Source: Marmoricola sp. | GTDB lineage: Bacteria; Actinomycetota; Actinomycetes; Propionibacteriales; Nocardioidaceae | NCBI GenBank assembly: GCA_025965195.1 | Contig: JAOPXK010000042.1 | Coordinates: 1-64,000, forward strand | Reading direction: 5' to 3' | Length of the DNA stretch: 64,000 nt | Program-made: the position numbers and the translations under genes | Part shown: positions 1 through 64,000 of the stretch, piece by piece | Numbering within the stretch: position 1 is the stretch's first letter | Layout: the number at the start of each line of letters is the position of its first letter | Notes under the pieces: model-generated | What the model was told of the DNA's origin: nothing | Databases searched by the model: none | Seen by the model: only the letters and a program-made list of their open reading frames with translations

Positions 1-435
1 GCCGGCTCCTGCGCCCAGATGCAGATGCCGAGCCTGACCGACAAGGGCCCGCACGGAACCATCGGCGTCAGCGCCGCGTACTGCATCTCGGCGAAGACCA
101 AGCATCCCAAGGAGGCCTGGGAGTTCATCAAGTACCTCGGCAGCGTTGCCGCCAACCGGGAGCTGTTCTTGCGCGATGGTCAGGCGCCCGCCTACAAAGC
201 GCTACAGAAGGACCCGCAGGTCCTCGCCGAGCTGAAGAAGTGGTGCGATCCCGACATCGCCAACCAGCAGACCCTGCTCGCCACCCCGCAGGGCGCACTG
301 GATGCGCCCTGGTTCGCGGAATGGCAGATCTTCAACCAGCAGCAGATCCAGGAGGCGGTCCTCGGTAAGGCCTCACCGAAGGATGCGATGCAGGCCTCGT
401 CCGACAAGGCCGTCTCGCTCGCCAAACAGCAGTGA
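1..435 (+). CDS. ABC transporter solute-binding protein, C-terminal part
   Basis: This is the last ~144 codons of an extracellular solute-binding protein; the reading frame is open from base 1, so the start lies outside the window. The visible part has the character of the C-terminal lobe of a family 1 (sugar/oligosaccharide) binding protein: an AAYCISAKTKHPKEAWEFIKYL stretch, typical of the loop and helix in which the lobe closes, followed by residues on replacing or re-using preceding aa and a Gln/Lys-rich end. It would deliver a sugar to an ABC permease on the outer face of the membrane. The substrate cannot be told. No permease follows downstream; the next gene is convergent, so any permease genes would have to be elsewhere. 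Confidence 0.75.
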   Translation, partial: AGSCAQMQMPSLTDKGPHGTIGVSAAYCISAKTKHPKEAWEFIKYLGSVAANRELFLRDGQAPAYKALQKDPQVLAELKKWCDPDIANQQTLLATPQGALDAPWFAEWQIFNQQQIQEAVLGKASPKDAMQASSDKAVSLAKQQ

Positions 436-446
436 CCGTTGAGTCT

Positions 447-463
447 GCCGACCGCTAGTCGGC
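447..463. terminator. small hairpin between convergent genes
   Basis: GCCGAC and GTCGGC pair around a five-base loop CGCTA. The stop codon of the minus-strand DUF1003 gene lies in the loop. It is a short stem with no U-tract, so a weak bidirectional terminator is only an inference. Confidence 0.3.
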
Positions 464-835
464 CCGGTCCCCTTCGACGACCCGGCGATGCAGCTCGGTG
501 GTCAACTTATGGATCTGGCGGGTCAGGTCGGTGTTCGTCTTCAGCTCGAGCTCTTGCTCGACGAAGTCATGATCGGCCTTCGCCTGCTGGAAGGCGCCTT
601 GCCGGTTCTGTCCGATCATCACGAAGGTCGACAGGAAGATCGCCTCGAGGGAGACCACCAATGTCAGGGTGGGCCACGGTGTCGACTCGGCGAACAGCAT
701 CCACAACGCAAAGATCGCCGCATGGATGTAGACGAACGGCATCGACCCTGCGAACGCCGTGATCGCATCGGCGACACGCAGCTGGACGTTGCCCTCCCGT
801 CCTTGCCGGAACGCCGCCACGACTGGATGGCTCAT
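455..835 (-). CDS. DUF1003-family small membrane protein
   Basis: A 126-residue protein with two hydrophobic segments (about residues 30-50 and 57-75) followed by a charged, helical tail rich in Glu, Lys and Arg. The run FVYIHAAIFALWML, then a Pro-bearing turn and LTLVVSLEAIFLSTFVMI, is the usual pattern of DUF1003 proteins, whose function is unknown. The start chosen is the ATG that overlaps the stop of the upstream universal stress gene as ATGA, with GAGG about nine bases before it; an upstream in-frame ATG would add 14 residues without a ribosome site. Coupling to the stress protein suggests a role in stress or envelope physiology, which is inference. Confidence 0.75.
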   Translation of the reverse strand: MSHPVVAAFRQGREGNVQLRVADAITAFAGSMPFVYIHAAIFALWMLFAESTPWPTLTLVVSLEAIFLSTFVMIGQNRQGAFQQAKADHDFVEQELELKTNTDLTRQIHKLTTELHRRVVEGDRAD

Positions 836-1734
836 GCGCTTGACCTCGTGCTGGAGGGGACCACCGCGACCATACACTCGGCGTATTCAAGGAGTGCCCG
901 GGTCGGGTTCCCAGTCAGTACGTCGAGCGCCATCCGGTCAGGGTGCGCGCCGATGACGATCATGCCCATTCCCTTCCCCGCATGGATCAGGCAGTCCTCC
1001 ACCAAGCCGCGGCGGAGCTGGACGCTCACCTTGACGTCGGGAAACTTCTCCGACATGCCGGCGATGGTCTCGGCCACGATTCGCAGCTCGTCCTCGCTGC
1101 CTGCCTCGCCGGCACTCATCAGGCTGAGGCCCATCCGTCCGTGGATGTCCCAGAAGCCATGCATGACGGTCAGCGGCTGCGACCGGAACGATGCCTGCTG
1201 ATACGCGAACTCGACGGCGGGCAGGTTGCGCCGCTCTCCGCCAACCCCCACCAAGATGCCGTTGTCTTCGGTGGTCGGCTCCTGCGGTCGGAGCACCACG
1301 ACCGGGCACTCGGCGTTCCGGGAAACCGCGAGACTGACCGAGCCGAGTTGCAGGGTCTTCATCGGACTCCGGCCGTGCGAGCCCAGGACCACCATCGTGG
1401 CCCTCGTGGAGGCATCGACCAGAGCCTCGCGCGGATCGACCGGGACATGTGCCGTGATCACCTCGAGCCCAGGCGCGCGCTTGGCCACCCCGCGCATCGC
1501 CGCGGACAGCAGGGCCTGTCCCTGACCCTTCAACGCCGCCGGTACGACGAGCGGGTCCAGGCCGACGGCGCCGGACAAGTCGATGCTTCGCAGATCCACT
1601 CCGTGCAGAAGGGTCAGCGGCCGGTGCTCCAACTGCGCCTGGATGATTGCCCAGCCCAGCGCCCGCTCGCTGGGGCACGAGCCGTCGATACCGACAACGA
1701 TCGTTCCCGAGGGGACGTGCGACAGGTACGTCAT
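832..1734 (-). CDS. universal stress protein, two Usp domains
   Basis: A 300-residue cytoplasmic protein made of two tandem Usp domains (about 7-145 and 155-295). The first begins GTIVVGIDGS and ends with the nucleotide-binding pattern GSHGR...GSVS, so it probably binds ATP. In the second domain the equivalent stretch is GAHPDRM...GNPT, which departs from the consensus, so nucleotide binding there is doubtful. Two-domain Usp proteins are common in actinobacteria, where they are induced by hypoxia, dormancy or other stress. The gene is translationally coupled (ATGA) to the DUF1003 gene. The start at MTYLSHVP was chosen because the longer frame upstream reads as low-complexity shadow sequence running into the acyltransferase gene. 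Confidence 0.85.
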   Translation of the reverse strand: MTYLSHVPSGTIVVGIDGSCPSERALGWAIIQAQLEHRPLTLLHGVDLRSIDLSGAVGLDPLVVPAALKGQGQALLSAAMRGVAKRAPGLEVITAHVPVDPREALVDASTRATMVVLGSHGRSPMKTLQLGSVSLAVSRNAECPVVVLRPQEPTTEDNGILVGVGGERRNLPAVEFAYQQASFRSQPLTVMHGFWDIHGRMGLSLMSAGEAGSEDELRIVAETIAGMSEKFPDVKVSVQLRRGLVEDCLIHAGKGMGMIVIGAHPDRMALDVLTGNPTRALLEYAECMVAVVPSSTRSSA

Positions 1735-1811
1735 GGCTCCACGCTGCTGTGCCGGAGCAGGTTGCGGAAGCGGCTCAGGACCTGTCTCGGAGGGCCGGAT
1801 GGCCCTACCTC

Positions 1812-2513
1812 TCAGGGCGCTGCGGCCTCGCCCCTCATCAGGGCCGCCACCTCGCTCGCAGTCCAGGCTGGCTTGACGTCGCCGGATCCATTGGCCGAGA
1901 CCCAGCCGTGTTCGGGCTCCAGATGGCGGACCACCTTGGCAGGTACCCCGGCGACGATGGAATGGTCCGCGACAGCGCCGCGAACGACCGAACCGGCACC
2001 CACGACAACCTGACGGCCGATTGTCGTCCCCGGCAGGATGATCGCCCCGTGCCCGATCCAGGACCCGGCGCCGATCACCACCGGCTGGTGCGTACCGAGC
2101 TGGAGGCCGACCGGGGTCTCGGGATCCTGGTAGCCGTGGCTGGCATCGGAGATGAAGACGTCCTGACCGCACCAGACGTCGTCGCCGATCGTGATCGACT
2201 CGTGGGCGGTGATCGTCGTACGCGCCCCGATGACGCAGCGGTCTCCGATGACCAGGCCTCGCTCCGGTAGCGCAGCGTCATCGGGGCCGTACCCGACGAT
2301 CAGGGTGCAGGACCGTCCGATCAGGCTGTCCCGGCCAAGGTGGATCGACCGCGCACCAAACAGGGTGGCCATCGGATAGGCGATGTAGCTTCCGGCTCCG
2401 AAGCGGCCGAAGGAGTCGGCGAGGTCCGTTCCGGGCTGGATCGCCCCGCCTCGTTCGACCCAGCGATGCGCGACATGGACAGCGCGATTCAGCAAGCGAC
2501 GCGACAACGACAT
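1812..2513 (-). CDS. hexapeptide-repeat acyltransferase
   Basis: A 233-residue protein with the left-handed beta-helix hexapeptide pattern of the LpxA/WbbJ/maltose-acetyltransferase superfamily: repeated I/V-G-x-x-x units from about residue 55 (SIHLGRDSLIG, LVIGDRCVIG, ITIGDDVWCG) through 190. The block WIGHGAIILPGTTIGRQVVVGAGSVV and the ending ADHSIVAGVPAKVVR is the standard acyl-CoA-binding C-terminal coil. HGY/DASHG around residue 125 probably carries the catalytic His. It likely acetylates a sugar or other hydroxyl/amino acceptor from acetyl-CoA; the acceptor is unknown. The C-terminal tail of about 35 residues is extra. The gene is divergent from the secreted protein next to it. Confidence 0.85.
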   Translation of the reverse strand: MSLSRRLLNRAVHVAHRWVERGGAIQPGTDLADSFGRFGAGSYIAYPMATLFGARSIHLGRDSLIGRSCTLIVGYGPDDAALPERGLVIGDRCVIGARTTITAHESITIGDDVWCGQDVFISDASHGYQDPETPVGLQLGTHQPVVIGAGSWIGHGAIILPGTTIGRQVVVGAGSVVRGAVADHSIVAGVPAKVVRHLEPEHGWVSANGSGDVKPAWTASEVAALMRGEAAAP

Positions 2514-2689
2514 CGCGTGAGGCTACCGGGATGACGCTCCCCGAGCACCGCATGTCCGCCAGGCGAGGACACCGGTTCCGCGGTCGAGCCGATCTTCTCG
2601 CCGTGGCCGAACAAATCTCCGGATGGCGTCGTCTGACTCCCTGACAGGTGTAGGAGAACAGCATCGACACCCAACTCGGAGGAACACCG

Positions 2690-3358
2690 ATGACGAACAA
2701 CTTCAGCAACCGACGTACCCGGGCCGCCTTGGTCCTGGCCGGCGTCCCCGCCCTCGCAACCGGCCTCGTCCTGGGCCTCGGCGGCGGCGCCGACGCGTCC
2801 AGCGCGAACGCGAGTGAGCGGACCGCAGCCCAGCCGGCAGTGGAGTTGGTGAACCTGCTCCAACCGGCCGACATCGACGACGCGTTCCGGGTCAGCAGCG
2901 CGATCAGGTCGGTCGTGAGCGCCGGCAACGGCAGCTACGGCATGTCGGCCTGCACCGGCGAGGAACAGATGGGTGACGTGGTCGGCAAGGCCGCCAACTA
3001 CTTCTATGGCGTCTACACCGCGAGAGCAGCCGCGACGAACACCAAGTTCACCGTCGACCAGAACGTCGCCGACCAGAGTTCCGCCAAGCGGGCCGCCACG
3101 AAGTACGCCTTCATCGTCCGCCAGGTCCGTGGCTGCCAGCACGAGCCGGCCGGGCACTGGCGCTACGGCGTCGCCCATCGGCTGACCATCGGCGCTGGCA
3201 CCGCGACCTGGATGACCACGACCAATGGGGACGGCACCAGTGCGGGCGGCATCGTGGTGGCTCTCAGCGGACGCCACCTGGCGGTGGCCGAAGGAAACCT
3301 CGGGGCGGCGCCCGCGATCCGCCGGCTTGCGGTGGACACGCTGCGGCAGCTGCGCTGA
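2690..3358 (+). CDS. secreted protein of unknown function
   Basis: A 222-residue exported protein. Residues 1-40 form a signal peptide with an Arg-rich start (NRRTR), a hydrophobic core and a likely AxA-type cleavage near GGADASSANA. The mature part has two Cys (about residues 87 and 144) that could form a disulphide and no motif I recognise; its two-domain alpha/beta look, with a GGIVVALSGRHLAVAEG strand pair near the end, resembles small actinobacterial sensor-like exported proteins, but I would not name a function. The start is supported by GGAGG six bases upstream (ACTCGGAGGAACACC before ATG). It stands alone, followed by a strong hairpin terminator. Confidence 0.75.
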   Translation: MTNNFSNRRTRAALVLAGVPALATGLVLGLGGGADASSANASERTAAQPAVELVNLLQPADIDDAFRVSSAIRSVVSAGNGSYGMSACTGEEQMGDVVGKAANYFYGVYTARAAATNTKFTVDQNVADQSSAKRAATKYAFIVRQVRGCQHEPAGHWRYGVAHRLTIGAGTATWMTTTNGDGTSAGGIVVALSGRHLAVAEGNLGAAPAIRRLAVDTLRQLR

Positions 3359-3372
3359 CTGTATGAACAGTG

Positions 3373-3408
3373 CAAGGGCCCGACCTCGCATCCGAAGAAG
3401 GGCCCTTG
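3373..3408. terminator. bidirectional hairpin terminator
   Basis: CAAGGGCCC and GGGCCCTTG form a perfect nine-base-pair stem around an 18-base loop. It sits 15 bases after the stop of the secreted protein and 28 bases after the minus-strand PHP gene's stop, so it can serve both convergent genes. Confidence 0.7.
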
Positions 3409-3435
3409 TCATTGCTCAGCTGGCCGGATCGTCGA

Positions 3436-5331
3436 CTACCGTCGCGAACCACGCACCTGACGGCTCTTCGGGATTCCTCCCTCCGGGTCGTCGCGCAGCA
3501 GCCACACCGGGTTGGAAAGCGCGATCACGTCCCCGGCAGCGGTGCGGACCTCCACCCGAACGAAACGGGGTGCCCTGGTGTCGATCTTGACGTCGGTATA
3601 GCCGCGTGACCATGCCGACGACGAGAGCTGGGTCGAGGTCGTGCCCGGCTGGGGAACCGACGGACCGGCGTTGTCGACGGTGCCTTGCACCAGCCACACC
3701 GTGCTACCGGCGGGCACCCGGCTGAGCAGGACCCGGACGTTGCGGGTGGCCGCCCTCGAGACGGTGACCGAGCCCATAGGTGCCGCCCCATCGACAAGCA
3801 GTCCGATGGTGCCTTCGAACACGGCCGGGTTGCCGAAGAACACATTGCCCGATGACAGCGCTGGCAGCAGGTCCTTGAGGTCCCGGCTCTCGGAGTGCGC
3901 CCAGGTGACGAAGTTCGACTCCTGGCCGAACCAGTCCTGGCCGGAATGATCGTCGCTGACGCCGGTGCCGGTGAGGAAGACGCCGTTGCGCGAACACACA
4001 TCCCACACCTGGGCATGGCGATCGAGATCCACGCCACCCCGACTGGGATAGCCGACCTCGAGGATGTCGGAGCCCATCGCCCGGTCACTCAGCACCGATG
4101 CCGCGACCGAGGCGCGCAGCGCGTCCTGTTGCGCTGGCGGCAGCTCCGCCGGATGCCCGGTTCCGAACGGGTGGTTGTACGACGCGAGCCCGCCCATCGA
4201 ATGAATCATGTCCACGACGGCGTACGCCGCATTGGGGTCGGGGTCGGCGATGGGTCGGGGATCGGAAAACGTTGGCATGGTGATCTTGGGACCGAACCAG
4301 TTGAGGTGGCTCGGCTTCACCAGTGAGACCTCCAGGCCCTGGTACTGGCGAACCGCAGGGAACCGCTTCGCATAGCCCTTCATCAGGGCCGCCTGCATCT
4401 CCAGCGGCGCGTTGGCCGTGCGCGGGGGTCGGGTGATCCGCAGCAGATCGAACCATCCCTCGGCCAGCTGCTCCCTCTCGCTGACCGCACTGAGGGTGAG
4501 GTTGAACATCGCCGCGTCCCGGCTGTCGATGTCCGGCCAGAACCGGGCCATGTCCTCCTCGGGGCGCAGCCGGATGGTGTTCCAGCGGCCCGCGCGTGCC
4601 GGAACGTGGACGACCCCATCGATCCCGGACAGCCTCCTGTCCTGCTCGTTGGTCCCGTCGATGACGTAGGTGAGGGTGTACATGCCGGCCGGACGGCCAT
4701 GGGCTGCGGGACGCCAGCTGGTCGTCAACGCGAGCGAGAGATAGCTGTGCCGGGAAACCGAGGCGGGAAAGACGTCGATCTCGATCGTCTGGTCATAGAC
4801 CGAACGCTGGTCGACGGTGTTCGCGGCCGAGCCCTTCACTCCGACGGAGACCAGGTCAAGGCCTTCCGATCGCGCGGACAGGTGCACGGAACCCGCAACC
4901 GCAGCGTCTGCAGGTGATGCCATCGAGGTGTCCCAGGCGACCGCGGAGGTGGCAGCGGTGCCGACGGACTGTTGCGCCCATGACCAGGCGACCCCACCGA
5001 CCTGTTCGGTCGGGCCGTTCATGTGGATCACGTCCGGGTAGCCGTGCTCGGCCATCCGGAAGTCGTGCTCGGTCCACCACATGACATCGATGCCGGTCCG
5101 GGTGGCCTGGTCCAGATGCGTTTGCATGCTGGCGGTGCCCTCGCTCCACGAGGCATGGATGTGCATCGCCATCGCGACGACTGCTTCGTCGCGGCCGGCC
5201 CATGGGCCTTTGTGCTGTCTGGGGTCGGTCGCGGCACTCGCCTCGGGCTGTGGGCCCACGGCCAGCCTGCCGGCGCTGAGGGCGGTGATGGCTGCCGCTG
5301 ATTGCAAGACGTTACGTCGGGTCGGGCTCAT
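3436..5331 (-). CDS. Tat-exported PHP-domain metal-dependent hydrolase
   Basis: A 631-residue protein. The N-terminus (SPTRRNVLQSAAAITALSAG) is a twin-arginine signal, so the protein is folded with its metals in the cytoplasm and then exported. After the signal, MAMHIHASWSEG matches the first metal motif (HxHxxxSxG-like) of PHP-domain phosphoesterases, followed by MWWTEHDF and, about residue 310, GGLASYNHPFGTGHP and later GVSDDHSG, which match the remaining His/Asp ligand motifs. A beta-sandwich-like insert lies at about 120-250. PHP enzymes cleave phosphoesters or phosphonates; the substrate here is unknown. The start was set at the Tat signal, with GGAG seven bases upstream; the longer frame adds 52 residues that would hide the signal. 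It is divergent from the CtaG-like gene. Confidence 0.8.
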   Translation of the reverse strand: MSPTRRNVLQSAAAITALSAGRLAVGPQPEASAATDPRQHKGPWAGRDEAVVAMAMHIHASWSEGTASMQTHLDQATRTGIDVMWWTEHDFRMAEHGYPDVIHMNGPTEQVGGVAWSWAQQSVGTAATSAVAWDTSMASPADAAVAGSVHLSARSEGLDLVSVGVKGSAANTVDQRSVYDQTIEIDVFPASVSRHSYLSLALTTSWRPAAHGRPAGMYTLTYVIDGTNEQDRRLSGIDGVVHVPARAGRWNTIRLRPEEDMARFWPDIDSRDAAMFNLTLSAVSEREQLAEGWFDLLRITRPPRTANAPLEMQAALMKGYAKRFPAVRQYQGLEVSLVKPSHLNWFGPKITMPTFSDPRPIADPDPNAAYAVVDMIHSMGGLASYNHPFGTGHPAELPPAQQDALRASVAASVLSDRAMGSDILEVGYPSRGGVDLDRHAQVWDVCSRNGVFLTGTGVSDDHSGQDWFGQESNFVTWAHSESRDLKDLLPALSSGNVFFGNPAVFEGTIGLLVDGAAPMGSVTVSRAATRNVRVLLSRVPAGSTVWLVQGTVDNAGPSVPQPGTTSTQLSSSAWSRGYTDVKIDTRAPRFVRVEVRTAAGDVIALSNPVWLLRDDPEGGIPKSRQVRGSRR

Positions 5332-5553
5332 CGTGCTCCAATTCTCGTATTCGACATACCAGTCATTGAATCCACGGCAGGTGAACAGCGGCCGGCTTCT
5401 GGGGCAACCGCGATCAAACCGGTCTGGGCGAGATCGGCGGGATCGGGACGGCCCCGAAGTGACGTCCTCGATGTCGGTCACGAGCACGCCAATCGGCTGC
5501 GCTACTTTGTTGAGCGTTCGCGCTTTGCCAAGGTCGTTTGCACGTCAGCAGGG

Positions 5554-6549
5554 ATGAGGATGTCCAACTACACGATCGGTACCGCCCTGACCCGGTGGAC
5601 GTTCAACCTCCCGGTCTCCGTTGCGATCATCGTCATCCTTGCGGCGTACCTCCTCGCCGTCCGCTCTGCGAGGAGTCGGGACACCAAGTGGCCGCTGTGG
5701 CGAACTGCGGCGTTCATCGTCCTGGGTCTTGGCAGCGTCGTGCTCTGCACGATGTCGTCCCTGGCGGTCTATGACCACACGTTGTTCTGGCCGCTCGCGC
5801 TGCAGCTCGTGTTTCTGATCTCAATCGTGCCGGTCTGTCTGTCCTTGGGTGACCCGCTGGGACTGGTCGGCGCTGCACTGTCGCCCGCAGGTCGGACGCA
5901 TTGGGAGCGGGCGCTCAGGAGCCCGGTCGCTCGCGCGATCACGTTCCCGGTGGTGACGCCACTGGTGGCCCTTGCACTCCAGATGGTCGTCTTCTTCAGT
6001 GGCTACCTCACGGCGGCCCTGCACCACGCCGTCGTGATGGATCTGTTGTACCTGAACGTTCTCGTCGTCGGCTGCGTGGTCGCGTTGCCGTTGCTAGGCG
6101 TCGAGCTGTTGCCACTGTGGTGCACCGACCCGCTGCGGATGTTGTTCGCCTGCGTCGACGGGCTTCTCGACGCCATCCCTGGGGTTGCCCTGCTCACCTC
6201 TTCGTCCTTGGTGGCTGGTGGCTACTACGCCAACGTCAGCCGCACCTGGGGTCCGAGCCCCTTGCGCGACCAACATCTGGGCGGCGCGTTGATCCTCACC
6301 GTGGCCGAGGTGATCGCAATGCCGTTGCTCGGCATCCTGTTCTTCAGGTGGGCCAGGAACGACATGTCCCAGGCCCTGGTCCTTGACGAAGAACGGCCCG
6401 TTGCGCAGCGGACCAGCACAGGGGGCGAGTTGCTGGAAAAGCCCTGGTGGGAGACCGAGGCCCGCGGACGTCTCGATGATTCCTGGCCACGCAAACCCCG
6501 GACGAAGACCTCGCGGCGCCATCGCAACCACGACCACCCGCCGGAGTAG
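5554..6549 (+). CDS. CtaG-like cytochrome oxidase assembly membrane protein
   Basis: A 331-residue protein with about seven membrane segments and a charged C-terminal tail. The order of segments, with ISIVPVCLSLGDPLGL, FFSGYLTAALHHAVVMDLLYL, and RDQHLGGALIL before the last segment, fits the Caa3_CtaG family, which helps to insert copper into cytochrome c oxidase. The His pair usually found in the HMxQHxxL segment of that family is not visible here (LFWPLALQLVFLI), so copper handling is uncertain. No other copper or oxidase gene is nearby. The start is unclear: ATG at 5554 or 5560 are both possible, and neither has an ideal ribosome site. Confidence 0.65.
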   Translation: MRMSNYTIGTALTRWTFNLPVSVAIIVILAAYLLAVRSARSRDTKWPLWRTAAFIVLGLGSVVLCTMSSLAVYDHTLFWPLALQLVFLISIVPVCLSLGDPLGLVGAALSPAGRTHWERALRSPVARAITFPVVTPLVALALQMVVFFSGYLTAALHHAVVMDLLYLNVLVVGCVVALPLLGVELLPLWCTDPLRMLFACVDGLLDAIPGVALLTSSSLVAGGYYANVSRTWGPSPLRDQHLGGALILTVAEVIAMPLLGILFFRWARNDMSQALVLDEERPVAQRTSTGGELLEKPWWETEARGRLDDSWPRKPRTKTSRRHRNHDHPPE

Positions 6550-6620
6550 AAGCACCCACAGCACTGCCCCGGCTCGGTCGCCGTCGCGTGGACCTCGGGC
6601 CGAAGCCCTAGCATCGGTAG

Positions 6621-7544
6621 GTGCCCCCGCGTTCGCCGTTGCCGTCTCGCCACGGTCTCAGCGCCGCGTGGCTCCGTACGCCGGACCGCGACCGACTGCG
6701 ACCCGAACCCTGGCCGACGATGGGGGCATGGCTGCGCCACCGGCTCCCCGAGCACGTCGACGTCGCGCGGATGCTCACCGACGAGCGCTTCGTCTACCAG
6801 GACCTCGGGTCCGTTCGAACCGACGATCCGTACGTCCCGCACACGTTCGTGTGGTTCCACCGGGATCTGCGGGAGGAGGTCGCGGTGCCGGGCCCGCTGC
6901 CCGTCATCCACCGCGACGATCGGATCGTCGTCGTCGACAAACCAGCATTTCTCGCGACCATTCCCCGCGGACGGCACGTGCAGCAGAGTGTGGTGGTCAA
7001 GCTTCGGGTCGAGCTGGGCCTGCCGGAACTCTCGCCGCTGCACCGGCTGGACCGGGTGACCTCCGGTCTGCTGATGCTCGCGACCGAGCGGAGGTGGCGT
7101 CGCCCGTACCAGATGATGTTCGAGCGGGGCACGGTGAGCAAGACGTACCGGGCGCTGGCTCCGTGGCGTGCGGAACTGGCGTCGCCGGTCACCGTCCGCA
7201 ATCACATCCGCAAGGCGCGTGGTGTCCTGCAGGCCGAGGTCGTGCCCGGTGCGCCGATCAATGCGGAGACCAGGATCGAGGTTGAGTCGAGGCACGGCGA
7301 CCTGGCCGTCTATCGGCTGACGCCTCTCACGGGACGGACCCACCAGCTACGGCTGCACCTGAACGGTCTGGGGATCCCGATCGTGGACGACCCGCTCTAT
7401 CCCGTCGTACAGGAGATCTCGATCGACGACTTCACCCGGCCCCTGCAGCTCCTCGCGAGTGAGCTGGAGTTCGTCGACCCGGTCGACGGGACCACACGTC
7501 GGTTGGCGAGCACACGGTGTCTGCCGCTGAACCCCGAGAGCTGA
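6621..7544 (+). CDS. RluA-family RNA pseudouridine synthase
   Basis: A 307-residue cytoplasmic enzyme that converts uridines in rRNA or tRNA to pseudouridine. The catalytic motif LHRLDRVTSGLLML, with the invariant Asp, lies near residue 140; LPVIHRDDRIVVVDKP marks the start of the catalytic domain at about residue 92, and LTGRTHQLRLHL near residue 240 is the conserved RNA/uracil-site motif. An N-terminal domain of about 90 residues precedes it, but no S4 domain is apparent. The start codon is GTG. The exact target uridine cannot be told from sequence. It is alone, followed by the convergent SGNH hydrolase. Confidence 0.88.
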   Translation: MPPRSPLPSRHGLSAAWLRTPDRDRLRPEPWPTMGAWLRHRLPEHVDVARMLTDERFVYQDLGSVRTDDPYVPHTFVWFHRDLREEVAVPGPLPVIHRDDRIVVVDKPAFLATIPRGRHVQQSVVVKLRVELGLPELSPLHRLDRVTSGLLMLATERRWRRPYQMMFERGTVSKTYRALAPWRAELASPVTVRNHIRKARGVLQAEVVPGAPINAETRIEVESRHGDLAVYRLTPLTGRTHQLRLHLNGLGIPIVDDPLYPVVQEISIDDFTRPLQLLASELEFVDPVDGTTRRLASTRCLPLNPES

Positions 7545-7627
7545 GCAGTCTGCGACCGAGATTCGTTGCGACAGATCCGCCCCGTTCCCGTCGCCCGAGT
7601 CGAATCGCCGACACGGCGGTGTCCAGC

Positions 7628-8845
7628 TCAGGCATCCGCCGCGACCAGCGGGCCGCCCTCGGCGAATACCCTCTGGGCAAAGCGCTCGCCGATACGACGG
7701 TGGGTCACCGCGTCAGGGTGGAGCTCATCGGGCAGAGGCAGCTCGGCGAAGTCCGCTTCGCCGTACAAGTCGCGGCCGTCGAGGTAGTGCAGGTTCGGGT
7801 CGTCGGAAGCGCGCTCGGCGACGATGCGGGAGAGCTCGTCGCGGATGACGTTGAGCGTCAGACGGGTATGGTCCGTCGGATCCCCCGTGGCCAGGAAGCT
7901 CAGTCTGCCAACCCTCAGATTGCTGAGATCCGGTGCAGCTGGACCAGGGGTGTTCTCATGGATGGGGCACAGAAGGGGCGAGACGACCAGCAGCGGCGTC
8001 GTGGGGTGACCGTCACGGATCGTGTCGAGGAAGCCGTGCACAGCCGGGGCGAAGGCACGCAAGCGCATGAGATCGGTATTGACCAGGTTGATGCCGATCT
8101 TGACGCTGATCAGGTCCGCGGGGGTGTCCCGCATCGCGCGCGCAACGAAGGGGTCCAGCAGAGCGCTTCCACCGAATCCCAGATTGATCACGTCCACTCC
8201 CCCGAGGGACGCGGCCAGCGCGGGCCACGTCGTACTCGGGCTCGCAGCATTGGAGCCATGGCTTATCGAGCTGCCGTGGTGAAGCCACACCTTGCGGCCG
8301 CTGGCCGCGATGGCCGCGGCCGGGGCATTGGTGCGTAGGGCGACCAGGTCAGTCATCTCGTTGTACGGCAGCCAGATCTCGACGTCCTTCAACCCGGGCG
8401 ACAGCTCGCTGAACTCCAGCGTGCCGACCGAGCCAGGCTCGGTCACCGCAGATCCGGTCGCCATGTCCATGGTGCGGACGTTGCCACCGGTTGCGCTTGC
8501 CTGTCCGGCAAGACGGCCATCAACGAGTAGGTCGTAAATGCCATCGGGACGGGGCGGGGCGCCCTTGTAGGCCATCTTCGTCGGGAGTACGTCGAGCTCA
8601 ATGGCGGTGGCGCGAGTACGGAACACCAGTCGTATGCCGGAGGGCTGGACCTCGGCCATGGTCAGCTGGTCATCGGGGATCTGCTTGCGCGCCCAAGCAG
8701 GCAAACGATGCGGCAGCACACCGTGCGCTGTCCGCTCGACGTCCAGAGCTCCTCGCAGCACCTCGGCAGTGATCGGCGTGCTGAACCAGCCGTTCCGCTC
8801 ATCCCTGTCGCCGCGCTCGGGTTCCTCGTCAATCGCGGCGTCCAT
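7628..8845 (-). CDS. SGNH/GDSL-family hydrolase
   Basis: A 405-residue protein with two parts. Residues about 1-190 form a beta-sandwich region like the N-terminal domain of SsfX3-type esterases, and the C-terminal part is an SGNH hydrolase: block I is HHGSSISHGSN (nucleophile Ser), block II the Gly in LGFGGSALLDPF, block III GINLVN (Asn), and block V DELHPDAVTH (Asp and His). All four catalytic residues are present, so an active esterase or lipase on a small ester is expected; it has no signal peptide. The start chosen has GGAAG eleven bases upstream; 13 further residues upstream are possible. Confidence 0.8.
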   Translation of the reverse strand: MDAAIDEEPERGDRDERNGWFSTPITAEVLRGALDVERTAHGVLPHRLPAWARKQIPDDQLTMAEVQPSGIRLVFRTRATAIELDVLPTKMAYKGAPPRPDGIYDLLVDGRLAGQASATGGNVRTMDMATGSAVTEPGSVGTLEFSELSPGLKDVEIWLPYNEMTDLVALRTNAPAAAIAASGRKVWLHHGSSISHGSNAASPSTTWPALAASLGGVDVINLGFGGSALLDPFVARAMRDTPADLISVKIGINLVNTDLMRLRAFAPAVHGFLDTIRDGHPTTPLLVVSPLLCPIHENTPGPAAPDLSNLRVGRLSFLATGDPTDHTRLTLNVIRDELSRIVAERASDDPNLHYLDGRDLYGEADFAELPLPDELHPDAVTHRRIGERFAQRVFAEGGPLVAADA

Positions 8846-8913
8846 GAAGAAAGTCTTCCAAACGCCTGCCCGGCACCGCCCCACCGGCCCCGGTGTTCGG
8901 GTCGATCGCGGCG

Positions 8914-9516
8914 TCAGTCGAAGAACGCGCCGTAGATGACGGCGATGGCGGCGCCGACCGATCCGAGCCCGGCGGCGGCTCCTCCGGACGATCCGCCTCC
9001 GCCGGCGGCAGCGAAGTCGGCATCGACCTGGGCGACCTGCTGAGCGCCGGTGAAGGCCACGGTCTCGAGCAGCTCGTAGACCGGGTAGTCGGGGGCGTAG
9101 ATGCTGTCGGCGCCATCGATGAGGATGGCTTTGGCGAGTTGAAGACCAGCGGCAGCGTGGTCGTCGAGGTGCTCTTGCGCGAGCAGGGTGTCGACCGCCG
9201 CGATCATCTCGGTGATCGACTTTCCCTCGAGTGCAGCATGCACGCGCTCGAGGTGTGCGGTGAACGACGCTGACCGCCCGGCACGCTCTTCCTCGAACCG
9301 GAGATAGCCCGCGCGAGCGGCCCGCAGGCGCGCCTTGGTCTCGTCATCGAACGACTTGACCTGGAGGGCCGCATCGACGACCTCCAAGTTCGTGGGGGCG
9401 TGCCCGCTCGGGACATCGAGGTACTTGATGACGTGGAGTGGACGATCAAGAACCGCTTTGACCAGTTTGGTGTGGTCGGCTGCTGTGAACGGTGGCGCTT
9501 CGTAGACATCTTCCAT
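8914..9516 (-). CDS. hypothetical protein, Ala/Gly-rich C-terminus
   Basis: A 200-residue protein that I do not recognise. Residues 1-160 are charged and helical (for example KARLRAARAGYLRFEEERAGRS, then FTAHLERVHAALEGKSITEMIAAVDTLL). It ends with a Gly/Ser/Ala-rich linker (AAAGGGGSSGGAAAGLGSVGAAIAVIYG), which looks like a weak hydrophobic tail and could anchor the protein. The start at MEDVYEAPP is set by an excellent ribosome site (GGAGGAATCTCCC before ATG); the longer frame has none. It is followed at 68 bases by the SGNH hydrolase on the same strand, so the two may be cotranscribed. Confidence 0.6.
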   Translation of the reverse strand: MEDVYEAPPFTAADHTKLVKAVLDRPLHVIKYLDVPSGHAPTNLEVVDAALQVKSFDDETKARLRAARAGYLRFEEERAGRSASFTAHLERVHAALEGKSITEMIAAVDTLLAQEHLDDHAAAGLQLAKAILIDGADSIYAPDYPVYELLETVAFTGAQQVAQVDADFAAAGGGGSSGGAAAGLGSVGAAIAVIYGAFFD

Positions 9517-9634
9517 GGGAGATTCCTCCAGGAGTCTGCTCGATTCGTATGGCCCGACACCAGCATGCGCTCCATCGAAAGGCTCGTCCACCCATGCAAT
9601 TCCTCGGGTGAGGGGAGGCCTGTTCTCATGGTGA

Positions 9635-9721
9635 ATGGGCGCCGTGGATCGCAGCTACGAGGGCATGCTCGGACACCGGTACGACGTCGGCGGCGTGATC
9701 CTGGCGACCTACCGCCGCTGA
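9635..9721 (+). CDS. very small ORF, possible gene remnant
   Basis: A 28-codon frame reading MGAVDRSYEGMLGHRYDVGG and ending ATYRR. It has protein-like composition, unlike the other frames in this gap, and looks like the C-terminus of a larger protein, but no ribosome site at a proper distance is seen. It lies in the 214-base gap between HelR and the hypothetical gene, both of which run the other way. It may be a relic or chance. Confidence 0.25.
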   Translation: MGAVDRSYEGMLGHRYDVGGVILATYRR

Positions 9722-9730
9722 CAGTCGCCG

Positions 9731-11899
9731 TCAGGAGCTGGTGAGGATGACGAGTCGCTGGGTCGCTCGGGTCATCGCGACATAGCGGTCGACCGCTCCT
9801 TCGGTGCCGTTGCCGAACGCCTCCGGGTCGACGAGGACAACCAGGTCGAACTCGAGGCCCTTGGACAGCTCCGGGGTCAGTGACCGGACGCGCGATGTCG
9901 CCTCGAACGCCGGATCGCCGATGACGCAGGCGATCCCGTCCACATGTGCGGTGAGCCAGGTGTCGAGGATCGAGTCCAGATCCGAAGCAGATCCGTGCAC
10001 GACGGGGACGCCGCTGCTGCGGACGGAGGTCGGCACGTTGGCATCCGGGAGAACGGCCCGGATCACCGGCTCGGCTTCGGCCATGACCTCTTCCGGCGTC
10101 CGGTAGTTGATGCTCAGGGAGGCCAGGTTGATCCGGTCGAGCCCGATCCGTTCGAGCCGTTCGGTCCACGACTCCGCGAACCCGTGCCTGGCCTGTGCTC
10201 GGTCCCCGACGATGGTGAAGCTCCGCGACGGGCAGCGGAGCAGCAACATCTGCCACTCGGCGTCGGTCAGCTCCTGAGCCTCGTCCACGACGATGTGCGC
10301 GAACGGACCGGCGAGCGGGTCCGGGTCGGTCTCGGGGAGGGCGGCTTCGTCGACCAGGACGTCGCGGATCCCCTGCTGGCGCAGCTGGGCGATCATGCCG
10401 TCGTCGTCATCGGCCTGGAGGAGCTCGTCGACAACCCTGTCCATCTGCCGACGTTCGGCGGCGACGGCGGCGGCGTGACGCCGCTTCCGGCGTGATGCCT
10501 CGGGGTCGCCGAGGCGTTGCCGGGCGGCGTCGAGCAGGGGCAGGTCCGAGAGCGTCCACGCTTGGGGGTCGTCGCGTTGCAGCTTCCCGACCTCCTCTGG
10601 ACTGAGCAACGGGGCACCAAGGCGCAGGTACGCGGGCACGTCCCAGAGGTCGCCGACGAGGTCGGCCGCCTCGAGGAGCGGCCAGGCCTTGTTGAAGGTG
10701 TCGGCCAGCTCCCTGTTCTGGGCGATCGACCTGCGGACCAGGTCGGGCGAGGCTTCGTCGTCCTCGTCATCCTGCTCGTACTTGCTCGCCAGGATCGCGA
10801 GCAGTTCCTCCCAGACCTGGTCACGCGCCTCGTTGTGCGGCGTACCCGGCCCCGGCGCGTCGAAGGCGTCGGCCCAGTCGTCCGGGCTGACCCAGATGTC
10901 GGCGTACGGCGTCTCGACCTCCATCCCGTCGATAGGTGGCTTCTCGTAGAACCGCACGGCCGGCTCGATCGCCTTCACCAGGTCCGCGGAGGCCTTCAGC
11001 GCGGCCACCTCCGGGTCGGATTCGGTCGTGGCGCCGGCTCCTTCGGGGACGAGGTCCCGGAGGGTGCAGGTCTGGACGCCCTCCTCGCCGAGGCTGGGGA
11101 GGACATCGGCGACGTAGGCGAGATAGGGCTGGTGCGGACCGACGAACAGCACGCCGCCCCGTTGGTGACCAAGACGCGGGTCGGAGTACAGCAGGTAGGC
11201 GGTGCGGTGCAGCGCGACCACCGTCTTGCCGGTGCCGGGGCCGCCATCGACGACGAGAGCGCCACGAGAACCGGCGCGGATGATGGCGTCCTGGTCGGCC
11301 TGGATGGTGCCGAGCACGTCGCGCATCCGGTCCGTCCGGTCGGCACCCAGGCTGGCGATGAAGGCCGACTGGTCATCGAGCGTCGGTCGATGGTCGAGCC
11401 CGACCAATCCTTCAGTGGTGAACACCTCGTCCCAGTAGTCGCTTATCCGCCCGCCGGTCCAGCGATACCTGCGGCGGCATGCCAGACCCATCGGGTTGGC
11501 GTGGGTCGCTCCGAAGAACGGTTCGGCCGCGGGGGAACGCCAGTCGAGCAGCAGCCGACGGCCCGCGCTGTCGGTGAGGCCGAGCCGTCCGACGTACACC
11601 GGCTCGGGGTCGTCTGCGCTGATGATGTGTCCGAGGCACAGGTCCAGACCGAAGCGACGAAGGGAGCGCAGCCGAGTGGTCAGCCGGTGCACCTCCAGGT
11701 CTCTGTCCATCGCCTCCTGGCCGATGCCGCCGGGCGCCAACCGCTCGGTATCGAGGCGGTCGGACAGGTCGGCGATCGACTGCTCCAGGCTCTCCGCGAT
11801 TGCGGTGAAGTGCCGCTCGTCGCCGGCGATCAGCGTCGGGTCGGCCTTGGGAGTGAGGTGGCCGGGAAGGTCGAACGCGCTGGTGGTCAGGGGGTTCAC
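9731..11899 (-). CDS. helR: HelR-type RNA polymerase recycling ATPase
   Basis: A 722-residue superfamily 1 helicase-like protein of the HelD/HelR family. Such proteins bind RNA polymerase, prise open the cleft and release stalled or drug-bound enzyme; HelR confers rifamycin tolerance in actinomycetes. An N-terminal coiled-coil arm (about 20-90) is followed by a domain with LLLDWRSPAAEPFF, then Walker A GGPGTGKTVVALHR (about residue 220), a long helical insert, Walker B HIVVDEAQELTDAEW, and the C-terminal SKGLEFDLVVLV and YVAMTRATQRL motifs. The GTG start was preferred because GGAG lies eight bases before it and the family begins near NPLTTSAFDLP; a GTG 63 bases further upstream is the alternative. 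A candidate RAE lies about 120 bases upstream. Confidence 0.9.
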   Translation of the reverse strand: MNPLTTSAFDLPGHLTPKADPTLIAGDERHFTAIAESLEQSIADLSDRLDTERLAPGGIGQEAMDRDLEVHRLTTRLRSLRRFGLDLCLGHIISADDPEPVYVGRLGLTDSAGRRLLLDWRSPAAEPFFGATHANPMGLACRRRYRWTGGRISDYWDEVFTTEGLVGLDHRPTLDDQSAFIASLGADRTDRMRDVLGTIQADQDAIIRAGSRGALVVDGGPGTGKTVVALHRTAYLLYSDPRLGHQRGGVLFVGPHQPYLAYVADVLPSLGEEGVQTCTLRDLVPEGAGATTESDPEVAALKASADLVKAIEPAVRFYEKPPIDGMEVETPYADIWVSPDDWADAFDAPGPGTPHNEARDQVWEELLAILASKYEQDDEDDEASPDLVRRSIAQNRELADTFNKAWPLLEAADLVGDLWDVPAYLRLGAPLLSPEEVGKLQRDDPQAWTLSDLPLLDAARQRLGDPEASRRKRRHAAAVAAERRQMDRVVDELLQADDDDGMIAQLRQQGIRDVLVDEAALPETDPDPLAGPFAHIVVDEAQELTDAEWQMLLLRCPSRSFTIVGDRAQARHGFAESWTERLERIGLDRINLASLSINYRTPEEVMAEAEPVIRAVLPDANVPTSVRSSGVPVVHGSASDLDSILDTWLTAHVDGIACVIGDPAFEATSRVRSLTPELSKGLEFDLVVLVDPEAFGNGTEGAVDRYVAMTRATQRLVILTSS

Positions 11900-12016
11900 G
11901 TCATCGGCTCCGTATCGGTTCGACGTCCCCGCGACCCATACGTCGACAACAACCGCATTCACTGACTCCCGTGTCCGTAGGTTCTGACCTTGTCCGGTGA
12001 TTCTGGGGCACGACCC

Positions 12017-12034
12017 GGGTCTTGTCGCAAGCCC
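12017..12034 (-). promoter_or_regulatory. candidate rifamycin-associated element (RAE)
   Basis: On the minus strand this reads GGGCTTGCGACAAGACCC, an imperfect inverted repeat (CTTG/CAAG and GGG/CCC arms). It closely resembles, as far as I recall it, the GGGGCTTGCGRCAAG-type element found upstream of rifamycin-inducible resistance genes in actinomycetes. It lies about 120 bases before the HelR start, in the gap after the cupin gene, where a promoter for helR would be expected. Confidence 0.7.
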
Positions 12035-12067
12035 ACCGGTGCGCTATACGTTGGGAGTGGAGGGGGT

Positions 12068-12445
12068 TCAGCCGGCTTGCATCGCTGCCATGTTTCGCGC
12101 CATCTGATCCTCGGACACACGAAGGGCGTCGGTCGGGCTGAACTGGACGAACTCCGACCCTGCGTCCGCCGCGGGAACGTGGCCCGGCGGCATGTAGAAC
12201 GAGTCGCCCGGTTCGATCATCTCGTCGTGGTCCGCATAGTGAACGGTCAAGCGCCCGCTGAACAGGTAGCCCCAGTGCGGGCACTGACAGCTGTCGTTCG
12301 GCAGACCCTTCAGCATGGGTCTCAAGTCGATGTCCTGACGAATCGTCACGAAGTTCATCGTGTGGTCGCCGAACTCCTCGGTCCGGTCGACACCAAGGCC
12401 GAAGTCGTTCGTATTGGTGGCTGTTTCCTTCGAAGCTGTGGGCAT
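12068..12445 (-). CDS. single-domain cupin protein
   Basis: A 125-residue protein with one cupin barrel. CPHWGYLFSGRLTVHYAD gives the first cupin motif with a His, and DEMIEPGDSFYMPPGHVP the second, with Asp/Pro and His. The metal ligands of the canonical G(X)5HXH(X)3,4E motif are only partly present (one His of the HXH pair), so catalysis is uncertain and a ligand-binding role is possible. The residues CQC before the first motif are unusual. GAGGAG stands nine bases before the ATG. It lies between helR and the LuxR-type regulator, all on the minus strand; the RAE sits after its stop. Confidence 0.75.
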   Translation of the reverse strand: MPTASKETATNTNDFGLGVDRTEEFGDHTMNFVTIRQDIDLRPMLKGLPNDSCQCPHWGYLFSGRLTVHYADHDEMIEPGDSFYMPPGHVPAADAGSEFVQFSPTDALRVSEDQMARNMAAMQAG

Positions 12446-12565
12446 CTCACTCGTCTCCTCGCTGCCGGATTTCGTCCTGTCGCATGACTGAACGTCTGGC
12501 CCCGACGCTAGTCAGCGCGCTGGGTGCCGGCATGAGGGAAACGCCTCATCTTCCACGGTGAGCCG

Positions 12566-14179
12566 TCATTCCCGCCCGGTGCCCGGCAGACCATGCCAAC
12601 CAGATGTCGTGGCACGAATCTCTTCTTCTGGCAGGAGTCCGTGCTGCAGCGCGAACAACGCAGCCGCCGCGCGCGTCGGGGCGTGGATCTTGGCGTAGAT
12701 GTGCTCGATGTGGTTGCCGGCCGTCTTCGGTGTGATCACCAGTCGCTCGCCGATCTGCCTGTTCGACAGTCCTCTCGCGACCAGCCGGAGTACCTCGACC
12801 TCGCGAGGGGTCAGGCCTGCGAGCCCGTCGATACGCCGACGTACGCGATGCCCCGCGGCGCGCAGCACGACGTCCGCCGCCTCGCCGCCGAGCCGTCCCG
12901 CACGCGCTTCGTCACGAAGGTAACCGGCTGCCTGCTCGGGCGATTGCATCCGGCGATGCGGTCGAGGTTCTCGTTTGGTCTGATACCCGTCTGCTGCGGC
13001 CAGAATGCGTGCAAGCCGGGAGATCGACCCGGCAACGAGCCCGCGCGGATAGCCACTGCCGTCCAACCGCTCGCGGTGCTGCACCGCGATCCGGCCCAGC
13101 GGCTCCAGCGTCGCCGACTGATGCAGCATTCGCTCAGTCAGGTACGGATACATCCGAACCCGCTCCCACTCCCCCGCACTGAGAGGACCAGGGCGGTCCC
13201 AAATCGCGTTCGAAACTCCCAGCCGGCCGAAGCCGTGAACGAGGCCCGCGCGGTACAGCAGGCGAGACTCCACTGGGGGCAAGCCGAGGATGCGGGCGGA
13301 CTCCTTGACGAGGTCAGCGACTGCCGTCGCATGTCCGAGCGTGTACGGCGACTTCAGGTCGATGAAGTTCGCGATCGCCACCAGGGCTGCATCGAACTCG
13401 TCCGGTGACAACGTGACGGCGAGCGACGGTTCCTGATCGATCACCGATCCCCAGGTCCTCGGGGAGTCGAGGTCGTCGAGCACCTCATCAGCAGTGCTGA
13501 GCAGAATGTCGGCGAGCACGGGGTCAATCTGCTTTCCGGACCGGCGCCTCGCGAACGCTTTGGCACCCGCACTTCCACCTGACCGATGCGCGACCTCAAC
13601 GTATTCGGAGAGTTGCGCGATGCGAGAGGCGATGGGAACGTCCGCGCCGGACAGGTTGCCCGGCCAGCCATGTCCGTCCCATTGCTCGTAAGCCGATCCG
13701 ACGCCGTCCAGAACGGCGTCCGGCAGGTTCAGTTGCTCGGCGAGTGACCGCGCCATCCGCGCATGCTGAGCGATCATGCCGCTGACATCGCGACGTCCGG
13801 ACAGGGCAAACTCGACGGCGATCCGGAAGCGGTTCAGCGGCGGATTTCCCGATCCCAGCAAGCTCAGCGTCGCGGCGGCTGCGCGCAGCCCGTTGGCGTC
13901 GTACTTCCCGGACTTGAGAGCGATATCGTCGCCGAACCACTTTGCCTGCTCGTGAGCGTCGGTATGACAGCCGACGTTGACGAGCAATGCCGTGTAGTAC
14001 ACGCTCGCGCGGGCATCGATGTCGAGATCCAGCTGATCTGCGAGGCGCAACGCGATCAGACATTGGCGCAGCACGTGCTCCATCGGCTGGCCGAAACCCA
14101 GGTCGATGCCCAACGACAGGGCCGCGACAAGCTCGGACAGCCGCACCCGACGAGACTCCTCGCCCGCGGCAGGAACCAT
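12566..14179 (-). CDS. tandem degenerate HD-GYP / LuxR-type regulator
   Basis: A 537-residue regulator. Its C-terminal 65 residues are a LuxR/GerE helix-turn-helix (LTPREVEVLRLVARGLSNRQIGERL), so it binds DNA. The rest consists of two HD-GYP-like halves. The second half keeps SPYTLGHATAVADLV and QHRERLDGSGYPRGL, but the HD pair that binds metal has become HG (LVHGFGRLGV), and the later His-Pro is Tyr-Pro (MYPYLTE). The first half has YEQWDGHGWPGNLSG but no HD. Cyclic-di-GMP hydrolysis is therefore unlikely, and a sensing role is more probable. The start is ATG at VPAAGEES; a GTG six bases upstream is equally possible. Confidence 0.8.
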   Translation of the reverse strand: MVPAAGEESRRVRLSELVAALSLGIDLGFGQPMEHVLRQCLIALRLADQLDLDIDARASVYYTALLVNVGCHTDAHEQAKWFGDDIALKSGKYDANGLRAAAATLSLLGSGNPPLNRFRIAVEFALSGRRDVSGMIAQHARMARSLAEQLNLPDAVLDGVGSAYEQWDGHGWPGNLSGADVPIASRIAQLSEYVEVAHRSGGSAGAKAFARRRSGKQIDPVLADILLSTADEVLDDLDSPRTWGSVIDQEPSLAVTLSPDEFDAALVAIANFIDLKSPYTLGHATAVADLVKESARILGLPPVESRLLYRAGLVHGFGRLGVSNAIWDRPGPLSAGEWERVRMYPYLTERMLHQSATLEPLGRIAVQHRERLDGSGYPRGLVAGSISRLARILAAADGYQTKREPRPHRRMQSPEQAAGYLRDEARAGRLGGEAADVVLRAAGHRVRRRIDGLAGLTPREVEVLRLVARGLSNRQIGERLVITPKTAGNHIEHIYAKIHAPTRAAAALFALQHGLLPEEEIRATTSGWHGLPGTGRE

Positions 14180-14213
14180 ACGCACAAGGCTAGCCCCGGG
14201 ATCCGGGTCTGCC

Positions 14214-15065
14214 TCAGGGGCGGCGCGCGACCCAGGTGGTCCGGGTCGTCTCGACATGGAGGTCCGTCCGTCCCAGCAGACTGTGCGGACCGTCGGTGGC
14301 GAGAAGTGTGTCGAGCGCGGAGATGTCCTGCGCGTCGAGCTGGTCGTCCAGGTGGCGCCGCAGCTGGCCGAGGAACGCGTTGGCGTACCGCCCGGTGGCT
14401 TCCGGCGCGGGCGCAGGCAGGTTGATGACGAAGGGCCTCGCGGCGTCGATGACGAACCCGGCAGCAACAAGCGCCTCGGTCCAGTCCACACCAGGGCCGC
14501 CTCCCAGCGCGGCATGGATGCGGGTCCCCAGCCCCGGGCGACCGATACCGATGTCCTCGGGCAGGACGCGAGGGAAGTTGTCCATCTCGGTGGCGACCAG
14601 GAGGCCGCCCGGACGAATCGCGGCAAAGGCCTGTCGCAGCGCGTGGCCTGGGTCGTCCAAGTGGTGCAGCGACGACGCGGCCCATGCCAGGTCGGCCGCC
14701 TCAACCCGTGGCCATGGCTTGTTGAGGTCTGCCTGCACGGCGGTGACCCGGCTGCCCAGACCGAGCTCGCGGGCTCGATGCTCGAGGCGCTGCACCATGT
14801 GTGGGGAGACGTCGAGTGCGATGATCGTCGCCGACTCGAACCGCCGCAGCAGCGCGAAGCTTCCGGTGCCGGTACCGCTGCCCAGATCGAGGATGCGGCG
14901 CGGGCTCGGATCCGCCAGCTCCGCCAGCCAGCCGGTCAGCTCGTCGAGGTAGTCGCGCAGCACCTCGGCGTCGAGGTCGAGGAGTTGCGCCATGGCGTGA
15001 TCGTTGTGTGCCTCCCCGCCGTGGCGGTGCTCGGGTTCCGGGAGCGAGTCCTTGGTGGTGGTCAT
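14214..15065 (-). CDS. class I SAM-dependent methyltransferase
   Basis: A 283-residue cytoplasmic methyltransferase. Motif I is ILDLGSGTGTGSFALL (about residue 58), followed by the acidic post-I residue in IIALDVSPHMVQRLEHRARE, VTAVQADL, and AWAASSLHHLDDPGHALRQ, the usual substrate-side helix of the UbiE/Methyltransf_11 fold. The C-terminal 110 residues form a separate lid. The methyl acceptor is unknown. It is divergent, by only 47 bases, from an XRE-cupin regulator, so co-regulation is likely. The start follows the region of shadow sequence; the ATG lies 47 bases from the regulator's ATG. Confidence 0.83.
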   Translation of the reverse strand: MTTTKDSLPEPEHRHGGEAHNDHAMAQLLDLDAEVLRDYLDELTGWLAELADPSPRRILDLGSGTGTGSFALLRRFESATIIALDVSPHMVQRLEHRARELGLGSRVTAVQADLNKPWPRVEAADLAWAASSLHHLDDPGHALRQAFAAIRPGGLLVATEMDNFPRVLPEDIGIGRPGLGTRIHAALGGGPGVDWTEALVAAGFVIDAARPFVINLPAPAPEATGRYANAFLGQLRRHLDDQLDAQDISALDTLLATDGPHSLLGRTDLHVETTRTTWVARRP

Positions 15066-15112
15066 GTAGCCACCGTAGGACGACCCTGCGTACGAGACAT
15101 ATGCTCTTGCGT

Positions 15113-15691
15113 ATGACGCAAGGAGCAGATGTCGACAGCACCGTCCGACTGCGCATCCGTGGGCTGCGGCGCGCCCGCGGGTGGTCGTTGGACAACCTCG
15201 CGGATCGCGCAAGTCTCAGTGCCTCGACGCTCAGCCGGATCGAGACCGGCCATCGCCGGATCGGCTTGGACCAGCTGACCGCTCTGGCCCGAGCATTGGG
15301 TACGACGCTCGACGAGCTGGTGGAGTCGCCCGACCACGATGACGTGGTGATCCGGCCACATCGCAACGAGCAGCGCGGGACCACCACCTGGCTGGTGAAC
15401 CAGGGCCCCGGGCCACGCGGCGTCACCGTGGCCAAGATGCGGATCACCCAGCACGTGAGTGCTCAGGGGCCTGACGAGCTGGACGTGCACCCCGGTAGGG
15501 ACTGGTTCACCGTCCTGTCCGGAACGGTGGTGCTTCTGCTTGGCGAGCGGCGCATCACGATCGAGGCCGGCCAGGCTGCGGAGTTCTCGACGATGACGCC
15601 GCACGGTTTCCGCGCCCGCCGCGGCCCGGCCGTGATCCTCTGCATCCTTGACCGCGACGGCGAGCGCTCCCACGTGCACGACGGGAACTAG
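15113..15691 (+). CDS. XRE-family regulator with cupin sensor domain
   Basis: A 192-residue regulator with an N-terminal helix-turn-helix of the XRE type (LRIRGLRRARGWSLDNLADRASLSASTLSRIE, about 10-65) and a C-terminal cupin domain (about 90-185; DELDVHPGRDWFTVLSGTVVLLLGE). This arrangement is common in actinobacterial repressors that sense a small molecule with the cupin part. The upstream ATG at 15101 would add four residues. It diverges from the methyltransferase, with which it shares a 47-base intergenic gap; it probably represses the methyltransferase and itself. Confidence 0.85.
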   Translation: MTQGADVDSTVRLRIRGLRRARGWSLDNLADRASLSASTLSRIETGHRRIGLDQLTALARALGTTLDELVESPDHDDVVIRPHRNEQRGTTTWLVNQGPGPRGVTVAKMRITQHVSAQGPDELDVHPGRDWFTVLSGTVVLLLGERRITIEAGQAAEFSTMTPHGFRARRGPAVILCILDRDGERSHVHDGN

Positions 15692-15741
15692 TTGTCGACG
15701 ATTGCCGCCGATGACCGAGGCCCGTCAGCACCGGCCGCCGT

Positions 15742-16041
15742 TCAGCTTCCGGGCCACTCACCAGTCCAACGCTCGAACGCCTTGGCTCCGCCTCGGCTGA
15801 CCAGTGCCTTCACCAAGGCGAAAATCGCACCTTGCACGGTGGCGGCGATGAGAATCTCGCGCAGGTCATACTCCGACTCGAGTGCCTTGGGCGCATCAGC
15901 ATCATCACCGGGTGCGGCGTGTTTCCACACCTGCTTGAAGATCTGCCCGGCGACCACACCGGCGACCACGCTGCTGATCAGGCCAACCGGTCGGTAGAGA
16001 ATCTTGGCGGTCGTGCTGGTGTTCTTCTCACTCGTGCTCAT
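15742..16041 (-). CDS. DUF4235 small membrane protein
   Basis: A 99-residue protein with a membrane segment near the N-terminus (LYRPVGLISSVVAGVVAGQIFKQVW) and a second one (REILIAATVQGAIFALVKALV), the DUF4235 pattern of actinobacterial membrane proteins of unknown function. Its start overlaps the end of the YihY gene by 14 bases, so it is the last gene of the five-gene envelope operon. Upstream in-frame sequence is basic low-complexity shadow sequence and was left out. Confidence 0.8.
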   Translation of the reverse strand: MSTSEKNTSTTAKILYRPVGLISSVVAGVVAGQIFKQVWKHAAPGDDADAPKALESEYDLREILIAATVQGAIFALVKALVSRGGAKAFERWTGEWPGS

Positions 16042-17113
16042 CCGAAGTGCCCTCCTTGGCATTCTGGCTTTCGCCATGGCTGGTGCGGAGGTGACGTCCG
16101 CGTGCGACGTCCTTCTGGGCCTTTTCCTCCGCCTTCTCGATGTTGTGGGTGTCGCGTGGTGGTAGCTGGATGGTGCGCTCCGCAGCCAGTCCGGCCTGGA
16201 GCTCGCGACCACGCTCCAGTTCGGCGTCGAGTTCGGCGCCGAACAGCAGGGCGAGGTTGGTGATCCACAACCAGAGCAGAAAGATCACGACACCGGCCAG
16301 CGAGCCGTACGTCTTGTTGTAGGAGGCGAAGTTGGCCACGTAGAAGCCGAAGAGTGCCGACGCCAGGATCCAGATGGTGATTGCGAGCAGGGCGCCAATG
16401 CTGATCCAGCGGAACTTCGGTTGCTGAATGTTCGGGGTCGTGTAGTAGAGAATCGCGACGATCAGGACCACCGCCGCGAGTATTACCGGCCACTTCGCTA
16501 TTTCCCAGACCAGAACTGCTGTGGACCCCAGACCCAGTGCGCTCCCGACCGACTTCGCCGCCGGCCCGGTGAGAACCAGCGCCAGGGCCACCGCAGCGGC
16601 GAGCACCAACGCCACCAAGGTGACGAGCAACAGCAGGGGACGGAGCTTCCAGATGGGTCGGCCCTCGCCGATCTCGTACATCCGGTTCATCGCTCGGCCG
16701 AAGGCGCCGACGTATCCCGACGCGGACCAGATCGCGGTGGCCAGTCCGATCACGAAAGCGACGCCGGCAGCCTGCTTGGCCTGTGCCAAGGACATCAGGG
16801 TCGGCTGCAGGGTGCCGACCAGGGAGCCGGCTCCGACATCGCCCAGAACGCCAAGGATCGTCGTCACCGTCTGCGGGCCCTGACCGACCAGCCCGACCAG
16901 TGAGACGAGCGCGATTGCTGCCGGAAACAGCGCGAGGACCGCGTAGTAGGTCAGCGCAGCGGCAAGGTCGGTGCACTGGTCCTTGGAGAACTCGCGCGCC
17001 GTCTTGCGGGCAACGTAGTTCCACGAGGCTTTCGTGATCTCACCGGGCGAGTCCGGCTTTCCTGCCGCTGATGGATCGTTGGCTCGCAAGGATGGGGTGG
17101 CCGACCGGCTCAT
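16028..17113 (-). CDS. YihY/BrkB-family membrane protein
   Basis: A 361-residue integral membrane protein with six hydrophobic segments between about residues 50 and 300. DLAAALTYYAVLALFPAAIALVSL, ATAIWSASGYVGAFGRAMNRMYEI and NKTYGSLAGVVIFLLWLWITNLALLFGAELDAE are the conserved YihY blocks (formerly called RNase BN/BrkB). The cytoplasmic C-terminal tail is long and charged. The family's role is not firmly known; transport or envelope functions have been suggested. It overlaps the DUF3618 gene as ATGA, so translation is coupled. Confidence 0.88.
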   Translation of the reverse strand: MSRSATPSLRANDPSAAGKPDSPGEITKASWNYVARKTAREFSKDQCTDLAAALTYYAVLALFPAAIALVSLVGLVGQGPQTVTTILGVLGDVGAGSLVGTLQPTLMSLAQAKQAAGVAFVIGLATAIWSASGYVGAFGRAMNRMYEIGEGRPIWKLRPLLLLVTLVALVLAAAVALALVLTGPAAKSVGSALGLGSTAVLVWEIAKWPVILAAVVLIVAILYYTTPNIQQPKFRWISIGALLAITIWILASALFGFYVANFASYNKTYGSLAGVVIFLLWLWITNLALLFGAELDAELERGRELQAGLAAERTIQLPPRDTHNIEKAEEKAQKDVARGRHLRTSHGESQNAKEGTSDEHE

Positions 17114-17478
17114 CGGGTCCGCCGCCTCCGCAGGAACACCCCGACGCCGAGCACGGTCAGAAGTACGGCGCCTGCGGGTATCGCCGGCATGACGGTGCCG
17201 TCGTCGCGGACCGCCGCGCTCCGGGCGCGTGCGCTGAGTGCAGCCGCACTGGACTTCGCTGAGTTCAGCTGCCCGATCGCGCGTTGCCTGGCCAGATCGA
17301 CCTGCGCCCTGGCTCGCGTCTTCACGTCCAGCCTGGCCGTTAGCGCATCAACGGTCTCGCCGAGCTCCTGTCGCGTCTGGGCGATGTCGGCTTGGATCTG
17401 CTCGACGTCAGCGCCCTTCCCGGATCCGTCGTCACCGGACTCTGATGCCTTGTACTTCCTGTTCGTCTCCGAGATCAC
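17110..17478 (-). CDS. DUF3618 protein with C-terminal membrane anchor
   Basis: A 122-residue protein. A helical segment (EQIQADIAQTRQELGETVDALTARLDVKTRAR, about 25-58), the DUF3618 signature, precedes a helical stretch and a single membrane segment close to the C-terminus (VLLTVLGVGVFLRRRR). DUF3618 proteins are of unknown function and regularly sit with holin-like and YtxH-like genes, as here. It overlaps both neighbours by four bases (ATGA), which shows a coupled operon. Confidence 0.82.
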   Translation of the reverse strand: MISETNRKYKASESGDDGSGKGADVEQIQADIAQTRQELGETVDALTARLDVKTRARAQVDLARQRAIGQLNSAKSSAAALSARARSAAVRDDGTVMPAIPAGAVLLTVLGVGVFLRRRRTR

Positions 17479-17912
17479 TGACGTGCCTCCTTCACGGTCG
17501 CCAAGTCCTGTTTGACGCCTTCGACGGCTCGCTCGGGCACCAGCGGGGCCGCGTGGGCGAGCTGCTTCTTGCCCACCAGGGCCGAGACTCCTGCGATGAC
17601 AAAAAGCCCGATCGCTACGACCAAGGCCGCCAGCCAGGCGGCAAGGACCAGGTCGAGCGCCAAGATCGCCGTCGTGATCAGCACGCCGAGGCCGAACAGG
17701 GCGACGACTCCAGAGGTCCCGAAGAGGGCCGCTCCGACCCCGACGTGCTTCACCTTCTGCTGCATCTCGGCCTGGGCCAGCTGGAGTTCGCGTCGAACGA
17801 GCAGGGCTGACTGCTCCGACAGCTTGCCGACGAGCTCACCGGCCGAGAGGTCCGCCGCCCACGACGACGGTCGTATCCCTGATGTGTCCGGCGTCGTGGT
17901 GTGCTCAGACAT
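17475..17912 (-). CDS. phage-holin-family membrane protein (holin-X type)
   Basis: A 145-residue protein: an amphipathic helix (AGELVGKLSEQSALLVRRELQLAQAEMQQK, about 22-52) followed by two membrane segments (about 58-82 and 88-112), the pattern of the putative actinobacterial holin superfamily III. It is named after phage holins but occurs in chromosomal envelope operons and is probably not lytic. It lies between the YtxH-like and DUF3618 genes, overlapping both. Confidence 0.82.
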   Translation of the reverse strand: MSEHTTTPDTSGIRPSSWAADLSAGELVGKLSEQSALLVRRELQLAQAEMQQKVKHVGVGAALFGTSGVVALFGLGVLITTAILALDLVLAAWLAALVVAIGLFVIAGVSALVGKKQLAHAAPLVPERAVEGVKQDLATVKEARQ

Positions 17913-18171
17913 CCGGGCCGTCCGTCCCGGTCGAGAAGCCAGATGTGTCCGACGCCCCAGGCTGGGGGGCGGCTGAACCTGCTGGGCCGGACTCTCCTGT
18001 GCGGCTGCTCGTTGCCCGCTGCGCGACCCGGTCGACCTGTTCCTTGACCTTCGGGTCCTGCAACAGGTTCTGGGCCTTGGTCTTGAGTTGCTCGTAGCGT
18101 TGCCGCCCGTCCCGTGTTCCCAGGACGTATCCGGCCGCTCCGCCGACGAGAAGTGCGAGCTTGGTCTTCAT
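17905..18171 (-). CDS. YtxH-like small membrane protein, first gene of envelope operon
   Basis: An 88-residue protein starting KTKLALLVGGAAGYVLGTRDGRQRYEQLK, a short membrane segment followed by GTxxGRxxYEx, the pattern of YtxH-like proteins. The tail is helical, then disordered, rich in Ser/Gly/Pro. GGAGG lies six bases before the ATG. Its end overlaps the holin-like gene by eight bases. The long leader contains the tandem repeat, and the TetR operators lie further upstream, so this gene heads a regulated operon of five. Confidence 0.72.
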   Translation of the reverse strand: MKTKLALLVGGAAGYVLGTRDGRQRYEQLKTKAQNLLQDPKVKEQVDRVAQRATSSRTGESGPAGSAAPQPGASDTSGFSTGTDGPDV

Positions 18172-18185
18172 GGGGTGCCTCCGGT

Positions 18186-18281
18186 GATCTCTGGTTGTCG
18201 ATCTCTGGTTGTCGATCTCTGGTTGTCGATCTCTGGTTGTCGATCTGGTTGTCGATCTCTTGGTGTCGATCTCTTGGTGCC
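18186..18281. repeat. 14-bp tandem repeat, seven copies
   Basis: Four exact copies of GATCTCTGGTTGTC (18186-18241) are followed by a 12-base copy lacking CT (18242-18253) and two variants (GATCTCTTGGTGTC and GATCTCTTGGTGCC). The array lies only 15 bases upstream of the YtxH-like start, so it is in the mRNA leader of the envelope operon or in its promoter. Copy number may vary between strains. Confidence 0.9.
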
Positions 18282-18334
18282 GACACGTCAAGGTGCCTCG
18301 AGCTCCGGGGACCAGGGAGCGGCGTGCCTGTCGA

Positions 18335-18387
18335 AGCCTTACGCTGTAAAGTAATCCCCGATGTTGGGAACTTTACAACGTAAGGCT
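18335..18387. promoter_or_regulatory. paired inverted TetR-type operators
   Basis: AGCCTTACGCTGTAAAGT (18335-18352) and ACTTTACAACGTAAGGCT (18370-18387) are reverse complements at 17 of 18 positions. Each copy is itself a near-palindrome (TTACGnTGTAA), a shape typical of TetR-family operators. They lie between the tetR gene and the envelope operon, 35 bases centre to centre. I infer that the TetR protein binds both and controls itself and the operon. The pair could also fold as an 18-bp hairpin. Confidence 0.7.
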
Positions 18388-18441
18388 CCAGGGTCAAGAC
18401 CGCATTCCGAGTAGCGTGGCCGCCCTAGGTGAGGAGGACCG

Positions 18442-19176
18442 ATGCCAAAGGGCGACGACCCCGTTGACGCCGACGCTCAGGTGGTCGACCGGCACGCCCC
18501 GCCGTCTGCGCGCGTACCACTGAGCCGCGAGCGCGTTGTAGCCGCAGCGGTCTCCTTCATCGACGAGGCCGGCCTGCCGGGCCTGTCCATGCGTCGGCTG
18601 GGCGACATGCTGGGCGTGGAGGCCATGTCGCTGTATCGCTACGTGCCCGGCAGGGAAGCCTTGCTCGATGCTGTCGTGGAGACGATCGTCGCGGAGATGC
18701 AGGAGGACGACGATGTCACCGACCAGCCTCAGGACGGCTGGCAGGACTTTCTGCAACGACAGGCCCACGGAGTTCGCCGGGTGGCTTTGACCCATCCCAA
18801 GATCTTTCCGCTGGTGGCCTCTCGCCCCGCCGAAGCGCCTTGGCTGCGGCCTCCGCTCCGGAGCCTGAAGTGGGTCGAGTCCTTCATGAGTGGCTTGCAG
18901 AGCGAGGGATTCAGCGATCCGGCGGCGGTCACGGCCTACCGCTCGTTCTCCAGTTTCCTGCTTGGACACCTGCTTCTCGAGGTTGCGGCATTGGGTGCCG
19001 ATCTGGGTCCCCTGGACGTCATCGACGACGGCGTGGAGCTGAACAAGTCCCTTGCGCTCTATCCGACCGTAGCCCGGCTACGGAGACCGCTCGCGGAGGA
19101 CCACTCCGCCGCAGAGTTCGAAGAGGCACTCGAGGAGCTCCTCAACCGCCTGGCCCTGGTCCAGTCGGAGTCCTGA
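18442..19176 (+). CDS. TetR-family transcriptional repressor
   Basis: A 244-residue regulator. The N-terminal helix-turn-helix lies at about 22-75 (LSRERVVAAAVSFIDEAGLPGLSMRRLGDMLGVEAMSLYRYV), and the C-terminal part is of the TetR_C type, as in the tetracycline repressor group, with about nine helices. The ligand is unknown. A GGAGG lies six bases before the ATG (GTGAGGAGGACCG). Two operator-like palindromes stand 55-107 bases upstream, and the envelope operon runs the other way, so it is most likely a local autorepressor. Confidence 0.88.
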   Translation: MPKGDDPVDADAQVVDRHAPPSARVPLSRERVVAAAVSFIDEAGLPGLSMRRLGDMLGVEAMSLYRYVPGREALLDAVVETIVAEMQEDDDVTDQPQDGWQDFLQRQAHGVRRVALTHPKIFPLVASRPAEAPWLRPPLRSLKWVESFMSGLQSEGFSDPAAVTAYRSFSSFLLGHLLLEVAALGADLGPLDVIDDGVELNKSLALYPTVARLRRPLAEDHSAAEFEEALEELLNRLALVQSES

Positions 19177-19194
19177 CCTGACCGCTGGCCCGAT

Positions 19195-19445
19195 GATCCC
19201 GAAGGACACTCCTGCGACGCCGCGAAGATCGCCTCCGATACCCGTCACGCGTTGCTGGACAGGAGGCAGCCGTTCATCGCCGAGACGGTCTTCTCCCACC
19301 CCTCCAAGCTCGACCTGATCGACGACGCCCACAACCCCGGCCATACATCGTGTTCCTGCACGCTCTGCTCGTCCCCGAGGACCTCACTTGCCACCGACCT
19401 CGGTCGTCGCGTTGTAGTACCGCGCGGGGCAAACCACAGGACGAG
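19195..19445 (+). pseudogene. fragment of a zeta-toxin-like ATPase
   Basis: In one frame this reads DPEGHSCDAAKIASDTRHAL, RQPFIAETVFSHPSKLDLID, DAHNPG, then continues in another as YIVFLHALLVPEDL and in a third as GRRVVVPRGANH. Together this matches the middle of zeta-toxin/ABC-type ATPase proteins that I know from actinobacteria (FIAETVFSHPSKL..., then V-L-HxLLVPE-L). The P-loop N-terminus and the C-terminus are missing and there are at least two frameshifts, so it is dead. It fills most of the 347-base gap between tetR and the STAS gene. Confidence 0.6.
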
Positions 19446-19523
19446 GCGTAACCGTGCATGCCGCGTCTCGTTGAGGCGATGACAGCCATTTCCGTTCACG
19501 AGGCTTTGGGATGTGGAGGATGC

Positions 19524-19841
19524 ATGGCTGAGTTCGCTGCCCGCCCGCCGCAGCATGGTGTCGGGTCGCTGGCTGTCTCGGGCGAGGTGGATATCGCGGT
19601 GGTTGAGACCCTTCTCGCCGAGGCGCGTGCCTGTCTGAACGCCGACGTATCCGGGCTCGTGATCGATCTCGGAGGGGTCACCTTCATTGACTCGAGCGGG
19701 CTCGGCGCGCTCGTCCGGCTCCGCAATGAGGCAGCCCAGACCGAGAAGAACATCGCTCTCGCCCATGTGCCGCCTGCAGTTGCCCGCCTGTTCGAAGTCA
19801 CCGGCCTCACCGGTATCTTCCCGACGCGAGCAGGAGACTGA
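19524..19841 (+). CDS. STAS-domain anti-sigma-factor antagonist
   Basis: A 105-residue single-domain STAS protein of the SpoIIAA/RsbV kind. The phosphorylatable Ser lies in TFIDSSGLGALVRL, after LVIDLGGV. When dephosphorylated it would bind its partner kinase/anti-sigma factor and free a sigma factor. The start at AEFAARPP is set by GGAGG five bases upstream; an ATG 66 bases earlier has no such site. The SpoIIE-type phosphatase and HATPase genes that follow within four bases are the obvious partners, giving a complete partner-switching module without a sigma factor in sight. Confidence 0.88.
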   Translation: MAEFAARPPQHGVGSLAVSGEVDIAVVETLLAEARACLNADVSGLVIDLGGVTFIDSSGLGALVRLRNEAAQTEKNIALAHVPPAVARLFEVTGLTGIFPTRAGD

Positions 19842-19845
19842 CTCC

Positions 19846-21585
19846 ATGCCCGGCACCCAGACGTCGACGGGCGCCACGGTCCCACCGATGCGTGGACCTG
19901 CACAGGGCGACACCGACGCCGTCCTGAACAACCAGCCAAACCAGAAATATTGGTCCGACTCGGCAACTGGCGACCTGGAGCAGCGGGCCGGTCATTCCAG
20001 GAGAGTCGCTGCTCTCATCTGTGTCATCGGCGTGCTCCTGACTGCACTGTCCAGCTGGGCAGCAGCGCGGGTCGACGACAAGGCTGAGCAACGTCTCCTG
20101 CAGGTGCAGACCAAGCAAGCGGCGGCGGTGCTGTCGACCGCCATCCTCTTGATCGAGGGACCGCTGCGTACGGCGCTGAGCGTGCAGCGGGTGGCAGGCC
20201 TCAAGGACACGACCGCGTTCGAGCGCTTCATGGCTGCGTCGGTCGGTCCGGACAAGTCATTCGTGTCGGCGTCGATCTGGCATCGCCGCGAGAATCACTT
20301 GACGCGGCTCGGCAGCGTCGGAGTCGCCCCGGCGCTTGCACCCGGTAGACCAGCGACCGAGGCCTATCTGCGCCGTGCGTTCCACACGACCACGTTCACC
20401 GTTCGGGCTGTCTCCGCTGGTGCTCAACGCCGGATCGCCTACGCGATGGCAGCCCAGGGTTCAGACCTTGTCGTCTACGCGGAGCGGGCCATCCCCGCGG
20501 ACCGACGCTCACCGGTCGCCAGTGACTCCGCGTTCGCAGACCTGCACTACGCCATCTATCTCGGACCCAGGACCGACAACACGTCGTTGTCGACCACAGA
20601 CATGGACCCATCGACGTTGCCGCTGACGGGCACAACCGCCCGGGCCACCGTTCCGTTCGGCGACACCGTCCTGACCGTGGCCACCTCCTCCGGGCGTCAC
20701 CTTGGCGCCTCCCTGAGCCAGCGGCTTGCGCTGATGTTGCTCGTCGGCGGGATTTTCCTCACCCTCATCGCCGCACGCACCGGCCAGCAACTCGTACGTC
20801 GACGGCAGGATGCCGAAAGAAACGCCTCCACCATCACCGGACTCTTCGAGCGGGTCGAGATCCTGTACGGGCAGCAGCGAGAGCTCTCCGTACGACTCCA
20901 GCGAGCGCTGCTCCCGCACGCGATCCCGAACATCCCGCACCTGGAGATCGCGGCCGAGTACATGGCCGGGGCGCAGGGGGTCGACATCGGTGGCGACTGG
21001 TACAGCATCATCGGCCTGAACGACGACCACTTCGCGTTCGTCGTGGGTGATGTCTCCGGCCGAGGGATCGACGCCGTCGCCGTGATGGCACACGCACGAT
21101 TCACACTCCGGGCATACCTCCTACAAGGCGACTCCCCCGCCGTCGCGCTCGAGAAGTGCTCGCACCAGTTCGACATCAGCGTTGACGGCCACATCACGAC
21201 AACTGTCGTCGGTGTCGGCAACTGGCGCACCGGCGAGATCACGATCGCCAACGCCGGGCATCCGGCTCCCTTGCTGATTGCAGAGGACACCACCGAGTTC
21301 GTGGAAGTCACTCCTGGCCCACCACTGGGTACAGGCCCGACGACCTACCTGTCGACAACCTTCACGATGTCGCCCGGCGCCACCCTGTTCTGCTTCACCG
21401 ACGGCCTGATCGAGAGGCGGAGCGAAAGCATCGACGTAGGCATGCTTCGACTGGCAGCCACCGTTCAGACGTCAGCAGAGGAGCCCGTCGACGCGCTCGT
21501 CTCCCGTGCATTGGCCAGCCTGAGGAGCAACGATGCCGCGGACGACATCGCCGTGCTCGCATTCCGATGGATCCCGATCCGATGA
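19846..21585 (+). CDS. membrane SpoIIE/PP2C phosphatase
   Basis: A 579-residue protein. A membrane segment (VAALICVIGVLLTALSSWAA, about 55-75) and a second (about 295-315) enclose an extracellular sensor domain of about 220 residues of CHASE-like appearance, and the C-terminal cytoplasmic part is a PP2C-type SpoIIE domain with the metal-binding acidic motifs GGDWYS, VGDVSGRGIDA, FTDGLIERR and DDIAVLAF. It should dephosphorylate the STAS protein encoded just upstream in response to an external signal. The ATG lies four bases after the STAS stop, and GGAG lies within CAGGAGACTG before it. Its end overlaps the kinase gene as ATGA. Confidence 0.9.
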   Translation: MPGTQTSTGATVPPMRGPAQGDTDAVLNNQPNQKYWSDSATGDLEQRAGHSRRVAALICVIGVLLTALSSWAAARVDDKAEQRLLQVQTKQAAAVLSTAILLIEGPLRTALSVQRVAGLKDTTAFERFMAASVGPDKSFVSASIWHRRENHLTRLGSVGVAPALAPGRPATEAYLRRAFHTTTFTVRAVSAGAQRRIAYAMAAQGSDLVVYAERAIPADRRSPVASDSAFADLHYAIYLGPRTDNTSLSTTDMDPSTLPLTGTTARATVPFGDTVLTVATSSGRHLGASLSQRLALMLLVGGIFLTLIAARTGQQLVRRRQDAERNASTITGLFERVEILYGQQRELSVRLQRALLPHAIPNIPHLEIAAEYMAGAQGVDIGGDWYSIIGLNDDHFAFVVGDVSGRGIDAVAVMAHARFTLRAYLLQGDSPAVALEKCSHQFDISVDGHITTTVVGVGNWRTGEITIANAGHPAPLLIAEDTTEFVEVTPGPPLGTGPTTYLSTTFTMSPGATLFCFTDGLIERRSESIDVGMLRLAATVQTSAEEPVDALVSRALASLRSNDAADDIAVLAFRWIPIR

Positions 21586-21959
21586 GAGCGCGGTTTCCAG
21601 GCGACCTCCACGCGCCCGCGAACGCCCGGGTCTTTGTCACCAAGCGACTCGACACCATCGTCGGCAGTGACCGCACCGCACTCGGCGACGACATCGTGCT
21701 CATCGTCAGTGAACTGGTGACGAACTCCGTACGCGCCGGCGCCGCCACCATCGACCTCCAGGTCCACGCAGACGCGGAACGCGTCGATGTCCGAGTTACC
21801 GACGACGCCGCTGGGTGGCCAACCGCACGCGCGGCAGGCGTCCATGATCAGGGAGGCCGCGGGCTGTCCATCATCGAACACCTGGCCGACAGCTGGAGTA
21901 CCACCGCCCACGATCCCGGCAAGACGGTCACCGCCACCTGGTTCCGGCGACGGAAGTAG
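21582..21959 (+). CDS. HATPase anti-sigma factor / serine kinase (RsbW-like)
   Basis: A 125-residue HATPase_c_2 protein. SELVTNSVRAG is the N box and GGRGLSIIEHLADSW the G box, both complete, so it should bind ATP and act as the kinase/anti-sigma partner of the STAS protein. The ATG overlaps the phosphatase stop as ATGA; an upstream ATG five residues earlier is less likely. It closes the three-gene partner-switching operon. The sigma factor it restrains is not encoded here. Confidence 0.87.
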   Translation: MRARFPGDLHAPANARVFVTKRLDTIVGSDRTALGDDIVLIVSELVTNSVRAGAATIDLQVHADAERVDVRVTDDAAGWPTARAAGVHDQGGRGLSIIEHLADSWSTTAHDPGKTVTATWFRRRK

Positions 21960-22038
21960 GGTGACCAAGTGCGGCGTCGTCGCCGATGACGGCGACCTCG
22001 GCCTCGCGGGCTTGGCGTTGCCGACGGCGCCCGGGCGC

Positions 22039-22571
22039 TCAGTTGATCTCGCTGCGGTGCTCGAGGAGGACGGTGTCCCGCGAGACCCCGTCGAGCTGGG
22101 CAATGCAGTCCGCACGGCCAGGGTGCGGTAGCCGGCTGAGTGGTGCAGGGCCAGGCTGACGCGGTTCTCCGGGAAGATCGAGGTCTGCAGCGTCCACACC
22201 CCGCCTTGTCGGCCTCGGTGACTTGCGTGAACAACAATGCCTTGCCCACCCCGCGCCCGCGCGCGGCCTCGGCGACGTACACCGAGGTCTCCCCCACCCC
22301 CGGCATAGCAGTCGCGACCGGAGACCGGCATCACCGCGGTCCAGCGGACCACATCTCCGTGCAGCTCGGCGACCCACGCCATACCGGGCATCCACCTTCC
22401 GCGGATCTGCGTCGCAGTTGGGAGCCTGGTCTCGAACGTGGCGTTGCGGGTAGCCAGACCCTCTTCGTAGATGGCCAGTACCGAAGGCAGGTCCTCGTCG
22501 ACGACGCGCCTGGTGATCACGTCTGCAGGTAGGTCCTCGGGGCAGCACGGCGGCGATGACAGTGTGCCCAT
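22039..22571 (-). pseudogene. broken GNAT acetyltransferase (phosphinothricin-acetyltransferase-like)
   Basis: The pieces of a GNAT protein lie in three frames. ITRRVVDEDLPSVLAIYEEG, RNATFETRLP, then VSGRDCYAG is followed after a shift by VGETSVYVAEAARGRGVGKA (the acetyl-CoA loop R-G-x-G-V/A), then by GVWTLQTSIFPENRVSLALH and finally by GVSRDTVLLEHRS. The order is that of phosphinothricin-type acetyltransferases. The three breaks fall at runs of G: one extra G (near 22300), one missing G (near 22210) and one missing G (near 22100). It is thus either a pseudogene or a victim of homopolymer sequencing error. Confidence 0.75.
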
Positions 22572-22611
22572 GTCGGGTGACTCGTCATGATCGCATCTCG
22601 CACCTCTCTTC

Positions 22612-23138
22612 ATGGTGGTCATCGGGGATTTCGAGGACGGGCTGCCTCCGATCGACGCCCTCACTGTGCCCGGCCTCCCCGGGGTGATGGTGTTGTCCCC
22701 GAAGGCTTTGCCCCACAGCGCCGCGGTGGCCGAGACAATGCTGCATGAGTCACTGCACCTCAAAATTCCTGGACATCGACTACGTGGACCCGCTGTTCGC
22801 CACCGGATTCAGGCCGCACAGTTCGCCACGCGTCACCCCGATCTGGGACCAGAACGATCCTGGATACGGCGGCTGGCCGATCGACAGGTTGCTCACGTCG
22901 ATGCATGTCTACCTCTTGCTCGCGGTGTTCTTCGGGATCGCAGCCGTTCGACGAGGTGACGACGATTTCTACGCCCCGAAGGACTGTGCGGCGCGTGTGG
23001 AGAAATGCAGGACGAGGGCGACATGGTTGTTCGAGGCCGCTCAGGACTACCTCGAACATCTCTCCTGCGGGGCGGGACTTCCTGGCCTCGATCGGTCAGA
23101 TGCTGGCCGAAGTAGACGCCTCAACGGCACGGCGCTGA
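22612..23138 (+). pseudogene. broken HExxH-motif protein
   Basis: The frame MVVIGDFEDGLPPIDALTVP through AETMLHESLHLK carries a HESLH motif (HExxH) and continues, after one extra A in an A-run at about 22763, as FLDIDYVDPLFATGF, IWDQNDPGYGGWPIDRLLTS and MHVYLLLAVFFGIAAVRRGDD. A further shift near 23062 leads to SPAGRDFLASIGQMLAEVDA. The pieces fit a single protein of the HExxH-motif type found with peptide-modifying systems, which is an inference. The usual longer N-terminus is missing, so the gene is truncated as well as frameshifted. Confidence 0.55.
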
Positions 23139-23163
23139 TCAGCACCGACACCGGCGCGTGCCC

Positions 23164-23190
23164 GTAGGTGGTTCCACGGGAACTACCTAC
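23164..23190. terminator. hairpin between convergent genes
   Basis: GTAGGTGGTTC and GAACTACCTAC pair (10 of 11 positions) around the loop CACGG. It lies between the end of the HExxH pseudogene and the stop codon of the minus-strand permease, and would end the Opp operon of locus 1. Confidence 0.55.
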
Positions 23191-24158
23191 TAGTTCAGCC
23201 TGACGCGCGGATCGAGGAAGACGTAGACGATGTCGACGATGATGTTCGCCACGATCACAAAGGCCGACGCGAGCAGCACCAGACCGATGATCGTCGGCAG
23301 ATCCTGACGGGTGATCGAGGAGACGATCAGTTGCCCCATCCCGGGCAGCCCGAAGACGTTCTCGGTGACGACCACACCGCCGAGCATCGTGCCCACATCG
23401 ATGCCGAACTGAGTGACGACGGGGGTGATCGCGGAGCGAAGCACGTGCCGGAAGAGTATCCGTGGGCGCGAGATGCCTTTCGCCCTCGCCGTGCGGATGT
23501 AGTCCTCCCCCATCACGTCGAGCATCGAACTCCGAGTCAGGCGCGCATAGGTCGCGGCGGTGATGAGCGCGATCGTGAGCCATGGGAGTACCAGATGCAG
23601 TGCCCACTGCAACGGGTCTGTTGCCAGTGGCACGTACCCCGCGCCGGGGAACCAGTCGACACCGATCAGGTGCAGGCGGAAGAACAGGACCAACAGCAGA
23701 AACTCGCCCAGGAGAAAGGTGGGCATGGAGTAGAAGAGCAGAGCGATGCCGGTAGTGGCACGATCGATCACCGATCGCGGGCGAGTCGCGCCGAGCATCC
23801 CTGCGCCAACCCCGATCACAAGCCAGATGACCGCGCCGCCGACCACGAGCGACACGGTCACGCCGGCGCGCTGGCCGACGAGCGAGAGGACGGATCGCGA
23901 GTTCAGGTAGGAGAAGCCGAGGTTGCCGTGGGCCGCTCTCCCCAGGAAGCTCCAGTACTGGACCAGAAGGGGTCGGTCGAGTCCGAGGTTGTGCCGGATG
24001 GCCGCCACGGTAGCCGCGCTGGCCTGCCTCCCAGCCAGTGTGCGGGCCACGTCGTTCGGCGCGACGAAGTACATGAAGAAGACGATGGTCGCGACGAACC
24101 ACAGGACGACGATGCTGAAGATCAGACGCCGGGCCAGGAACCGGACGATGTCACCCAC
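23190..24158 (-). CDS. Opp/Dpp-type ABC permease, DppB-like
   Basis: A 322-residue permease with six membrane segments and the DppB layout: a first segment near the N-terminus, a large external loop (APNDVARTLAGRQA...LDRPLLVQYWSFLGRAAHGNLGFSYL) and the EAA loop near residue 210 (DYIRTARAKGISRPRILFRHVLRSA). It pairs with the DppC-like gene. The GTG start was chosen over the longer frame because GGAGG precedes it by seven bases, and the start overlaps the end of the DppC-like gene by eight bases. Last gene of the importer operon. Confidence 0.9.
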   Translation of the reverse strand: MGDIVRFLARRLIFSIVVLWFVATIVFFMYFVAPNDVARTLAGRQASAATVAAIRHNLGLDRPLLVQYWSFLGRAAHGNLGFSYLNSRSVLSLVGQRAGVTVSLVVGGAVIWLVIGVGAGMLGATRPRSVIDRATTGIALLFYSMPTFLLGEFLLLVLFFRLHLIGVDWFPGAGYVPLATDPLQWALHLVLPWLTIALITAATYARLTRSSMLDVMGEDYIRTARAKGISRPRILFRHVLRSAITPVVTQFGIDVGTMLGGVVVTENVFGLPGMGQLIVSSITRQDLPTIIGLVLLASAFVIVANIIVDIVYVFLDPRVRLN

Positions 24159-25131
24159 GGAACCACCTCCTCTTCCGCGTCCGGGCCAGGGGGCCACGCG
24201 GATCCAATGCGTCGCGCACGGCGTCGCCCAGCAGGTTGAAGGCAAGAGTGGTGACCAGCAGGGCCAGGCCGGGGAAGGCGACGAACCACCAGGCGACGCG
24301 GTAATAGGGAATGGATTCGGCAAGCATGTTGCCCCACGTTGCCGTTGGCGGAAGTACCCCGACGCCCAAGAATGAGAGCGTCGCCTCGAAGACGATCGAC
24401 AGCGGGATGAGCATCGTCGCGTACACGATTGCGGGGCCGAGGACATTCGGAAGGACGTCGACGACCATGATTCGGAGGTTCCCGGCGCCCAGTGCCTGCG
24501 CGGACTCGACGAACTCCTTCTCCCGCGCCGACAGTGCCTGCCCGCGCACCACACGGCCGACCGATGCCCAGGAGAACATGGCGATCACAACGATCGAGAT
24601 CACCAGGCTTGGGCCGACCAGCGAGACCAGTGCAATTGCGAAAACCAGATACGGCAGAGAAAGTACGACGTCCATGAACCTCGACAGAACCGTGTCGACG
24701 ATGCCGCCGATATAGCCTGCCGCGAGACCGACGAAGACGCCGATGAACACAGCGATGCCCGAGGCAGAGACCCCGGCCAAAAGCGAGATCCTTGCCCCGT
24801 AGAGGACACGGAGGAAGACGTCGCGGCCAAGGTCGTCGGTGCCGAAGAGAAACTTCTTGCTCGGACCGACGGGGATCCCCTCAGCGCTGAGCCCGGTGTC
24901 CCGGAACTGGGTATTCGGCCCATGTCCAAGGAGGTGCGCGACCAACGGTGCGCCGAGTGCTGCCGCCACCACAAGAAGGATCACGACGAAGCAGCCCACC
25001 GCCACGGGGTCACGTCGCAGTCGCTCCCAAGCCAGCAGCCAGGGGCCGCGTCCGCCGATCGCCACGATTGTCGCCGCGGCTGGATCGGCGCCGAAGCTGC
25101 CCAGGACGGCGTCAGGTTCCGGCGAGGCCAT
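24151..25131 (-). CDS. Opp/Dpp-type ABC permease, DppC-like
   Basis: A 326-residue permease: a DppC-type N-terminal part (LAWERLRRDPVAVGCFVVILLVV), the periplasmic FLFGTDDLGRDVFLRVLYGARISL motif typical of DppC, six membrane segments, and the EAA loop EKEFVESAQALGAGNLRIMVVDVLPN. It would form the translocation pore with the DppB-like protein. The start overlaps the end of the oligopeptide ATPase gene by 20 bases; GGAGG lies about eight bases before the ATG (GGAGGTGCCGCCC). Confidence 0.9.
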   Translation of the reverse strand: MASPEPDAVLGSFGADPAAATIVAIGGRGPWLLAWERLRRDPVAVGCFVVILLVVAAALGAPLVAHLLGHGPNTQFRDTGLSAEGIPVGPSKKFLFGTDDLGRDVFLRVLYGARISLLAGVSASGIAVFIGVFVGLAAGYIGGIVDTVLSRFMDVVLSLPYLVFAIALVSLVGPSLVISIVVIAMFSWASVGRVVRGQALSAREKEFVESAQALGAGNLRIMVVDVLPNVLGPAIVYATMLIPLSIVFEATLSFLGVGVLPPTATWGNMLAESIPYYRVAWWFVAFPGLALLVTTLAFNLLGDAVRDALDPRGPLARTRKRRWFRG

Positions 25132-26191
25132 GGGCGGCACCTCCTTCGTCCGGTCCAGCAGAACGGGACGCGTCCCTGAAGTGAGGATCTGGCAAGGGAA
25201 AGTGGCACGCCACCCGGTGCCGCACATCCGAGTGCGCCGGCTCCAGTTTCGGCCGCTCCACCTTGCAGATTTCCTCGGCACGCGGGCAGCGTGTGCGGAA
25301 ACGACAACCCGTCGGCGGCGCGATTGGTGAGGGAATCTCCCCTGTGAGGACGATGCGTTCGGAGTGTGTCGCAAGATCGGGGTCGGAGTGAAGCGCGGCT
25401 GAGAGCAGCGCGTGTGTATAGGGGTGCCGCGGCCGCTCGAACAGGTCGGCGGTGGCGGCGATCTCTACGACTTGACCGAGGTACATCACGGCGATCCGGT
25501 CGCTCACATACCGGACGACTGCGAGGTCGTGGGCCACGAAGACGTAGGTCAGGTGCAGCGTGCGTTGGAGCTCCGCCAAGAGGTTGATGATCTGGGCCTG
25601 AATGGACGCGTCCAGTGCCGAGACGGGCTCGTCGCAGATCAGTAGCCGCGGCCGCAACGCGAGGGCGCGCGCTAGCCCAACGCGTTGCCGTTGCCCGCCG
25701 GAGAACTCGGACGGAAAGCGATTGAAATGTTCGGGATTGAGGCCCACGAGCTTCATCAGCTCGCGGACCTCCTCGGTTCGCTCTTCCCGCTTCACGGTCC
25801 CGTGGATCGACAATGGGTCGCCGATGAGAGAACCGACTCGTCGGCGTGGGTTGAGTGAGCCGTACGGGTCCTGGAACACCATCTGCATGTCGCGACGAAA
25901 CGGCCGCAGCTCGCGCTGTGACAGCGTGGAGATGTCGGTCCCGTCGAAGACGACTTCCCCCGACGTCAGGTCGTGCAGCCGCATCAAGCAACGGGCAAGC
26001 GTTGACTTACCGCAGCCGCTCTCGCCTACCAGGCCGAGGGTCTCACCACGCGTGACCTCGAGGGAGACACCGTCGACAGCTGAGACGAAATCGGTCCTGC
26101 CCCCGATCAGTCGTGAACGCCCCGCCGGGAAGCGCTTCACGATATCGGTCGCGCGAAGCAGGACGTCGTCGGACCCTGTCGCGATCGTCAT
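25112..26191 (-). CDS. Opp/Dpp-type ABC ATPase, OppF-like
   Basis: A 359-residue ATPase. Walker A is GESGCGKST, the Q-loop is in MVFQDPYGSLNPRRRVG, the signature is FSGGQRQRVGLARAL, Walker B is RLLICDEPVSALD, and the switch His lies in VAHDLAVV. The C-terminal oligopeptide-transporter extension has the Cys-containing stretch (CRFRTRCPRAEEIC) that holds an iron-sulphur or zinc site in this subfamily. The start overlaps the end of the OppD-like gene as ATGA. Confidence 0.92.
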   Translation of the reverse strand: MTIATGSDDVLLRATDIVKRFPAGRSRLIGGRTDFVSAVDGVSLEVTRGETLGLVGESGCGKSTLARCLMRLHDLTSGEVVFDGTDISTLSQRELRPFRRDMQMVFQDPYGSLNPRRRVGSLIGDPLSIHGTVKREERTEEVRELMKLVGLNPEHFNRFPSEFSGGQRQRVGLARALALRPRLLICDEPVSALDASIQAQIINLLAELQRTLHLTYVFVAHDLAVVRYVSDRIAVMYLGQVVEIAATADLFERPRHPYTHALLSAALHSDPDLATHSERIVLTGEIPSPIAPPTGCRFRTRCPRAEEICKVERPKLEPAHSDVRHRVACHFPLPDPHFRDASRSAGPDEGGAAHGLAGT

Positions 26192-27258
26192 CGCTCAGCC
26201 CCACCATCGTCCACGGGCATAGGGGTGCGCGCTGCTGCGGCACGACGGTCCGATGCCTCTTGACCCACACCGACCAGATCGGTCGGAAGCCAGCAAGCAG
26301 ATTGATGCCCCGCGCCACCTGCGACCTTCCTCAGGGGCGGCGCCTGGGTCCGACACAGGTCCATGGCGAAGGAGCAGCGAGGGTGGAATGCGCAGCCTGC
26401 GGGAACGTTCAGCAGACTGGGAGGCGTCCCCGGGATGGGCTTGAGGCTCACGGTCGCTGATGTCCCGCGCGGAAGGCATTCGATCAGACCCGCTGTGTAG
26501 GGGTGGTGCGGCTCGTAGTGGAGAGTCCGGTTGCTTGCGTACTCCACCGGCTGACCGGCGTACATCACCATGACGTCCTCTGTCACCTCGGTGATCACCC
26601 CCAGGTCGTGGGTGATCATCACGAGCGCGGTGTCGAACTCGCGCTGAATGCGCTTGATGAGGGCGAGGATCTGCGCCTGGACGGTGACATCGAGTGCCGT
26701 CGTGGGCTCGTCGGCGATCAGGATCCGGGGATTCAGCGCCAGCGCCATCGCGATCATCACACGTTGCCTCATGCCACCAGAGAACTGGTACGGATAGTGG
26801 TCAGCGCGCTCTCGAGGGCTCGGTATCCCGACCCAGTCGAGGAGCTCGACGGCACGGGCGCGTGCCGCCTTCTTGTTCATGTCCGTGTGGGCCCGGATGA
26901 CCTCGACGATCTGCCAACCGACGCGGTGGAGGGGGTGAAGGCTGGTGAGCGGGTCCTGGAATACGACCGCGATTCCGGCGCCTCGCACTTTGCGCAGCTC
27001 CGAGTCCTTCATCTGCAGCAGGTCCCTGCCCTCGAAGCGCGCAGCGCCCGAGACGTGCGCACCGCTCAACAGCCCCAGGATCGCCTGCGTGGAGACGCTC
27101 TTGCCCGAACCCGACTCCCCCACGATGCCGAGCGACCTCCCACGCCCCACCTGGAATGTGACGCCGCGGACCGCCTGAACGGGACCGTCGATGGTGTCGA
27201 ACGAGACCCGGAGGTCCTCGACATCCAGCAGCGGTTCGTCGACGGCTGCAGCCATCAT
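26188..27258 (-). CDS. Opp/Dpp-type ABC ATPase, OppD-like
   Basis: A 356-residue ATPase. Walker A is GESGSGKSV, the signature [15 protein letters not shown], Walker [14 protein letters not shown], and switch His ITHDLGV. The extension contains [14 protein letters not shown]. It overlaps the binding-protein gene as ATGA and the OppF-like gene as ATGA, so all five importer genes are translationally coupled. Confidence 0.92.
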
Positions 27259-29042
27259 TGTCCTCCGCCGGAGAGCCAGATGTTGGTGATGTCAAAGTTG
27301 CCGTTGATGGGCAAGAAGACGGCATTGTGCACTCTCGATGATGTGTACAACGGGAGGTTCTGACTCACCAGCGGGATGAACGCAGCGTCCTTCATCGACT
27401 GCATCGATACCTGGGACCAGGTGCTGGCCACCTCGGCGGTCTGGGAGGCCGACAGCGACGATGCCTTGTTGATGAGGTTGTTCACGACGGGGTTGTCGTA
27501 GTCCCCGTAGTCGACTGAGTTCGGACCGTAGTTGGCTCCGTCAGTCATCGGCTGGAGAGTCGAGCGTCCGTTGTTCCCGAACCAGTCGGGCGTCCAGGAG
27601 AGCAGAGAGACGTCCCAGGCGCCATTCTTGCCATTCGCCGGGTTCGCCAGGTAGCGCCCGTATACGTCGGATCGCGTCGCGGGGATCATCTGCACCGTCA
27701 CGCCGGCCGCCTGCAGGTCACTCTGGATCGACTGCGCGATCTGTGGGTACGCCCCGGTGTCCTTCGCGTACACGAACTTCAGCGTCAACCCGGACCCATA
27801 ACCCGCGGCGGCGAGCAGCTGCTTGGCCTTCGCGGGATCACCTTGCAAGCCGGCTGTCGGATAGAGGTCGAACGCCTTGTAACCGATGTCGAGCGGGGTG
27901 AGGATCTGGCTGACGGGCTCGGCGATCTTCACGCCACCCAGGATCCGGGAGACCGACGTCTTGTCGACGGCGTACTCGAGCGCCTGACGCACCTTGACGT
28001 TCTTCAGGGCGCCGCTGTTGTTCGGGCTCTGCTCGTTGAAGACCGAGTAGAGCACCTGGCCACTGGGGTTACGAGTCAGATTCGGGTCCCCTGTCAAGCC
28101 TGGGATGTCAGGCGTCGGCACCGTGACGTCCCACGGCATGTCGGCCGTGCCGGCCTGGATCTGCTGCTGAACGGCCTCGGGCGTCACGCCCTGCGTGATG
28201 GTGATCTTGTCGACATACGCCTTGCGGACAGGGTCGACGGATGCCTTCCACACGGGGTTCCGCTGGAGATCGATCTCCTGGCCGGGCTCGTACTTGGTGA
28301 TCTCGTACGGCCCGTCGGACATCACGTGGTCGACGAACTCCGGGCTGTTCGGGACATATTTCAGGTACTCGACCGGCACGGCGGAGGCAAAAGGTTCCGC
28401 GATGATGTCGATGAAGTCGCTGGCCGGCTGGGTGAGATGGAAGACGAGCGTCTTCGGATTCGGAGCCTGCACACCAGCCAGATCGTGGGAGTTCATGAAG
28501 TTGGCGAGTGCCGCCGCCGTGCCCGGGATCTTGCTCTCGTCAGCGCAGTACGCAGCCATACCCAGGATCGTGCTGGTGAAGTAGCCAGGCGCGCCGACAG
28601 GTGCCACCGGGTTGCACATCCGCTTGAAGCTTCGCACGAAGTCATCGGCCGTCACCTGACGCGCCGGCGAGGAGTTCCACTTCACCCCATCACGGATGTG
28701 AAGGGTGTAGGTCTTTCCCCCGTCCGTGATGCCGCCGTTGGCGTCGGTGGGGATGTCGGTGGCAACGTCCGGCACTGCCTTGGACACCACCGCCATCTCC
28801 TTGCTCGCGGGGTAGGTGAACAACTGCCGGGTCCACGCCCGCGCGAGCGTGTGGGTGTCGGTGTTGTAGCCAGCCGTGGGATCCAGGAAGTCGATGTCTC
28901 CCTGTCCAACCAGCCGGAGCGTCCCACCCCTAGCGGGCGTGCCCGAGTCATTCGAACCGCCGCTTCCACAAGCCGAGACGACGAGCGCCGTTGCCATCAA
29001 AGTTGCGGCCGTGACCGTGAGCCGAATCTTGCTAATCGTCAT
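27255..29042 (-). CDS. ABC peptide-binding lipoprotein (family 5)
   Basis: A 595-residue family 5 (oligopeptide/dipeptide/nickel) binding protein. The signal (SKIRLTVTAATLMATALVVSACGSGG) has a lipobox with Cys at residue 25, so it is a lipoprotein on the outer face of the membrane. After that, GGTLRLVGQGDIDFLDPTAGYN is the usual family start, and YTLHIRDGVKWNSSPARQVTADDFVRSFKR its signature. It supplies the OppDF/DppBC transporter. The start is the ATG giving the signal; the longer frame adds 17 residues. Ligand unknown: the neighbouring amidase suggests an amide or peptide. Confidence 0.92.
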   Translation of the reverse strand: MTISKIRLTVTAATLMATALVVSACGSGGSNDSGTPARGGTLRLVGQGDIDFLDPTAGYNTDTHTLARAWTRQLFTYPASKEMAVVSKAVPDVATDIPTDANGGITDGGKTYTLHIRDGVKWNSSPARQVTADDFVRSFKRMCNPVAPVGAPGYFTSTILGMAAYCADESKIPGTAAALANFMNSHDLAGVQAPNPKTLVFHLTQPASDFIDIIAEPFASAVPVEYLKYVPNSPEFVDHVMSDGPYEITKYEPGQEIDLQRNPVWKASVDPVRKAYVDKITITQGVTPEAVQQQIQAGTADMPWDVTVPTPDIPGLTGDPNLTRNPSGQVLYSVFNEQSPNNSGALKNVKVRQALEYAVDKTSVSRILGGVKIAEPVSQILTPLDIGYKAFDLYPTAGLQGDPAKAKQLLAAAGYGSGLTLKFVYAKDTGAYPQIAQSIQSDLQAAGVTVQMIPATRSDVYGRYLANPANGKNGAWDVSLLSWTPDWFGNNGRSTLQPMTDGANYGPNSVDYGDYDNPVVNNLINKASSLSASQTAEVASTWSQVSMQSMKDAAFIPLVSQNLPLYTSSRVHNAVFLPINGNFDITNIWLSGGGQ

Positions 29043-29121
29043 CTTGATCGCTCTCTGTCTCGCGGCGGCGTCGCTCTGTCGCGGTGAGGACACTCGACAA
29101 CCCCACCGATGAAGATGGTAG

Positions 29122-29163
29122 ATTGTGGACGATCCGCAATGTAGTCGGACGCGATCGGACGCG
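29122..29163. promoter_or_regulatory. dyad and direct repeat in divergent promoter region
   Basis: ATTGTGGAC-G-ATCCGCAAT (29122-29140) is an imperfect palindrome with seven of nine arm positions matching; TCGGACGCG repeats directly at 29145 and 29155, ten bases apart. The whole stretch lies between the divergent binding-protein and amidase genes, 27-68 bases before the amidase start, so regulator binding is likely. Which GntR protein binds is not known; the motif differs from the 15-mer of locus 2. Confidence 0.4.
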
Positions 29164-29189
29164 TCAAGTAGGTAAGAGAGGCCACAGGG

Positions 29190-30629
29190 ATGGACCGAAA
29201 GCCGTGGTCAGCGGTCGCGTTGGCGGAGATGATCCGCACCCGCAGAGTCACCTCCGTCGATGTCCTGCACGCGTGTCGCGACCGCGTGGAAGCAAAGAAC
29301 GGCGATCTGCGCGCCTTCGTGCACCTGGACTGGGAGACAGCCTTTGCGGCAGCCGCCTCTGTGGACGCCCGCCTCGCGCGAGGTGAAGAGGTGGGCCCAT
29401 TGGCGGGCGTGCCATTCGGGGTCAAGGACATGGAGGACTGCGCGGGGATGCCCACCCGATGCGGAAGCGTCCTGCTCGAGGATGCGGCGCCGGCCCCGAC
29501 GGATGCTCCGCACGTGGCTCGCCTCCGCGCCGCTGGAGCGATCCCCGTGGGGAAGACCGCGACACCCGAGTTCGCGAGCGGTTTGACCACAGTCACGCGC
29601 GACGGCATCACCCGGAACCCATGGAACCGCGCCATCACCCCAGGCGGATCCAGCGGTGGCTCAGCGGCAGCGGTCGCCAGCGGCATGGTCACCTTCGCCA
29701 CCGGCTCTGACGCAGGTGGCTCGCTTCGCATTCCCGCGTCGTTCTGCGGTCTCGTCGGGATGAGGACCTCGCTCGGCGTGGTCCCCCTCAGCGTCCGCGA
29801 GCCGTCACACACCAACTGTCTCGGGGTGCTCACGGCCAACGTCGCCGACACCACAGCACTGCTCAACATCATGATGAACCTCCCCCGGGGCGCTACCGAC
29901 CCCGGACACCACAACGCTTCGCTGAATGCCGATCGATCACTCAACGGCCTTCGGGTGGCGTACGTGCCGAGTCTCGGCGGAGCGGGTGCAACGCCGGAGG
30001 TGGCTGCCGCCTGCTTGTCGGCTGTCGAACGACTCAAGGCCTCCGTCGATTTCACCGAACCGGAAAGCGACTACGCCCTCCCCGAAGACCTCAACGAGAT
30101 CTTCGTCGCCATCTGCGCTGCTGACCCCTGGTCGATGCTTGATGTCGATGCCGCACTCGCAGAGCACGATGACCTGCTGACCCGGTATGCAAGCGAGCGC
30201 TTCCGACGCGCGGAACGAATGAGTGTGGCCGAGCTCGGCAGGGCGGACGCTGGTCGGCAGCGATTGAAAAGCCGGTTCGCCGAGTGGTTCCGAGACATCG
30301 ACGTCTTCTGCTTCCCGACGATGTCGACCTGCGAGGTCCCGGCAGAGGGCCCAGCGCCGACCCGAGTCCCGGGCCAACTCTATGAGGGCCCGGCTGCGGC
30401 ATGCCCGCTGACCCGAGTAGCGAACCTGATCGACGCGCCCGCCATCTCGATTCCGGTCGGGGTAGCGGCCAACGGGGTGCCGATCGGCCTCCAGATCATG
30501 GCTCAGACAGGCGCGGATGACCTCACGATCGCGGTGGCTCAGCGACTCGAGGCCCTGCTACCACCCCTCGAACTGCCGCCGAGAGACGGCGGCACACCGA
30601 AGCGAAAGGACCTTGTCGAGAATGGCTGA
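29190..30629 (+). CDS. amidase-signature-family amidohydrolase
   Basis: A 479-residue amidase. The Ser-cisSer-Lys triad is present: Lys79 in GVPFGVKD, cis-Ser154 in PGGSSGGSAAAVA and nucleophile Ser178 in TGSDAGGSLRIPASFCGLVG. The remainder fits the AS-family fold (FARPTMS-like FCFPTMSTCEVPAEGP near the end). It would hydrolyse a carboxylic amide (or ester) in the cytoplasm. The start is clear and the gene overlaps the next by eight bases. It lies divergent from the importer, so it probably works on the imported compound. Confidence 0.9.
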   Translation: MDRKPWSAVALAEMIRTRRVTSVDVLHACRDRVEAKNGDLRAFVHLDWETAFAAAASVDARLARGEEVGPLAGVPFGVKDMEDCAGMPTRCGSVLLEDAAPAPTDAPHVARLRAAGAIPVGKTATPEFASGLTTVTRDGITRNPWNRAITPGGSSGGSAAAVASGMVTFATGSDAGGSLRIPASFCGLVGMRTSLGVVPLSVREPSHTNCLGVLTANVADTTALLNIMMNLPRGATDPGHHNASLNADRSLNGLRVAYVPSLGGAGATPEVAAACLSAVERLKASVDFTEPESDYALPEDLNEIFVAICAADPWSMLDVDAALAEHDDLLTRYASERFRRAERMSVAELGRADAGRQRLKSRFAEWFRDIDVFCFPTMSTCEVPAEGPAPTRVPGQLYEGPAAACPLTRVANLIDAPAISIPVGVAANGVPIGLQIMAQTGADDLTIAVAQRLEALLPPLELPPRDGGTPKRKDLVENG

Positions 30630-31479
30630 CAGACCAGTGCGCGTGGACCGTCCGATCCTGTGCGGTACGACGTCGACATATCCCATCGACTTCTCATCCG
30701 ACTACACCCTCGAACGAGCCCTTCACGGCATTCATCAGGCCGGGCTCACGCATGTCGAGATCGCGGCGTTCAAGGGGTACTGCGAACACATCGCGCTCGA
30801 CCGCTTCGACGAACACGTCGCCGGCGAGGTGGCGTCCATGCTCAAGCGCTTCGAGTTGACGCCGATGACGCTGAGCGTCTCCACGGACCTCACCGGGCGC
30901 GCGGGCGTCAGTGATCTGGCCAGAGCTGCAGATGTGGCGTCGGCACTCGGTATCCCGGTCATCATCACCTCGATCCAGGAGACTGCCGATGACCCCGAGA
31001 CGACGCTGCCTCTCTTCTATGATCGCGTCGCCGAGATCGACCAGATCCTGAGCTCTCATGATCTGACGCTCGCACTGGAGACGCACCGGGGCTACATCAA
31101 CACCGGCGTGCGCGGCGTCGAGGTGCTCGAGCACATCAACCTTCCCCGGTTCAAGCTGAACTACGACATGGCCAATGTGTTCAACCGCGGTGGCGCAGTT
31201 CCCGAGCAGGACCTCGCCGCAATGGGCCCGGATGCGATCGCCAAGCACATCGGGCACGTCCACCTCAAGGACAAGTCCAACTGGGTCATGGGCGACCGGA
31301 CCTTTCCCACCTTCGGCACCGGGATCCTCGATTTCGGTGCGGTGCTGGACGCCCTGAGCACAGGCGGCTACACGGGCGCGATGACGCTGGAGGTGGAGCT
31401 CCACGGAGTCGGAGGTCTGGACAACCTCGACCGCTCCCTCATCGCCTCATGTGAGTACCTGGAACAGTTCTGGAAGTAG
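30622..31479 (+). CDS. TIM-barrel sugar isomerase/epimerase-like protein
   Basis: A 285-residue protein of the xylose-isomerase-like TIM-barrel (AP endonuclease family 2) superfamily. HVEIAAFKGYC, LALETHRGYINTG and MTLEVELHG mark metal-ligand strands (Glu, His), as do HIGHVHLKDK and the Asp/His in NYDMANVF. The family isomerises or epimerises sugars and keto acids; the substrate is unknown. It overlaps the amidase end by eight bases, so they are cotranscribed. Confidence 0.78.
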   Translation: MADRPVRVDRPILCGTTSTYPIDFSSDYTLERALHGIHQAGLTHVEIAAFKGYCEHIALDRFDEHVAGEVASMLKRFELTPMTLSVSTDLTGRAGVSDLARAADVASALGIPVIITSIQETADDPETTLPLFYDRVAEIDQILSSHDLTLALETHRGYINTGVRGVEVLEHINLPRFKLNYDMANVFNRGGAVPEQDLAAMGPDAIAKHIGHVHLKDKSNWVMGDRTFPTFGTGILDFGAVLDALSTGGYTGAMTLEVELHGVGGLDNLDRSLIASCEYLEQFWK

Positions 31480-31554
31480 TGGATCAGATGAACAGAGCCA
31501 CCACTTCCGGGTCTGCTGTGCCCGGGATGAGTGAGAGTGGTCCCAGGCTCTCGA

Positions 31555-31566
31555 CCGTATAGACGG
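31555..31566. promoter_or_regulatory. small palindrome upstream of GntR
   Basis: CCGTATAGACGG is a 12-base dyad (CCGT/ACGG arms). It lies 77-88 bases before the chosen GntR start and looks like a possible GntR autoregulation site; a chance dyad of this size is possible. Confidence 0.25.
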
Positions 31567-31642
31567 AAGTCTGATGAAGCTGGCCCAGTGAAGGCAGCGC
31601 TGGCCTATGACGGTGAGGTTGATCATGCAGGGCGAGGCGGAC

Positions 31643-32368
31643 ATGCACGAGCAAGACAACGGATCGATGGATCAAAGTTCCTTCACACCGGTGCAATATC
31701 CCTCGCCGGTCACCCTCATCGCGGACCAGCTGCGCTCGGCGATCATGCGGGGCGAGCTCGCGCCCGGCCAGCAGCTGCGAGAAACCAATCTCGCCCGCCG
31801 GTTCGGCGTGAGCCGCAACCCGCTCCGCGAGGCGATGCAGCGGCTTCTCCAAGAAGGAATTCTGGAGAACTTCCGAAACCGGGGCATGTTCGTCGTCACT
31901 CTCGGCGTCCAGGATGTCGTCGACGTCTACCGCGCACGCAACGTCATTGAACGGACCGCATCGCTGCTGATCCTCGATCGCGATCCAGACCGCGCTGCTG
32001 ACCGCCTCACCGAGGCGCACGCAGCCATGAAGGACGCTGTGCGGCTCGGCGACCAAGGCGCCCGCCGTGACGCCGACCAACGGTTCCACGAGATCTTGTT
32101 GGAGGAGGCGGGCAGCCGGCGCTTGGAGCGGATGTTCGCCACCATATTCGTGGAGAGCCGGTTGTGCATGAACGCGCTCGAGACGAGGTATCACGAGCCC
32201 GGCGCGGCTGTCCACGAGCACCTCGACATCGCCGAGGCCATCCGCAACCGCGACCGCGAGGCAATTGCCAACACCATCGACACCCATATGCGGACAGGCA
32301 TCGAACTCCTGACCACGAACATATGGGATTCAGAAGACCCGACCACCACCCGAAAGAGTCCAGCGTGA
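31643..32368 (+). CDS. GntR/FCD-family transcriptional regulator (locus 1)
   Basis: A 241-residue regulator. The winged helix-turn-helix (LIADQLRSAIMRGELAPGQQLRETNLARRFGVSRNPLREAMQRLLQEGIL) is at about 25-75, and the FCD domain (about 100-235; RNVIERTASLLILD, DQRFHEILLEEAGSRRL, HEHLDIAEAIRNRD) carries the Asp/His metal-binding pattern. It will repress the locus until the substrate or an intermediate binds. An ATG 36 bases upstream is possible; GAGG lies six bases before the chosen one. GTGA overlap links it to the D-2-hydroxyacid dehydrogenase. Confidence 0.85.
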   Translation: MHEQDNGSMDQSSFTPVQYPSPVTLIADQLRSAIMRGELAPGQQLRETNLARRFGVSRNPLREAMQRLLQEGILENFRNRGMFVVTLGVQDVVDVYRARNVIERTASLLILDRDPDRAADRLTEAHAAMKDAVRLGDQGARRDADQRFHEILLEEAGSRRLERMFATIFVESRLCMNALETRYHEPGAAVHEHLDIAEAIRNRDREAIANTIDTHMRTGIELLTTNIWDSEDPTTTRKSPA

Positions 32369-33399
32369 GCACGAGCCGACACACAGTCCTGATCTCCTCC
32401 TACCTCGAGCCTGAGCTCGTCGATCGCATTCGCGCCGTTGACGACCGACTCGATGTTCTGTGGGAGCCCGATCTTCTGCCCGTCCCGCGGTACGTCGCGG
32501 ACCACACGGGCGTACGCCCGGACCTGAGTGATGCCGAGCTGGACCGCTGGCGGGCACTCCTCGCGCAGGCCGAGATCAGCTTCGATTTCGACTGGTGGCG
32601 ACCGGCCGAACTGCCACAGACCGCCCCGCGCCTGCGGTGGGTGCAGGCGACCAGCTCGGGTATCGGCGAGAAAGTCAGGCACCTGGGACTGGACGCCGCC
32701 GACATCACCCTCACCACGGCCGCCGGCGTACACGCGGACCCACTCGGCGAGTTTGCGCTCTTCGGGCTCATGTGGCTCGCCCGCGACATCCCGATGCTGT
32801 CTGCCCGGCAGGCCGCGCACACGTGGCAGCGGTACACCTCCCGCCAGCTCGCCGGCCAGCGAGTACTGATCGTCGGCCTGGGACACGTGGGTCGACGCAT
32901 CGCGGAGCTCTGCACGTCGGCCAAGATGGAAGTGTGGGCAGCCGCCCGACCAGGACGCACCCAGGCCCTCGACACCGTCAGTCGATGGGTGACCTACGAC
33001 GACCTGGAGCGAGCCCTCAGCCAAGTGGATGCGCTCGTCCTCGCCTGCCCGTTGACCGAAGAGACCTTCCACCTCATCGGTCCGGCGGAGTTGGACGCCC
33101 TGCAACCCCATGCAGGCCTGGTGAACGTCGCCCGGGGCCAAGTCGTCGACGAGTCGGCCCTCGTCCGAGCGCTGTCTGAGCACCGCCTCGCCGGCGCCGT
33201 CCTTGATGTCGTCGAGCAGGAGCCCCTTCCTTCAGACTCGCCGTTGTGGGACATGCCCAACGTTCTTGTCTCGCCACACTCCGCCAGTACGGTCGCCCAG
33301 GAGAACGGACACATCGTCGACATCTTCATCGAGAACCTGAAGCGGTATCTGGGTGGGGAGCCCCTGATCAACCAGTACAGCCATGAGCGGGCGTACTGA
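32365..33399 (+). CDS. D-isomer-specific 2-hydroxyacid dehydrogenase
   Basis: A 344-residue NAD(P)-dependent dehydrogenase that interconverts 2-keto and D-2-hydroxy acids. The Rossmann motif is VLIVGLGHVGRRIAELC (about 173-190); the catalytic residues are Arg in NVARGQVVDES, Glu in VEQEPLP and His in SPHSAS. The catalytic domain is normal in length. The GTG start overlaps the GntR stop as GTGA. The specific acid is unknown, but the amidase, isomerase and RidA suggest a small hydroxy or amino acid. Confidence 0.86.
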   Translation: MSTSRHTVLISSYLEPELVDRIRAVDDRLDVLWEPDLLPVPRYVADHTGVRPDLSDAELDRWRALLAQAEISFDFDWWRPAELPQTAPRLRWVQATSSGIGEKVRHLGLDAADITLTTAAGVHADPLGEFALFGLMWLARDIPMLSARQAAHTWQRYTSRQLAGQRVLIVGLGHVGRRIAELCTSAKMEVWAAARPGRTQALDTVSRWVTYDDLERALSQVDALVLACPLTEETFHLIGPAELDALQPHAGLVNVARGQVVDESALVRALSEHRLAGAVLDVVEQEPLPSDSPLWDMPNVLVSPHSASTVAQENGHIVDIFIENLKRYLGGEPLINQYSHERAY

Positions 33400-34257
33400 G
33401 TGACGTTTTCAGTTGTGGCCCGAGACACGGTGACAGGTGACCTCGGGGTCGCCGTCCAGTCCAGGTTCCTCGCCATCGGGGCGACTTCCTCGTTCGCATC
33501 CGCGGACGTCGGCGCAGTGGCGACCCAAGCGCTGACGAACGTCTCCTACGGGCCGCGTGCCCTGGACCTCCTCGCGGCCGGCACCACGGCGACACGAACT
33601 CTGGATGTCCTCCTGCAGAGCGACGTTCTGCAGGACCGGCGCCAGGCCGCCGTCGTGGACGTGCAGGGACGGGTCGCGGTTCATACAGGTAGTGGATGCG
33701 CGGGGTACGCGGGTCACGTCACAGGCCCGGGGTTCTCGTGCCAGGGCAACATGCTCGTCTCCCACGACGTCGTCCATCAGATGGCGACTGTGATGAGCGA
33801 CGAGGGATCGGCCCTGCCCGAACGAATGCTGGCTGCGCTACTTGCCGGTCAGGAGGCAGGCGGCGACGCCCGAGGCCAGCAGTCAGCATCACTACTCGTG
33901 GCACGCCAAGACGGCGGTTATGGCGGGCTCAGCGACCGGTTGGTCGACCTGCGCGTGGACGACCACGCCACTCCGATCCTCGAGCTGCAGCGGCTCCTCG
34001 GTCTGCATCGGCTCTACTTCGACAAGCCCGATGAAGACGCGATGCTTCCGCTCGGGCCACTGGTCGACGAGATTGCCCAGCGTCTTGTTCGCCTGAGCCA
34101 TGTCCCGGCCTCCACGAGCGAGGATGCGGTCTGGGATGCGCTGGACCAATGGTCAGGACGGGAGAACCTCGAGGAGAGGATGACCCGCCGCGGTCACGTG
34201 GATCCAACGGTGCTCGCGTGCCTGCGCCGCACTGACGAGGTTGGGGAAGGTCACTGA
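33400..34257 (+). CDS. DUF1028-domain protein
   Basis: A 285-residue protein of the DUF1028 family: TFSVVARDTVTGDLGVAVQSRFLAIG at the start is the signature, with a Ntn-hydrolase-like look, and DNAxxVH/GSGCAGYAGHVTGPGFSCQGNML follows. Thr/Ser at residue 2 would be the nucleophile of an Ntn-type fold, which is conjecture. A C-terminal peptidoglycan-binding-type domain seen in some members is replaced by a helical region. The GTG follows the dehydrogenase stop directly. Confidence 0.8.
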   Translation: MTFSVVARDTVTGDLGVAVQSRFLAIGATSSFASADVGAVATQALTNVSYGPRALDLLAAGTTATRTLDVLLQSDVLQDRRQAAVVDVQGRVAVHTGSGCAGYAGHVTGPGFSCQGNMLVSHDVVHQMATVMSDEGSALPERMLAALLAGQEAGGDARGQQSASLLVARQDGGYGGLSDRLVDLRVDDHATPILELQRLLGLHRLYFDKPDEDAMLPLGPLVDEIAQRLVRLSHVPASTSEDAVWDALDQWSGRENLEERMTRRGHVDPTVLACLRRTDEVGEGH

Positions 34258-34258
34258 G

Positions 34259-34738
34259 ATGGCCTACCCGGAGCTGCCCCCGCCTCCCGAGCCGCAGGGA
34301 GCCTACCTGCCGGCCATTGTGCATGCCGGTGTTGTGTACACCGCTGGCATGACCCCACGCGAGGATGGCCGGCTCGTCGCCATCGGTCGCGTGGGCGAGC
34401 AGGTGAGTATTGAGACAGCCAGACAGGCTGCCGGTCTCTCAGCGCTGCGCGCGTTGTCCGCGGCAAGCGCCGCCGTTGGAGGACTGGACCAGGTCATTCG
34501 GCTCCTGCGGCTCACCGTCTATGTCGCATGTGGCCCCGATTTCACCGAACATTCCCGAGTTGCGGACGGCGCCTCGGAGGCCCTGGAGCAGGTCCTCGGG
34601 GCACCCGGCCGTACGGTCCGAACTGCCTGCGGCGTGAGTTCGCTTCCTGGCGGCTCCTGCGTGGAGGTGGAGCTCGTCGCCGTTTGCAAGACGCTCGCGA
34701 CCCACAGGGAAGGAACCACACCCCTGCCACGCACCTAG
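34259..34738 (+). CDS. RidA-family protein
   Basis: A 159-residue YjgF/YER057c/UK114-type protein: GVVYTAGMTPREDGRLVAIGRVGEQVSIETARQAAG, and later VRTACGVSSLPGGSCVEVELVAVC. RidA members hydrolyse reactive enamines/imines produced in amino acid breakdown. The usual catalytic Arg near the end (R of AR-x-xxG) is not clearly placed; V-R-T-A appears where AR-x is expected. GGAAGG lies ten bases before the ATG. It is the last gene of the plus-strand operon. Confidence 0.78.
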   Translation: MAYPELPPPPEPQGAYLPAIVHAGVVYTAGMTPREDGRLVAIGRVGEQVSIETARQAAGLSALRALSAASAAVGGLDQVIRLLRLTVYVACGPDFTEHSRVADGASEALEQVLGAPGRTVRTACGVSSLPGGSCVEVELVAVCKTLATHREGTTPLPRT

Positions 34739-34930
34739 TCCGTGTGGGCTGGTTGCCACTGGCCGTCAGCTGGGCACAACCAACGGTGAGCATGGTCCAT
34801 CGAGGGCTCACCCGCATGGAAGCCAGGCGCTGGGCCCCAGCGGTCGTGCATGCAGAACCCGACGCTCGTTCCGGCGCCCCCCGCAGCCACGCGCACTTGT
34901 GAGCGGAGTACTTCACGCCAGCCGTCTTGG
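34735..34930 (-). pseudogene. possible HNH endonuclease relic
   Basis: The minus-strand frame reads DGWREVLRSQVRVAAGG, then GFCMHDRWGPAPGFHAGEPS, MDHAHRWLCPADGQWQPAHTD before the stop. The spacing of Cys, MDH and PAHT resembles an HNH endonuclease C-terminus (CxxC, xxDHxxP, NLQPAHxxCN), but the second Cys pair is incomplete. It looks decayed and is weak evidence only. Confidence 0.25.
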
Positions 34931-35268
34931 ACATCGCGCGGCCGCGCGGACGGCCGCCACCGTGGCCCGCCTTGCCGAATCGACTTGAACCTGAGTCCCG
35001 CCACCTCAGAACGCTTGAAGTCTCGAGCGACCTCAAGCCCTGGCCTCCCCAGATTCCCTACTCCCCCACAACTCAGCCAGCGCCTCGAGAATGCATTTGG
35101 CGACTTTGTGACAGCAGGCCGTGGATGTGGGGCCTCACCTGGACCCCAGACGCCCTGGTCGAGGCCCTCCGTCGAACGACGGATGGCCGGCCAGCCGATT
35201 GAGAGATGCGTCGCAGGAGTCGGCTTGGCATAGTCGCTATTCGACGTCGATCGCAAGGAAGACAGGGC
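34931..35268. other. intergenic stretch with no recognised content
   Basis: No protein-like frame, RNA gene or convincing repeat was seen in this stretch between the locus 1 operon and the LLM pseudogene. It is likely gene debris. Confidence 0.5.
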
Positions 35269-35925
35269 ATGAAAATCGCACTGAGGTGCCGTGGGGAGAG
35301 CGTCAGTTCTAGATCCCACTCAAGCGGATCCGCCGTTGTGAGCAGCTCGGGTTCACCGCAGTCTTCTCCGCCGAGGGCGTGGGCGGCGACTCGCTGATCC
35401 TTCTGGGCTACCTTCCGCGGTCACCGAGAAGATGATCGTGGGCACCCACGTAGCGACCTGACCGCGCGGCCGCCAACCACACTCGGCCAAGGGCTGATGA
35501 CGATCAACGCGATGGTCGGCGGCGGCCGGATCATCGCCGGGGTCGGAGGCGGCTTCCGGAGCTCAGCCGAAGGCTGGCACGGAGTTCCGTGGGGCAAGGC
35601 GGTGCGTCGGATGCGGGACTACGTCGACGTGCTGCGGCGGGTCTTCCACACCGCCGGGTCGTACGACGCCGATGGCAATGACCTCGAACCCACCGAGCTC
35701 TACGCCGAGCCCGTCCGAGCCCACCTCGGAGCCACCGTGGGATCCAGAGCCCGACATCAGCATCCCGTACGCCGGCGAGGCGGCCCTCGGTCTCCTCCCG
35801 TGGGTGAACACGCTCGAGCGCGGGCCCGAGCCCGCGTGGTGCTGGCTGCCGTGGGGCCGCAGATGATCGCGCTGACCGCTGAGGTCGCCGACGGTTGGTT
35901 CCCCTGGGGCTTCGTTCTTGGAACA
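35269..35925 (+). pseudogene. broken F420-type LLM-class oxidoreductase
   Basis: The ATG opens MKIALR..., then EVPWGERQF in another frame, and after an in-frame TAG IPLKRIRRCEQLGFTAVFSA, EGVGGDSLILLGYLP. Later a third frame gives LMTINAMVGGGRIIAGVGGG and FRSSAEGWHGVPWGKAVRRM, and after more shifts LAAVGPQMIALTAEVADGWF. These are the conserved stretches of luciferase-like, F420-dependent oxidoreductases. The C-terminal third is missing; several shifts and a stop make it dead. Confidence 0.8.
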
Positions 35926-35957
35926 GCACGGATCCCGCACCTAGCCGCTCAACATAC

Positions 35958-35972
35958 AAGGTATGACACCTA
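35958..35972. promoter_or_regulatory. GntR-operator-like 15-mer (site A)
   Basis: AAGGTATGACACCTA is the 15-mer shared across locus 2. It lies 83 bases upstream of the chosen GntR start, so the GntR protein probably controls its own gene through it. One base differs from the consensus AAGGTATNACACCTT. Confidence 0.65.
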
Positions 35973-36054
35973 AAAAAGGGATGCCTGTAACGTCAAACCT
36001 CACCTGTTGCGCGATACAATGCTGTTTCCCGCGCCGAGTTCGAAGGGCATTTTC

Positions 36055-36735
36055 ATGCTGCACGAGTCACCGCACGCTGAGGCCCCGATGGACAAACTTG
36101 AGTCCTCGAGTCTACGAGATCAGGCCCTTCGCGCGATTCGTGCGCGCATCGTCTCCGGAAGCCTCCGACCGGACCAGTTGTATGCGTTGGGTGCGGTTGC
36201 CAGTCAGCTAGGAGTTTCTGTCACTCCAGTCCGGGAGGCGGTGCTGGAGCTCGAACGCGAGGGCCTGGTCGAGCTGGCTCGGAACCGCGGATTCCGGGTA
36301 CGCGAGATGACCGAACGCGATCTGGACGAGATCATTGAGCTCCGGATCATGCTGGAGGTCGCGGCCGTTCGCAAGATTGCGGATGGCGGGCTGCTGACGG
36401 ATGTGACCAGGCTCCGAGGCTTGGCGGAAGAAACCGAGCAGAGTGCGCGCGATGGCGACTGGGTCGGTTTCCTCGACCACGACCGAGACCTCCACATCGG
36501 CATCCTGTCGCACCTGGGGAATGAACGTCTGATCCAGGTCGTCCGAACTCTGCGCGACCAAAGCAGGCTTTACGGCTTGGAGAAGGTCGCCGGCACCGAC
36601 CGGCTCCTCGAGTCGACTCGCGAACACGAGCTGCTTCTGGAGGCGATCGAGTTGGGCCGCCCGGAGGAAGCGGCTGCCATCATGGAGCGGCACCTGCGCC
36701 ACGCCAGAGGTATCTGGGCGGGACGCCCGGAGTAG
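36055..36735 (+). CDS. GntR/FCD-family regulator of locus 2
   Basis: A 226-residue regulator. The helix-turn-helix is LRDQALRAIRARIVSGSLRPDQLYALGAVASQLGVSVTPVREAVLELEREGLV (about 15-68); the FCD part follows (RIMLEVAAVRKIADG, DRDLHIGILSHLGNERL, EHELLLEAIELGRPEEA), with an Asp/His pattern for a metal-bound ligand. The ATG at 36055 has AAGG about nine bases upstream; the TTG at 36007 and ATG at 36019 and 36088 are alternatives. A palindromic 15-mer stands 83 bases before it and recurs at other promoters of the locus, so it is the likely regulator of the whole set. Confidence 0.87.
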   Translation: MLHESPHAEAPMDKLESSSLRDQALRAIRARIVSGSLRPDQLYALGAVASQLGVSVTPVREAVLELEREGLVELARNRGFRVREMTERDLDEIIELRIMLEVAAVRKIADGGLLTDVTRLRGLAEETEQSARDGDWVGFLDHDRDLHIGILSHLGNERLIQVVRTLRDQSRLYGLEKVAGTDRLLESTREHELLLEAIELGRPEEAAAIMERHLRHARGIWAGRPE

Positions 36736-36770
36736 ACGCTTCAGGCTGGCCAGATCACGGTGTTGCCCAT

Positions 36771-36786
36771 CAACGCAGGAGCGTTG
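36771..36786. terminator. small hairpin between convergent genes
   Basis: CAACGC AGGA GCGTTG is a six-bp stem with a tetraloop in the 62-base gap between the GntR gene and OCD1, which converge. It could end both transcripts weakly. Confidence 0.4.
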
Positions 36787-36797
36787 CGGGAGTCCGG

Positions 36798-37871
36798 CTA
36801 CGGCAGCACGACTGCGGGTTCACCCACGATTGAACGTCGCTCTCCAACGCCGGTGCGCTCCGCGACGGCGAGGACCGCCTGCGCGGCGGCTGCGTCCTGG
36901 ACTCCGATTCCGGTGCTGTTGTAGTAGATCACCGCGTCCGTATCGGGTCGTCCCGCGTGACTCCCGACCAGGATCTCGCCCAGGCCAATCAAGTCCGACC
37001 TCTGGAGCTCGCCTGTTCGCAGGCCCAGGACGATGGGGCCAGCGTGATGTGCCGCGGTGTCTGGGTCATCGACCACGACGAGGCCTGCACGGCGGACGAG
37101 GTCTTGGTCAACCTCGCAACGGTCCGGCTCGATCGAGCCGATCGAAATGACCGTGGCTCCGGGAGCGACCCATTTGCCCTCCACGACCGGAACCGTGCTG
37201 AGCGTGCAGGCCACCACGAGATCCGCCCCACGGACTGCGTCCTCGGCGCTTTTGCATGCACCAACGGCGAGACCTGTTTCCTGCGCAAGTTGTCTGGCTA
37301 CAGATGCGCTGACATGTGGGTCGCGATCCCACACACGTACGGTCTCGAAGCGGCGGACCCGGGTGAGCATGCGTACGTGCTCACGGCCCTGGACACCGCA
37401 GCCCAATACCGCCAGCGAGCTGGCGTCGGTGCGGGCCAATGTATCGGCGGCGGCAGCGCTGGCTGCCGCAGTTCGACGAGTCGTGATCACCGTGCCGTCC
37501 ATGACGGCAGAGAGCCGGCCCGTTTCGGCATCCAGCATCACGATGAGTGCGCTGATGGACGGGAGGCTTCGATCGGTGTTCGACGGATTCACGCTCCCGA
37601 ACTTGGAGACGGCGCCGTGACCGGGTGAAAGCCGGGCCGCGTAGCAGAACGCGACGGAACCGTCCCTCGTGTTCGTCACCATCAGCTTGTCAGGCAGCAC
37701 CGCGGTACCGCCGCCGAGCGCGGCGAACGCCTCTCGCTGGGATTGGATCGCGACTCCAGGGCTGAAGATTCCAGCGACCTCCCGCTCGGTGAGGAAGATG
37801 AATGTCCCCTCCGGCTCTGTTCGCGGGCGGTAATCGGGCGCACGCCCCCCAGCCTTGATTGCGTCGACCAC
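36798..37871 (-). CDS. ornithine cyclodeaminase / Delta1-pyrroline-2-carboxylate reductase family (OCD1)
   Basis: A 357-residue NAD(P)-binding protein of the ornithine cyclodeaminase/mu-crystallin family. The Rossmann motif is LAVLGCGVQGREHVRML (about 149), and MDGTVITTRRTAAASA with FCYAARLSPGHGAVSKFGSVN are the family's substrate-site stretches. Members reduce Delta1-pyrroline-2-carboxylate to proline or dehydrogenate alanine-type acids. It is very similar to the next gene (OCD2) over its whole length, so the two are tandem duplicates. The start is GTG; site B lies 19 bases upstream. The last gene of the run on this strand. Confidence 0.85.
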   Translation of the reverse strand: MVDAIKAGGRAPDYRPRTEPEGTFIFLTEREVAGIFSPGVAIQSQREAFAALGGGTAVLPDKLMVTNTRDGSVAFCYAARLSPGHGAVSKFGSVNPSNTDRSLPSISALIVMLDAETGRLSAVMDGTVITTRRTAAASAAAADTLARTDASSLAVLGCGVQGREHVRMLTRVRRFETVRVWDRDPHVSASVARQLAQETGLAVGACKSAEDAVRGADLVVACTLSTVPVVEGKWVAPGATVISIGSIEPDRCEVDQDLVRRAGLVVVDDPDTAAHHAGPIVLGLRTGELQRSDLIGLGEILVGSHAGRPDTDAVIYYNSTGIGVQDAAAAQAVLAVAERTGVGERRSIVGEPAVVLP

Positions 37872-37889
37872 GTTCGCACCCTTCTATGT

Positions 37890-37904
37890 AAGGTACTACA
37901 CCTT
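37890..37904. promoter_or_regulatory. GntR-operator-like 15-mer (site B)
   Basis: AAGGTACTACACCTT, with T and A outside it, gives perfect arms TAAGGT and ACCTTA. It lies in the 130-base gap between OCD2 and OCD1, 19 bases before the OCD1 start, and would regulate OCD1 as an internal promoter. Confidence 0.65.
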
Positions 37905-38001
37905 ATGGCGGCGCGACGGATCTGGCAAACTACACGGAGCCGGATGCCACCAGCGCAGGGCGAGAGTTGGTCGTACCGTCGTCCGGTGCGGCACAGATCG
38001 G

Positions 38002-39045
38002 CTAGAGCGGGCGGTCCGCGTTGCTGCCGGCGAGGGAAAGTCGAGAGCCGATGCCCTCGAGCCTCGCGGCGTCGACCACCGTCTTGGCTGCTGCTGCGTC
38101 CTGGATTCCGAGGCCGGTGCTGTTGTAGTAGACCAACTCGCCCGGACCCGAGCGCCCGGGATGACGTCCGACCAGGATGTCGCCGAGCCCCACCAAGTCC
38201 GACCGCTTGAGGTGACCCGCCTCCAACGCCCCGACGATGGGCCCCGCATGGGCGGCTGCGGTGTCCGGATCGTCGACGGCGACGAGGCCCGCGCTGCGGA
38301 CAACGTCTGCTCCTACTTCACAACGATCAGGCGAGATCGAGCCGATGGAGACGACCGTCGCTCCGGGTTCGAGCCACCGGCCTTCCACTACCGGGACGGG
38401 ACTGAGGGTCGAGGCGACGACGACGTCGGCCCCTCGTACCGCCTCCTCAGCCGACCTGTGCGCAATCACGTTCAACCCGGTCTCGGCGCCAAGGAGTGTG
38501 GCGGCAGCAGCGCAGCTCTGGGGATCCCGCGACCACAGATGCACCGAGTCGAACGAGCGAACCAGTGCGAGCATCCGAACATGTTCTCGGCCCTGGACAC
38601 CACAGCCCAGTACGGCGAGCGACTTTGCATCGACGCGGCTCAGCGCGTCCACGGCGACAGCACTGGCCGCCGCCGTTCGACGCGTGGTGATGATGGTCCC
38701 GTCCATGATTGCCATGGGACGGCCAGTATCGACGTCAAGCACCACGATGACTGCGCTGATGCTGGGCAGATGGCGAGCGGGGTTCGCCGGGTTGATGCTC
38801 CCAAACTTGGAGACGGCCCCATCTTCGGGTGAAAGCCGAGCCGCGTAGCAGAACGCCACGGATCCGTCACGAGTGTTCGCAACCATCAGCTTGTCGGGCA
38901 ACACCGCCGTCCCGCGACCAAGCGCCAAGAATGCGTCCCGTTGAGACTGGATGGCCCTGGAAGGGCTGAATATCGCTGCGACTTCAGCTTCGTTGAGGAA
39001 CGTGAAGTCGTTCCCGGGATCTGCGTTGCCAGGGTAGTCAGGCAT
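38002..39045 (-). CDS. ornithine cyclodeaminase / Delta1-pyrroline-2-carboxylate reductase family (OCD2)
   Basis: A 347-residue paralogue of OCD1. LAVLGCGVQGREHVRMLALV, MDGTIITTRRTAAASA, VLPDKLMVANTRDGSVAFCY and VYYNSTGLGIQDAAAAKT match OCD1 closely. The start at PDYPGNADPG was chosen because the longer frame lies inside the proline-racemase gene; the start overlaps its stop by one base (TGATG). It is followed by a 130-base gap with site B and then OCD1. Confidence 0.85.
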   Translation of the reverse strand: MPDYPGNADPGNDFTFLNEAEVAAIFSPSRAIQSQRDAFLALGRGTAVLPDKLMVANTRDGSVAFCYAARLSPEDGAVSKFGSINPANPARHLPSISAVIVVLDVDTGRPMAIMDGTIITTRRTAAASAVAVDALSRVDAKSLAVLGCGVQGREHVRMLALVRSFDSVHLWSRDPQSCAAAATLLGAETGLNVIAHRSAEEAVRGADVVVASTLSPVPVVEGRWLEPGATVVSIGSISPDRCEVGADVVRSAGLVAVDDPDTAAAHAGPIVGALEAGHLKRSDLVGLGDILVGRHPGRSGPGELVYYNSTGLGIQDAAAAKTVVDAARLEGIGSRLSLAGSNADRPL

Positions 39046-40064
39046 CAGCGCAGCACGAACCCAGGGAGCAGCGGATCGTCTGGGTCGACAACGAAGGAGT
39101 GACGGCCCGTGAGGTAGGTGGTGCCGCTGACGATGGGCAGGTAGGCGCGAGCTCCCCATGGCATCTCTTCCACTCCCGAGACCGAAGCGATGAAGCGTGA
39201 GCCCACGATGGAGTCGTGCACGAGTTCCGCACCGATCTCCAGCGACCCTTCGGCCGTCAGCGTCGCGAGACGACTGCCCGTCCCGGAGCCGCAGGGCGAG
39301 CGATCGACTTCACCATCGGCGAAGACGGTGACGTTCCGCTGATGCAGTCGCCCCTGCGAGTCGGTGCCGAGGTCGTCCCAGAAGATCACGCCGTAGATTC
39401 CTCCGAGCCGTTCATCCTCAGGGTGACGCGCCGCCTCCGTGCCCGAAAGACTGTGCTTGATCTCGCGTCCCAGCGCGATGAGCTCAGTCAGGTATCGGGG
39501 TTCGACCGCCAGACCGAGATCGCTTGCTCTGACTTGCGCATAGATGGCCCCGCTACAACTGACGCTCACGATCACGTCACCTCTTGTCGTCGCCACCGGT
39601 ACTGCCAGATCGATCGGATAGCTGGCCACGTTGAGGAACTCCACCCGAGAAACGCGTTCCAGCTTGCTGTGCACACGGGCCACGACTCGTCCTGAAGGCA
39701 CGTCGATCGACACATCAGTGATGCCGGACGGATGCGTATCGACCAGGCCGGATTCCACTGCCCACGCCCCAAGCGCGATCGTGCCGTGTCCGCAGGCGGT
39801 CGAGTATCCGTCCTTGTGCCAGAACAGGACGCCGAACGCCGCCCCGTCGTCGTCGGGAGGGACAACGAAGCCGCCGTACATATCAGCGTGACCCCGCGGT
39901 TCGAAGCACAAGACCTTGCGCAAGCGGTCGATCGGTTCGCTGTGGATCGCCTCAACGCGGCGCGCCGCGACGGTGGTTGCCTCGAATGGAAGGTCACCGG
40001 TGAAGATCCTGAAGGGTTCGCCACCTGTGTGGTAATCGACTGTCTGAATCTCGGCTGCGGTCAT
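39045..40064 (-). CDS. proline-racemase-family enzyme
   Basis: A 339-residue member of the proline racemase / hydroxyproline epimerase / trans-3-hydroxyproline dehydratase family. Two catalytic positions are both Cys: Cys91 in STACGHGTI and Cys258 in DRSPCGSGT. The racemase and epimerase types have Cys at both, whereas the human type dehydratase has Thr at the second. So racemisation or epimerisation of proline or hydroxyproline is favoured, but an activity in trans-3-hydroxyproline dehydration, which would supply the OCD substrate, is not excluded. The gene overlaps OCD2 (TGATG) and lies 79 bases after the CocE-like gene. Confidence 0.85.
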   Translation of the reverse strand: MTAAEIQTVDYHTGGEPFRIFTGDLPFEATTVAARRVEAIHSEPIDRLRKVLCFEPRGHADMYGGFVVPPDDDGAAFGVLFWHKDGYSTACGHGTIALGAWAVESGLVDTHPSGITDVSIDVPSGRVVARVHSKLERVSRVEFLNVASYPIDLAVPVATTRGDVIVSVSCSGAIYAQVRASDLGLAVEPRYLTELIALGREIKHSLSGTEAARHPEDERLGGIYGVIFWDDLGTDSQGRLHQRNVTVFADGEVDRSPCGSGTGSRLATLTAEGSLEIGAELVHDSIVGSRFIASVSGVEEMPWGARAYLPIVSGTTYLTGRHSFVVDPDDPLLPGFVLR

Positions 40065-40143
40065 GTGACGTCCTGAGTAGAGGTGGAGCTGGCGGAATAC
40101 CCCGTTGGCATGGAACTCTCGCGCGATGACCGCGCCAGCCGAC

Positions 40144-42036
40144 TCATCGGTCCCTACCGTCGCTCAGGACGGAAACGAGCAGGTGAGACGGGTGGTCGGG
40201 ATCGTGATAGACAGCCTGATCCGCGACGACGGGATCACCGGGCTCTCCCCCGCGGTTGGTGTTGCGATCGAAGTGCGGGAAGTCGGCCGATGAGATGTCG
40301 ATGCGTAGGCGATGCCCCGCCTTGAAACGGTTGGCGGTGGCCCACATGTCGATCTCGAACCGGTAGACCCTGCCGGGCTGGAGCAATTCCGGCCGGTCGA
40401 TGTCGCGGTGGCGAGCACGCAGGATGCCGCTCTGAAGCTGGATGGCGCGGCCATCTGGGAACACATCGCTGAGGCGCGCTACGAAATCCGTGTCCAGCGC
40501 ACTCGAGCTCGCGTAGAGGATCATCCGCAGCGGGCCCACCACATCGAGGTCCTGTTCCAACGGCTGCGTCGTGTAGACCAGCACGTCGCCGCGCTGCTGC
40601 ACGCCACTCACATCGACACTGCCGGGCGGGTAGACGTAGGAGACGATGCTGCCACCCACCGTGGGAGTCGGTTCGTCAGGATCGTAGGTGTACCGGTCGG
40701 GCTCGGACGGCTGGTGTGGAGCGGTCAACGAGAGCGTTCCGCCACTGCCGAGGTGCCAGGCCATCGTGGTTGACTCCGGAACCGGCCAGTTCGCGGCCGT
40801 CCGCCATTCGTTGGCGCCCATCAGGTAATAGACCACAGCCGGCCACGAGTCGGTCGTCCCCTCTCGTACTGCCGCATACCAGCGCAGGAGGAGGCCGGTG
40901 AGATTGGCGTCCCGATGGGTGTGCAGCAACTCGGGATGATCCTCAATGCCTTCGTGGTAGCCGGGCGCATTGTGGGCGCTCGGAGCAATGATCAGACGGC
41001 TGTTCGCAGCGACATGCGGCTGCCCGTCACGTCTGATCAACTCCCACGTGGCGAGGGCGTCGTTCAATCCCCAGTCGTACCACCCGGTCTGCATGAGTGC
41101 AGGCGCATGGATCGATCGACTGAGCTCTGACAGGCTGGTGTGCGGGATGGTGTGGGAGTCGATCGACGTCCGTTGGCCGAAGATGGCCGGCAGCGCCTCC
41201 ATGTCGGAGAAGTTCACATTGGTGACGTCGAGCGCTTGCTTGATCAGGTCGACCCGCTGCGCGGAGGACGACGCACAGTATTCCTCCCACAGGCGGCGTC
41301 TCGCGTCGGATGGCAGCATCGAACGCAACTCGGGATGACGCTCGAGCAGCGCGGCCGAGAACGGCTGATGCAACGGCTCATTGAAGTAGCCGCCAGCCAA
41401 CGTCTCCTCGATCAGGAGACGCTCCATCTCGCTGTAGTGAACGGGCACCTTGTTCTCGCCCTTGCCGACGGACCGCGTGATCGCGTCGAGAAACAAGTGC
41501 AGATACGCCGTGTTGATCGCGACGCCGAGGCCGCTGACCTCGGGGACGATGGCCGACATGGACGGGTGGGTCGCCATGCACCATTGCGTCTGCCCGACGT
41601 ACGACCCGCCCATCGAACACACGAACCCGTCGAACCAGTCCTGCCGGGTGATCCAGTCGACAAGGTCGAAGCCGTCCTCGGACTCATAGATATAGAAGTC
41701 CCAGAGATCCGGCTCACTGTCCCCGGTCGCCCGGCAGTCCTGCGAGATCACCGCGTAACCCCGTCGAGCGAAGGCGAGGAAGAGCCCAACGAACTTGTCC
41801 GTGCTCCGACCGTAGGGCGTGCGCATGACGAGGGTCGGCGCCGCCGAGGTTGGCGGCAGATAGAGGTCTGTGGCAAGACGGACTCCGTCGCGCATGGTGA
41901 CCCACACGGTCTCGCACCGAATCTCCGGAACGGTGAAGATCGGCGCCGGGATCGGGGTGTCGGCGCCGCGGATCAGAAGCCGCTCCAGGTCGGGCGCGGC
42001 GGTTGCCAGGCGGTCCGACCCGCGCTGCCCGGTCAC
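40144..42036 (-). CDS. CocE/NonD-family (S15-type) alpha/beta hydrolase
   Basis: A 630-residue hydrolase of the X-Pro dipeptidyl-peptidase S15 / cocaine esterase group. The nucleophile Ser145 lies in MGGSYVG; RDGVRLATDLYLPP (about 49-62) opens the catalytic domain, and a C-terminal jelly-roll domain starts near residue 430 (STTMAWHLGSGGTLSL), with DTDFVARLSDVFPDG and GHRLRIDISSADFPHFD being typical. It may act as an ester- or peptide-bond hydrolase, perhaps after proline. The GTG start overlaps a small upstream ORF as GTGA. There is no signal peptide, so it acts in the cytoplasm on an imported compound. Confidence 0.87.
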   Translation of the reverse strand: MTGQRGSDRLATAAPDLERLLIRGADTPIPAPIFTVPEIRCETVWVTMRDGVRLATDLYLPPTSAAPTLVMRTPYGRSTDKFVGLFLAFARRGYAVISQDCRATGDSEPDLWDFYIYESEDGFDLVDWITRQDWFDGFVCSMGGSYVGQTQWCMATHPSMSAIVPEVSGLGVAINTAYLHLFLDAITRSVGKGENKVPVHYSEMERLLIEETLAGGYFNEPLHQPFSAALLERHPELRSMLPSDARRRLWEEYCASSSAQRVDLIKQALDVTNVNFSDMEALPAIFGQRTSIDSHTIPHTSLSELSRSIHAPALMQTGWYDWGLNDALATWELIRRDGQPHVAANSRLIIAPSAHNAPGYHEGIEDHPELLHTHRDANLTGLLLRWYAAVREGTTDSWPAVVYYLMGANEWRTAANWPVPESTTMAWHLGSGGTLSLTAPHQPSEPDRYTYDPDEPTPTVGGSIVSYVYPPGSVDVSGVQQRGDVLVYTTQPLEQDLDVVGPLRMILYASSSALDTDFVARLSDVFPDGRAIQLQSGILRARHRDIDRPELLQPGRVYRFEIDMWATANRFKAGHRLRIDISSADFPHFDRNTNRGGEPGDPVVADQAVYHDPDHPSHLLVSVLSDGRDR

Positions 42037-42137
42037 GACGCCACCAACGCGCTGGTGCAGCTCATGACGCCGCGCGGGTTCTCGGGCGCGAACGAGTTCA
42101 TCCGATCGAAGCGGTACTCGGTTCGAGGTGCGGACAC
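42033..42137 (-). CDS. 34-codon ORF coupled to CocE-like gene
   Basis: A 34-residue frame beginning SAPRTEYRFDRMNSFAPENP. Its GTG start has AAGGAG six bases before it, and its stop overlaps the GTG of the hydrolase as GTGA. It is the kind of gene arrangement made for translational coupling. No function can be assigned; it may be a leader peptide, a microprotein or a frameshifted N-terminus, although the hydrolase already has its full domain. Confidence 0.45.
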   Translation of the reverse strand: MSAPRTEYRFDRMNSFAPENPRGVMSCTSALVAS

Positions 42138-42283
42138 GTAAGACTCCTTGTTCTTGTCATTGCAGCGCCCTCGGCGTGGTGACCGGCAGCGACCCTCCTG
42201 GTCCCCTGGACTGCCGAGGCTGCGTAGGCCTGGGGCTGCCGTCCGTTCCACATGAGTGGTCAGGTGAATGGGGAGCGCAGCGT

Positions 42284-44140
42284 TCATCTACCAAGCCACG
42301 CCCCGTCTGGGCGAGGCATCGATTCCATGAGCTTGATGGTGTACGGATCCTGTGGGGCGTTGAGGACGTCATCGGTCATGCCGGACTCGACCACGCGTCC
42401 TCGGGACATCACGTAGATGAAGTCGGTGACCTGCCGAACGATCGACAGGTCGTGGGTCACGAACAGGTATCCGATGCCTTGATCGTCACGAAGCGAGGTC
42501 AAGAGGTTGAGTATCTGCGCCTGTACCGAGACGTCGAGTGCCGAGACCGCCTCGTCACAGACCAAGATCCTGGGCTTGGCGGCCAGTGCGCGTGCGATCG
42601 CGACCCGCTGCCGCATCCCTCCGGACAACACCGCGGGCCGTCGCTGTGCGTCGTCCGGTGACAGCCCCACGGAGGCGAGGAGCTCGCCCACTCTCCGCTC
42701 GACCGATCGAGTGTCCGGCGCGTGCGTGGTGACCGCTTCCGCAAGCGTCCACCCGACGCTGCGTGCTGGATTCAAGCTTGAGTACGGGTCTTGGAACACC
42801 ATCTGAACGGTCTGGCGCAGCCGACGCAAATCCGCCCGCTTCAAAGCTCGCCAGTCCCTGACATCGATCCCATCGATCAGCAGGTGCCCGCCGGTGATGG
42901 ATTCGAGTCCCACGGTGAGACGCGCGAACGTGGTCTTCCCCGACCCCGACTCACCGACGAGGCCCACGCTCTCGCCCTCGCCGACATCGATCGACACACT
43001 GTCGAGCGCGACGACCTTCTGACCTGAGCCGCCAAACACCTTGGACACGGCTTGGGCGCTGATGATGGTTGTGCCGGCGCGTTCGAACCCGCGCTTGCTC
43101 GCGGGCACCGAGACGAGCTGCCGAGCCTCCCGCAGCTCATCCTCAATCTCGTCGATGCGAGCGCAGGCCGTGAGGCGCCCTGCGGAGATCTCGCGTATCG
43201 GCGGCGCTGCGGATGTGCAGACCTCGCTCGACCACTGACAGCGAGCCGCGAACGAGCAGCGGTCCACTACATCGTCTGGCCTGGGCACCGCCCCGGGAAT
43301 TGTCACCAACTTCGCTACCCGATGATCGACTGGCGGCTCGGACTGGAGGAGTCCAAGAGTGTAGGGGTGCAGCGGGAGCGCATCGAGCTCCTTGGACTCC
43401 CCCACTTCGACGACCGATCCTGCGTAGAAGACATGCACGCGGTCACACATCGCGAACGCCACTCGCAGATCGTGGGTGATCAGGATGAGCGCCATTCCGC
43501 GGTCCGCCTGGATCCGCGTCATGAGCTCAAGGATCTCTTTTTGAGTCGTGACATCGAGAGCGGTCGACGGCTCATCCGCTATCAGGACGCTCGGGTTGCG
43601 CGCGAGGGCTGCGGCGATTCCTACCCGTTGTCTCATGCCGCCCGAGAGCTGGAACGTGTAGCGGTCCATCACCGACTCGTCTTCGATGCCGACTTCGACC
43701 AGCCTACGCAGCACCTCGGCCCGCCGGGTCCTCGTCGACCGTCGACCAGGGGGCAGTGACTCCGCGATGATGTCACCGCAGCGCATGGTTGGACTCAGCA
43801 TCGTGAACGGATCCTGGAGCACCAGACCGATACCCCGCCCGCGGACAGTGCGCCACTCACGCTCCGAGAGCGAAAGCAGATCCCTGCCCTCGAAGACTGC
43901 CTGTCCCGTCGCGCTCAGGTTCGAGGCCAGCAGTCCCGTGAGCGCCCGAGCTGTCAGTGACTTCCCGCTGCCGGACTCTCCAACGATTCCGACTGTTTCT
44001 CCGGCACGGACGGTGAGGTCGATGCCCGCTACCAGAGTTCGTGATGAGGGACCGTCGATGTGCGCGACTCGGAGATCGCGGACAGTCAGGACCGCGTCAA
44101 GGCCGCCTGCAGCCATCCGCGCCGTAGATGCGTCGCTCAC
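42284..44140 (-). CDS. fused OppD-OppF-type ABC ATPase
   Basis: A 618-residue protein with two complete ATPase domains. The first (about 18-320) has Walker [10 protein letters not shown], signature LSGGMRQRV and Walker B VLIADEPSTALD, then the oligopeptide extension with a CSFAARCQWSSEVC Cys stretch. The second (about 360-610) has [18 protein letters not shown] and ILVCDEAVSALD, where DEP is replaced by DEA. It overlaps the DppC-like permease as ATGA. It powers the second importer of the window. Confidence 0.92.
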   Translation of the reverse strand: MSDASTARMAAGGLDAVLTVRDLRVAHIDGPSSRTLVAGIDLTVRAGETVGIVGESGSGKSLTARALTGLLASNLSATGQAVFEGRDLLSLSEREWRTVRGRGIGLVLQDPFTMLSPTMRCGDIIAESLPPGRRSTRTRRAEVLRRLVEVGIEDESVMDRYTFQLSGGMRQRVGIAAALARNPSVLIADEPSTALDVTTQKEILELMTRIQADRGMALILITHDLRVAFAMCDRVHVFYAGSVVEVGESKELDALPLHPYTLGLLQSEPPVDHRVAKLVTIPGAVPRPDDVVDRCSFAARCQWSSEVCTSAAPPIREISAGRLTACARIDEIEDELREARQLVSVPASKRGFERAGTTIISAQAVSKVFGGSGQKVVALDSVSIDVGEGESVGLVGESGSGKTTFARLTVGLESITGGHLLIDGIDVRDWRALKRADLRRLRQTVQMVFQDPYSSLNPARSVGWTLAEAVTTHAPDTRSVERRVGELLASVGLSPDDAQRRPAVLSGGMRQRVAIARALAAKPRILVCDEAVSALDVSVQAQILNLLTSLRDDQGIGYLFVTHDLSIVRQVTDFIYVMSRGRVVESGMTDDVLNAPQDPYTIKLMESMPRPDGAWLGR

Positions 44141-45021
44141 GTCGCTCCCATGCGGCTCGTCAGATACTCATCGAACCAATCGCCGATGAGGTTGGCCACG
44201 GTCGCAGTGACGACGATCATCAATGCGGGAGCCAGGGTCGCCACTGGATTGACGAACAACATCGCCTGACTTTCCGAGAGCATCAAGCCCCAGTCAGGTG
44301 TTCCCGGTGGAGCCCCCAGACCGAGGAAGGACAGGCCCGCCAGCGCAACGAGCGAACTCGCGAAAACCAGGAAGCTGTTCGCGATCGCGACCGGCGCAAC
44401 GTTGGGCCAGATATGAAGAAAGACGATCCGGCGACCCGACACTCCAACGGTCCTGGCGGCCTCCACGTACGGGCGCGGAACCTGTTCCATCACGACACCT
44501 CGGATGATGCGCGTGTCAAACGGTGCGCTCAGAATGACGAGCAAGCCCACCGCGAGCCAATAGCTCGCGCCGACGGCACCGGCAGCGACCACAAGCACCA
44601 ACAGCGTCGGGACCGACCACATCAGGTCGACCCATCGCATCACCAGGGAATCCACCCAACCGCGCCGGTACCCGGCCCACAGTCCAAGGAGGTTCCCGAT
44701 GGCGAATGAGCCAACTGCGATCACAAGCGGGCCGAGTACGCCTAGTTGCGCGCCCACAATCGTTCGAGAGAAGACGTCTCTGCCGAGCGAGTCCGTCCCG
44801 AGCCAATGCTGGCTCGACGGGCCAGCCAAGACATCCTGTAGGTGTTGCGCGTTCGGGTCCTGAGGCGCCAATAATGGGCCGAAGATCGCTAGGAAAAGAA
44901 TGCCACCGGCGACGACGAAACAGAAACCGATGGCCAAACCTCGTGGCGCGTAGCGCCGCGGCTTTCGAGTACTCACAATCTCAGTCTGGCGCGCCATTTC
45001 GACACCCTCGGTGTTAGCCAT
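44137..45021 (-). CDS. Opp/Dpp-type ABC permease, DppC-like (importer 2)
   Basis: A 294-residue permease with six membrane segments, HWLGTDSLGRDVFSRTIVGAQL near residue 70 and the EAA loop RPYVEAARTVGVSGRRIVFLHIWPN. Its start overlaps the end of the DppB-like gene by eight bases and its end overlaps the ATPase gene as ATGA. Confidence 0.9.
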   Translation of the reverse strand: MANTEGVEMARQTEIVSTRKPRRYAPRGLAIGFCFVVAGGILFLAIFGPLLAPQDPNAQHLQDVLAGPSSQHWLGTDSLGRDVFSRTIVGAQLGVLGPLVIAVGSFAIGNLLGLWAGYRRGWVDSLVMRWVDLMWSVPTLLVLVVAAGAVGASYWLAVGLLVILSAPFDTRIIRGVVMEQVPRPYVEAARTVGVSGRRIVFLHIWPNVAPVAIANSFLVFASSLVALAGLSFLGLGAPPGTPDWGLMLSESQAMLFVNPVATLAPALMIVVTATVANLIGDWFDEYLTSRMGAT

Positions 45022-45973
45022 GCTTCAACCGAAGTCGAGGATCGGCGATCAGGTAGACCACATCCGTCAGCAGATTGACAAGAATGATGACGGCCGAGAC
45101 CAGGAGCACGACACCCTGGAGCATTGGTAGGTCCTTTGCGGTCGCGGACTGAACCAACAACTGCCCGATTCCCTGAATGGAGAAGGTCATTTCCACAAGC
45201 ACACCTCCTACGATCAGATAGGAAAACAGCACCCCACTGATGGTGAGAATCGGTATCAACGCGTTCCGAAGCACGTATACACGAATGACGCGCCCATTCG
45301 ACAAACCCCTGGCCCGTGCGAACACCACGTAGTCCTGCTGAAGCACGCCAAGGACAGCCGCTCTGGTGTGCTTGAGGACATAGGCAGCTGACGTCATCGC
45401 GAGCGCCACGGCCGGTAGCGTCAGATGCCAGAGTGTGTCCAGGCCGCCGTCACCCTTGCCGAACGCCGGAAACCAGGGCAACTGGACTGCGAACACGAAG
45501 AGCAGAAAGACGCCTGCGACGAACGACGGCATGGAAAGGCCGACTACCGTGCCCGCCACCACCACCCGATCCACCGCTCGTTTGTTCCGAAAGGCCGCAA
45601 GCACCCCCAGCCCGATACCGCTGACCATCGTCAGCACGTAGGCGTAGACGCCGAGCAGCAGCGAGGTCGGCAGTCGGGCCTTGATCTCGTCGGTCACCGG
45701 GAGAGTGGTCTGGATCGAGGACCCGAAATTGAATCTGAGAGCGTCTCGGACCCACATCCAGTACTGAACCATGAACGGTTTGTCCAGATGGTATTCGACA
45801 TTGAGCGCATGGACAGTCGCAGCTGACCGAGGGCGGCCTGCCAACAAAACGTCGACGACGGTGCCCGGCGACACATACATCAAAGCGAACGTGACGAAGG
45901 AGAGCACGACAAACAGAACGACGAGTGCCGCCAGCCTCTTGCTCACAAAGGTCGCCCAATCTTTCCAATCCAT
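45014..45973 (-). CDS. Opp/Dpp-type ABC permease, DppB-like (importer 2)
   Basis: A 319-residue permease. SPGTVVDVLLAGRPRSAATVHAL and PFMVQYWMWVRDALRFNFGSSI form the DppB external loop, and DYVVFARARGLSNGRVIRVYVLRNA is the EAA loop. The start at DWKDWATF was chosen because the upstream extension is basic shadow sequence and overlaps the hairpin; AAAGG lies twelve bases upstream. Confidence 0.9.
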   Translation of the reverse strand: MDWKDWATFVSKRLAALVVLFVVLSFVTFALMYVSPGTVVDVLLAGRPRSAATVHALNVEYHLDKPFMVQYWMWVRDALRFNFGSSIQTTLPVTDEIKARLPTSLLLGVYAYVLTMVSGIGLGVLAAFRNKRAVDRVVVAGTVVGLSMPSFVAGVFLLFVFAVQLPWFPAFGKGDGGLDTLWHLTLPAVALAMTSAAYVLKHTRAAVLGVLQQDYVVFARARGLSNGRVIRVYVLRNALIPILTISGVLFSYLIVGGVLVEMTFSIQGIGQLLVQSATAKDLPMLQGVVLLVSAVIILVNLLTDVVYLIADPRLRLKHG

Positions 45974-46010
45974 CAGGCTTAACCTTTCTGGTAGAAATGT
46001 TCGGCGCCGC

Positions 46011-46040
46011 GGATTGCGCCGCCGGTCAGCGGCGCAATCC
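46011..46040 (-). terminator. hairpin between binding protein and permease
   Basis: GGATTGCGCCGC and GCGGCGCAATCC form a perfect 12-bp stem with a six-base loop. It lies 53 bases past the stop of the binding-protein gene, before the permease start, and has no U-tract. Such hairpins often stabilise the upstream mRNA and lower the expression of the downstream membrane genes, so it may be an mRNA stabiliser rather than a terminator. Confidence 0.6.
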
Positions 46041-46093
46041 ACACGATCACATTCGCTCCGACCGGTTGATCGTGAGCTGGATGGATTCCCGGG

Positions 46094-47668
46094 CTACTGG
46101 CCACGCTTCAACCACAGGGGCCAAGGTCCCTCGTTGAAGAGCGAGTCCGCTCCGAAGTCTGGCCATGTGTAGCCAGGCCGCAGTGCAACAGTCTGGTTCT
46201 TGGTGTAGAGCGGGACGAGCGGCTCAGCGTCGGCATACTGTTTGATGAGCTGAGCATAAATTGCGAGACGCTTGGCAGGGTCCGATTCCCGAAGCCCTTC
46301 CGCCCTCAATTTGTCGACTTCAGGGGTGCTCCAGTTGGTCCCGTTCCAGCCACCCGCTTTAGCGTTGGCACTACCGAACATGTAGTCATATGCAAGACCA
46401 GGGTCAATGCCACTTCCGCCGACGGGGACAACCTGGGAGTGGATGGCCTCGCGGTTGCCTGACGTGAGTTCAGCGTTGTTCGCCTCATCGGTCTGAGTCT
46501 CGAGCTTCGCGGTGATCCCAATCGCGGACAATTCCGCTACGACGGCCTGACTGGTAGTGGAGACGGCCTTGACAGTTGCCAAGGTGACAGTCGTGCCATG
46601 CGGATACGCGGACTGGGCCATCTCGGCCTTGGCCTTGGTCAGATCCGGCGGGTACTCACGCAGCCCATCCAGGGCGGTATTTACCTGTTCGGTCGTCCCG
46701 AGCTGCAGCAGAAGAGGCCTCGGAATAACCGTGTCCAGCGGCGAACCGACTACCCCGGAGGCATTGACCAACGCATTTCTGTCGAGAGCATAGGCGACCG
46801 CGCGCCTCACGTGGATATCGTTCCAGGGCGCCACGAGCGTGTTCATCCAGAACTCGACCTTGTCGATACCAGTTTTCGCGGTGGTCAACTTCGTCTTCGC
46901 GGTGCTCGCAAAAGCCCTCGGATCCTGGGGGAATGCGACGTCAATCTCGCCCGTTCGAAGCGCGACAGCTTCGTTGGTCTCGTTGGAGAAGAAGCTGAAG
47001 TTGATCTTTGAGTACGGAACCTTCCCGCCCCAGTAGTATTTGTTGGCCGACAGCGCCGCTCCGGTGGTGGCATCCAGACTGTCGACCTGCCAGGGGCCAG
47101 TACCGATGACGCCCGTTCCGGGCTGGCCGAATGTGGACTTGTGCGCTTCAAAGAACTTCTTTTCGAAGATCCCGAGTGCTGCGCCGCTCAGCGTGGAGTT
47201 CCAGGCTGGATACGGCTCGGAAAACTTGAACTCGACCGTGCTGCTGTCGAGCGCCTGAATGGATTTCAACGTCGAGGGGAAGTTGAAGGCCACCAGCGAT
47301 CCATCGGCCTTGTAATAATCCAGTGACTGCACCACATCGGCGGCGGTCAGCGGTTGCCCATCGGAGAACTTGACGTCTGTGCGCAACTTGTAGACGTAGG
47401 TCGTCGGATTCGGCTGCGTCCACGACTTCGCAAGCCAAGGCCCGAAGCCTCCGGCTTGCTTCGTCACGACGAGCGGCTCGAGCACGAGATTGCCGAGGCT
47501 GTTGGCGTATCCGTAGTTGCTCTTGCTGTAGTCAAGCGTGGCGACGGCACTTGAACCCACCTGCAGAACATCGCTGCTCGCCTTGGTGCCACCGCCTGAC
47601 GAGCAGGCCGACAACACCAGCGCTGCCGCCGCCAGGGACGCGAGTCGGTATTTTCCGCGAGTACTCAT
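46094..47668 (-). CDS. ABC peptide-binding lipoprotein (family 5), importer 2
   Basis: A 524-residue family 5 binding protein. The signal peptide ends in a lipobox (VLSACSSGG) with Cys at residue 22, so it is a lipoprotein. YKLRTDVKFSDGQPLTAADVVQSLDYYK is the family signature. The start was chosen at the signal; a longer frame of 65 residues is shadow. Site E lies 98 bases upstream. It is the first gene of a minus-strand run from here to OCD1, interrupted only by the hairpin and short gaps. Confidence 0.92.
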   Translation of the reverse strand: MSTRGKYRLASLAAAALVLSACSSGGGTKASSDVLQVGSSAVATLDYSKSNYGYANSLGNLVLEPLVVTKQAGGFGPWLAKSWTQPNPTTYVYKLRTDVKFSDGQPLTAADVVQSLDYYKADGSLVAFNFPSTLKSIQALDSSTVEFKFSEPYPAWNSTLSGAALGIFEKKFFEAHKSTFGQPGTGVIGTGPWQVDSLDATTGAALSANKYYWGGKVPYSKINFSFFSNETNEAVALRTGEIDVAFPQDPRAFASTAKTKLTTAKTGIDKVEFWMNTLVAPWNDIHVRRAVAYALDRNALVNASGVVGSPLDTVIPRPLLLQLGTTEQVNTALDGLREYPPDLTKAKAEMAQSAYPHGTTVTLATVKAVSTTSQAVVAELSAIGITAKLETQTDEANNAELTSGNREAIHSQVVPVGGSGIDPGLAYDYMFGSANAKAGGWNGTNWSTPEVDKLRAEGLRESDPAKRLAIYAQLIKQYADAEPLVPLYTKNQTVALRPGYTWPDFGADSLFNEGPWPLWLKRGQ

Positions 47669-47765
47669 GTGTTCTCCGATTTCCGTGGCGCCCTCGCCAG
47701 CCGTTTGAGGTGGCGCTGGATCACGCGCTCCCACGAAAGGCGGCAAAATATGACGAATGACGGGT

Positions 47766-47780
47766 AAAATATAACACCTC
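47766..47780. promoter_or_regulatory. GntR-operator-like 15-mer (site E, weak)
   Basis: AAAATATAACACCTC matches the 15-mer AAGGTATNACACCTT at all but three of its fixed positions. It lies 98 bases upstream of the importer 2 binding-protein start and so would regulate the long operon. Confidence 0.5.
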
Positions 47781-47884
47781 GCAGTGGGTGTCAAGGCTCT
47801 CTCGCCGGGCCGCCGTGCCGCCCCGTTGCCGCTTGCTGCAGGGGTGGCAGGACCAGGGATCAAGGATGCCGTCCTTTAATACCC

Positions 47885-47899
47885 TACATGTCACACCGT
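47885..47899. promoter_or_regulatory. GntR-operator-like 15-mer (site F, weakest)
   Basis: TACATGTCACACCGT keeps ATGTnACACC, the core of the 15-mer, but departs in the outer arm. It lies 51 bases upstream of the D-aminopeptidase-like gene. Placed among the sites mainly by position; it may be a coincidence. Confidence 0.35.
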
Positions 47900-47949
47900 A
47901 CTGATACGTTGATGCGGCAGGATCTCAGAAGCTGGAGAAAGAGGAACGT

Positions 47950-49602
47950 ATGTCGTCACTCACCAACGGTCGCCTTGACGTGAATGAAGCGCAGATCGAC
48001 GCGATCTTCACTGAGCTCGACCGGAGCAGCCTCCCCGGCGTGACCGTGGGCATCGCGGTCAAGGGCCGCCCCGTCTATCGCAAGGGGTTCGGCCGAGCCA
48101 GTCTTGAGCTACCCGTCGTACTGACGCCGACGACCGGCATGCGGCTCGGCTCGATCAGCAAACAGTTCACCAGCCTGGCGTACATGCTCCTCGTTGAGGA
48201 CGGCTTGGCCGGTCTCGATGACCCGCTGGAGACGTACCTGCCGGAGGTCAAGCCCGCCTCGCGAGGGGTGACGCTACGCCAACTGATGGGCAATATCAGC
48301 GGGCTGATGGATGCACACGATGTCTGCTTCCAGTTCAGTGGATTCGGGGAACGCCTCACCGCGGACGACCTCGTCCAACACATGTGCGAAATCGAGATCG
48401 TGAACGCTCCCCCGGGCGCCGTATGGCTGTACAACAACAGTGGCTTCGAGTTGATCAAGACGGTGATCGAACGCATCTCCGGACAGAAACTCGCGCAGTT
48501 CATGCAAGACCGGATATTCGATCCACTGGGCATGCGCCAGACCGACCTGCGGGCCGTGACGTACTTCGACTTCCTGCCGAACCGCGCTCAAGCGCACATG
48601 ATCAATTCCGTCGGTGACTGGGAAACCTGGAGCTGGACGGAGTTCGTCGGCGCGGGCGGCATCGTGTCGAGCGTGGACGACCTGTTGCGCTGGACGGCCA
48701 ATTTCGCCGAGCACCGAGTGGGTACGGCGCAAACGTGGGACGTGATGACAACTTCGCAGACGCTCACGAGTGGATCGCCGAGCGGCTACGGCCTCGGACT
48801 GTTCGTCGAGGACTACCGGGGAGTGCGGACCCTCCAGCACTCTGGAGGCGGACTGGGGAGCAACGCCCACCTGCTGAAGGTCCCGGCTGCGGAATTGGAC
48901 ATCGTGCTGATGTCGAATCGCGAGGATGTCAGCGCCGCGCGGTACGCCTACAAGGTTCTCGACGCAGTGCTGGAGGCTGAGCTCGAGCCGCGCCCGACAG
49001 ATCCTGCTCCCCCGCCGGTGACCGGAACCTTCCGGTCGGCAACGACCGGAAGCGTCGTCCACTTGTCGCCGACCGAGCAACGGTCGTCCGCCGAACCGGC
49101 GCGACAGTTCGCTACCTTCGGGCCGTCCGCAGGTTCGGTGCTGGAGCCGGACGCCGCGGGCGTTCTCCGCCCGTTGTCGTCCGGTGACACTCCCCAACAG
49201 AGTTGGGGTCTCGCGTTGCGCGGGGACCCAGGCAAGCCAGACGGCGTGACGCTGAAGGAGTTCGGGCTCGTCGACGAGCTCGACCTGGTGGGTCCCTCCG
49301 CGGACGACGGTCGGAAGATCGCTGGCCGGTATCGATCCGCCGGCACCGGAAGCGAGCTGACGATCGAGGTCGCGGACGGTCGCGTGACCGTCCGGACCAC
49401 CGGCCGGTTCGGCACAGCAGACTACGAACTCACCGCGATCGGCGAGGATGTCTGGCGGGCGGGCTTCGCCCCGCCAGGAACGCAGCCGCGTATCGGCGAC
49501 ATGGGCAGCCTGGTGTCGTTCTCGCCCGATGCTTCGGAACTCCGGTGGTTCACGAAGCAGTCCATGGGCATCCCGTTTCACCGCGCGGAAGGCCTGGAGT
49601 AG
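47950..49602 (+). CDS. S12 serine hydrolase, D-aminopeptidase-like
   Basis: A 550-residue penicillin-binding-protein-fold hydrolase (beta-lactamase class C/S12). SxxK is Ser68-Ile-Ser-Lys71, the second motif is Tyr161-Asn-Asn163, and His297 opens HSGGG, so all catalytic motifs are present. The 200-residue C-terminal part, with two beta-barrel-like repeats (GTFRSATTGSVVHLS, GRYRSAGTGSELTIE), matches the layout of Ochrobactrum D-aminopeptidase rather than beta-lactamases. It has no signal peptide. GAGG precedes the ATG by about five bases. It is the divergent partner of the importer operon. Confidence 0.83.
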   Translation: MSSLTNGRLDVNEAQIDAIFTELDRSSLPGVTVGIAVKGRPVYRKGFGRASLELPVVLTPTTGMRLGSISKQFTSLAYMLLVEDGLAGLDDPLETYLPEVKPASRGVTLRQLMGNISGLMDAHDVCFQFSGFGERLTADDLVQHMCEIEIVNAPPGAVWLYNNSGFELIKTVIERISGQKLAQFMQDRIFDPLGMRQTDLRAVTYFDFLPNRAQAHMINSVGDWETWSWTEFVGAGGIVSSVDDLLRWTANFAEHRVGTAQTWDVMTTSQTLTSGSPSGYGLGLFVEDYRGVRTLQHSGGGLGSNAHLLKVPAAELDIVLMSNREDVSAARYAYKVLDAVLEAELEPRPTDPAPPPVTGTFRSATTGSVVHLSPTEQRSSAEPARQFATFGPSAGSVLEPDAAGVLRPLSSGDTPQQSWGLALRGDPGKPDGVTLKEFGLVDELDLVGPSADDGRKIAGRYRSAGTGSELTIEVADGRVTVRTTGRFGTADYELTAIGEDVWRAGFAPPGTQPRIGDMGSLVSFSPDASELRWFTKQSMGIPFHRAEGLE

Positions 49603-49621
49603 TCGAGGGAGTGCCTGGATT

Positions 49622-49649
49622 CGCACTGCAACGTCAGCGTTTCAGTGCG
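49622..49649. terminator. hairpin between convergent S12 and M19 genes
   Basis: CGCACTG and CAGTGCG flank AACG and CGTT around the loop TCAG, giving an 11-bp stem with one internal mismatch. It overlaps the last codons and stop of the M19 gene and ends 20-47 bases after the S12 gene, serving as a bidirectional terminator. Confidence 0.55.
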
Positions 49650-50679
49650 GTCTGGGCACACCCATCACCTGACGGAACACCCGCAGGACGTTGGCTCCGA
49701 GCACCTTGTCGATCTCAGGCTCACCGAACCCACGGCGCAGCATTTCGCTGGTGAGCTTCGGCAGGTCAGAAGGACGGGCGATCTCGGCATCGACGGTTGG
49801 CGCACCAAGGCCGGGCAGAAGCGACCAACCGCCGAACACCTGCTGGTAATAGTCGTCGATGAAGTCCGGCCCGATGCCCACGTGGTCGATACCGACGAGA
49901 TCGACGAGGTACTGGATATGGTCCACTGCCCTCGCAGCGGTCGGTCGCAGCGGGTCGATGAGCTGCGGAATCGCGGCGGCGACGCTCACGACACCTCCCA
50001 ACCGGGCGATCTGGGTGATCTGCTCGTCGCCCAGATTGCGGTGTACGTCGTGCATGCCCAGGCACCCCGAATGGGTCGCCAGCAGGGGGCGCGTCGCGAG
50101 TTCGAGAACGTGATCAACGCCTCCGACTCCTAGGTGGCTGATGTCGAATACGACCCCTAGGTCCTCCATCATCGTGAAGACCTCGACTCCCTGGGGGGTC
50201 AGGCGACTACGTGACGAATCGTCCAACCCGCTCCCATCAGCGAGATGAGTGCGCCCGAAGTGGGCCAGCGAGGCCACCCTCACCCCCACTCGCTCGAGAG
50301 TACGGATCAGGTCCGCGTCCTGCCCGATCCCGTGCGAACCTTCGAGCGCGATGACGAGGGCGATCCTGCCTGACGCAACGACATCGTCGATGTCATCAGC
50401 GGTCAGGCACACCGCGACGTCACCGGGGTGCTCGGCTGCCAGCTGGTGAATACGCTCGACCAGCAAGAGTGTTCGTCGCAGGGCACCGTCGGAATGAAAC
50501 TGCTCCTCAAGGCAGATCGGCAGCACCTGGACGTCGACACCGCCCGTGCGGAGCTCAGGGAGCCAGAACTCCTCGAAGTGCTGCCGCTGACCTCGCCGGT
50601 CATAGTGGTCGACGAGCAGGATGAGGTCGTTGTGAGTATCGACGACAACTGCGTTCCGGTGCAGGTCTTCGGCGCTCAT
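49642..50679 (-). CDS. membrane-dipeptidase-type (M19) metallopeptidase
   Basis: A 345-residue protein of the renal dipeptidase family, which splits dipeptides, including those with a C-terminal D-residue, with two zinc ions. VVDTHNDL (metal pair), IALEGSHGIG (bridging Glu), VFDISHLG, THSGCLGMHDVHRNL and HVGIGPDFI show the family's metal and active-site strands. It lacks a signal or anchor, so it is cytoplasmic. The start is ATG at SAEDLHRN; the longer frame of 43 residues is Ser/Arg-rich shadow. Site C lies 142 bases upstream. Confidence 0.88.
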   Translation of the reverse strand: MSAEDLHRNAVVVDTHNDLILLVDHYDRRGQRQHFEEFWLPELRTGGVDVQVLPICLEEQFHSDGALRRTLLLVERIHQLAAEHPGDVAVCLTADDIDDVVASGRIALVIALEGSHGIGQDADLIRTLERVGVRVASLAHFGRTHLADGSGLDDSSRSRLTPQGVEVFTMMEDLGVVFDISHLGVGGVDHVLELATRPLLATHSGCLGMHDVHRNLGDEQITQIARLGGVVSVAAAIPQLIDPLRPTAARAVDHIQYLVDLVGIDHVGIGPDFIDDYYQQVFGGWSLLPGLGAPTVDAEIARPSDLPKLTSEMLRRGFGEPEIDKVLGANVLRVFRQVMGVPRPH

Positions 50680-50820
50680 CGGATCCCGATCCCGTCGGGA
50701 ACGGCCGCTGCTTGACGCTGAGGGGACGATGCTGGTCCGGCTGCTGATGACATCCTTGGCTTCCGTTGAAGGGTGTGGGACCGGCGAGGCCAGGTACCGG
50801 CCCGCCACGACCTTTCATCT

Positions 50821-50835
50821 AAGGTATTACACCCT
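50821..50835. promoter_or_regulatory. GntR-operator-like 15-mer (site C)
   Basis: AAGGTATTACACCCT follows a T, giving arm TAAGGT with ACCCT on the other side; one mismatch from the consensus. It stands in the 261-base gap between the M19 and S9 genes, 142 bases before the M19 start. Confidence 0.6.
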
Positions 50836-50940
50836 GCAAACGGTGTCGAGGGAGGGCAGCTGCGTACCGTGTCGCCGGAGGAGAGCATTGCGGTCAACGA
50901 TTCGTGGGATGCGGCGCGGGCCACGAGAAGGTGCTCGTGC

Positions 50941-53310
50941 TCACCGTTCGAGCGCCACTCCGAGACGCCGCTCGATGTCGTCCAGGGTCGCGTCGGCTTC
51001 GGGCACGTGGTACTTCGGCGGTTGTAGCCCCAGGAGGTGCCGCACGAAGTAGTCCCACGTCCGGCGAGTGACATAACTGGTGGCGCCGAAGACGCCGTGG
51101 TCCATGCCGGGCACGACGAGCATGTCGAAGTCCTTGTCCGCGGAGACAAGCGCGTCCACCAGCCGGGTCGTCCCACCCTGCAGGACGTTCTCGTCCATGT
51201 CCCCATGAATCAGCAGGAGCTGGCCGACCAGCCCCTGGACCAGCTGAAGACTCGACAACCGCCCGTCTGAAGCCGGGTCGGTCGGGTCATAGGGGCCGTC
51301 GTAGGTTTCGGCCCAGAGGGCGTGGTTGATCCGGTTGTCGTGATTGCCGGACACGGCGACCCCGACCTTGTAGGTGTCCGGGTACTGCATCAGCGCCCTC
51401 GCTGCTGCGAAGCCCCCGCCCGAGTGTCCGAAGATGCCAACCCGATCGAGGTCCATCCACGGCCTCGACTGCGCCAACTGGCCAAGCGCGGCGACGTGAT
51501 CCTCGAGCGCGCAGTCACCCAGGTTGCGATACGAGTAGTCGTGGAAGGACTTGCTCCGGCCCGGAGTCCCGCGGCCGTCCATTGCCAACACGGCAAATCC
51601 GAGCGCAGCAACCGGCTCCGGCCAAGCATCCTGGAAGTAGGCCAGGCTCGGAAGGTTGAACGAAGGCAGAACTCGACATTGCTGCGGGCCGGGATAGGAA
51701 TGATCGATCACAGCGTAGAAGCCGTCGTGGTCGAACCCGTGCGGCTTGTAGAGGACGCCGTACAGCGGCGTCGTTCCGTCTGCCGCGATGGTCCTCACTC
51801 GCTCCGGAGGCGACCATCCCGCAGCGACCAGCCGTGAGACGTCCGCGCGCTCCACCTCAACTGCCACCCGACCTTCGCGGTCGCGCACCGTGGTGACCGG
51901 CGGTATCTCGACCGTGGATGCGGTATCCACGAACCACCGACCGTGCCTGGGCGCCACCACCACGTGATCGAGCCGATCGTTCGTGAGCCTGGTGAACTCA
52001 CCGTCGTCGAGGCCAACCACCACGAGTGCTCGCAGGTAGGGGTCTGCATCGTCCAGTCCTGCGACTGTCAGATAGACCCGACGAGCAGCCTCGTCGACAT
52101 GCACGATCGATTCGACGACGAACTCGCCGTGCGTCACCTGCCTGACTTGTTCGCCCGTTCCCAGGTCGTACAGGTAGAGGTGCCCCCAGTCGTCCCGCTG
52201 CGAATACCAGAGTGCTTCGTGCCCACTGCTCAGGACATGAACGAGAGGCTGATGACCCATCCGCGACGCTGGCTCGACCCTGGTCGCACCTGACTCCTCG
52301 ATGAGCGTTGAAACCTCGCCTGTCCAGGGGTCGATCGACTTGAGCCAGAGCGTCCGCAAGTCCCGAGGTTGATCCAGCCAGTACACGCCGCGGCAGTCTG
52401 CGGACCACCACACCTTCTTCCACGAGATGGGCGACTCGTAGAGAAGCGGGAACGGATCGGCCTTGACCTCGACGATTCGACGCGTCTCGACATCGATCAC
52501 GATCCACTCGCCGAGAGCCGACCGCTCCCCTGGCATGGCGTAGCGAAAGCTGTGCAGGCGGGGCCGACCCGCGCCAGGTGGCGCGGCTTCCACCAGGTAG
52601 GCGGACTCGACGTCACGTTGATCGGTGACGTGGGTGAGCAGGAACCGAGAGTCCGGAGACCACAGCGCAATCGGCGGCGGATCTGTGAACGGTGACTTGT
52701 CGAGCAGCTGAATCGGAACTGATGAGTCGGGCCATCGGGCATAGCTACGGTCGGCTGCACCGTCGTCGGTGAGTGCGAACTCCTCGCCGGTGTCTGGCGA
52801 CCTGAGCCATAGGTCGAAACCACGCAGGAAGACGGCCCACTTGTGATCGGGTGAGAGCAACTCGAGGCGATGGGATCCAGAGGGGTTCGGCGGCCCGCAG
52901 CAGGTGTCGTCGACCGAGTTGTACGTCCACGTGGACCCGAATGCGTGGAAGGAGACGATCTCGCTCTCGAGGGCGATCGTTGTGAAAGGCAGCCCAGTTG
53001 GATCGACGGCGCGCCCGCTCGCTGCCGCCAATGCCCTGGCCAAGAGCTCGTGATCGAACGCCGGCACACGCGTTCGGAGTTCGACGTCGACCACGCGGAA
53101 CTCGAATCCGTCTGCAGTCCGGGTCCGGTACCAGAAGGAGTCACCCTCGCCGATCCAGTGTGGCTCGGCCTCGGCGTGCAGAACGAGCGCCGCACGCTCG
53201 TGCGCGATCAGTCCCGCCGCTCTCTCGTAGGCTTCGCGAGACAAGGCGGACCCGGGAAATGCCAGCGGTCCGGATTGAGGGCTCTCACGTTGCGGGGTGG
53301 CTTCGTTCAT
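50941..53310 (-). CDS. S9-family prolyl-oligopeptidase/dipeptidyl-peptidase IV-like peptidase
   Basis: A 789-residue serine peptidase. A beta-propeller of DPP-IV type fills about residues 50-520, and the C-terminal catalytic domain has the triad Ser630 (GHSGGG), Asp706 (HGDMDENV) and His738 (MDHG). MDGRGTPGRSKSFHDYSYRNLGD is the usual S9B/C stretch. Members cleave after proline or remove N-terminal dipeptides. No signal peptide, so it works inside the cell. The start was set by the N-terminal domain and an upstream gene-free gap; the longer frame of 157 residues overlaps the promoter. Site D lies 73 bases upstream. Confidence 0.88.
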   Translation of the reverse strand: MNEATPQRESPQSGPLAFPGSALSREAYERAAGLIAHERAALVLHAEAEPHWIGEGDSFWYRTRTADGFEFRVVDVELRTRVPAFDHELLARALAAASGRAVDPTGLPFTTIALESEIVSFHAFGSTWTYNSVDDTCCGPPNPSGSHRLELLSPDHKWAVFLRGFDLWLRSPDTGEEFALTDDGAADRSYARWPDSSVPIQLLDKSPFTDPPPIALWSPDSRFLLTHVTDQRDVESAYLVEAAPPGAGRPRLHSFRYAMPGERSALGEWIVIDVETRRIVEVKADPFPLLYESPISWKKVWWSADCRGVYWLDQPRDLRTLWLKSIDPWTGEVSTLIEESGATRVEPASRMGHQPLVHVLSSGHEALWYSQRDDWGHLYLYDLGTGEQVRQVTHGEFVVESIVHVDEAARRVYLTVAGLDDADPYLRALVVVGLDDGEFTRLTNDRLDHVVVAPRHGRWFVDTASTVEIPPVTTVRDREGRVAVEVERADVSRLVAAGWSPPERVRTIAADGTTPLYGVLYKPHGFDHDGFYAVIDHSYPGPQQCRVLPSFNLPSLAYFQDAWPEPVAALGFAVLAMDGRGTPGRSKSFHDYSYRNLGDCALEDHVAALGQLAQSRPWMDLDRVGIFGHSGGGFAAARALMQYPDTYKVGVAVSGNHDNRINHALWAETYDGPYDPTDPASDGRLSSLQLVQGLVGQLLLIHGDMDENVLQGGTTRLVDALVSADKDFDMLVVPGMDHGVFGATSYVTRRTWDYFVRHLLGLQPPKYHVPEADATLDDIERRLGVALER

Positions 53311-53382
53311 CGTGCTGGTCCTCCATCGGATGACTGGTTCGCCTCGACCGCGGTGACAACGACCTCGATCGCCGGTCGATGT

Positions 53383-53397
53383 ACGGTATGACACCTT
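53383..53397. promoter_or_regulatory. GntR-operator-like 15-mer (site D)
   Basis: ACGGTATGACACCTT, followed by A, differs from the consensus at position two only. It lies 73 bases upstream of the S9 peptidase start, in the gap to the divergent secreted hydrolase. Confidence 0.65.
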
Positions 53398-53586
53398 ACC
53401 CTCGGGAAGAGGGCCGTCAACCGCGGCGCCGCCCGATCGCTTGCCCGGTCTCTTGGACGACGTCTGCGACCACGGGTTCGCAGCGCGAGTCCTTCGTGGC
53501 ACCGGCTCGGAGCCTGGGATGCAGTCAGTGATCGCGCTCATATTGGTCATGGCGTCAGCGCTGATCCGTGCAACATACTCAGGGTC

Positions 53587-55185
53587 GTGCTCACTCCAAC
53601 TCTGCGAAGGCTCGCAAGCTCGGCACTCGCAGTAGGCATCACGCTGCTGCTGGCGGCGCCGACCTTCGCCGTTGCGGCAAAGCCCCCGCCGGACTGCGCC
53701 AGCGCGACGGCACTCACCCTTACCTACGCAACCTGCGAGGCACGGAACCTGGCGATCACCGGCCAGAACATCACCGGGCACCCCGAGCTCCTACCGGGAA
53801 TCGCACAGGCGACCGTGGCGTACCAGCGGGCACGCCTGGCAGCACTCGCCGCAGATCCCGAGCGCCAGCCCACCCCGAACTCCTGCACCACGGTGGTGCT
53901 GTGCGTGGTCGACCCCAGACTGAACAACTGGACCGGCCACGGGGGCCTGGTCAGCCCGGTGCTGTACACCTCGCGCTCGGGAGCAACGATCTCCGCCCAC
54001 GTCTGGGCGACCGCCAGCGGCCCGTCCTCACGACCCGGGATCGTGATCACCAATGGCTCGATCATCGGCTACGAGGAGGGCTACTGGTTCCTCGCGCAGG
54101 CCTTGGCCAAGGCCGGCTTCGTGGTGATGACCTTCGACACTCAGGGCGAGGGGATGTCCGACCAGTTCGGCGCGGCACCGGACCAATGGGAGGACGCCTT
54201 TGCCGGCATTCCGGTGCTTGGTCTGCTGGGACCGCGCGCGCTGAGTGTGGACTTCCTTGGCGGGAACGGGTTGACGTTCTACGACGGGACTCAGGACGCG
54301 CTGGATTTCCTGCTCTCCACCCCCAGCCACCGGTTCGTGCCGCGGCCGAGCCGGCTGAGCGGTACCTCCCACAACGCCAAGCAAGTTCGTCGGGTGGCAG
54401 CCGGCCTCAATGCTGCCTACAACCCGTTGTGGAAGCTGCTCGACAAGAACAGGATCGGACTGACGGGCCACTCCTACGGCGCCCAGGCTGCGGATTGGCT
54501 GGCCCAGGCGGATCCGCGGGTCGACGCCGCCGTGGGGATCGATTCGTTGTGTGTTCCGGTCTCACCATCGCCCGATGAGGTGGCCAGCTTGACCACTCCC
54601 GCGCCGGACTTCGGCGGACTGCCGTACGTGGCCTACGGGTTCAACAAGGGGTGCTTCTCCACGCCTCCCGGGCCGGCGCCGGCCATCCGTAAGCCGGTTC
54701 TCGGCATCGCTGGCGACTACCTGCTCGCTCCGACGCCGTACGTGGCGCCACCGAACCCGCTGGCCAAGTCGCGGGCCTCGCTGGCGTATTCGGCGGCCGG
54801 GGTGGACACCGGTCAGATCCTCGTTCGGGGCGCTACCCACTTCAGCTTCGCCGACCTCCCGCTGGTGGTCCCCGGCTCGCTGCGGGCGATCGACATGACC
54901 ACCTGGTACACGACAGCCTGGTTCACCAAGTACCTCGAGAACTCGGCTGCCGGCGACGCAATGCTGCTCACGCGGCGTTGGCAGGACGACGCTGCGACCG
55001 GAAACGCCGATCCGGCCAAGGACCCGAACCTCTTCTCCTGGCACTTCCGGTCGCGCCTGGACATCTCCACCAGCGCCGGCAAGAGGGTCACGTGCGAGGA
55101 CCTGCGCGCCGGGTGTGCTGCACTCATTCCGCAGGCAGCCGACGGCTGGGCCGGTGAGTACTCGATCGTGTCTGCAACACGCTGA
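53587..55185 (+). CDS. secreted alpha/beta hydrolase
   Basis: A 532-residue exported protein. The signal (LRRLASSALAVGITLLLAAPTFAVAA, about 5-30) is cleaved near AVAA-KPPP. The alpha/beta-hydrolase nucleophile elbow is LTGHSYGAQAADWLA (Ser about residue 298), and IVITNGSIIGYEEGYWFLAQALAKAGFVVMTFDTQGEGMSD is the preceding strand-helix region; His of RGATHFSFADL near 420 could complete the triad. It is likely an esterase or related enzyme of unknown substrate. GTG start. Its end overlaps, on the other strand, the end of ureD by 62 bases. Confidence 0.72.
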   Translation: MLTPTLRRLASSALAVGITLLLAAPTFAVAAKPPPDCASATALTLTYATCEARNLAITGQNITGHPELLPGIAQATVAYQRARLAALAADPERQPTPNSCTTVVLCVVDPRLNNWTGHGGLVSPVLYTSRSGATISAHVWATASGPSSRPGIVITNGSIIGYEEGYWFLAQALAKAGFVVMTFDTQGEGMSDQFGAAPDQWEDAFAGIPVLGLLGPRALSVDFLGGNGLTFYDGTQDALDFLLSTPSHRFVPRPSRLSGTSHNAKQVRRVAAGLNAAYNPLWKLLDKNRIGLTGHSYGAQAADWLAQADPRVDAAVGIDSLCVPVSPSPDEVASLTTPAPDFGGLPYVAYGFNKGCFSTPPGPAPAIRKPVLGIAGDYLLAPTPYVAPPNPLAKSRASLAYSAAGVDTGQILVRGATHFSFADLPLVVPGSLRAIDMTTWYTTAWFTKYLENSAAGDAMLLTRRWQDDAATGNADPAKDPNLFSWHFRSRLDISTSAGKRVTCEDLRAGCAALIPQAADGWAGEYSIVSATR

Positions 55186-55942
55186 GGCCGGTCGGTTCCG
55201 ACTGTGAGCTCGACGCTGAGGACGCCATGTTGCGTCGACGTATCACCGCGGTTGCATCCCGGAACGTTTGCGACAGTCCGGTGGTGTGCAGCGATTCGGC
55301 GAGACGCCGATCGATGCTGCCGGCGCTCTCGAGCTGTAGGAGTCCGGGCCGCGCTGTCTCGATCCTCGCGCCCAGACTCGTGACGGCATCGAAGCATCGC
55401 GCCGTACCGAGGATGGCTCCATCGATCCGTGCGCCCGCCCGGAGGTCGAGTTGCTCGACGAGCAGCGGACGATCGTCGTGGGCGATCACTGTGGACGTAC
55501 GCAGGTCACCGCCCGCTTCGCCGGTGCGCCCGAACACGTAGGTCTCTCGCAGTACGGCGCAGGCTGATCCGTCCAGCACCACGGTCATCGTCCGGGTGAC
55601 ATCGGCACCGTCCGCGATCACGAACGGAAGCCCCTCCCAGACCAGCACGCCACCGTCCTCGACGTGGACGTCGACCTGCCATTCCGCCGAGCCACCGCGC
55701 ATGTCATAGGCAACCGTGCCCGCGACCTCGACGATCTCGAGGTCGACGCCCCGGCCGACGACGACCTCGATCCGGACGGCATCTCCTGCGAGCAGGAGTG
55801 CCACGGTCCCGACCAGCGCCACGCGGACGCGTCCCTCGGGAGCACCGACGCGCCGCGCGCTGAGGTGTCCACCAAGAAAGGTGCAGGTCAGCCGACCGTC
55901 CAGCCGGCGGACCTCAATTCGCGTGGCCTGGCTCATGCTCAT
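55124..55942 (-). CDS. ureD: urease accessory protein UreD
   Basis: A 272-residue chaperone that binds apo-urease together with UreF and UreG to insert nickel. [24 protein letters not shown] and [34 protein letters not shown] are UreD stretches. The C-terminal 40 residues (from about NMASSASSS) are Ser-rich and antisense to the end of the secreted hydrolase; this tail may be an extension past the real end. It is the last gene of the urease operon and overlaps ureG by 29 bases. Confidence 0.82.
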
Positions 55943-56651
55943 CGGGGTGGGTGTGGGTGAAGGGTTCGCCGTGACTGTCCAGGTGACTGTGCGGTGCCAT
56001 CGGGCCCGGATCGATCGGAACGTGTCCGCCGCCTGCGACCGTGGTCGTCATCTGACGCACCCAGTCAACCAGCGCAGCAATCGACACCGGATCGTGCTTG
56101 GACAGACCGAGCACTGGCCCGCCCTCCCGGGCATCGCCGGCTTCGGCGATCATCCGGGCGACGTCGACGTCGACGTACGGGCCGAGGTCGGTCTTGTTGA
56201 CCACGAGCAGGTCCGCGCGGGCGATGCCGGGGCCACCCTTGCGAGCGACGTCCCCGCCACCTGCCACATCGAGGACGAAGATCTGGGCGTCGACCAGTGC
56301 TGGGGAGAAGGTCGCGGTGAGGTTGTCGCCCCCGGACTCGACGATGACGATGTCGAGCGGCGCGAAGTCGCGCTCGAGGTCCTCGACCGCGATCAGGTTC
56401 GGCGTGACGTCGTCACGGATCGCCGTGTGCGGACACGCCCCGGTCTCGACGGCACGGATGCGCTCGATGTCCAGCACGCCGGCCGAGCGGAGGAACTGGG
56501 CATCCTCGTCGGTGTAGATGTCGTTGGTGATGACACCCATCGACAGCTCGCCGGACAGCTCTCGGCACAGCAGCGCGATCAGCGAGCTCTTGCCGGTGCC
56601 GACGGGCCCGGCGACCCCGAGGCGGAACGAACGGGCTGGTGTCTCAGGCAC
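55914..56651 (-). CDS. ureG: urease accessory GTPase UreG
   Basis: A 245-residue SIMIBI GTPase that drives nickel insertion into urease. Walker A is [10 protein letters not shown] (about residue 15), followed by GVITNDIYT and [14 protein letters not shown] (Cys-Pro-His metal motif), ESGGDNL and NKTDLG. Unusually, the C-terminal tail (about 25 residues) has seven His and could bind nickel; no ureE is seen. The GTG start overlaps the end of ureF by eight bases. Confidence 0.93.
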
Positions 56652-57324
56652 TGAACAATCTCCTGGTGGTGACGGCGTGACGCTCTGCGTGTTCGTCAAG
56701 GAGTGGTGCCCCTGAAGCAGGGATCTCCGCCGGCTCGGTGAGCCGCTCCACATCGTCGGCCATCGCGTCGATGTCCGGATGGAGCTGCAACACCCAGCGC
56801 ATCGCCTCGATGGGATCGAGCGGGACGAGCTTGAGGGCAGCCGACGCGGTGGTCTGTACGTCGTCGTAGCCGACGAGCTGCGCGACCTGGCGCGAGGACA
56901 GGCCGGTGACGGCACCGATCACGCCGAGGACCAGCGGCCGGGGCGGCACCGCGCCGCGCTCGAAGGCCGCCGCCATCTCCTCTGGCCACAGCCCGTAGGC
57001 CAGGCGGAGGTAACCACGACCGAGCTGACGGGTCGCGGCCCGGACAGCGGCGCTCGGGGTGCGCGCGGCCCAGGCGTCCTCGACACCCGAGAGCGATCCA
57101 CCGGCCAACCACTGGTGGCGAGTGACGACAGCGGTACCCGCCTCGGTAGCGGTGACCGTCCGGAGCCGGGACCGCGCGAAAGCGGGAATCTCGTCGAGCC
57201 GCCGGCCCTGGTCCGACAGCCCCGCCATCACGGCAGGCTCGAGCCCGGCCGAGTGGGCGTGGGAGCCGGTCGGCAGGCGAGCGTCCGCCAGCATGGCCAG
57301 GACGAGTTGGGGGCTCGACGTCAT
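56644..57324 (-). CDS. ureF: urease accessory protein UreF
   Basis: A 226-residue all-helical protein that joins UreD and UreG in urease maturation. [30 protein letters not shown] is the conserved N-terminal stretch, and it ends with the helical region containing [17 protein letters not shown]. It lies between ureC and ureG with seven bases to the ureC stop. Confidence 0.9.
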
Positions 57325-57331
57325 CGTCTAG

Positions 57332-59035
57332 TCAGAACATCGAGTAGAGCTGGGTCATCGGCAGGGACTCGGCCGGCGCCGGGACCACGAGGTCCTCGTC
57401 GACGGTGATCATGAACGTCTCGGGGTCGATCTCGATCTTGGGCAGGGCATCGTTGTTGACCATCTGCGCCTTGCCGACCGCCCGGGTGTCCCCGACGGGA
57501 GCGAGAGCGCGCCTGAGTCCGAGCCGGTCCGCCAGTCCGTCATCGATCGCGGCCGGTGCGACGAACGAGAAGGACAGGTCGGCGCCGATCGCGTCGCCGA
57601 AGGACGGCCGCATCAGCACCGGCTGCGGTGTCGGAATGGAGGCGTTGGGATCGCCGAGCGCGCCCCAGGCGATCGCCCCACCCTTGAGAACGACGGTGGG
57701 GCGTACGCCGAAGAAAGCGGGATCCCACAGCACGAGGTCGGCGACCTTTCCGACTTCCACCGAGCCGATCACCTTGTCGAGACCGTGCGCGACCGCGGGG
57801 TTGATCGTGTACTTCGCGACGTACCGGCGGGCGCGTTCGTTGTCCGCCGGTAGCGAGTCGCCCAGCGAGCCGCGACGGGCCTTCATCACGTGCGCGACTT
57901 GCCAGGTACGGGTGATCACCTCGCCGATGCGTCCCATGGCCTGGGCATCGGACGAGGTGATCGACAGCGCCCCCAGGTCGTGGAGGATGTCCTCGGCCGC
58001 GATCGTCGTGGCTCGGATGCGCGACTCCGCGAAGGCCAGATCCTCGGGCACATTGGGGTTCAGGTGGTGGCAGACCATCAGCATGTCGAGGTGCTCGGCG
58101 ACGGTGTTGACCGTGTGCGGCAAGGTCGGGTTGGTCGAGCCGGGGATCACGTGCGGCAGGCTCGCAACGGTCAGGATGTCGGGCGCGTGGCCACCGCCGG
58201 CACCCTCTGCATGAAACGCGTGGATCGACCGGCCGGCGATCGCGCCGATCGTGGAGTCCACGAAGCCGGCCTCGTTCAGGCTGTCGGAGTGCAGGGCTAC
58301 CTGAAGGCCCCACTCACCGGCCGCAGTCAGCGCTGCGTCGATCGCGGCGGGCGTCGAACCCCAGTCCTCGTGGACCTTGTAACCGCCGGCGCCGGCAAGG
58401 GCCTGCTCGGCGAGGCCAGCCGCGCTGACGGTGTTGCCCTTGCCCATGAGCAGAAAGTTCATCGGATACGCGTCGAGGGACCGATGGAGCTTCTCCAGGT
58501 GCCACGCACCCGGCGTGACCGTGGTCGCCTTCGACCCCTCGCTCGGCCCTGTCCCGCCGCCTGCCAAGGTCGTCAGACCGGTGGCAAGCGCTTCGTGGAT
58601 CTGCGACGGGGAGAGGAAGTGCACGTGCAGGTCGATGCCGCCGGCGGTGAGGATCTTGCCTTCACCGGAGATGACGTCGGTTGATGGCCCGATCTGCAGC
58701 TCCGGGTGCACACCATCAGCGATGTCGGTGTTGCCCGCTCGACCAAGGGCGACGATCCGCCCGTCCCGGATGCCGACGTCTGCCTTGACTATCCCCCACC
58801 AGTCGAGCACCAACGCATTGGTGATGACGGTGTCGGGCGACCCCTGCGCCCGGGTCGTCGATCCCTGCGCCATCGACTCGCGGATCGACTTCCCGCCGCC
58901 GAACACGGCCTCCTCGCCGCCGAAGGTCAGGTCCTGCTCCACCTCGATCCACAGATCTGTGTCGGCGAGGCGGACCTGGTCACCGGTCGTGGGTCCGTAG
59001 AGCGAGGCGTACGCCGCCCTGCTGATCTCAACCAT
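57332..59035 (-). CDS. ureC: urease alpha subunit UreC
   Basis: A 567-residue catalytic subunit that hydrolyses urea to ammonia and carbamate. The metal-binding [10 protein letters not shown], the carbamylated Lys in GYKVHEDWG, the His pair in [15 protein letters not shown] and the flap His in [22 protein letters not shown] are all present, so it should be active. [23 protein letters not shown] is the usual start. The start was placed there and overlaps ureB by eight bases; the longer frame is ureB shadow. Confidence 0.96.
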
Positions 59036-59366
59036 CGAGCGAACCGCCGTCGGCCTTGATCTGGATGCCCGGGACGAGCCTGCGCCCCTGGAACGCGACC
59101 GCCGCGACCTCTCGGGACGCTCCCGGCTCAAACCGTTGGGATGTGCCAGACGGCACGTCGAGCCGGAATCCCCGAGCGGCTTCGCGGTCAAAGGCCAGGG
59201 CGGCGTTGGCGTCCGGAAGGTGCAGGTGGGAGCCGATCTGGACGGGACGGTCCCCGGTGTTCTCGATGACCAGGGTGAGCCGCTCCTCGTCGGCGCGACC
59301 ACCGTTGAGCACGACGGTGCCCTCGAGGGTACGAACTGCGCCCGGGCCGCTACTGCTCGCTGACAT
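59028..59366 (-). CDS. ureB: urease beta subunit UreB
   Basis: A 112-residue structural subunit. [47 protein letters not shown] is the conserved core. It lies eight bases after ureA and overlaps ureC by eight bases. Confidence 0.93.
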
Positions 59367-59374
59367 GAATGCTC

Positions 59375-59677
59375 CTAGCGGATCGGGTCATGGATCGTCA
59401 CGAGCTTGCGCCCGTCGGGAAAGGTGGCCTCTACCTGGACGTCATGAATCAGCTCGGCAACGCCGACCATGACCTGATCGCGACCCAACACGGTGCGGCC
59501 CCGCTCCATGAGGTCCGCGACCAGTGCACCCTCACGGGCTCGCTCAATCACCCACGTCGACAACAAGGCGACCGACTCCGGGTGGTTGAGCAACACACCC
59601 CGCGCGAGCCGGTCCCGGGCGACCATCCCCGCGACGGACAGCAGCAGCTTCTCAGTGTCCGACGGACTGATATTCAT
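59375..59677 (-). CDS. ureA: urease gamma subunit UreA
   Basis: A 100-residue structural subunit. [38 protein letters not shown] and [22 protein letters not shown] are diagnostic. The ATG at NISPSDTEK has GGGAGG six bases upstream; the longer frame adds 13 residues without one. First gene of the urease operon. Confidence 0.94.
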
Positions 59678-59783
59678 GGCACCTCCCGGGTGAGCTCCCA
59701 CCCGTGTTTGGAACATCGCCGGCCCTCGGCGTTGCCGAATTTTAAGCCCTCCATCAGCTGGAACGACCTGTCATGGCGCCGCC

Positions 59784-61397
59784 CTACAGGGTGATCCGTT
59801 CGATCAGCGCTGCCTCGATACGAGACAACAGCAGGTAGATGAAGGCAGTGACGGCGGTAAGGACGGCCAAGGCAGTCCAGAGCACGACGTACTCGGAGCT
59901 GCCGATACTTGTTGCCACGGAGTAGCCGATCCCGTCTCCGGTCACGAGGATCTCAACGAGAACTGCGCCGAGGATTGAGCCCGGGATCGCGATGCGTGCA
60001 CTCGCAGCGAGCGCTGGAATCGCGTAAGCCAACCGGACGGTGAACAGGGCACGGGTTCGTCCGACTGCATAGACGCGCAGCAGATCTGTGGCCGGTTTGG
60101 GAACAGACCGCAACGCGGCCAGCACGATCACGAGGGTCGGTACGAACGTCACACCGCCGGCCAGCACCGCGACGGTCAGAAGGCCCCGTCCACACACCAG
60201 CGCGACGATCGGGGTCATCGCCACCAGTGGGACTGCGCGGATCGTCATCACGACTGGGAGGAACATCCCCTCGACCAGGGACGAGTTGAGAAAGAGCATC
60301 GCCGCAATGAGCGCGGTGATCGTCCCCGCCGCGTAGCCGACTGAGGCATCAGTCAGTGTGGTGGCGATTCCGCTGGCGATGAGGTGTCTGTGTGCGCCCG
60401 CGTCACTGCCGGTCGCGAGGTAGTGCCACACGTCGAGAGGCGTCTTGGCGATGTAGTTGTCCATGCCGGACAGCACGACGGCCAGATACCAGGCCCCGAG
60501 CACGGCCGCCACGGACAGTACGAACCGGACGACGCCGAGCCCGGACTGGCGCAGCCCTCGCTTCGCACGACGCGAGGGTGCGACCGCGAACTCGGTCGAG
60601 GTGACGGTGTACGCCATCCTTCTGGCGATCATGCTGATCACAAGGTAGGCCACAGTGGAAATCGCAGTCGCCTCGATGGCAACGGCCCAGGCGCGAGCCA
60701 CATTGAGCGATTGCTGGGCCTGCACCAGCAGCACCCCGAGCCCTTGGTCGCCGCCCAGGTACTCGCCGATCATCGCTCCGACCACAGCCGCAGGGGCTGC
60801 CAGGCTCAGCGCAGCAGCGATCTCCGGCACGGCAGCGCGCAGCCGCACTCGCGTGAGTGCGAACAGGCGCGATCCTCCGGAGACGTGCACGAACTCCAAG
60901 GCGGTGCGCGGCGCGCCCTCCAGCCCGACGAGCGCACCTAGGAGCGTCGGGAAGAACACCGACAAGCCAGCCATCGTGACCTTGGCGTTGTCCGGCGAGA
61001 ACAGGACGATGAGGAGTGGTGCGATAGCGATCGTCGGAGTGCAGTACGTCGCCAGCGCGAGCTTGGTGAGGAACCCCTTGAGTGGCGGAGCAAGGAGGCA
61101 CAGCGCCGCGACGGCGAGGGCAGCGATGTTTCCCCACAGGAACCCCCGGCCGGCCTCGCCGAGGGTCGTCGACACGCCCGTCGCGTAGAAGCCGTCCGAG
61201 ACCATGGTGTCGATGACGTTCGGGATCGTCGGAACGATGTGCTTGTCGGCGGCGATCGTACGAGCGATGACCTCCCAGAGGATCAGCAGTACCGCGAGTC
61301 CTGCCGCCGCGGGAACCCAGCTGGGGAGATGGACGGGTCGTTGCAGGGTTCGTCTCGCGTGCAGTGACCGGTCGGCAGTGACGACGGATGCGGTCAT
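59784..61397 (-). CDS. double-domain ABC permease (NitT/TauT type)
   Basis: A 537-residue permease made of two fused NitT/TauT-type membrane domains (about 30-260 and 290-530), each with about six membrane segments. In each half a BPD_transp-like loop can be seen (for example GGSRLFALTRVRLRAAVPEIAAALSLAAPAAVVGAMIGEYLGG in the first half and RTRALFTVRLAYAIPALAASARIAIPGSILGAVLVEIL in the second). One chain can thus form the whole pore. It works with the ATPase and binding protein next to it. Substrate unknown; nearness to urease does not prove urea-related cargo. Confidence 0.87.
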   Translation of the reverse strand: MTASVVTADRSLHARRTLQRPVHLPSWVPAAAGLAVLLILWEVIARTIAADKHIVPTIPNVIDTMVSDGFYATGVSTTLGEAGRGFLWGNIAALAVAALCLLAPPLKGFLTKLALATYCTPTIAIAPLLIVLFSPDNAKVTMAGLSVFFPTLLGALVGLEGAPRTALEFVHVSGGSRLFALTRVRLRAAVPEIAAALSLAAPAAVVGAMIGEYLGGDQGLGVLLVQAQQSLNVARAWAVAIEATAISTVAYLVISMIARRMAYTVTSTEFAVAPSRRAKRGLRQSGLGVVRFVLSVAAVLGAWYLAVVLSGMDNYIAKTPLDVWHYLATGSDAGAHRHLIASGIATTLTDASVGYAAGTITALIAAMLFLNSSLVEGMFLPVVMTIRAVPLVAMTPIVALVCGRGLLTVAVLAGGVTFVPTLVIVLAALRSVPKPATDLLRVYAVGRTRALFTVRLAYAIPALAASARIAIPGSILGAVLVEILVTGDGIGYSVATSIGSSEYVVLWTALAVLTAVTAFIYLLLSRIEAALIERITL

Positions 61398-61428
61398 GAG
61401 GAAGTCCTTTCGAGTGGGAGACCCTCGT

Positions 61429-62247
61429 TCATCGCGCGATGCCGGTGGCAGAGAGCACCGCTCGAGCCGAGCGGGGTTCCGCGGTGGCAAGAACCCCGCT
61501 CAGCTCATCGGTCAAACGGTGGAACTCCGGCGAACGCAACATCTCGGGAGTCCGTGGACGTGGGAGGTCGATCTCGATCGTCTCGACCACCCGACCCGGC
61601 CGCGGCGCCATGACCGCGACCGAATCGGAGAGGAAGACGGCCTCCGCCACCGAGTGGGTGACGAGGATCGTGGTCGTACGTCGTGCCGTCCAGATCCGCA
61701 GCAGCTCCAAGTTCATGCGTTGCCGCGTCATCTCGTCCAGCGCCCCGAAGGGCTCATCGAGAAGCAACACCTGGGGCTCGTGCACCAGCGCGCGGGCAAT
61801 GGCCACCCGCTGACGCATCCCGCCCGAGAGCTGAGCGGGTTTCGCATCCTCGAAACCTTCGAGGCCAACGAGCTTGATGATCTCGCGGATCTCCGACTCC
61901 TTCACCGGGCGACCGGCAGCCTGCAACGGGAGCTTGATGTTGTTGGCCACCGATCGCCACGGGAGAAGAGCCGCATCCTGGAACGCGATCCCCAGGTGGT
62001 GGTTGACGCGTGCCACCGAGGGTGCCTCGTTGTGAACCAGCACAGCGCCTGTGCTCGGCTCCTCCAGGTCGGCGAGGATCCGGAGCATCGTCGACTTGCC
62101 GCATCCGCTCGGGCCGAGCAAGGAGAGGAAGCCGCCGAGCGGGACATCGAGGTCCACTGCTGACAAAGCCACCACCTCCTTGTCCTTGACGCCGAAGGAC
62201 TTGGAGACGCCGCGGATCTTGACGCCGTCACTGGTTCGGTCCGTCAT
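61429..62247 (-). CDS. ABC ATPase (NitT/TauT type)
   Basis: A 272-residue ATPase with Walker [12 protein letters not shown]-loop [14 protein letters not shown], signature [15 protein letters not shown], Walker [17 protein letters not shown], and switch VTHSVAEAV. The order is that of nitrate/sulphonate/thiamine-precursor ABC ATPases. It lies 31 bases from the permease and two bases from the binding protein. Confidence 0.92.
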
Positions 62248-62249
62248 GG

Positions 62250-63332
62250 TCAGCTCGCCGCCTTGTCGGCGTAGACCTCTTTGAGGACGCTGTCGGTGAA
62301 CATGGTCGGGCTGGCGTCGACGCCGCCGAGCTTCAGCGAGTTGACCGTTCCGGCGATCCCGGCGTCGGTCATCCAGAACAGCCCGTTCTTCTTCGTGTCC
62401 GGGGTCTGGACCAGGTCGACCTCCGACTTCATCGCCAAGACCTGCTGCCTCATGTCGAGCTTGAGATCCTTGCCATAGACGTTGACAGCGAGATCTGCCG
62501 ACTTGTTGACATCGGCGACAGCATCAGACCAGCCCTTCGACTCACCCTTCATCAGCTTCACGATCTCGGCCCGCTTCGTGGGGTCCTTCAGGCTGGACTT
62601 CTTCACGATGTAGACCTCCTCAAGGAGCGGATAGTTGAAGTCGTCGAAGAGAAGGTTGTACGGCTCGACACCCTTGATGCGAAGGAAGTTCGGCTCATTG
62701 CTGTAGAAGCCCATGATCCCGTCGAGCTCGCCGGTCACCAGCGGTGTCGGGTCGGACTGCAGCGGAACGATCGTGAAGGTTGACTTGTCGATCTTGTTCG
62801 CCGTGAGGAACGCTTCGAAGACCGGCAGGTCCAGCGCCTGGACGCCGATCTTCTTGCCGGGAAGGTCCTGGGGAGTCTTGATCGGATGTGCAGCCTGCGA
62901 GATCAGCACGAATGGGTTCTTCTGGAAGGCAGCCCCGATGATCTGCAGATCTGCGCCGTTGTTGATGGCCTTCACGGCCTGGGCTGTATGGGTGATTCCG
63001 ACCAACGCCCGGCCCGACGTCACGACCGGCTCGACCGTGAGGTTAGGACCACCGGCCATCATCTTCACGTCCAGACCCTGGTCCTTCCAGTAGCCGTTCT
63101 GATCGGCGAAGTAGCTGCCGGCGAACTGCACGTTCTTGATGAAGACGAACTGGAGTCCGACCGTGCCGCTGGCCGATCCCGAGTCGCTGGAGCCACAGGC
63201 AGACAGCGCGAGAGTTGCCGCGAGAGCCAGAACTCCAAGCACTGTCCGCGTTCGCCTGCGGCGAGGGCGACTCGGTGGACATGACCTCCGCTGGGCCGTG
63301 GTCGCTGATGCGCGTGTGCCATCGTTCTTCAT
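62250..63332 (-). CDS. ABC substrate-binding lipoprotein (NMT1/THI5-like)
   Basis: A 360-residue binding protein. A long basic N-region ([15 protein letters not shown]) precedes a hydrophobic stretch and a lipobox (LALSACGSS) with Cys at residue 46. [36 protein letters not shown] is the typical NMT1/THI5-like (thiamine-precursor, pyrimidine or similar nitrogen compound) start. The start is ATG with AAAGG about nine bases upstream. The ligand cannot be named. Confidence 0.88.
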
Positions 63333-63503
63333 CGTCTTGGGTCCTTTCGGGGAATCGCGAGATTCGTTCGTCACTAGCGGCGTGGTGTGCGTCAACCGAG
63401 GCCTTGACCAATGGAGGATTGGAGGGTTCAGGACCCGCTCGAGCGACAGGCGATGGATACAGGTCGTGCCTGGAGCAGTCATCCGGCAACGCTGCGGGAT
63501 CTG

Positions 63504-63527
63504 CGACATCTACTCGTGTAGATGTCG
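63504..63527. promoter_or_regulatory. perfect palindrome in the divergent promoter region
   Basis: CGACATCTAC-TCGT-GTAGATGTCG is an exact ten-base-pair inverted repeat with a four-base centre. It lies between the divergent binding-protein and LacI genes, 172 bases before the former and 128 before the latter, and is a candidate operator, though the centre lacks the CG of many LacI operators. A second pair, GGCGTTTG at 63569 and CAAACGCC at 63612, stands closer to the LacI start. Confidence 0.5.
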
Positions 63528-63654
63528 GAACCGTAAGAGCCGTTCTTCAAACGGGTCAAGGCAAAACTGGCGTTTGCGGCTAGCGATAACGAGATGTTTA
63601 CGTCGCTGAAACAAACGCCGGTTCGACGTTGGGTCTCATGAAAGGATCCGGCCC

Positions 63655-64000
63655 ATGGTGACTCGAGACGAGGTCGCGCGGGAGGCAGGCACGTCCTCGG
63701 CCGTTGTGAGCTACGTGATCAACAACGGTCCACGGAACGTTTCTGCATCGACGCGAGAGCGAGTGCTCGCGGCAATCGCGAAGCTCGACTACCGGCCCAA
63801 CGCCGTCGCGAGATCGCTCCGCTCCTCGTCCAGCAGAGTCCTCGGGCTCATCGTCCGAGACATCACAAACGCCTACTGCAGCGAGCTCGCTCTGGCCGTG
63901 GAGGATTCGGCTCTTGCCCGCAATCACACGTTGTTGCTCGGCAACTCGATGCACAGCGACGAGCGCCAGTCGATGCACATCCAGACCTTCTTCGCCCACC
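63655..64000 (+). CDS. LacI-family regulator, N-terminal part
   Basis: The first 115 codons of a LacI-type repressor that runs off the window. The helix-turn-helix (VTRDEVAREAGTSSAVVSYVINN, then VSASTRERVLAAIAKLDYRPNAVARSLRS) is complete, and VLGLIVRDITNAYCSELALAVEDSA opens the sugar-binding-type effector domain. AAAGG lies about 12 bases before the ATG. It is divergent from the NitT/TauT transporter operon and probably regulates it. Confidence 0.82.
   Translation, partial: MVTRDEVAREAGTSSAVVSYVINNGPRNVSASTRERVLAAIAKLDYRPNAVARSLRSSSSRVLGLIVRDITNAYCSELALAVEDSALARNHTLLLGNSMHSDERQSMHIQTFFAH

Follow-up and report, generated by a model that had tools for sequence, protein, structure and literature searches.

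The window, as the whole stretch of DNA analysed (64,000 nucleotides) is called here, carries a tetR-type regulator gene, a divergent set of genes for envelope proteins, and two short inverted sites between them. The features at this locus were as follows.

15742–16041, minus strand: DUF4235 protein (PF14019; the Pfam match covered residues 73–151 of a 156-aa ORF; start putative)
16028–17113, minus strand: BrkB/YihY-family membrane protein (PF03631; Pfam 8.6e-63)
17110–17478, minus strand: DUF3618 protein (PF12277; Pfam 1.7e-14)
17475–17912, minus strand: actinobacterial Holin-X (PF07332; Pfam 2.9e-32)
17905–18171, minus strand: ytxH-like small membrane protein, gene 1 of the likely operon (PF12732, 0.004, under the curated cut-off)
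18335–18352, no strand assigned: left putative operator, core TTACGCTGTAA at 18339–18349; nearer the ytxH operon; recurs in the TetR clade
18354–18379, minus strand: weak candidate sigma-B/F-like promoter GTTG-N16-GGGGAT, directed towards ytxH, read from the sequence
18370–18387, no strand assigned: right putative operator, core TTACAACGTAA at 18373–18383; nearer tetR; recurs in the TetR clade
18370–18397, minus strand: sigma-70-like promoter TTGACC-N16-TAAAGT, directed towards ytxH, by consensus match only
18442–19176, plus strand: tetR (TetR_N + TetR_C_1, 244 aa; Pfam PF02909 2.1e-12, PF00440 1.5e-05)

The YtxH, Holin-X, DUF3618, BrkB and DUF4235 genes are likely to form one operon, since they overlap or abut from first to last. 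For DUF4235 we took an inner ATG near 16041 as the start, since the longer reading frame, which extends to 16212, overlaps with brkB. A GGAGG ribosome site was read from the sequence immediately 5' of the ytxH ATG, and relatives of ytxH were found by tblastn at loci L033, L039, L123, L126, L131 and L136. The untranslated leader of the operon, from the operators to the ytxH ribosome site, is filled by 6.5 copies of a 14-bp tandem repeat (GATCTCTGGTTGTC, 18186–18274), and strain-to-strain variation in copy number could alter expression. Directly 3' of tetR (19461–21956), a STAS protein, a SpoIIE-type phosphatase and a histidine-kinase-like ATPase were identified using Pfam; these are parts of a partner-switching module for stress-sigma control. 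Fragments between tetR and the STAS gene (19180–19400) resembled, by eye only, an ATPase/zeta-toxin-like protein and are perhaps a decayed gene. Two SigBFG proteins scored above cut-off in the window's own genome.

The two sites were returned by a repeat search as inverted arms of 18 nt at 18335–18352 and 18370–18387, 94% complementary and separated by 17 nt, which bears out the claim of the first-pass annotation that, with one of them inverted, they agree in 17 of their 18 positions. The left arm reads AGCCTTACGCTGTAAAGT. Within each arm there is an imperfect palindrome (CTTTACAACGTAAGG and CCTTACGCTGTAAAG), and the palindromic core TTACNNNGTAA is present in both, with 34 bp between the two core centres; the inverted relation of the arms is due to their flanks (AGCC outside, AGT inside). 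The shape of a TetR operator, which the same annotation had ascribed to each site, was found in both arms, with the regulator gene adjoining, and the sites do lie where it had placed them, between tetR (start 18442, plus strand) and ytxH (ATG at 18171, minus strand).

Within the window, the 18-mer (one ambiguous base, up to 3 mismatches) matched at these two places only, and two matches were reached in 0 of 100 shuffles of the window. The core TTACNNNGTAA was observed twice in the 64 kb against 0.02 expected. The proposed search of the genome for further copies was also run: in the whole 3.97 Mb the core was confined to the two operator places, while a reversed control pattern gave 3 matches per strand. 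The 201 bases around the sites had a single match in the genome, namely themselves. The dispersed repeat family that the first-pass annotation had named as a possible refutation was therefore not seen.

The tetR product scored 25.1 bits against PF00440 (cut-off 24) and 47.6 bits against PF02909 (cut-off 21), which assigns it to the TetR family, TetR_C_1 type. Its recognition-helix region is LGVEAMSLYR. The structural model had a mean pLDDT of 86.5 and a pTM of 0.79, and the closest solved structures were 3bqy and the tetracycline repressors (TM about 0.5 by query length). In the C-terminal domain, W100, Q105, H109, R112 and E180 were invariant across 25 sequences. Equivalents of Asn82 and His100, which contact the drug in the tetracycline repressor, were not kept in the alignment, and tetracycline is therefore unlikely as the signal of this protein. 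Identity with the tetracycline repressor proper was rejected on the differing residues at those positions and on the neighbouring genes, which are not transporters.

Recurrence of the site was examined in 98 genomes (the window's own and relatives), 40 with and 58 without a TetR match at E<=1e-20, a threshold that lets in some paralogues. The pattern YTTACRNYGTAAR was found in 37 of the 40 TetR-bearing genomes vs 12 of the 58 others (Fisher 7e-13) and, within the same family alone, in 25/28 vs 4/33; the reversed control pattern occurred in 6/40 and 11/58. A wider set of 80 named loci plus fetched stretches gave 114 clade loci, from which the duplicate L122 had been dropped and outgroup loci L066–L069 left out, and in which L125 and L131 (TetR protein identical to L037 and L039) stayed. 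These 114 Actinomycetota loci formed one TetR clade (support 100/97), separate from 11 outgroup rows, and VEAM(S/A)LY was kept in the recognition-helix region of 113. The core TTACNNNGTAA was present at 90 of the 114 loci (136 sites in total; reversed control 0/114) and absent from 24; at 75 it lay within −500 to +1300 of the tetR start. The loci are related by descent, so these locus counts are not independent.

In the window and at L033, the site separates tetR from the divergently oriented operon. Elsewhere the gene order runs tetR, site, holin, DUF3618, DUF4235, YtxH, BrkB (L039/L131), tetR, site, YtxH, BrkB (L123/L126, Nocardioides glacieisoli) or tetR, site, YtxH, DUF4235 (L136, Occultella aeris). 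The site thus keeps its place before YtxH, Holin-X or DUF4235 genes irrespective of how these are ordered and how they are oriented to tetR. Genome G017 has its main holin operon on contig C6 and its tetR on C80, and a core on C6 (L213) stands 79 bases 5' of the start of the holin match. Holin matches were found in 34 of 58 genomes, and 30 holin loci were examined over 1200 bases upstream of each. The core was present in this interval in 4 of 16 TetR-bearing genomes vs 0 of 14 loci from TetR-less genomes, and the holin operon is therefore a real but occasional target. Control of the operon by the adjacent TetR, as the first-pass annotation had supposed, gains support from this comparison, with the core at 90 of the 114 loci and kept before operon genes. 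Its description of the operon as uncharacterised has to be qualified: the Actinoplanes equivalents, adjacent genes ACSP50_3380–3383 (DUF4235, DUF3618, Holin-X, BrkB/YihY), are strongly up on sigma-H expression according to the available text of PMC11205660, which gives the sigma-H promoter type as GTTT, about 14.6 bases, GGGTA. A sigma-B/F promoter pattern stood before 9 of the 30 holin loci, several far upstream, in an uncontrolled count to which we gave no weight.

The genes behind the site were surveyed as the 110 nearest genes with a start up to 450 bases outward of a site, tetR excluded. They were taken from a simple gene caller that overlooks short genes; ytxH, for example, went uncalled in the window, where the holin was taken as nearest. 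Among the 25 of 54 Pfam families listed, DUF2382 (20), PRC-barrel (19), MS_channel_1st_1 (16), CsbD (15) and STAS (8) were the largest, the first two probably representing largely the same proteins. Glyco_transf_20 (trehalose-phosphate synthase family), ANTAR and Asp23 followed with 4 each, and Holin-X and Transgly_assoc with 3 each; short-chain dehydrogenases (3) and single metabolic genes were also present. For controls, 140 random, quality-filtered genes were drawn from 937 lying far from sites or in site-less loci, and 110 were scanned. These gave DUF2382 2 and Asp23 2 among the 25 commonest of 163 families, so that a family represented by one control gene could have escaped notice; the remaining control families were mostly unrelated (hydrolases, Rieske proteins, transporters, regulators and others).

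Sites away from tetR in TetR genomes were near a sigma factor, PAS-ANTAR and ANTAR proteins, a PRC-DUF2382 protein and a fatty-acid desaturase, and another was near a GGYVAGRM membrane protein without a Pfam match. The latter protein recurs behind operators at L032, L051, L103 and L112, and the two scanned (L103, L112) had no Pfam match. Five Mycolicibacter loci (L158, L161, L171, L172, L176) have four operators each: tetR and a CsbD-like gene are each preceded by one, and a STAS-like gene by two that lie 47 bp apart, the CsbD-like and STAS-like names being assigned by eye. Ten further TetR genomes were searched with the full motif; six (G098, G099, G100, G103, G104, G106) had sites exclusively at the tetR locus, three (G101, G102, G107) had them there and elsewhere, and G105 had none. 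A large regulon in trans was not supported, given the six genomes with sites at the tetR locus only. This distribution suggests that the regulator acts locally on a small number of targets, most of them belonging to the same functional class.

Promoters were sought around the operators. In the window, one sigma-70-like promoter directed towards ytxH was found vs a shuffle mean of 0.0, and the right operator spans its −10 and most of its spacer (18397–18370). Of the GTTT-N14-17-GGGTA type, the window has upstream of the operon only the weak match GTTG-N16-GGGGAT, whose first element also lies within the right operator; the sigma-70-like match fits too. Whichever promoter reading holds, the right operator would overlap the operon promoter, and the left operator would stand at or just past the transcription start. 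Over the whole genome, GTTT-N-GGGTAY was found 3 and 6 times per strand vs 2 and 1 for the control, an uninformative difference.

The overlap between operators and sigma-B/F-type promoters was tested at 131 sites with the operator fixed and the flanks shuffled 200 times, using distance ranges picked after inspection of where −10-like elements fall around the operators. A sigma-B/F-type −10 with its first G at +11 to +14 from the operator centre was present at 17/131 sites vs 2.1 expected (0/200 shuffles), and at −16 to −12 at 6/131 vs 1.7 expected (1/200 shuffles). No excess of −10 elements was seen 20–60 bases off on either side of the 131 sites (17 vs 15.4 and 16 vs 20.2). The fuller pattern GTTT-N14-17-GGG.A occurred at 19/131 sites vs 2.6 expected. 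The 17 comprise ten from Geodermatophilaceae, six from Mycolicibacter and one from G017 (L043), so independent origins are few. The other six (L064, Nocardioides L124, L130, L132, Occultella L136, Arthrobacter L156) have the operator immediately 3' of the −10. Of these 23 matches, 22 are aimed into a neighbouring gene other than tetR (one of them, L161 at −133, has a dehydrogenase as neighbour); at L144 no gene was called. Where operator and sigma-B/F-type promoter overlap, in several lineages, the genes would therefore be under two controls: a stress sigma factor would have to be available and the repressor released. Because the sigma-B/F match in the window is weak, we only infer such dual control for its own genome.

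It is highly probable, in our judgement, that the two sites are operators of the neighbouring tetR, whose product would repress the ytxH-holinX-DUF3618-brkB-DUF4235 operon and itself until released by a small molecule, and that the clade guards stress and envelope genes. A TetR dimer would sit on each site; the right operator, lying over the operon promoter, and the left, at or just after the likely start, would leave the promoter covered. With the sites about 55–107 bp before its start, tetR would be repressed by its own product, and release of TetR by the small molecule would derepress both operon and tetR. Binding, repression, autoregulation and ligand release are steps that we infer from this arrangement. 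The clade, which is represented in many actinomycetotal families, would use TTACRNYGTAA-type operators to guard one or a few general-stress or cell-envelope genes per genome, the guarded gene differing between lineages while its functional class stays mostly constant.

That the pair serves tetR autoregulation alone, with the operon driven independently as a mere neighbour, is improbable, though the distance of 55–107 bp to the tetR start would suit such an arrangement, as would the 12 of 16 TetR-bearing genomes examined in which no core stands within 1200 bases upstream of the holin operon. At L039/L131, L123/L126 and L136, however, the site is behind tetR and before operon genes and therefore cannot serve the tetR promoter; at L213 site and tetR are on different contigs; and 22 of the 23 sigma-B/F-like matches at operators aim at neighbours other than tetR.

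Much less likely is that the arms form a hairpin that works as an attenuator, a terminator or an mRNA-stability element. The strand does fold strongly (−37.8 kcal/mol, z −8.7), but relatives often have a single palindromic core in place of a long inverted repeat, the core tracks the TetR, and the transcription start would probably fall inside the structure. A terminator-like site was sought and none was found, and the terminator was rejected.

A little lower again we place the reading of the sites by another TetR-type protein of the cell. The core is indeed common to TetR-like proteins outside the clade: it was found beside those at L102, L110, L113, L116 and L118–L120 (Pfam on two). For this reason, and with YTTACRNYGTAAR in 12 of 58 TetR-less genomes, the core alone is not specific; such out-of-clade proteins beside the same core may account for some of the 12. 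At L102, L113 and L120, the out-of-clade regulators have the core by alcohol-dehydrogenase-like genes (by eye), and a wider TetR set would therefore share the core as its code. There is no simple covariation of helix and site, since outgroup TetRs with a GRTAM helix have the core adjoining and the four with an RDAM or RDPM helix (L066–L069) lacked it at their loci. Against another reader stand these four proteins of other helix and the genome's only sites, which adjoin this tetR. Finally, that the arms mark the termini of a small element, mobile or dispersed, as a near-perfect inverted repeat might suggest, was rejected and can be given virtually no weight, since the core is absent elsewhere in the 3.97 Mb genome, where extra copies were predicted, and cores recur at same-clade TetR loci in other families.

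Membership of the TetR family is plain; what is new lies in the kind of target and in the way operators overlap stress promoters. Within the open-licence literature of PubMed Central, judged by title and abstract, no description of the regulator or operator was found among the matches listed. Proteins of the CsbD, PRC-barrel/DUF2382, YtxH, Holin-X, DUF3618 and DUF4235 families occur widely, and little is understood of them. A conserved regulator that acts through a short and almost unique operator would bring CsbD, PRC-barrel, YtxH, Holin-X and the DUF families under one logic; the operator is a motif that can be searched for in genomes, the ligand of the TetR would be a handle on the inducing signal of these genes, and the overlap of operator and stress-sigma promoter opens dual control to direct test. 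More tentatively, the clade might serve actinobacteria generally as a "second lock" on the stress response, a ligand-released TetR over sigma-B/F-type promoters whose signal is kept while its target is exchanged; we take this seriously without quite favouring it. If so, YtxH, Holin-X, PRC-barrel, CsbD, the mechanosensitive channel, Asp23 and trehalose synthesis would need both the sigma factor and a small-molecule signal, and the small molecule would report the envelope or osmotic state.

Several known systems invite comparison. The Actinoplanes sigma-H regulon includes adjacent DUF4235, DUF3618, Holin-X and BrkB/YihY genes, as does the window operon, and the available text of that account (PMC11205660) describes sigma-H control with no mention of a TetR operator. 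Among solved structures, the best match of the window TetR is 3bqy, a TetR regulator of Streptomyces coelicolor named only "putative" (4.8e-24 by sequence profile; fold rank 1, E 2.3e-07, TM 0.55 by query length, 31% identity in the fold alignment). The Streptomyces TetR-type repressors ActR, SimR and PamR2 were also sequence and fold matches; they respond to antibiotics and control exporters, whereas the window operon has no transporter family by Pfam. The tetracycline repressors (classes B, D and H) were among the top profile and fold matches and have the same TetR_N + TetR_C_1 architecture, with a similar helix (GVEQPTLY in the repressor chain vs GVEAMSLY). In the tet system two palindromic operators, tetO1 and tetO2, lie between regulator and target, and the window pair is placed alike. 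The clade operator TTACRNYGTAA, however, is unlike the tet operator, and where the tetracycline repressor controls an efflux pump, the target of the window TetR would be a stress and envelope operon.
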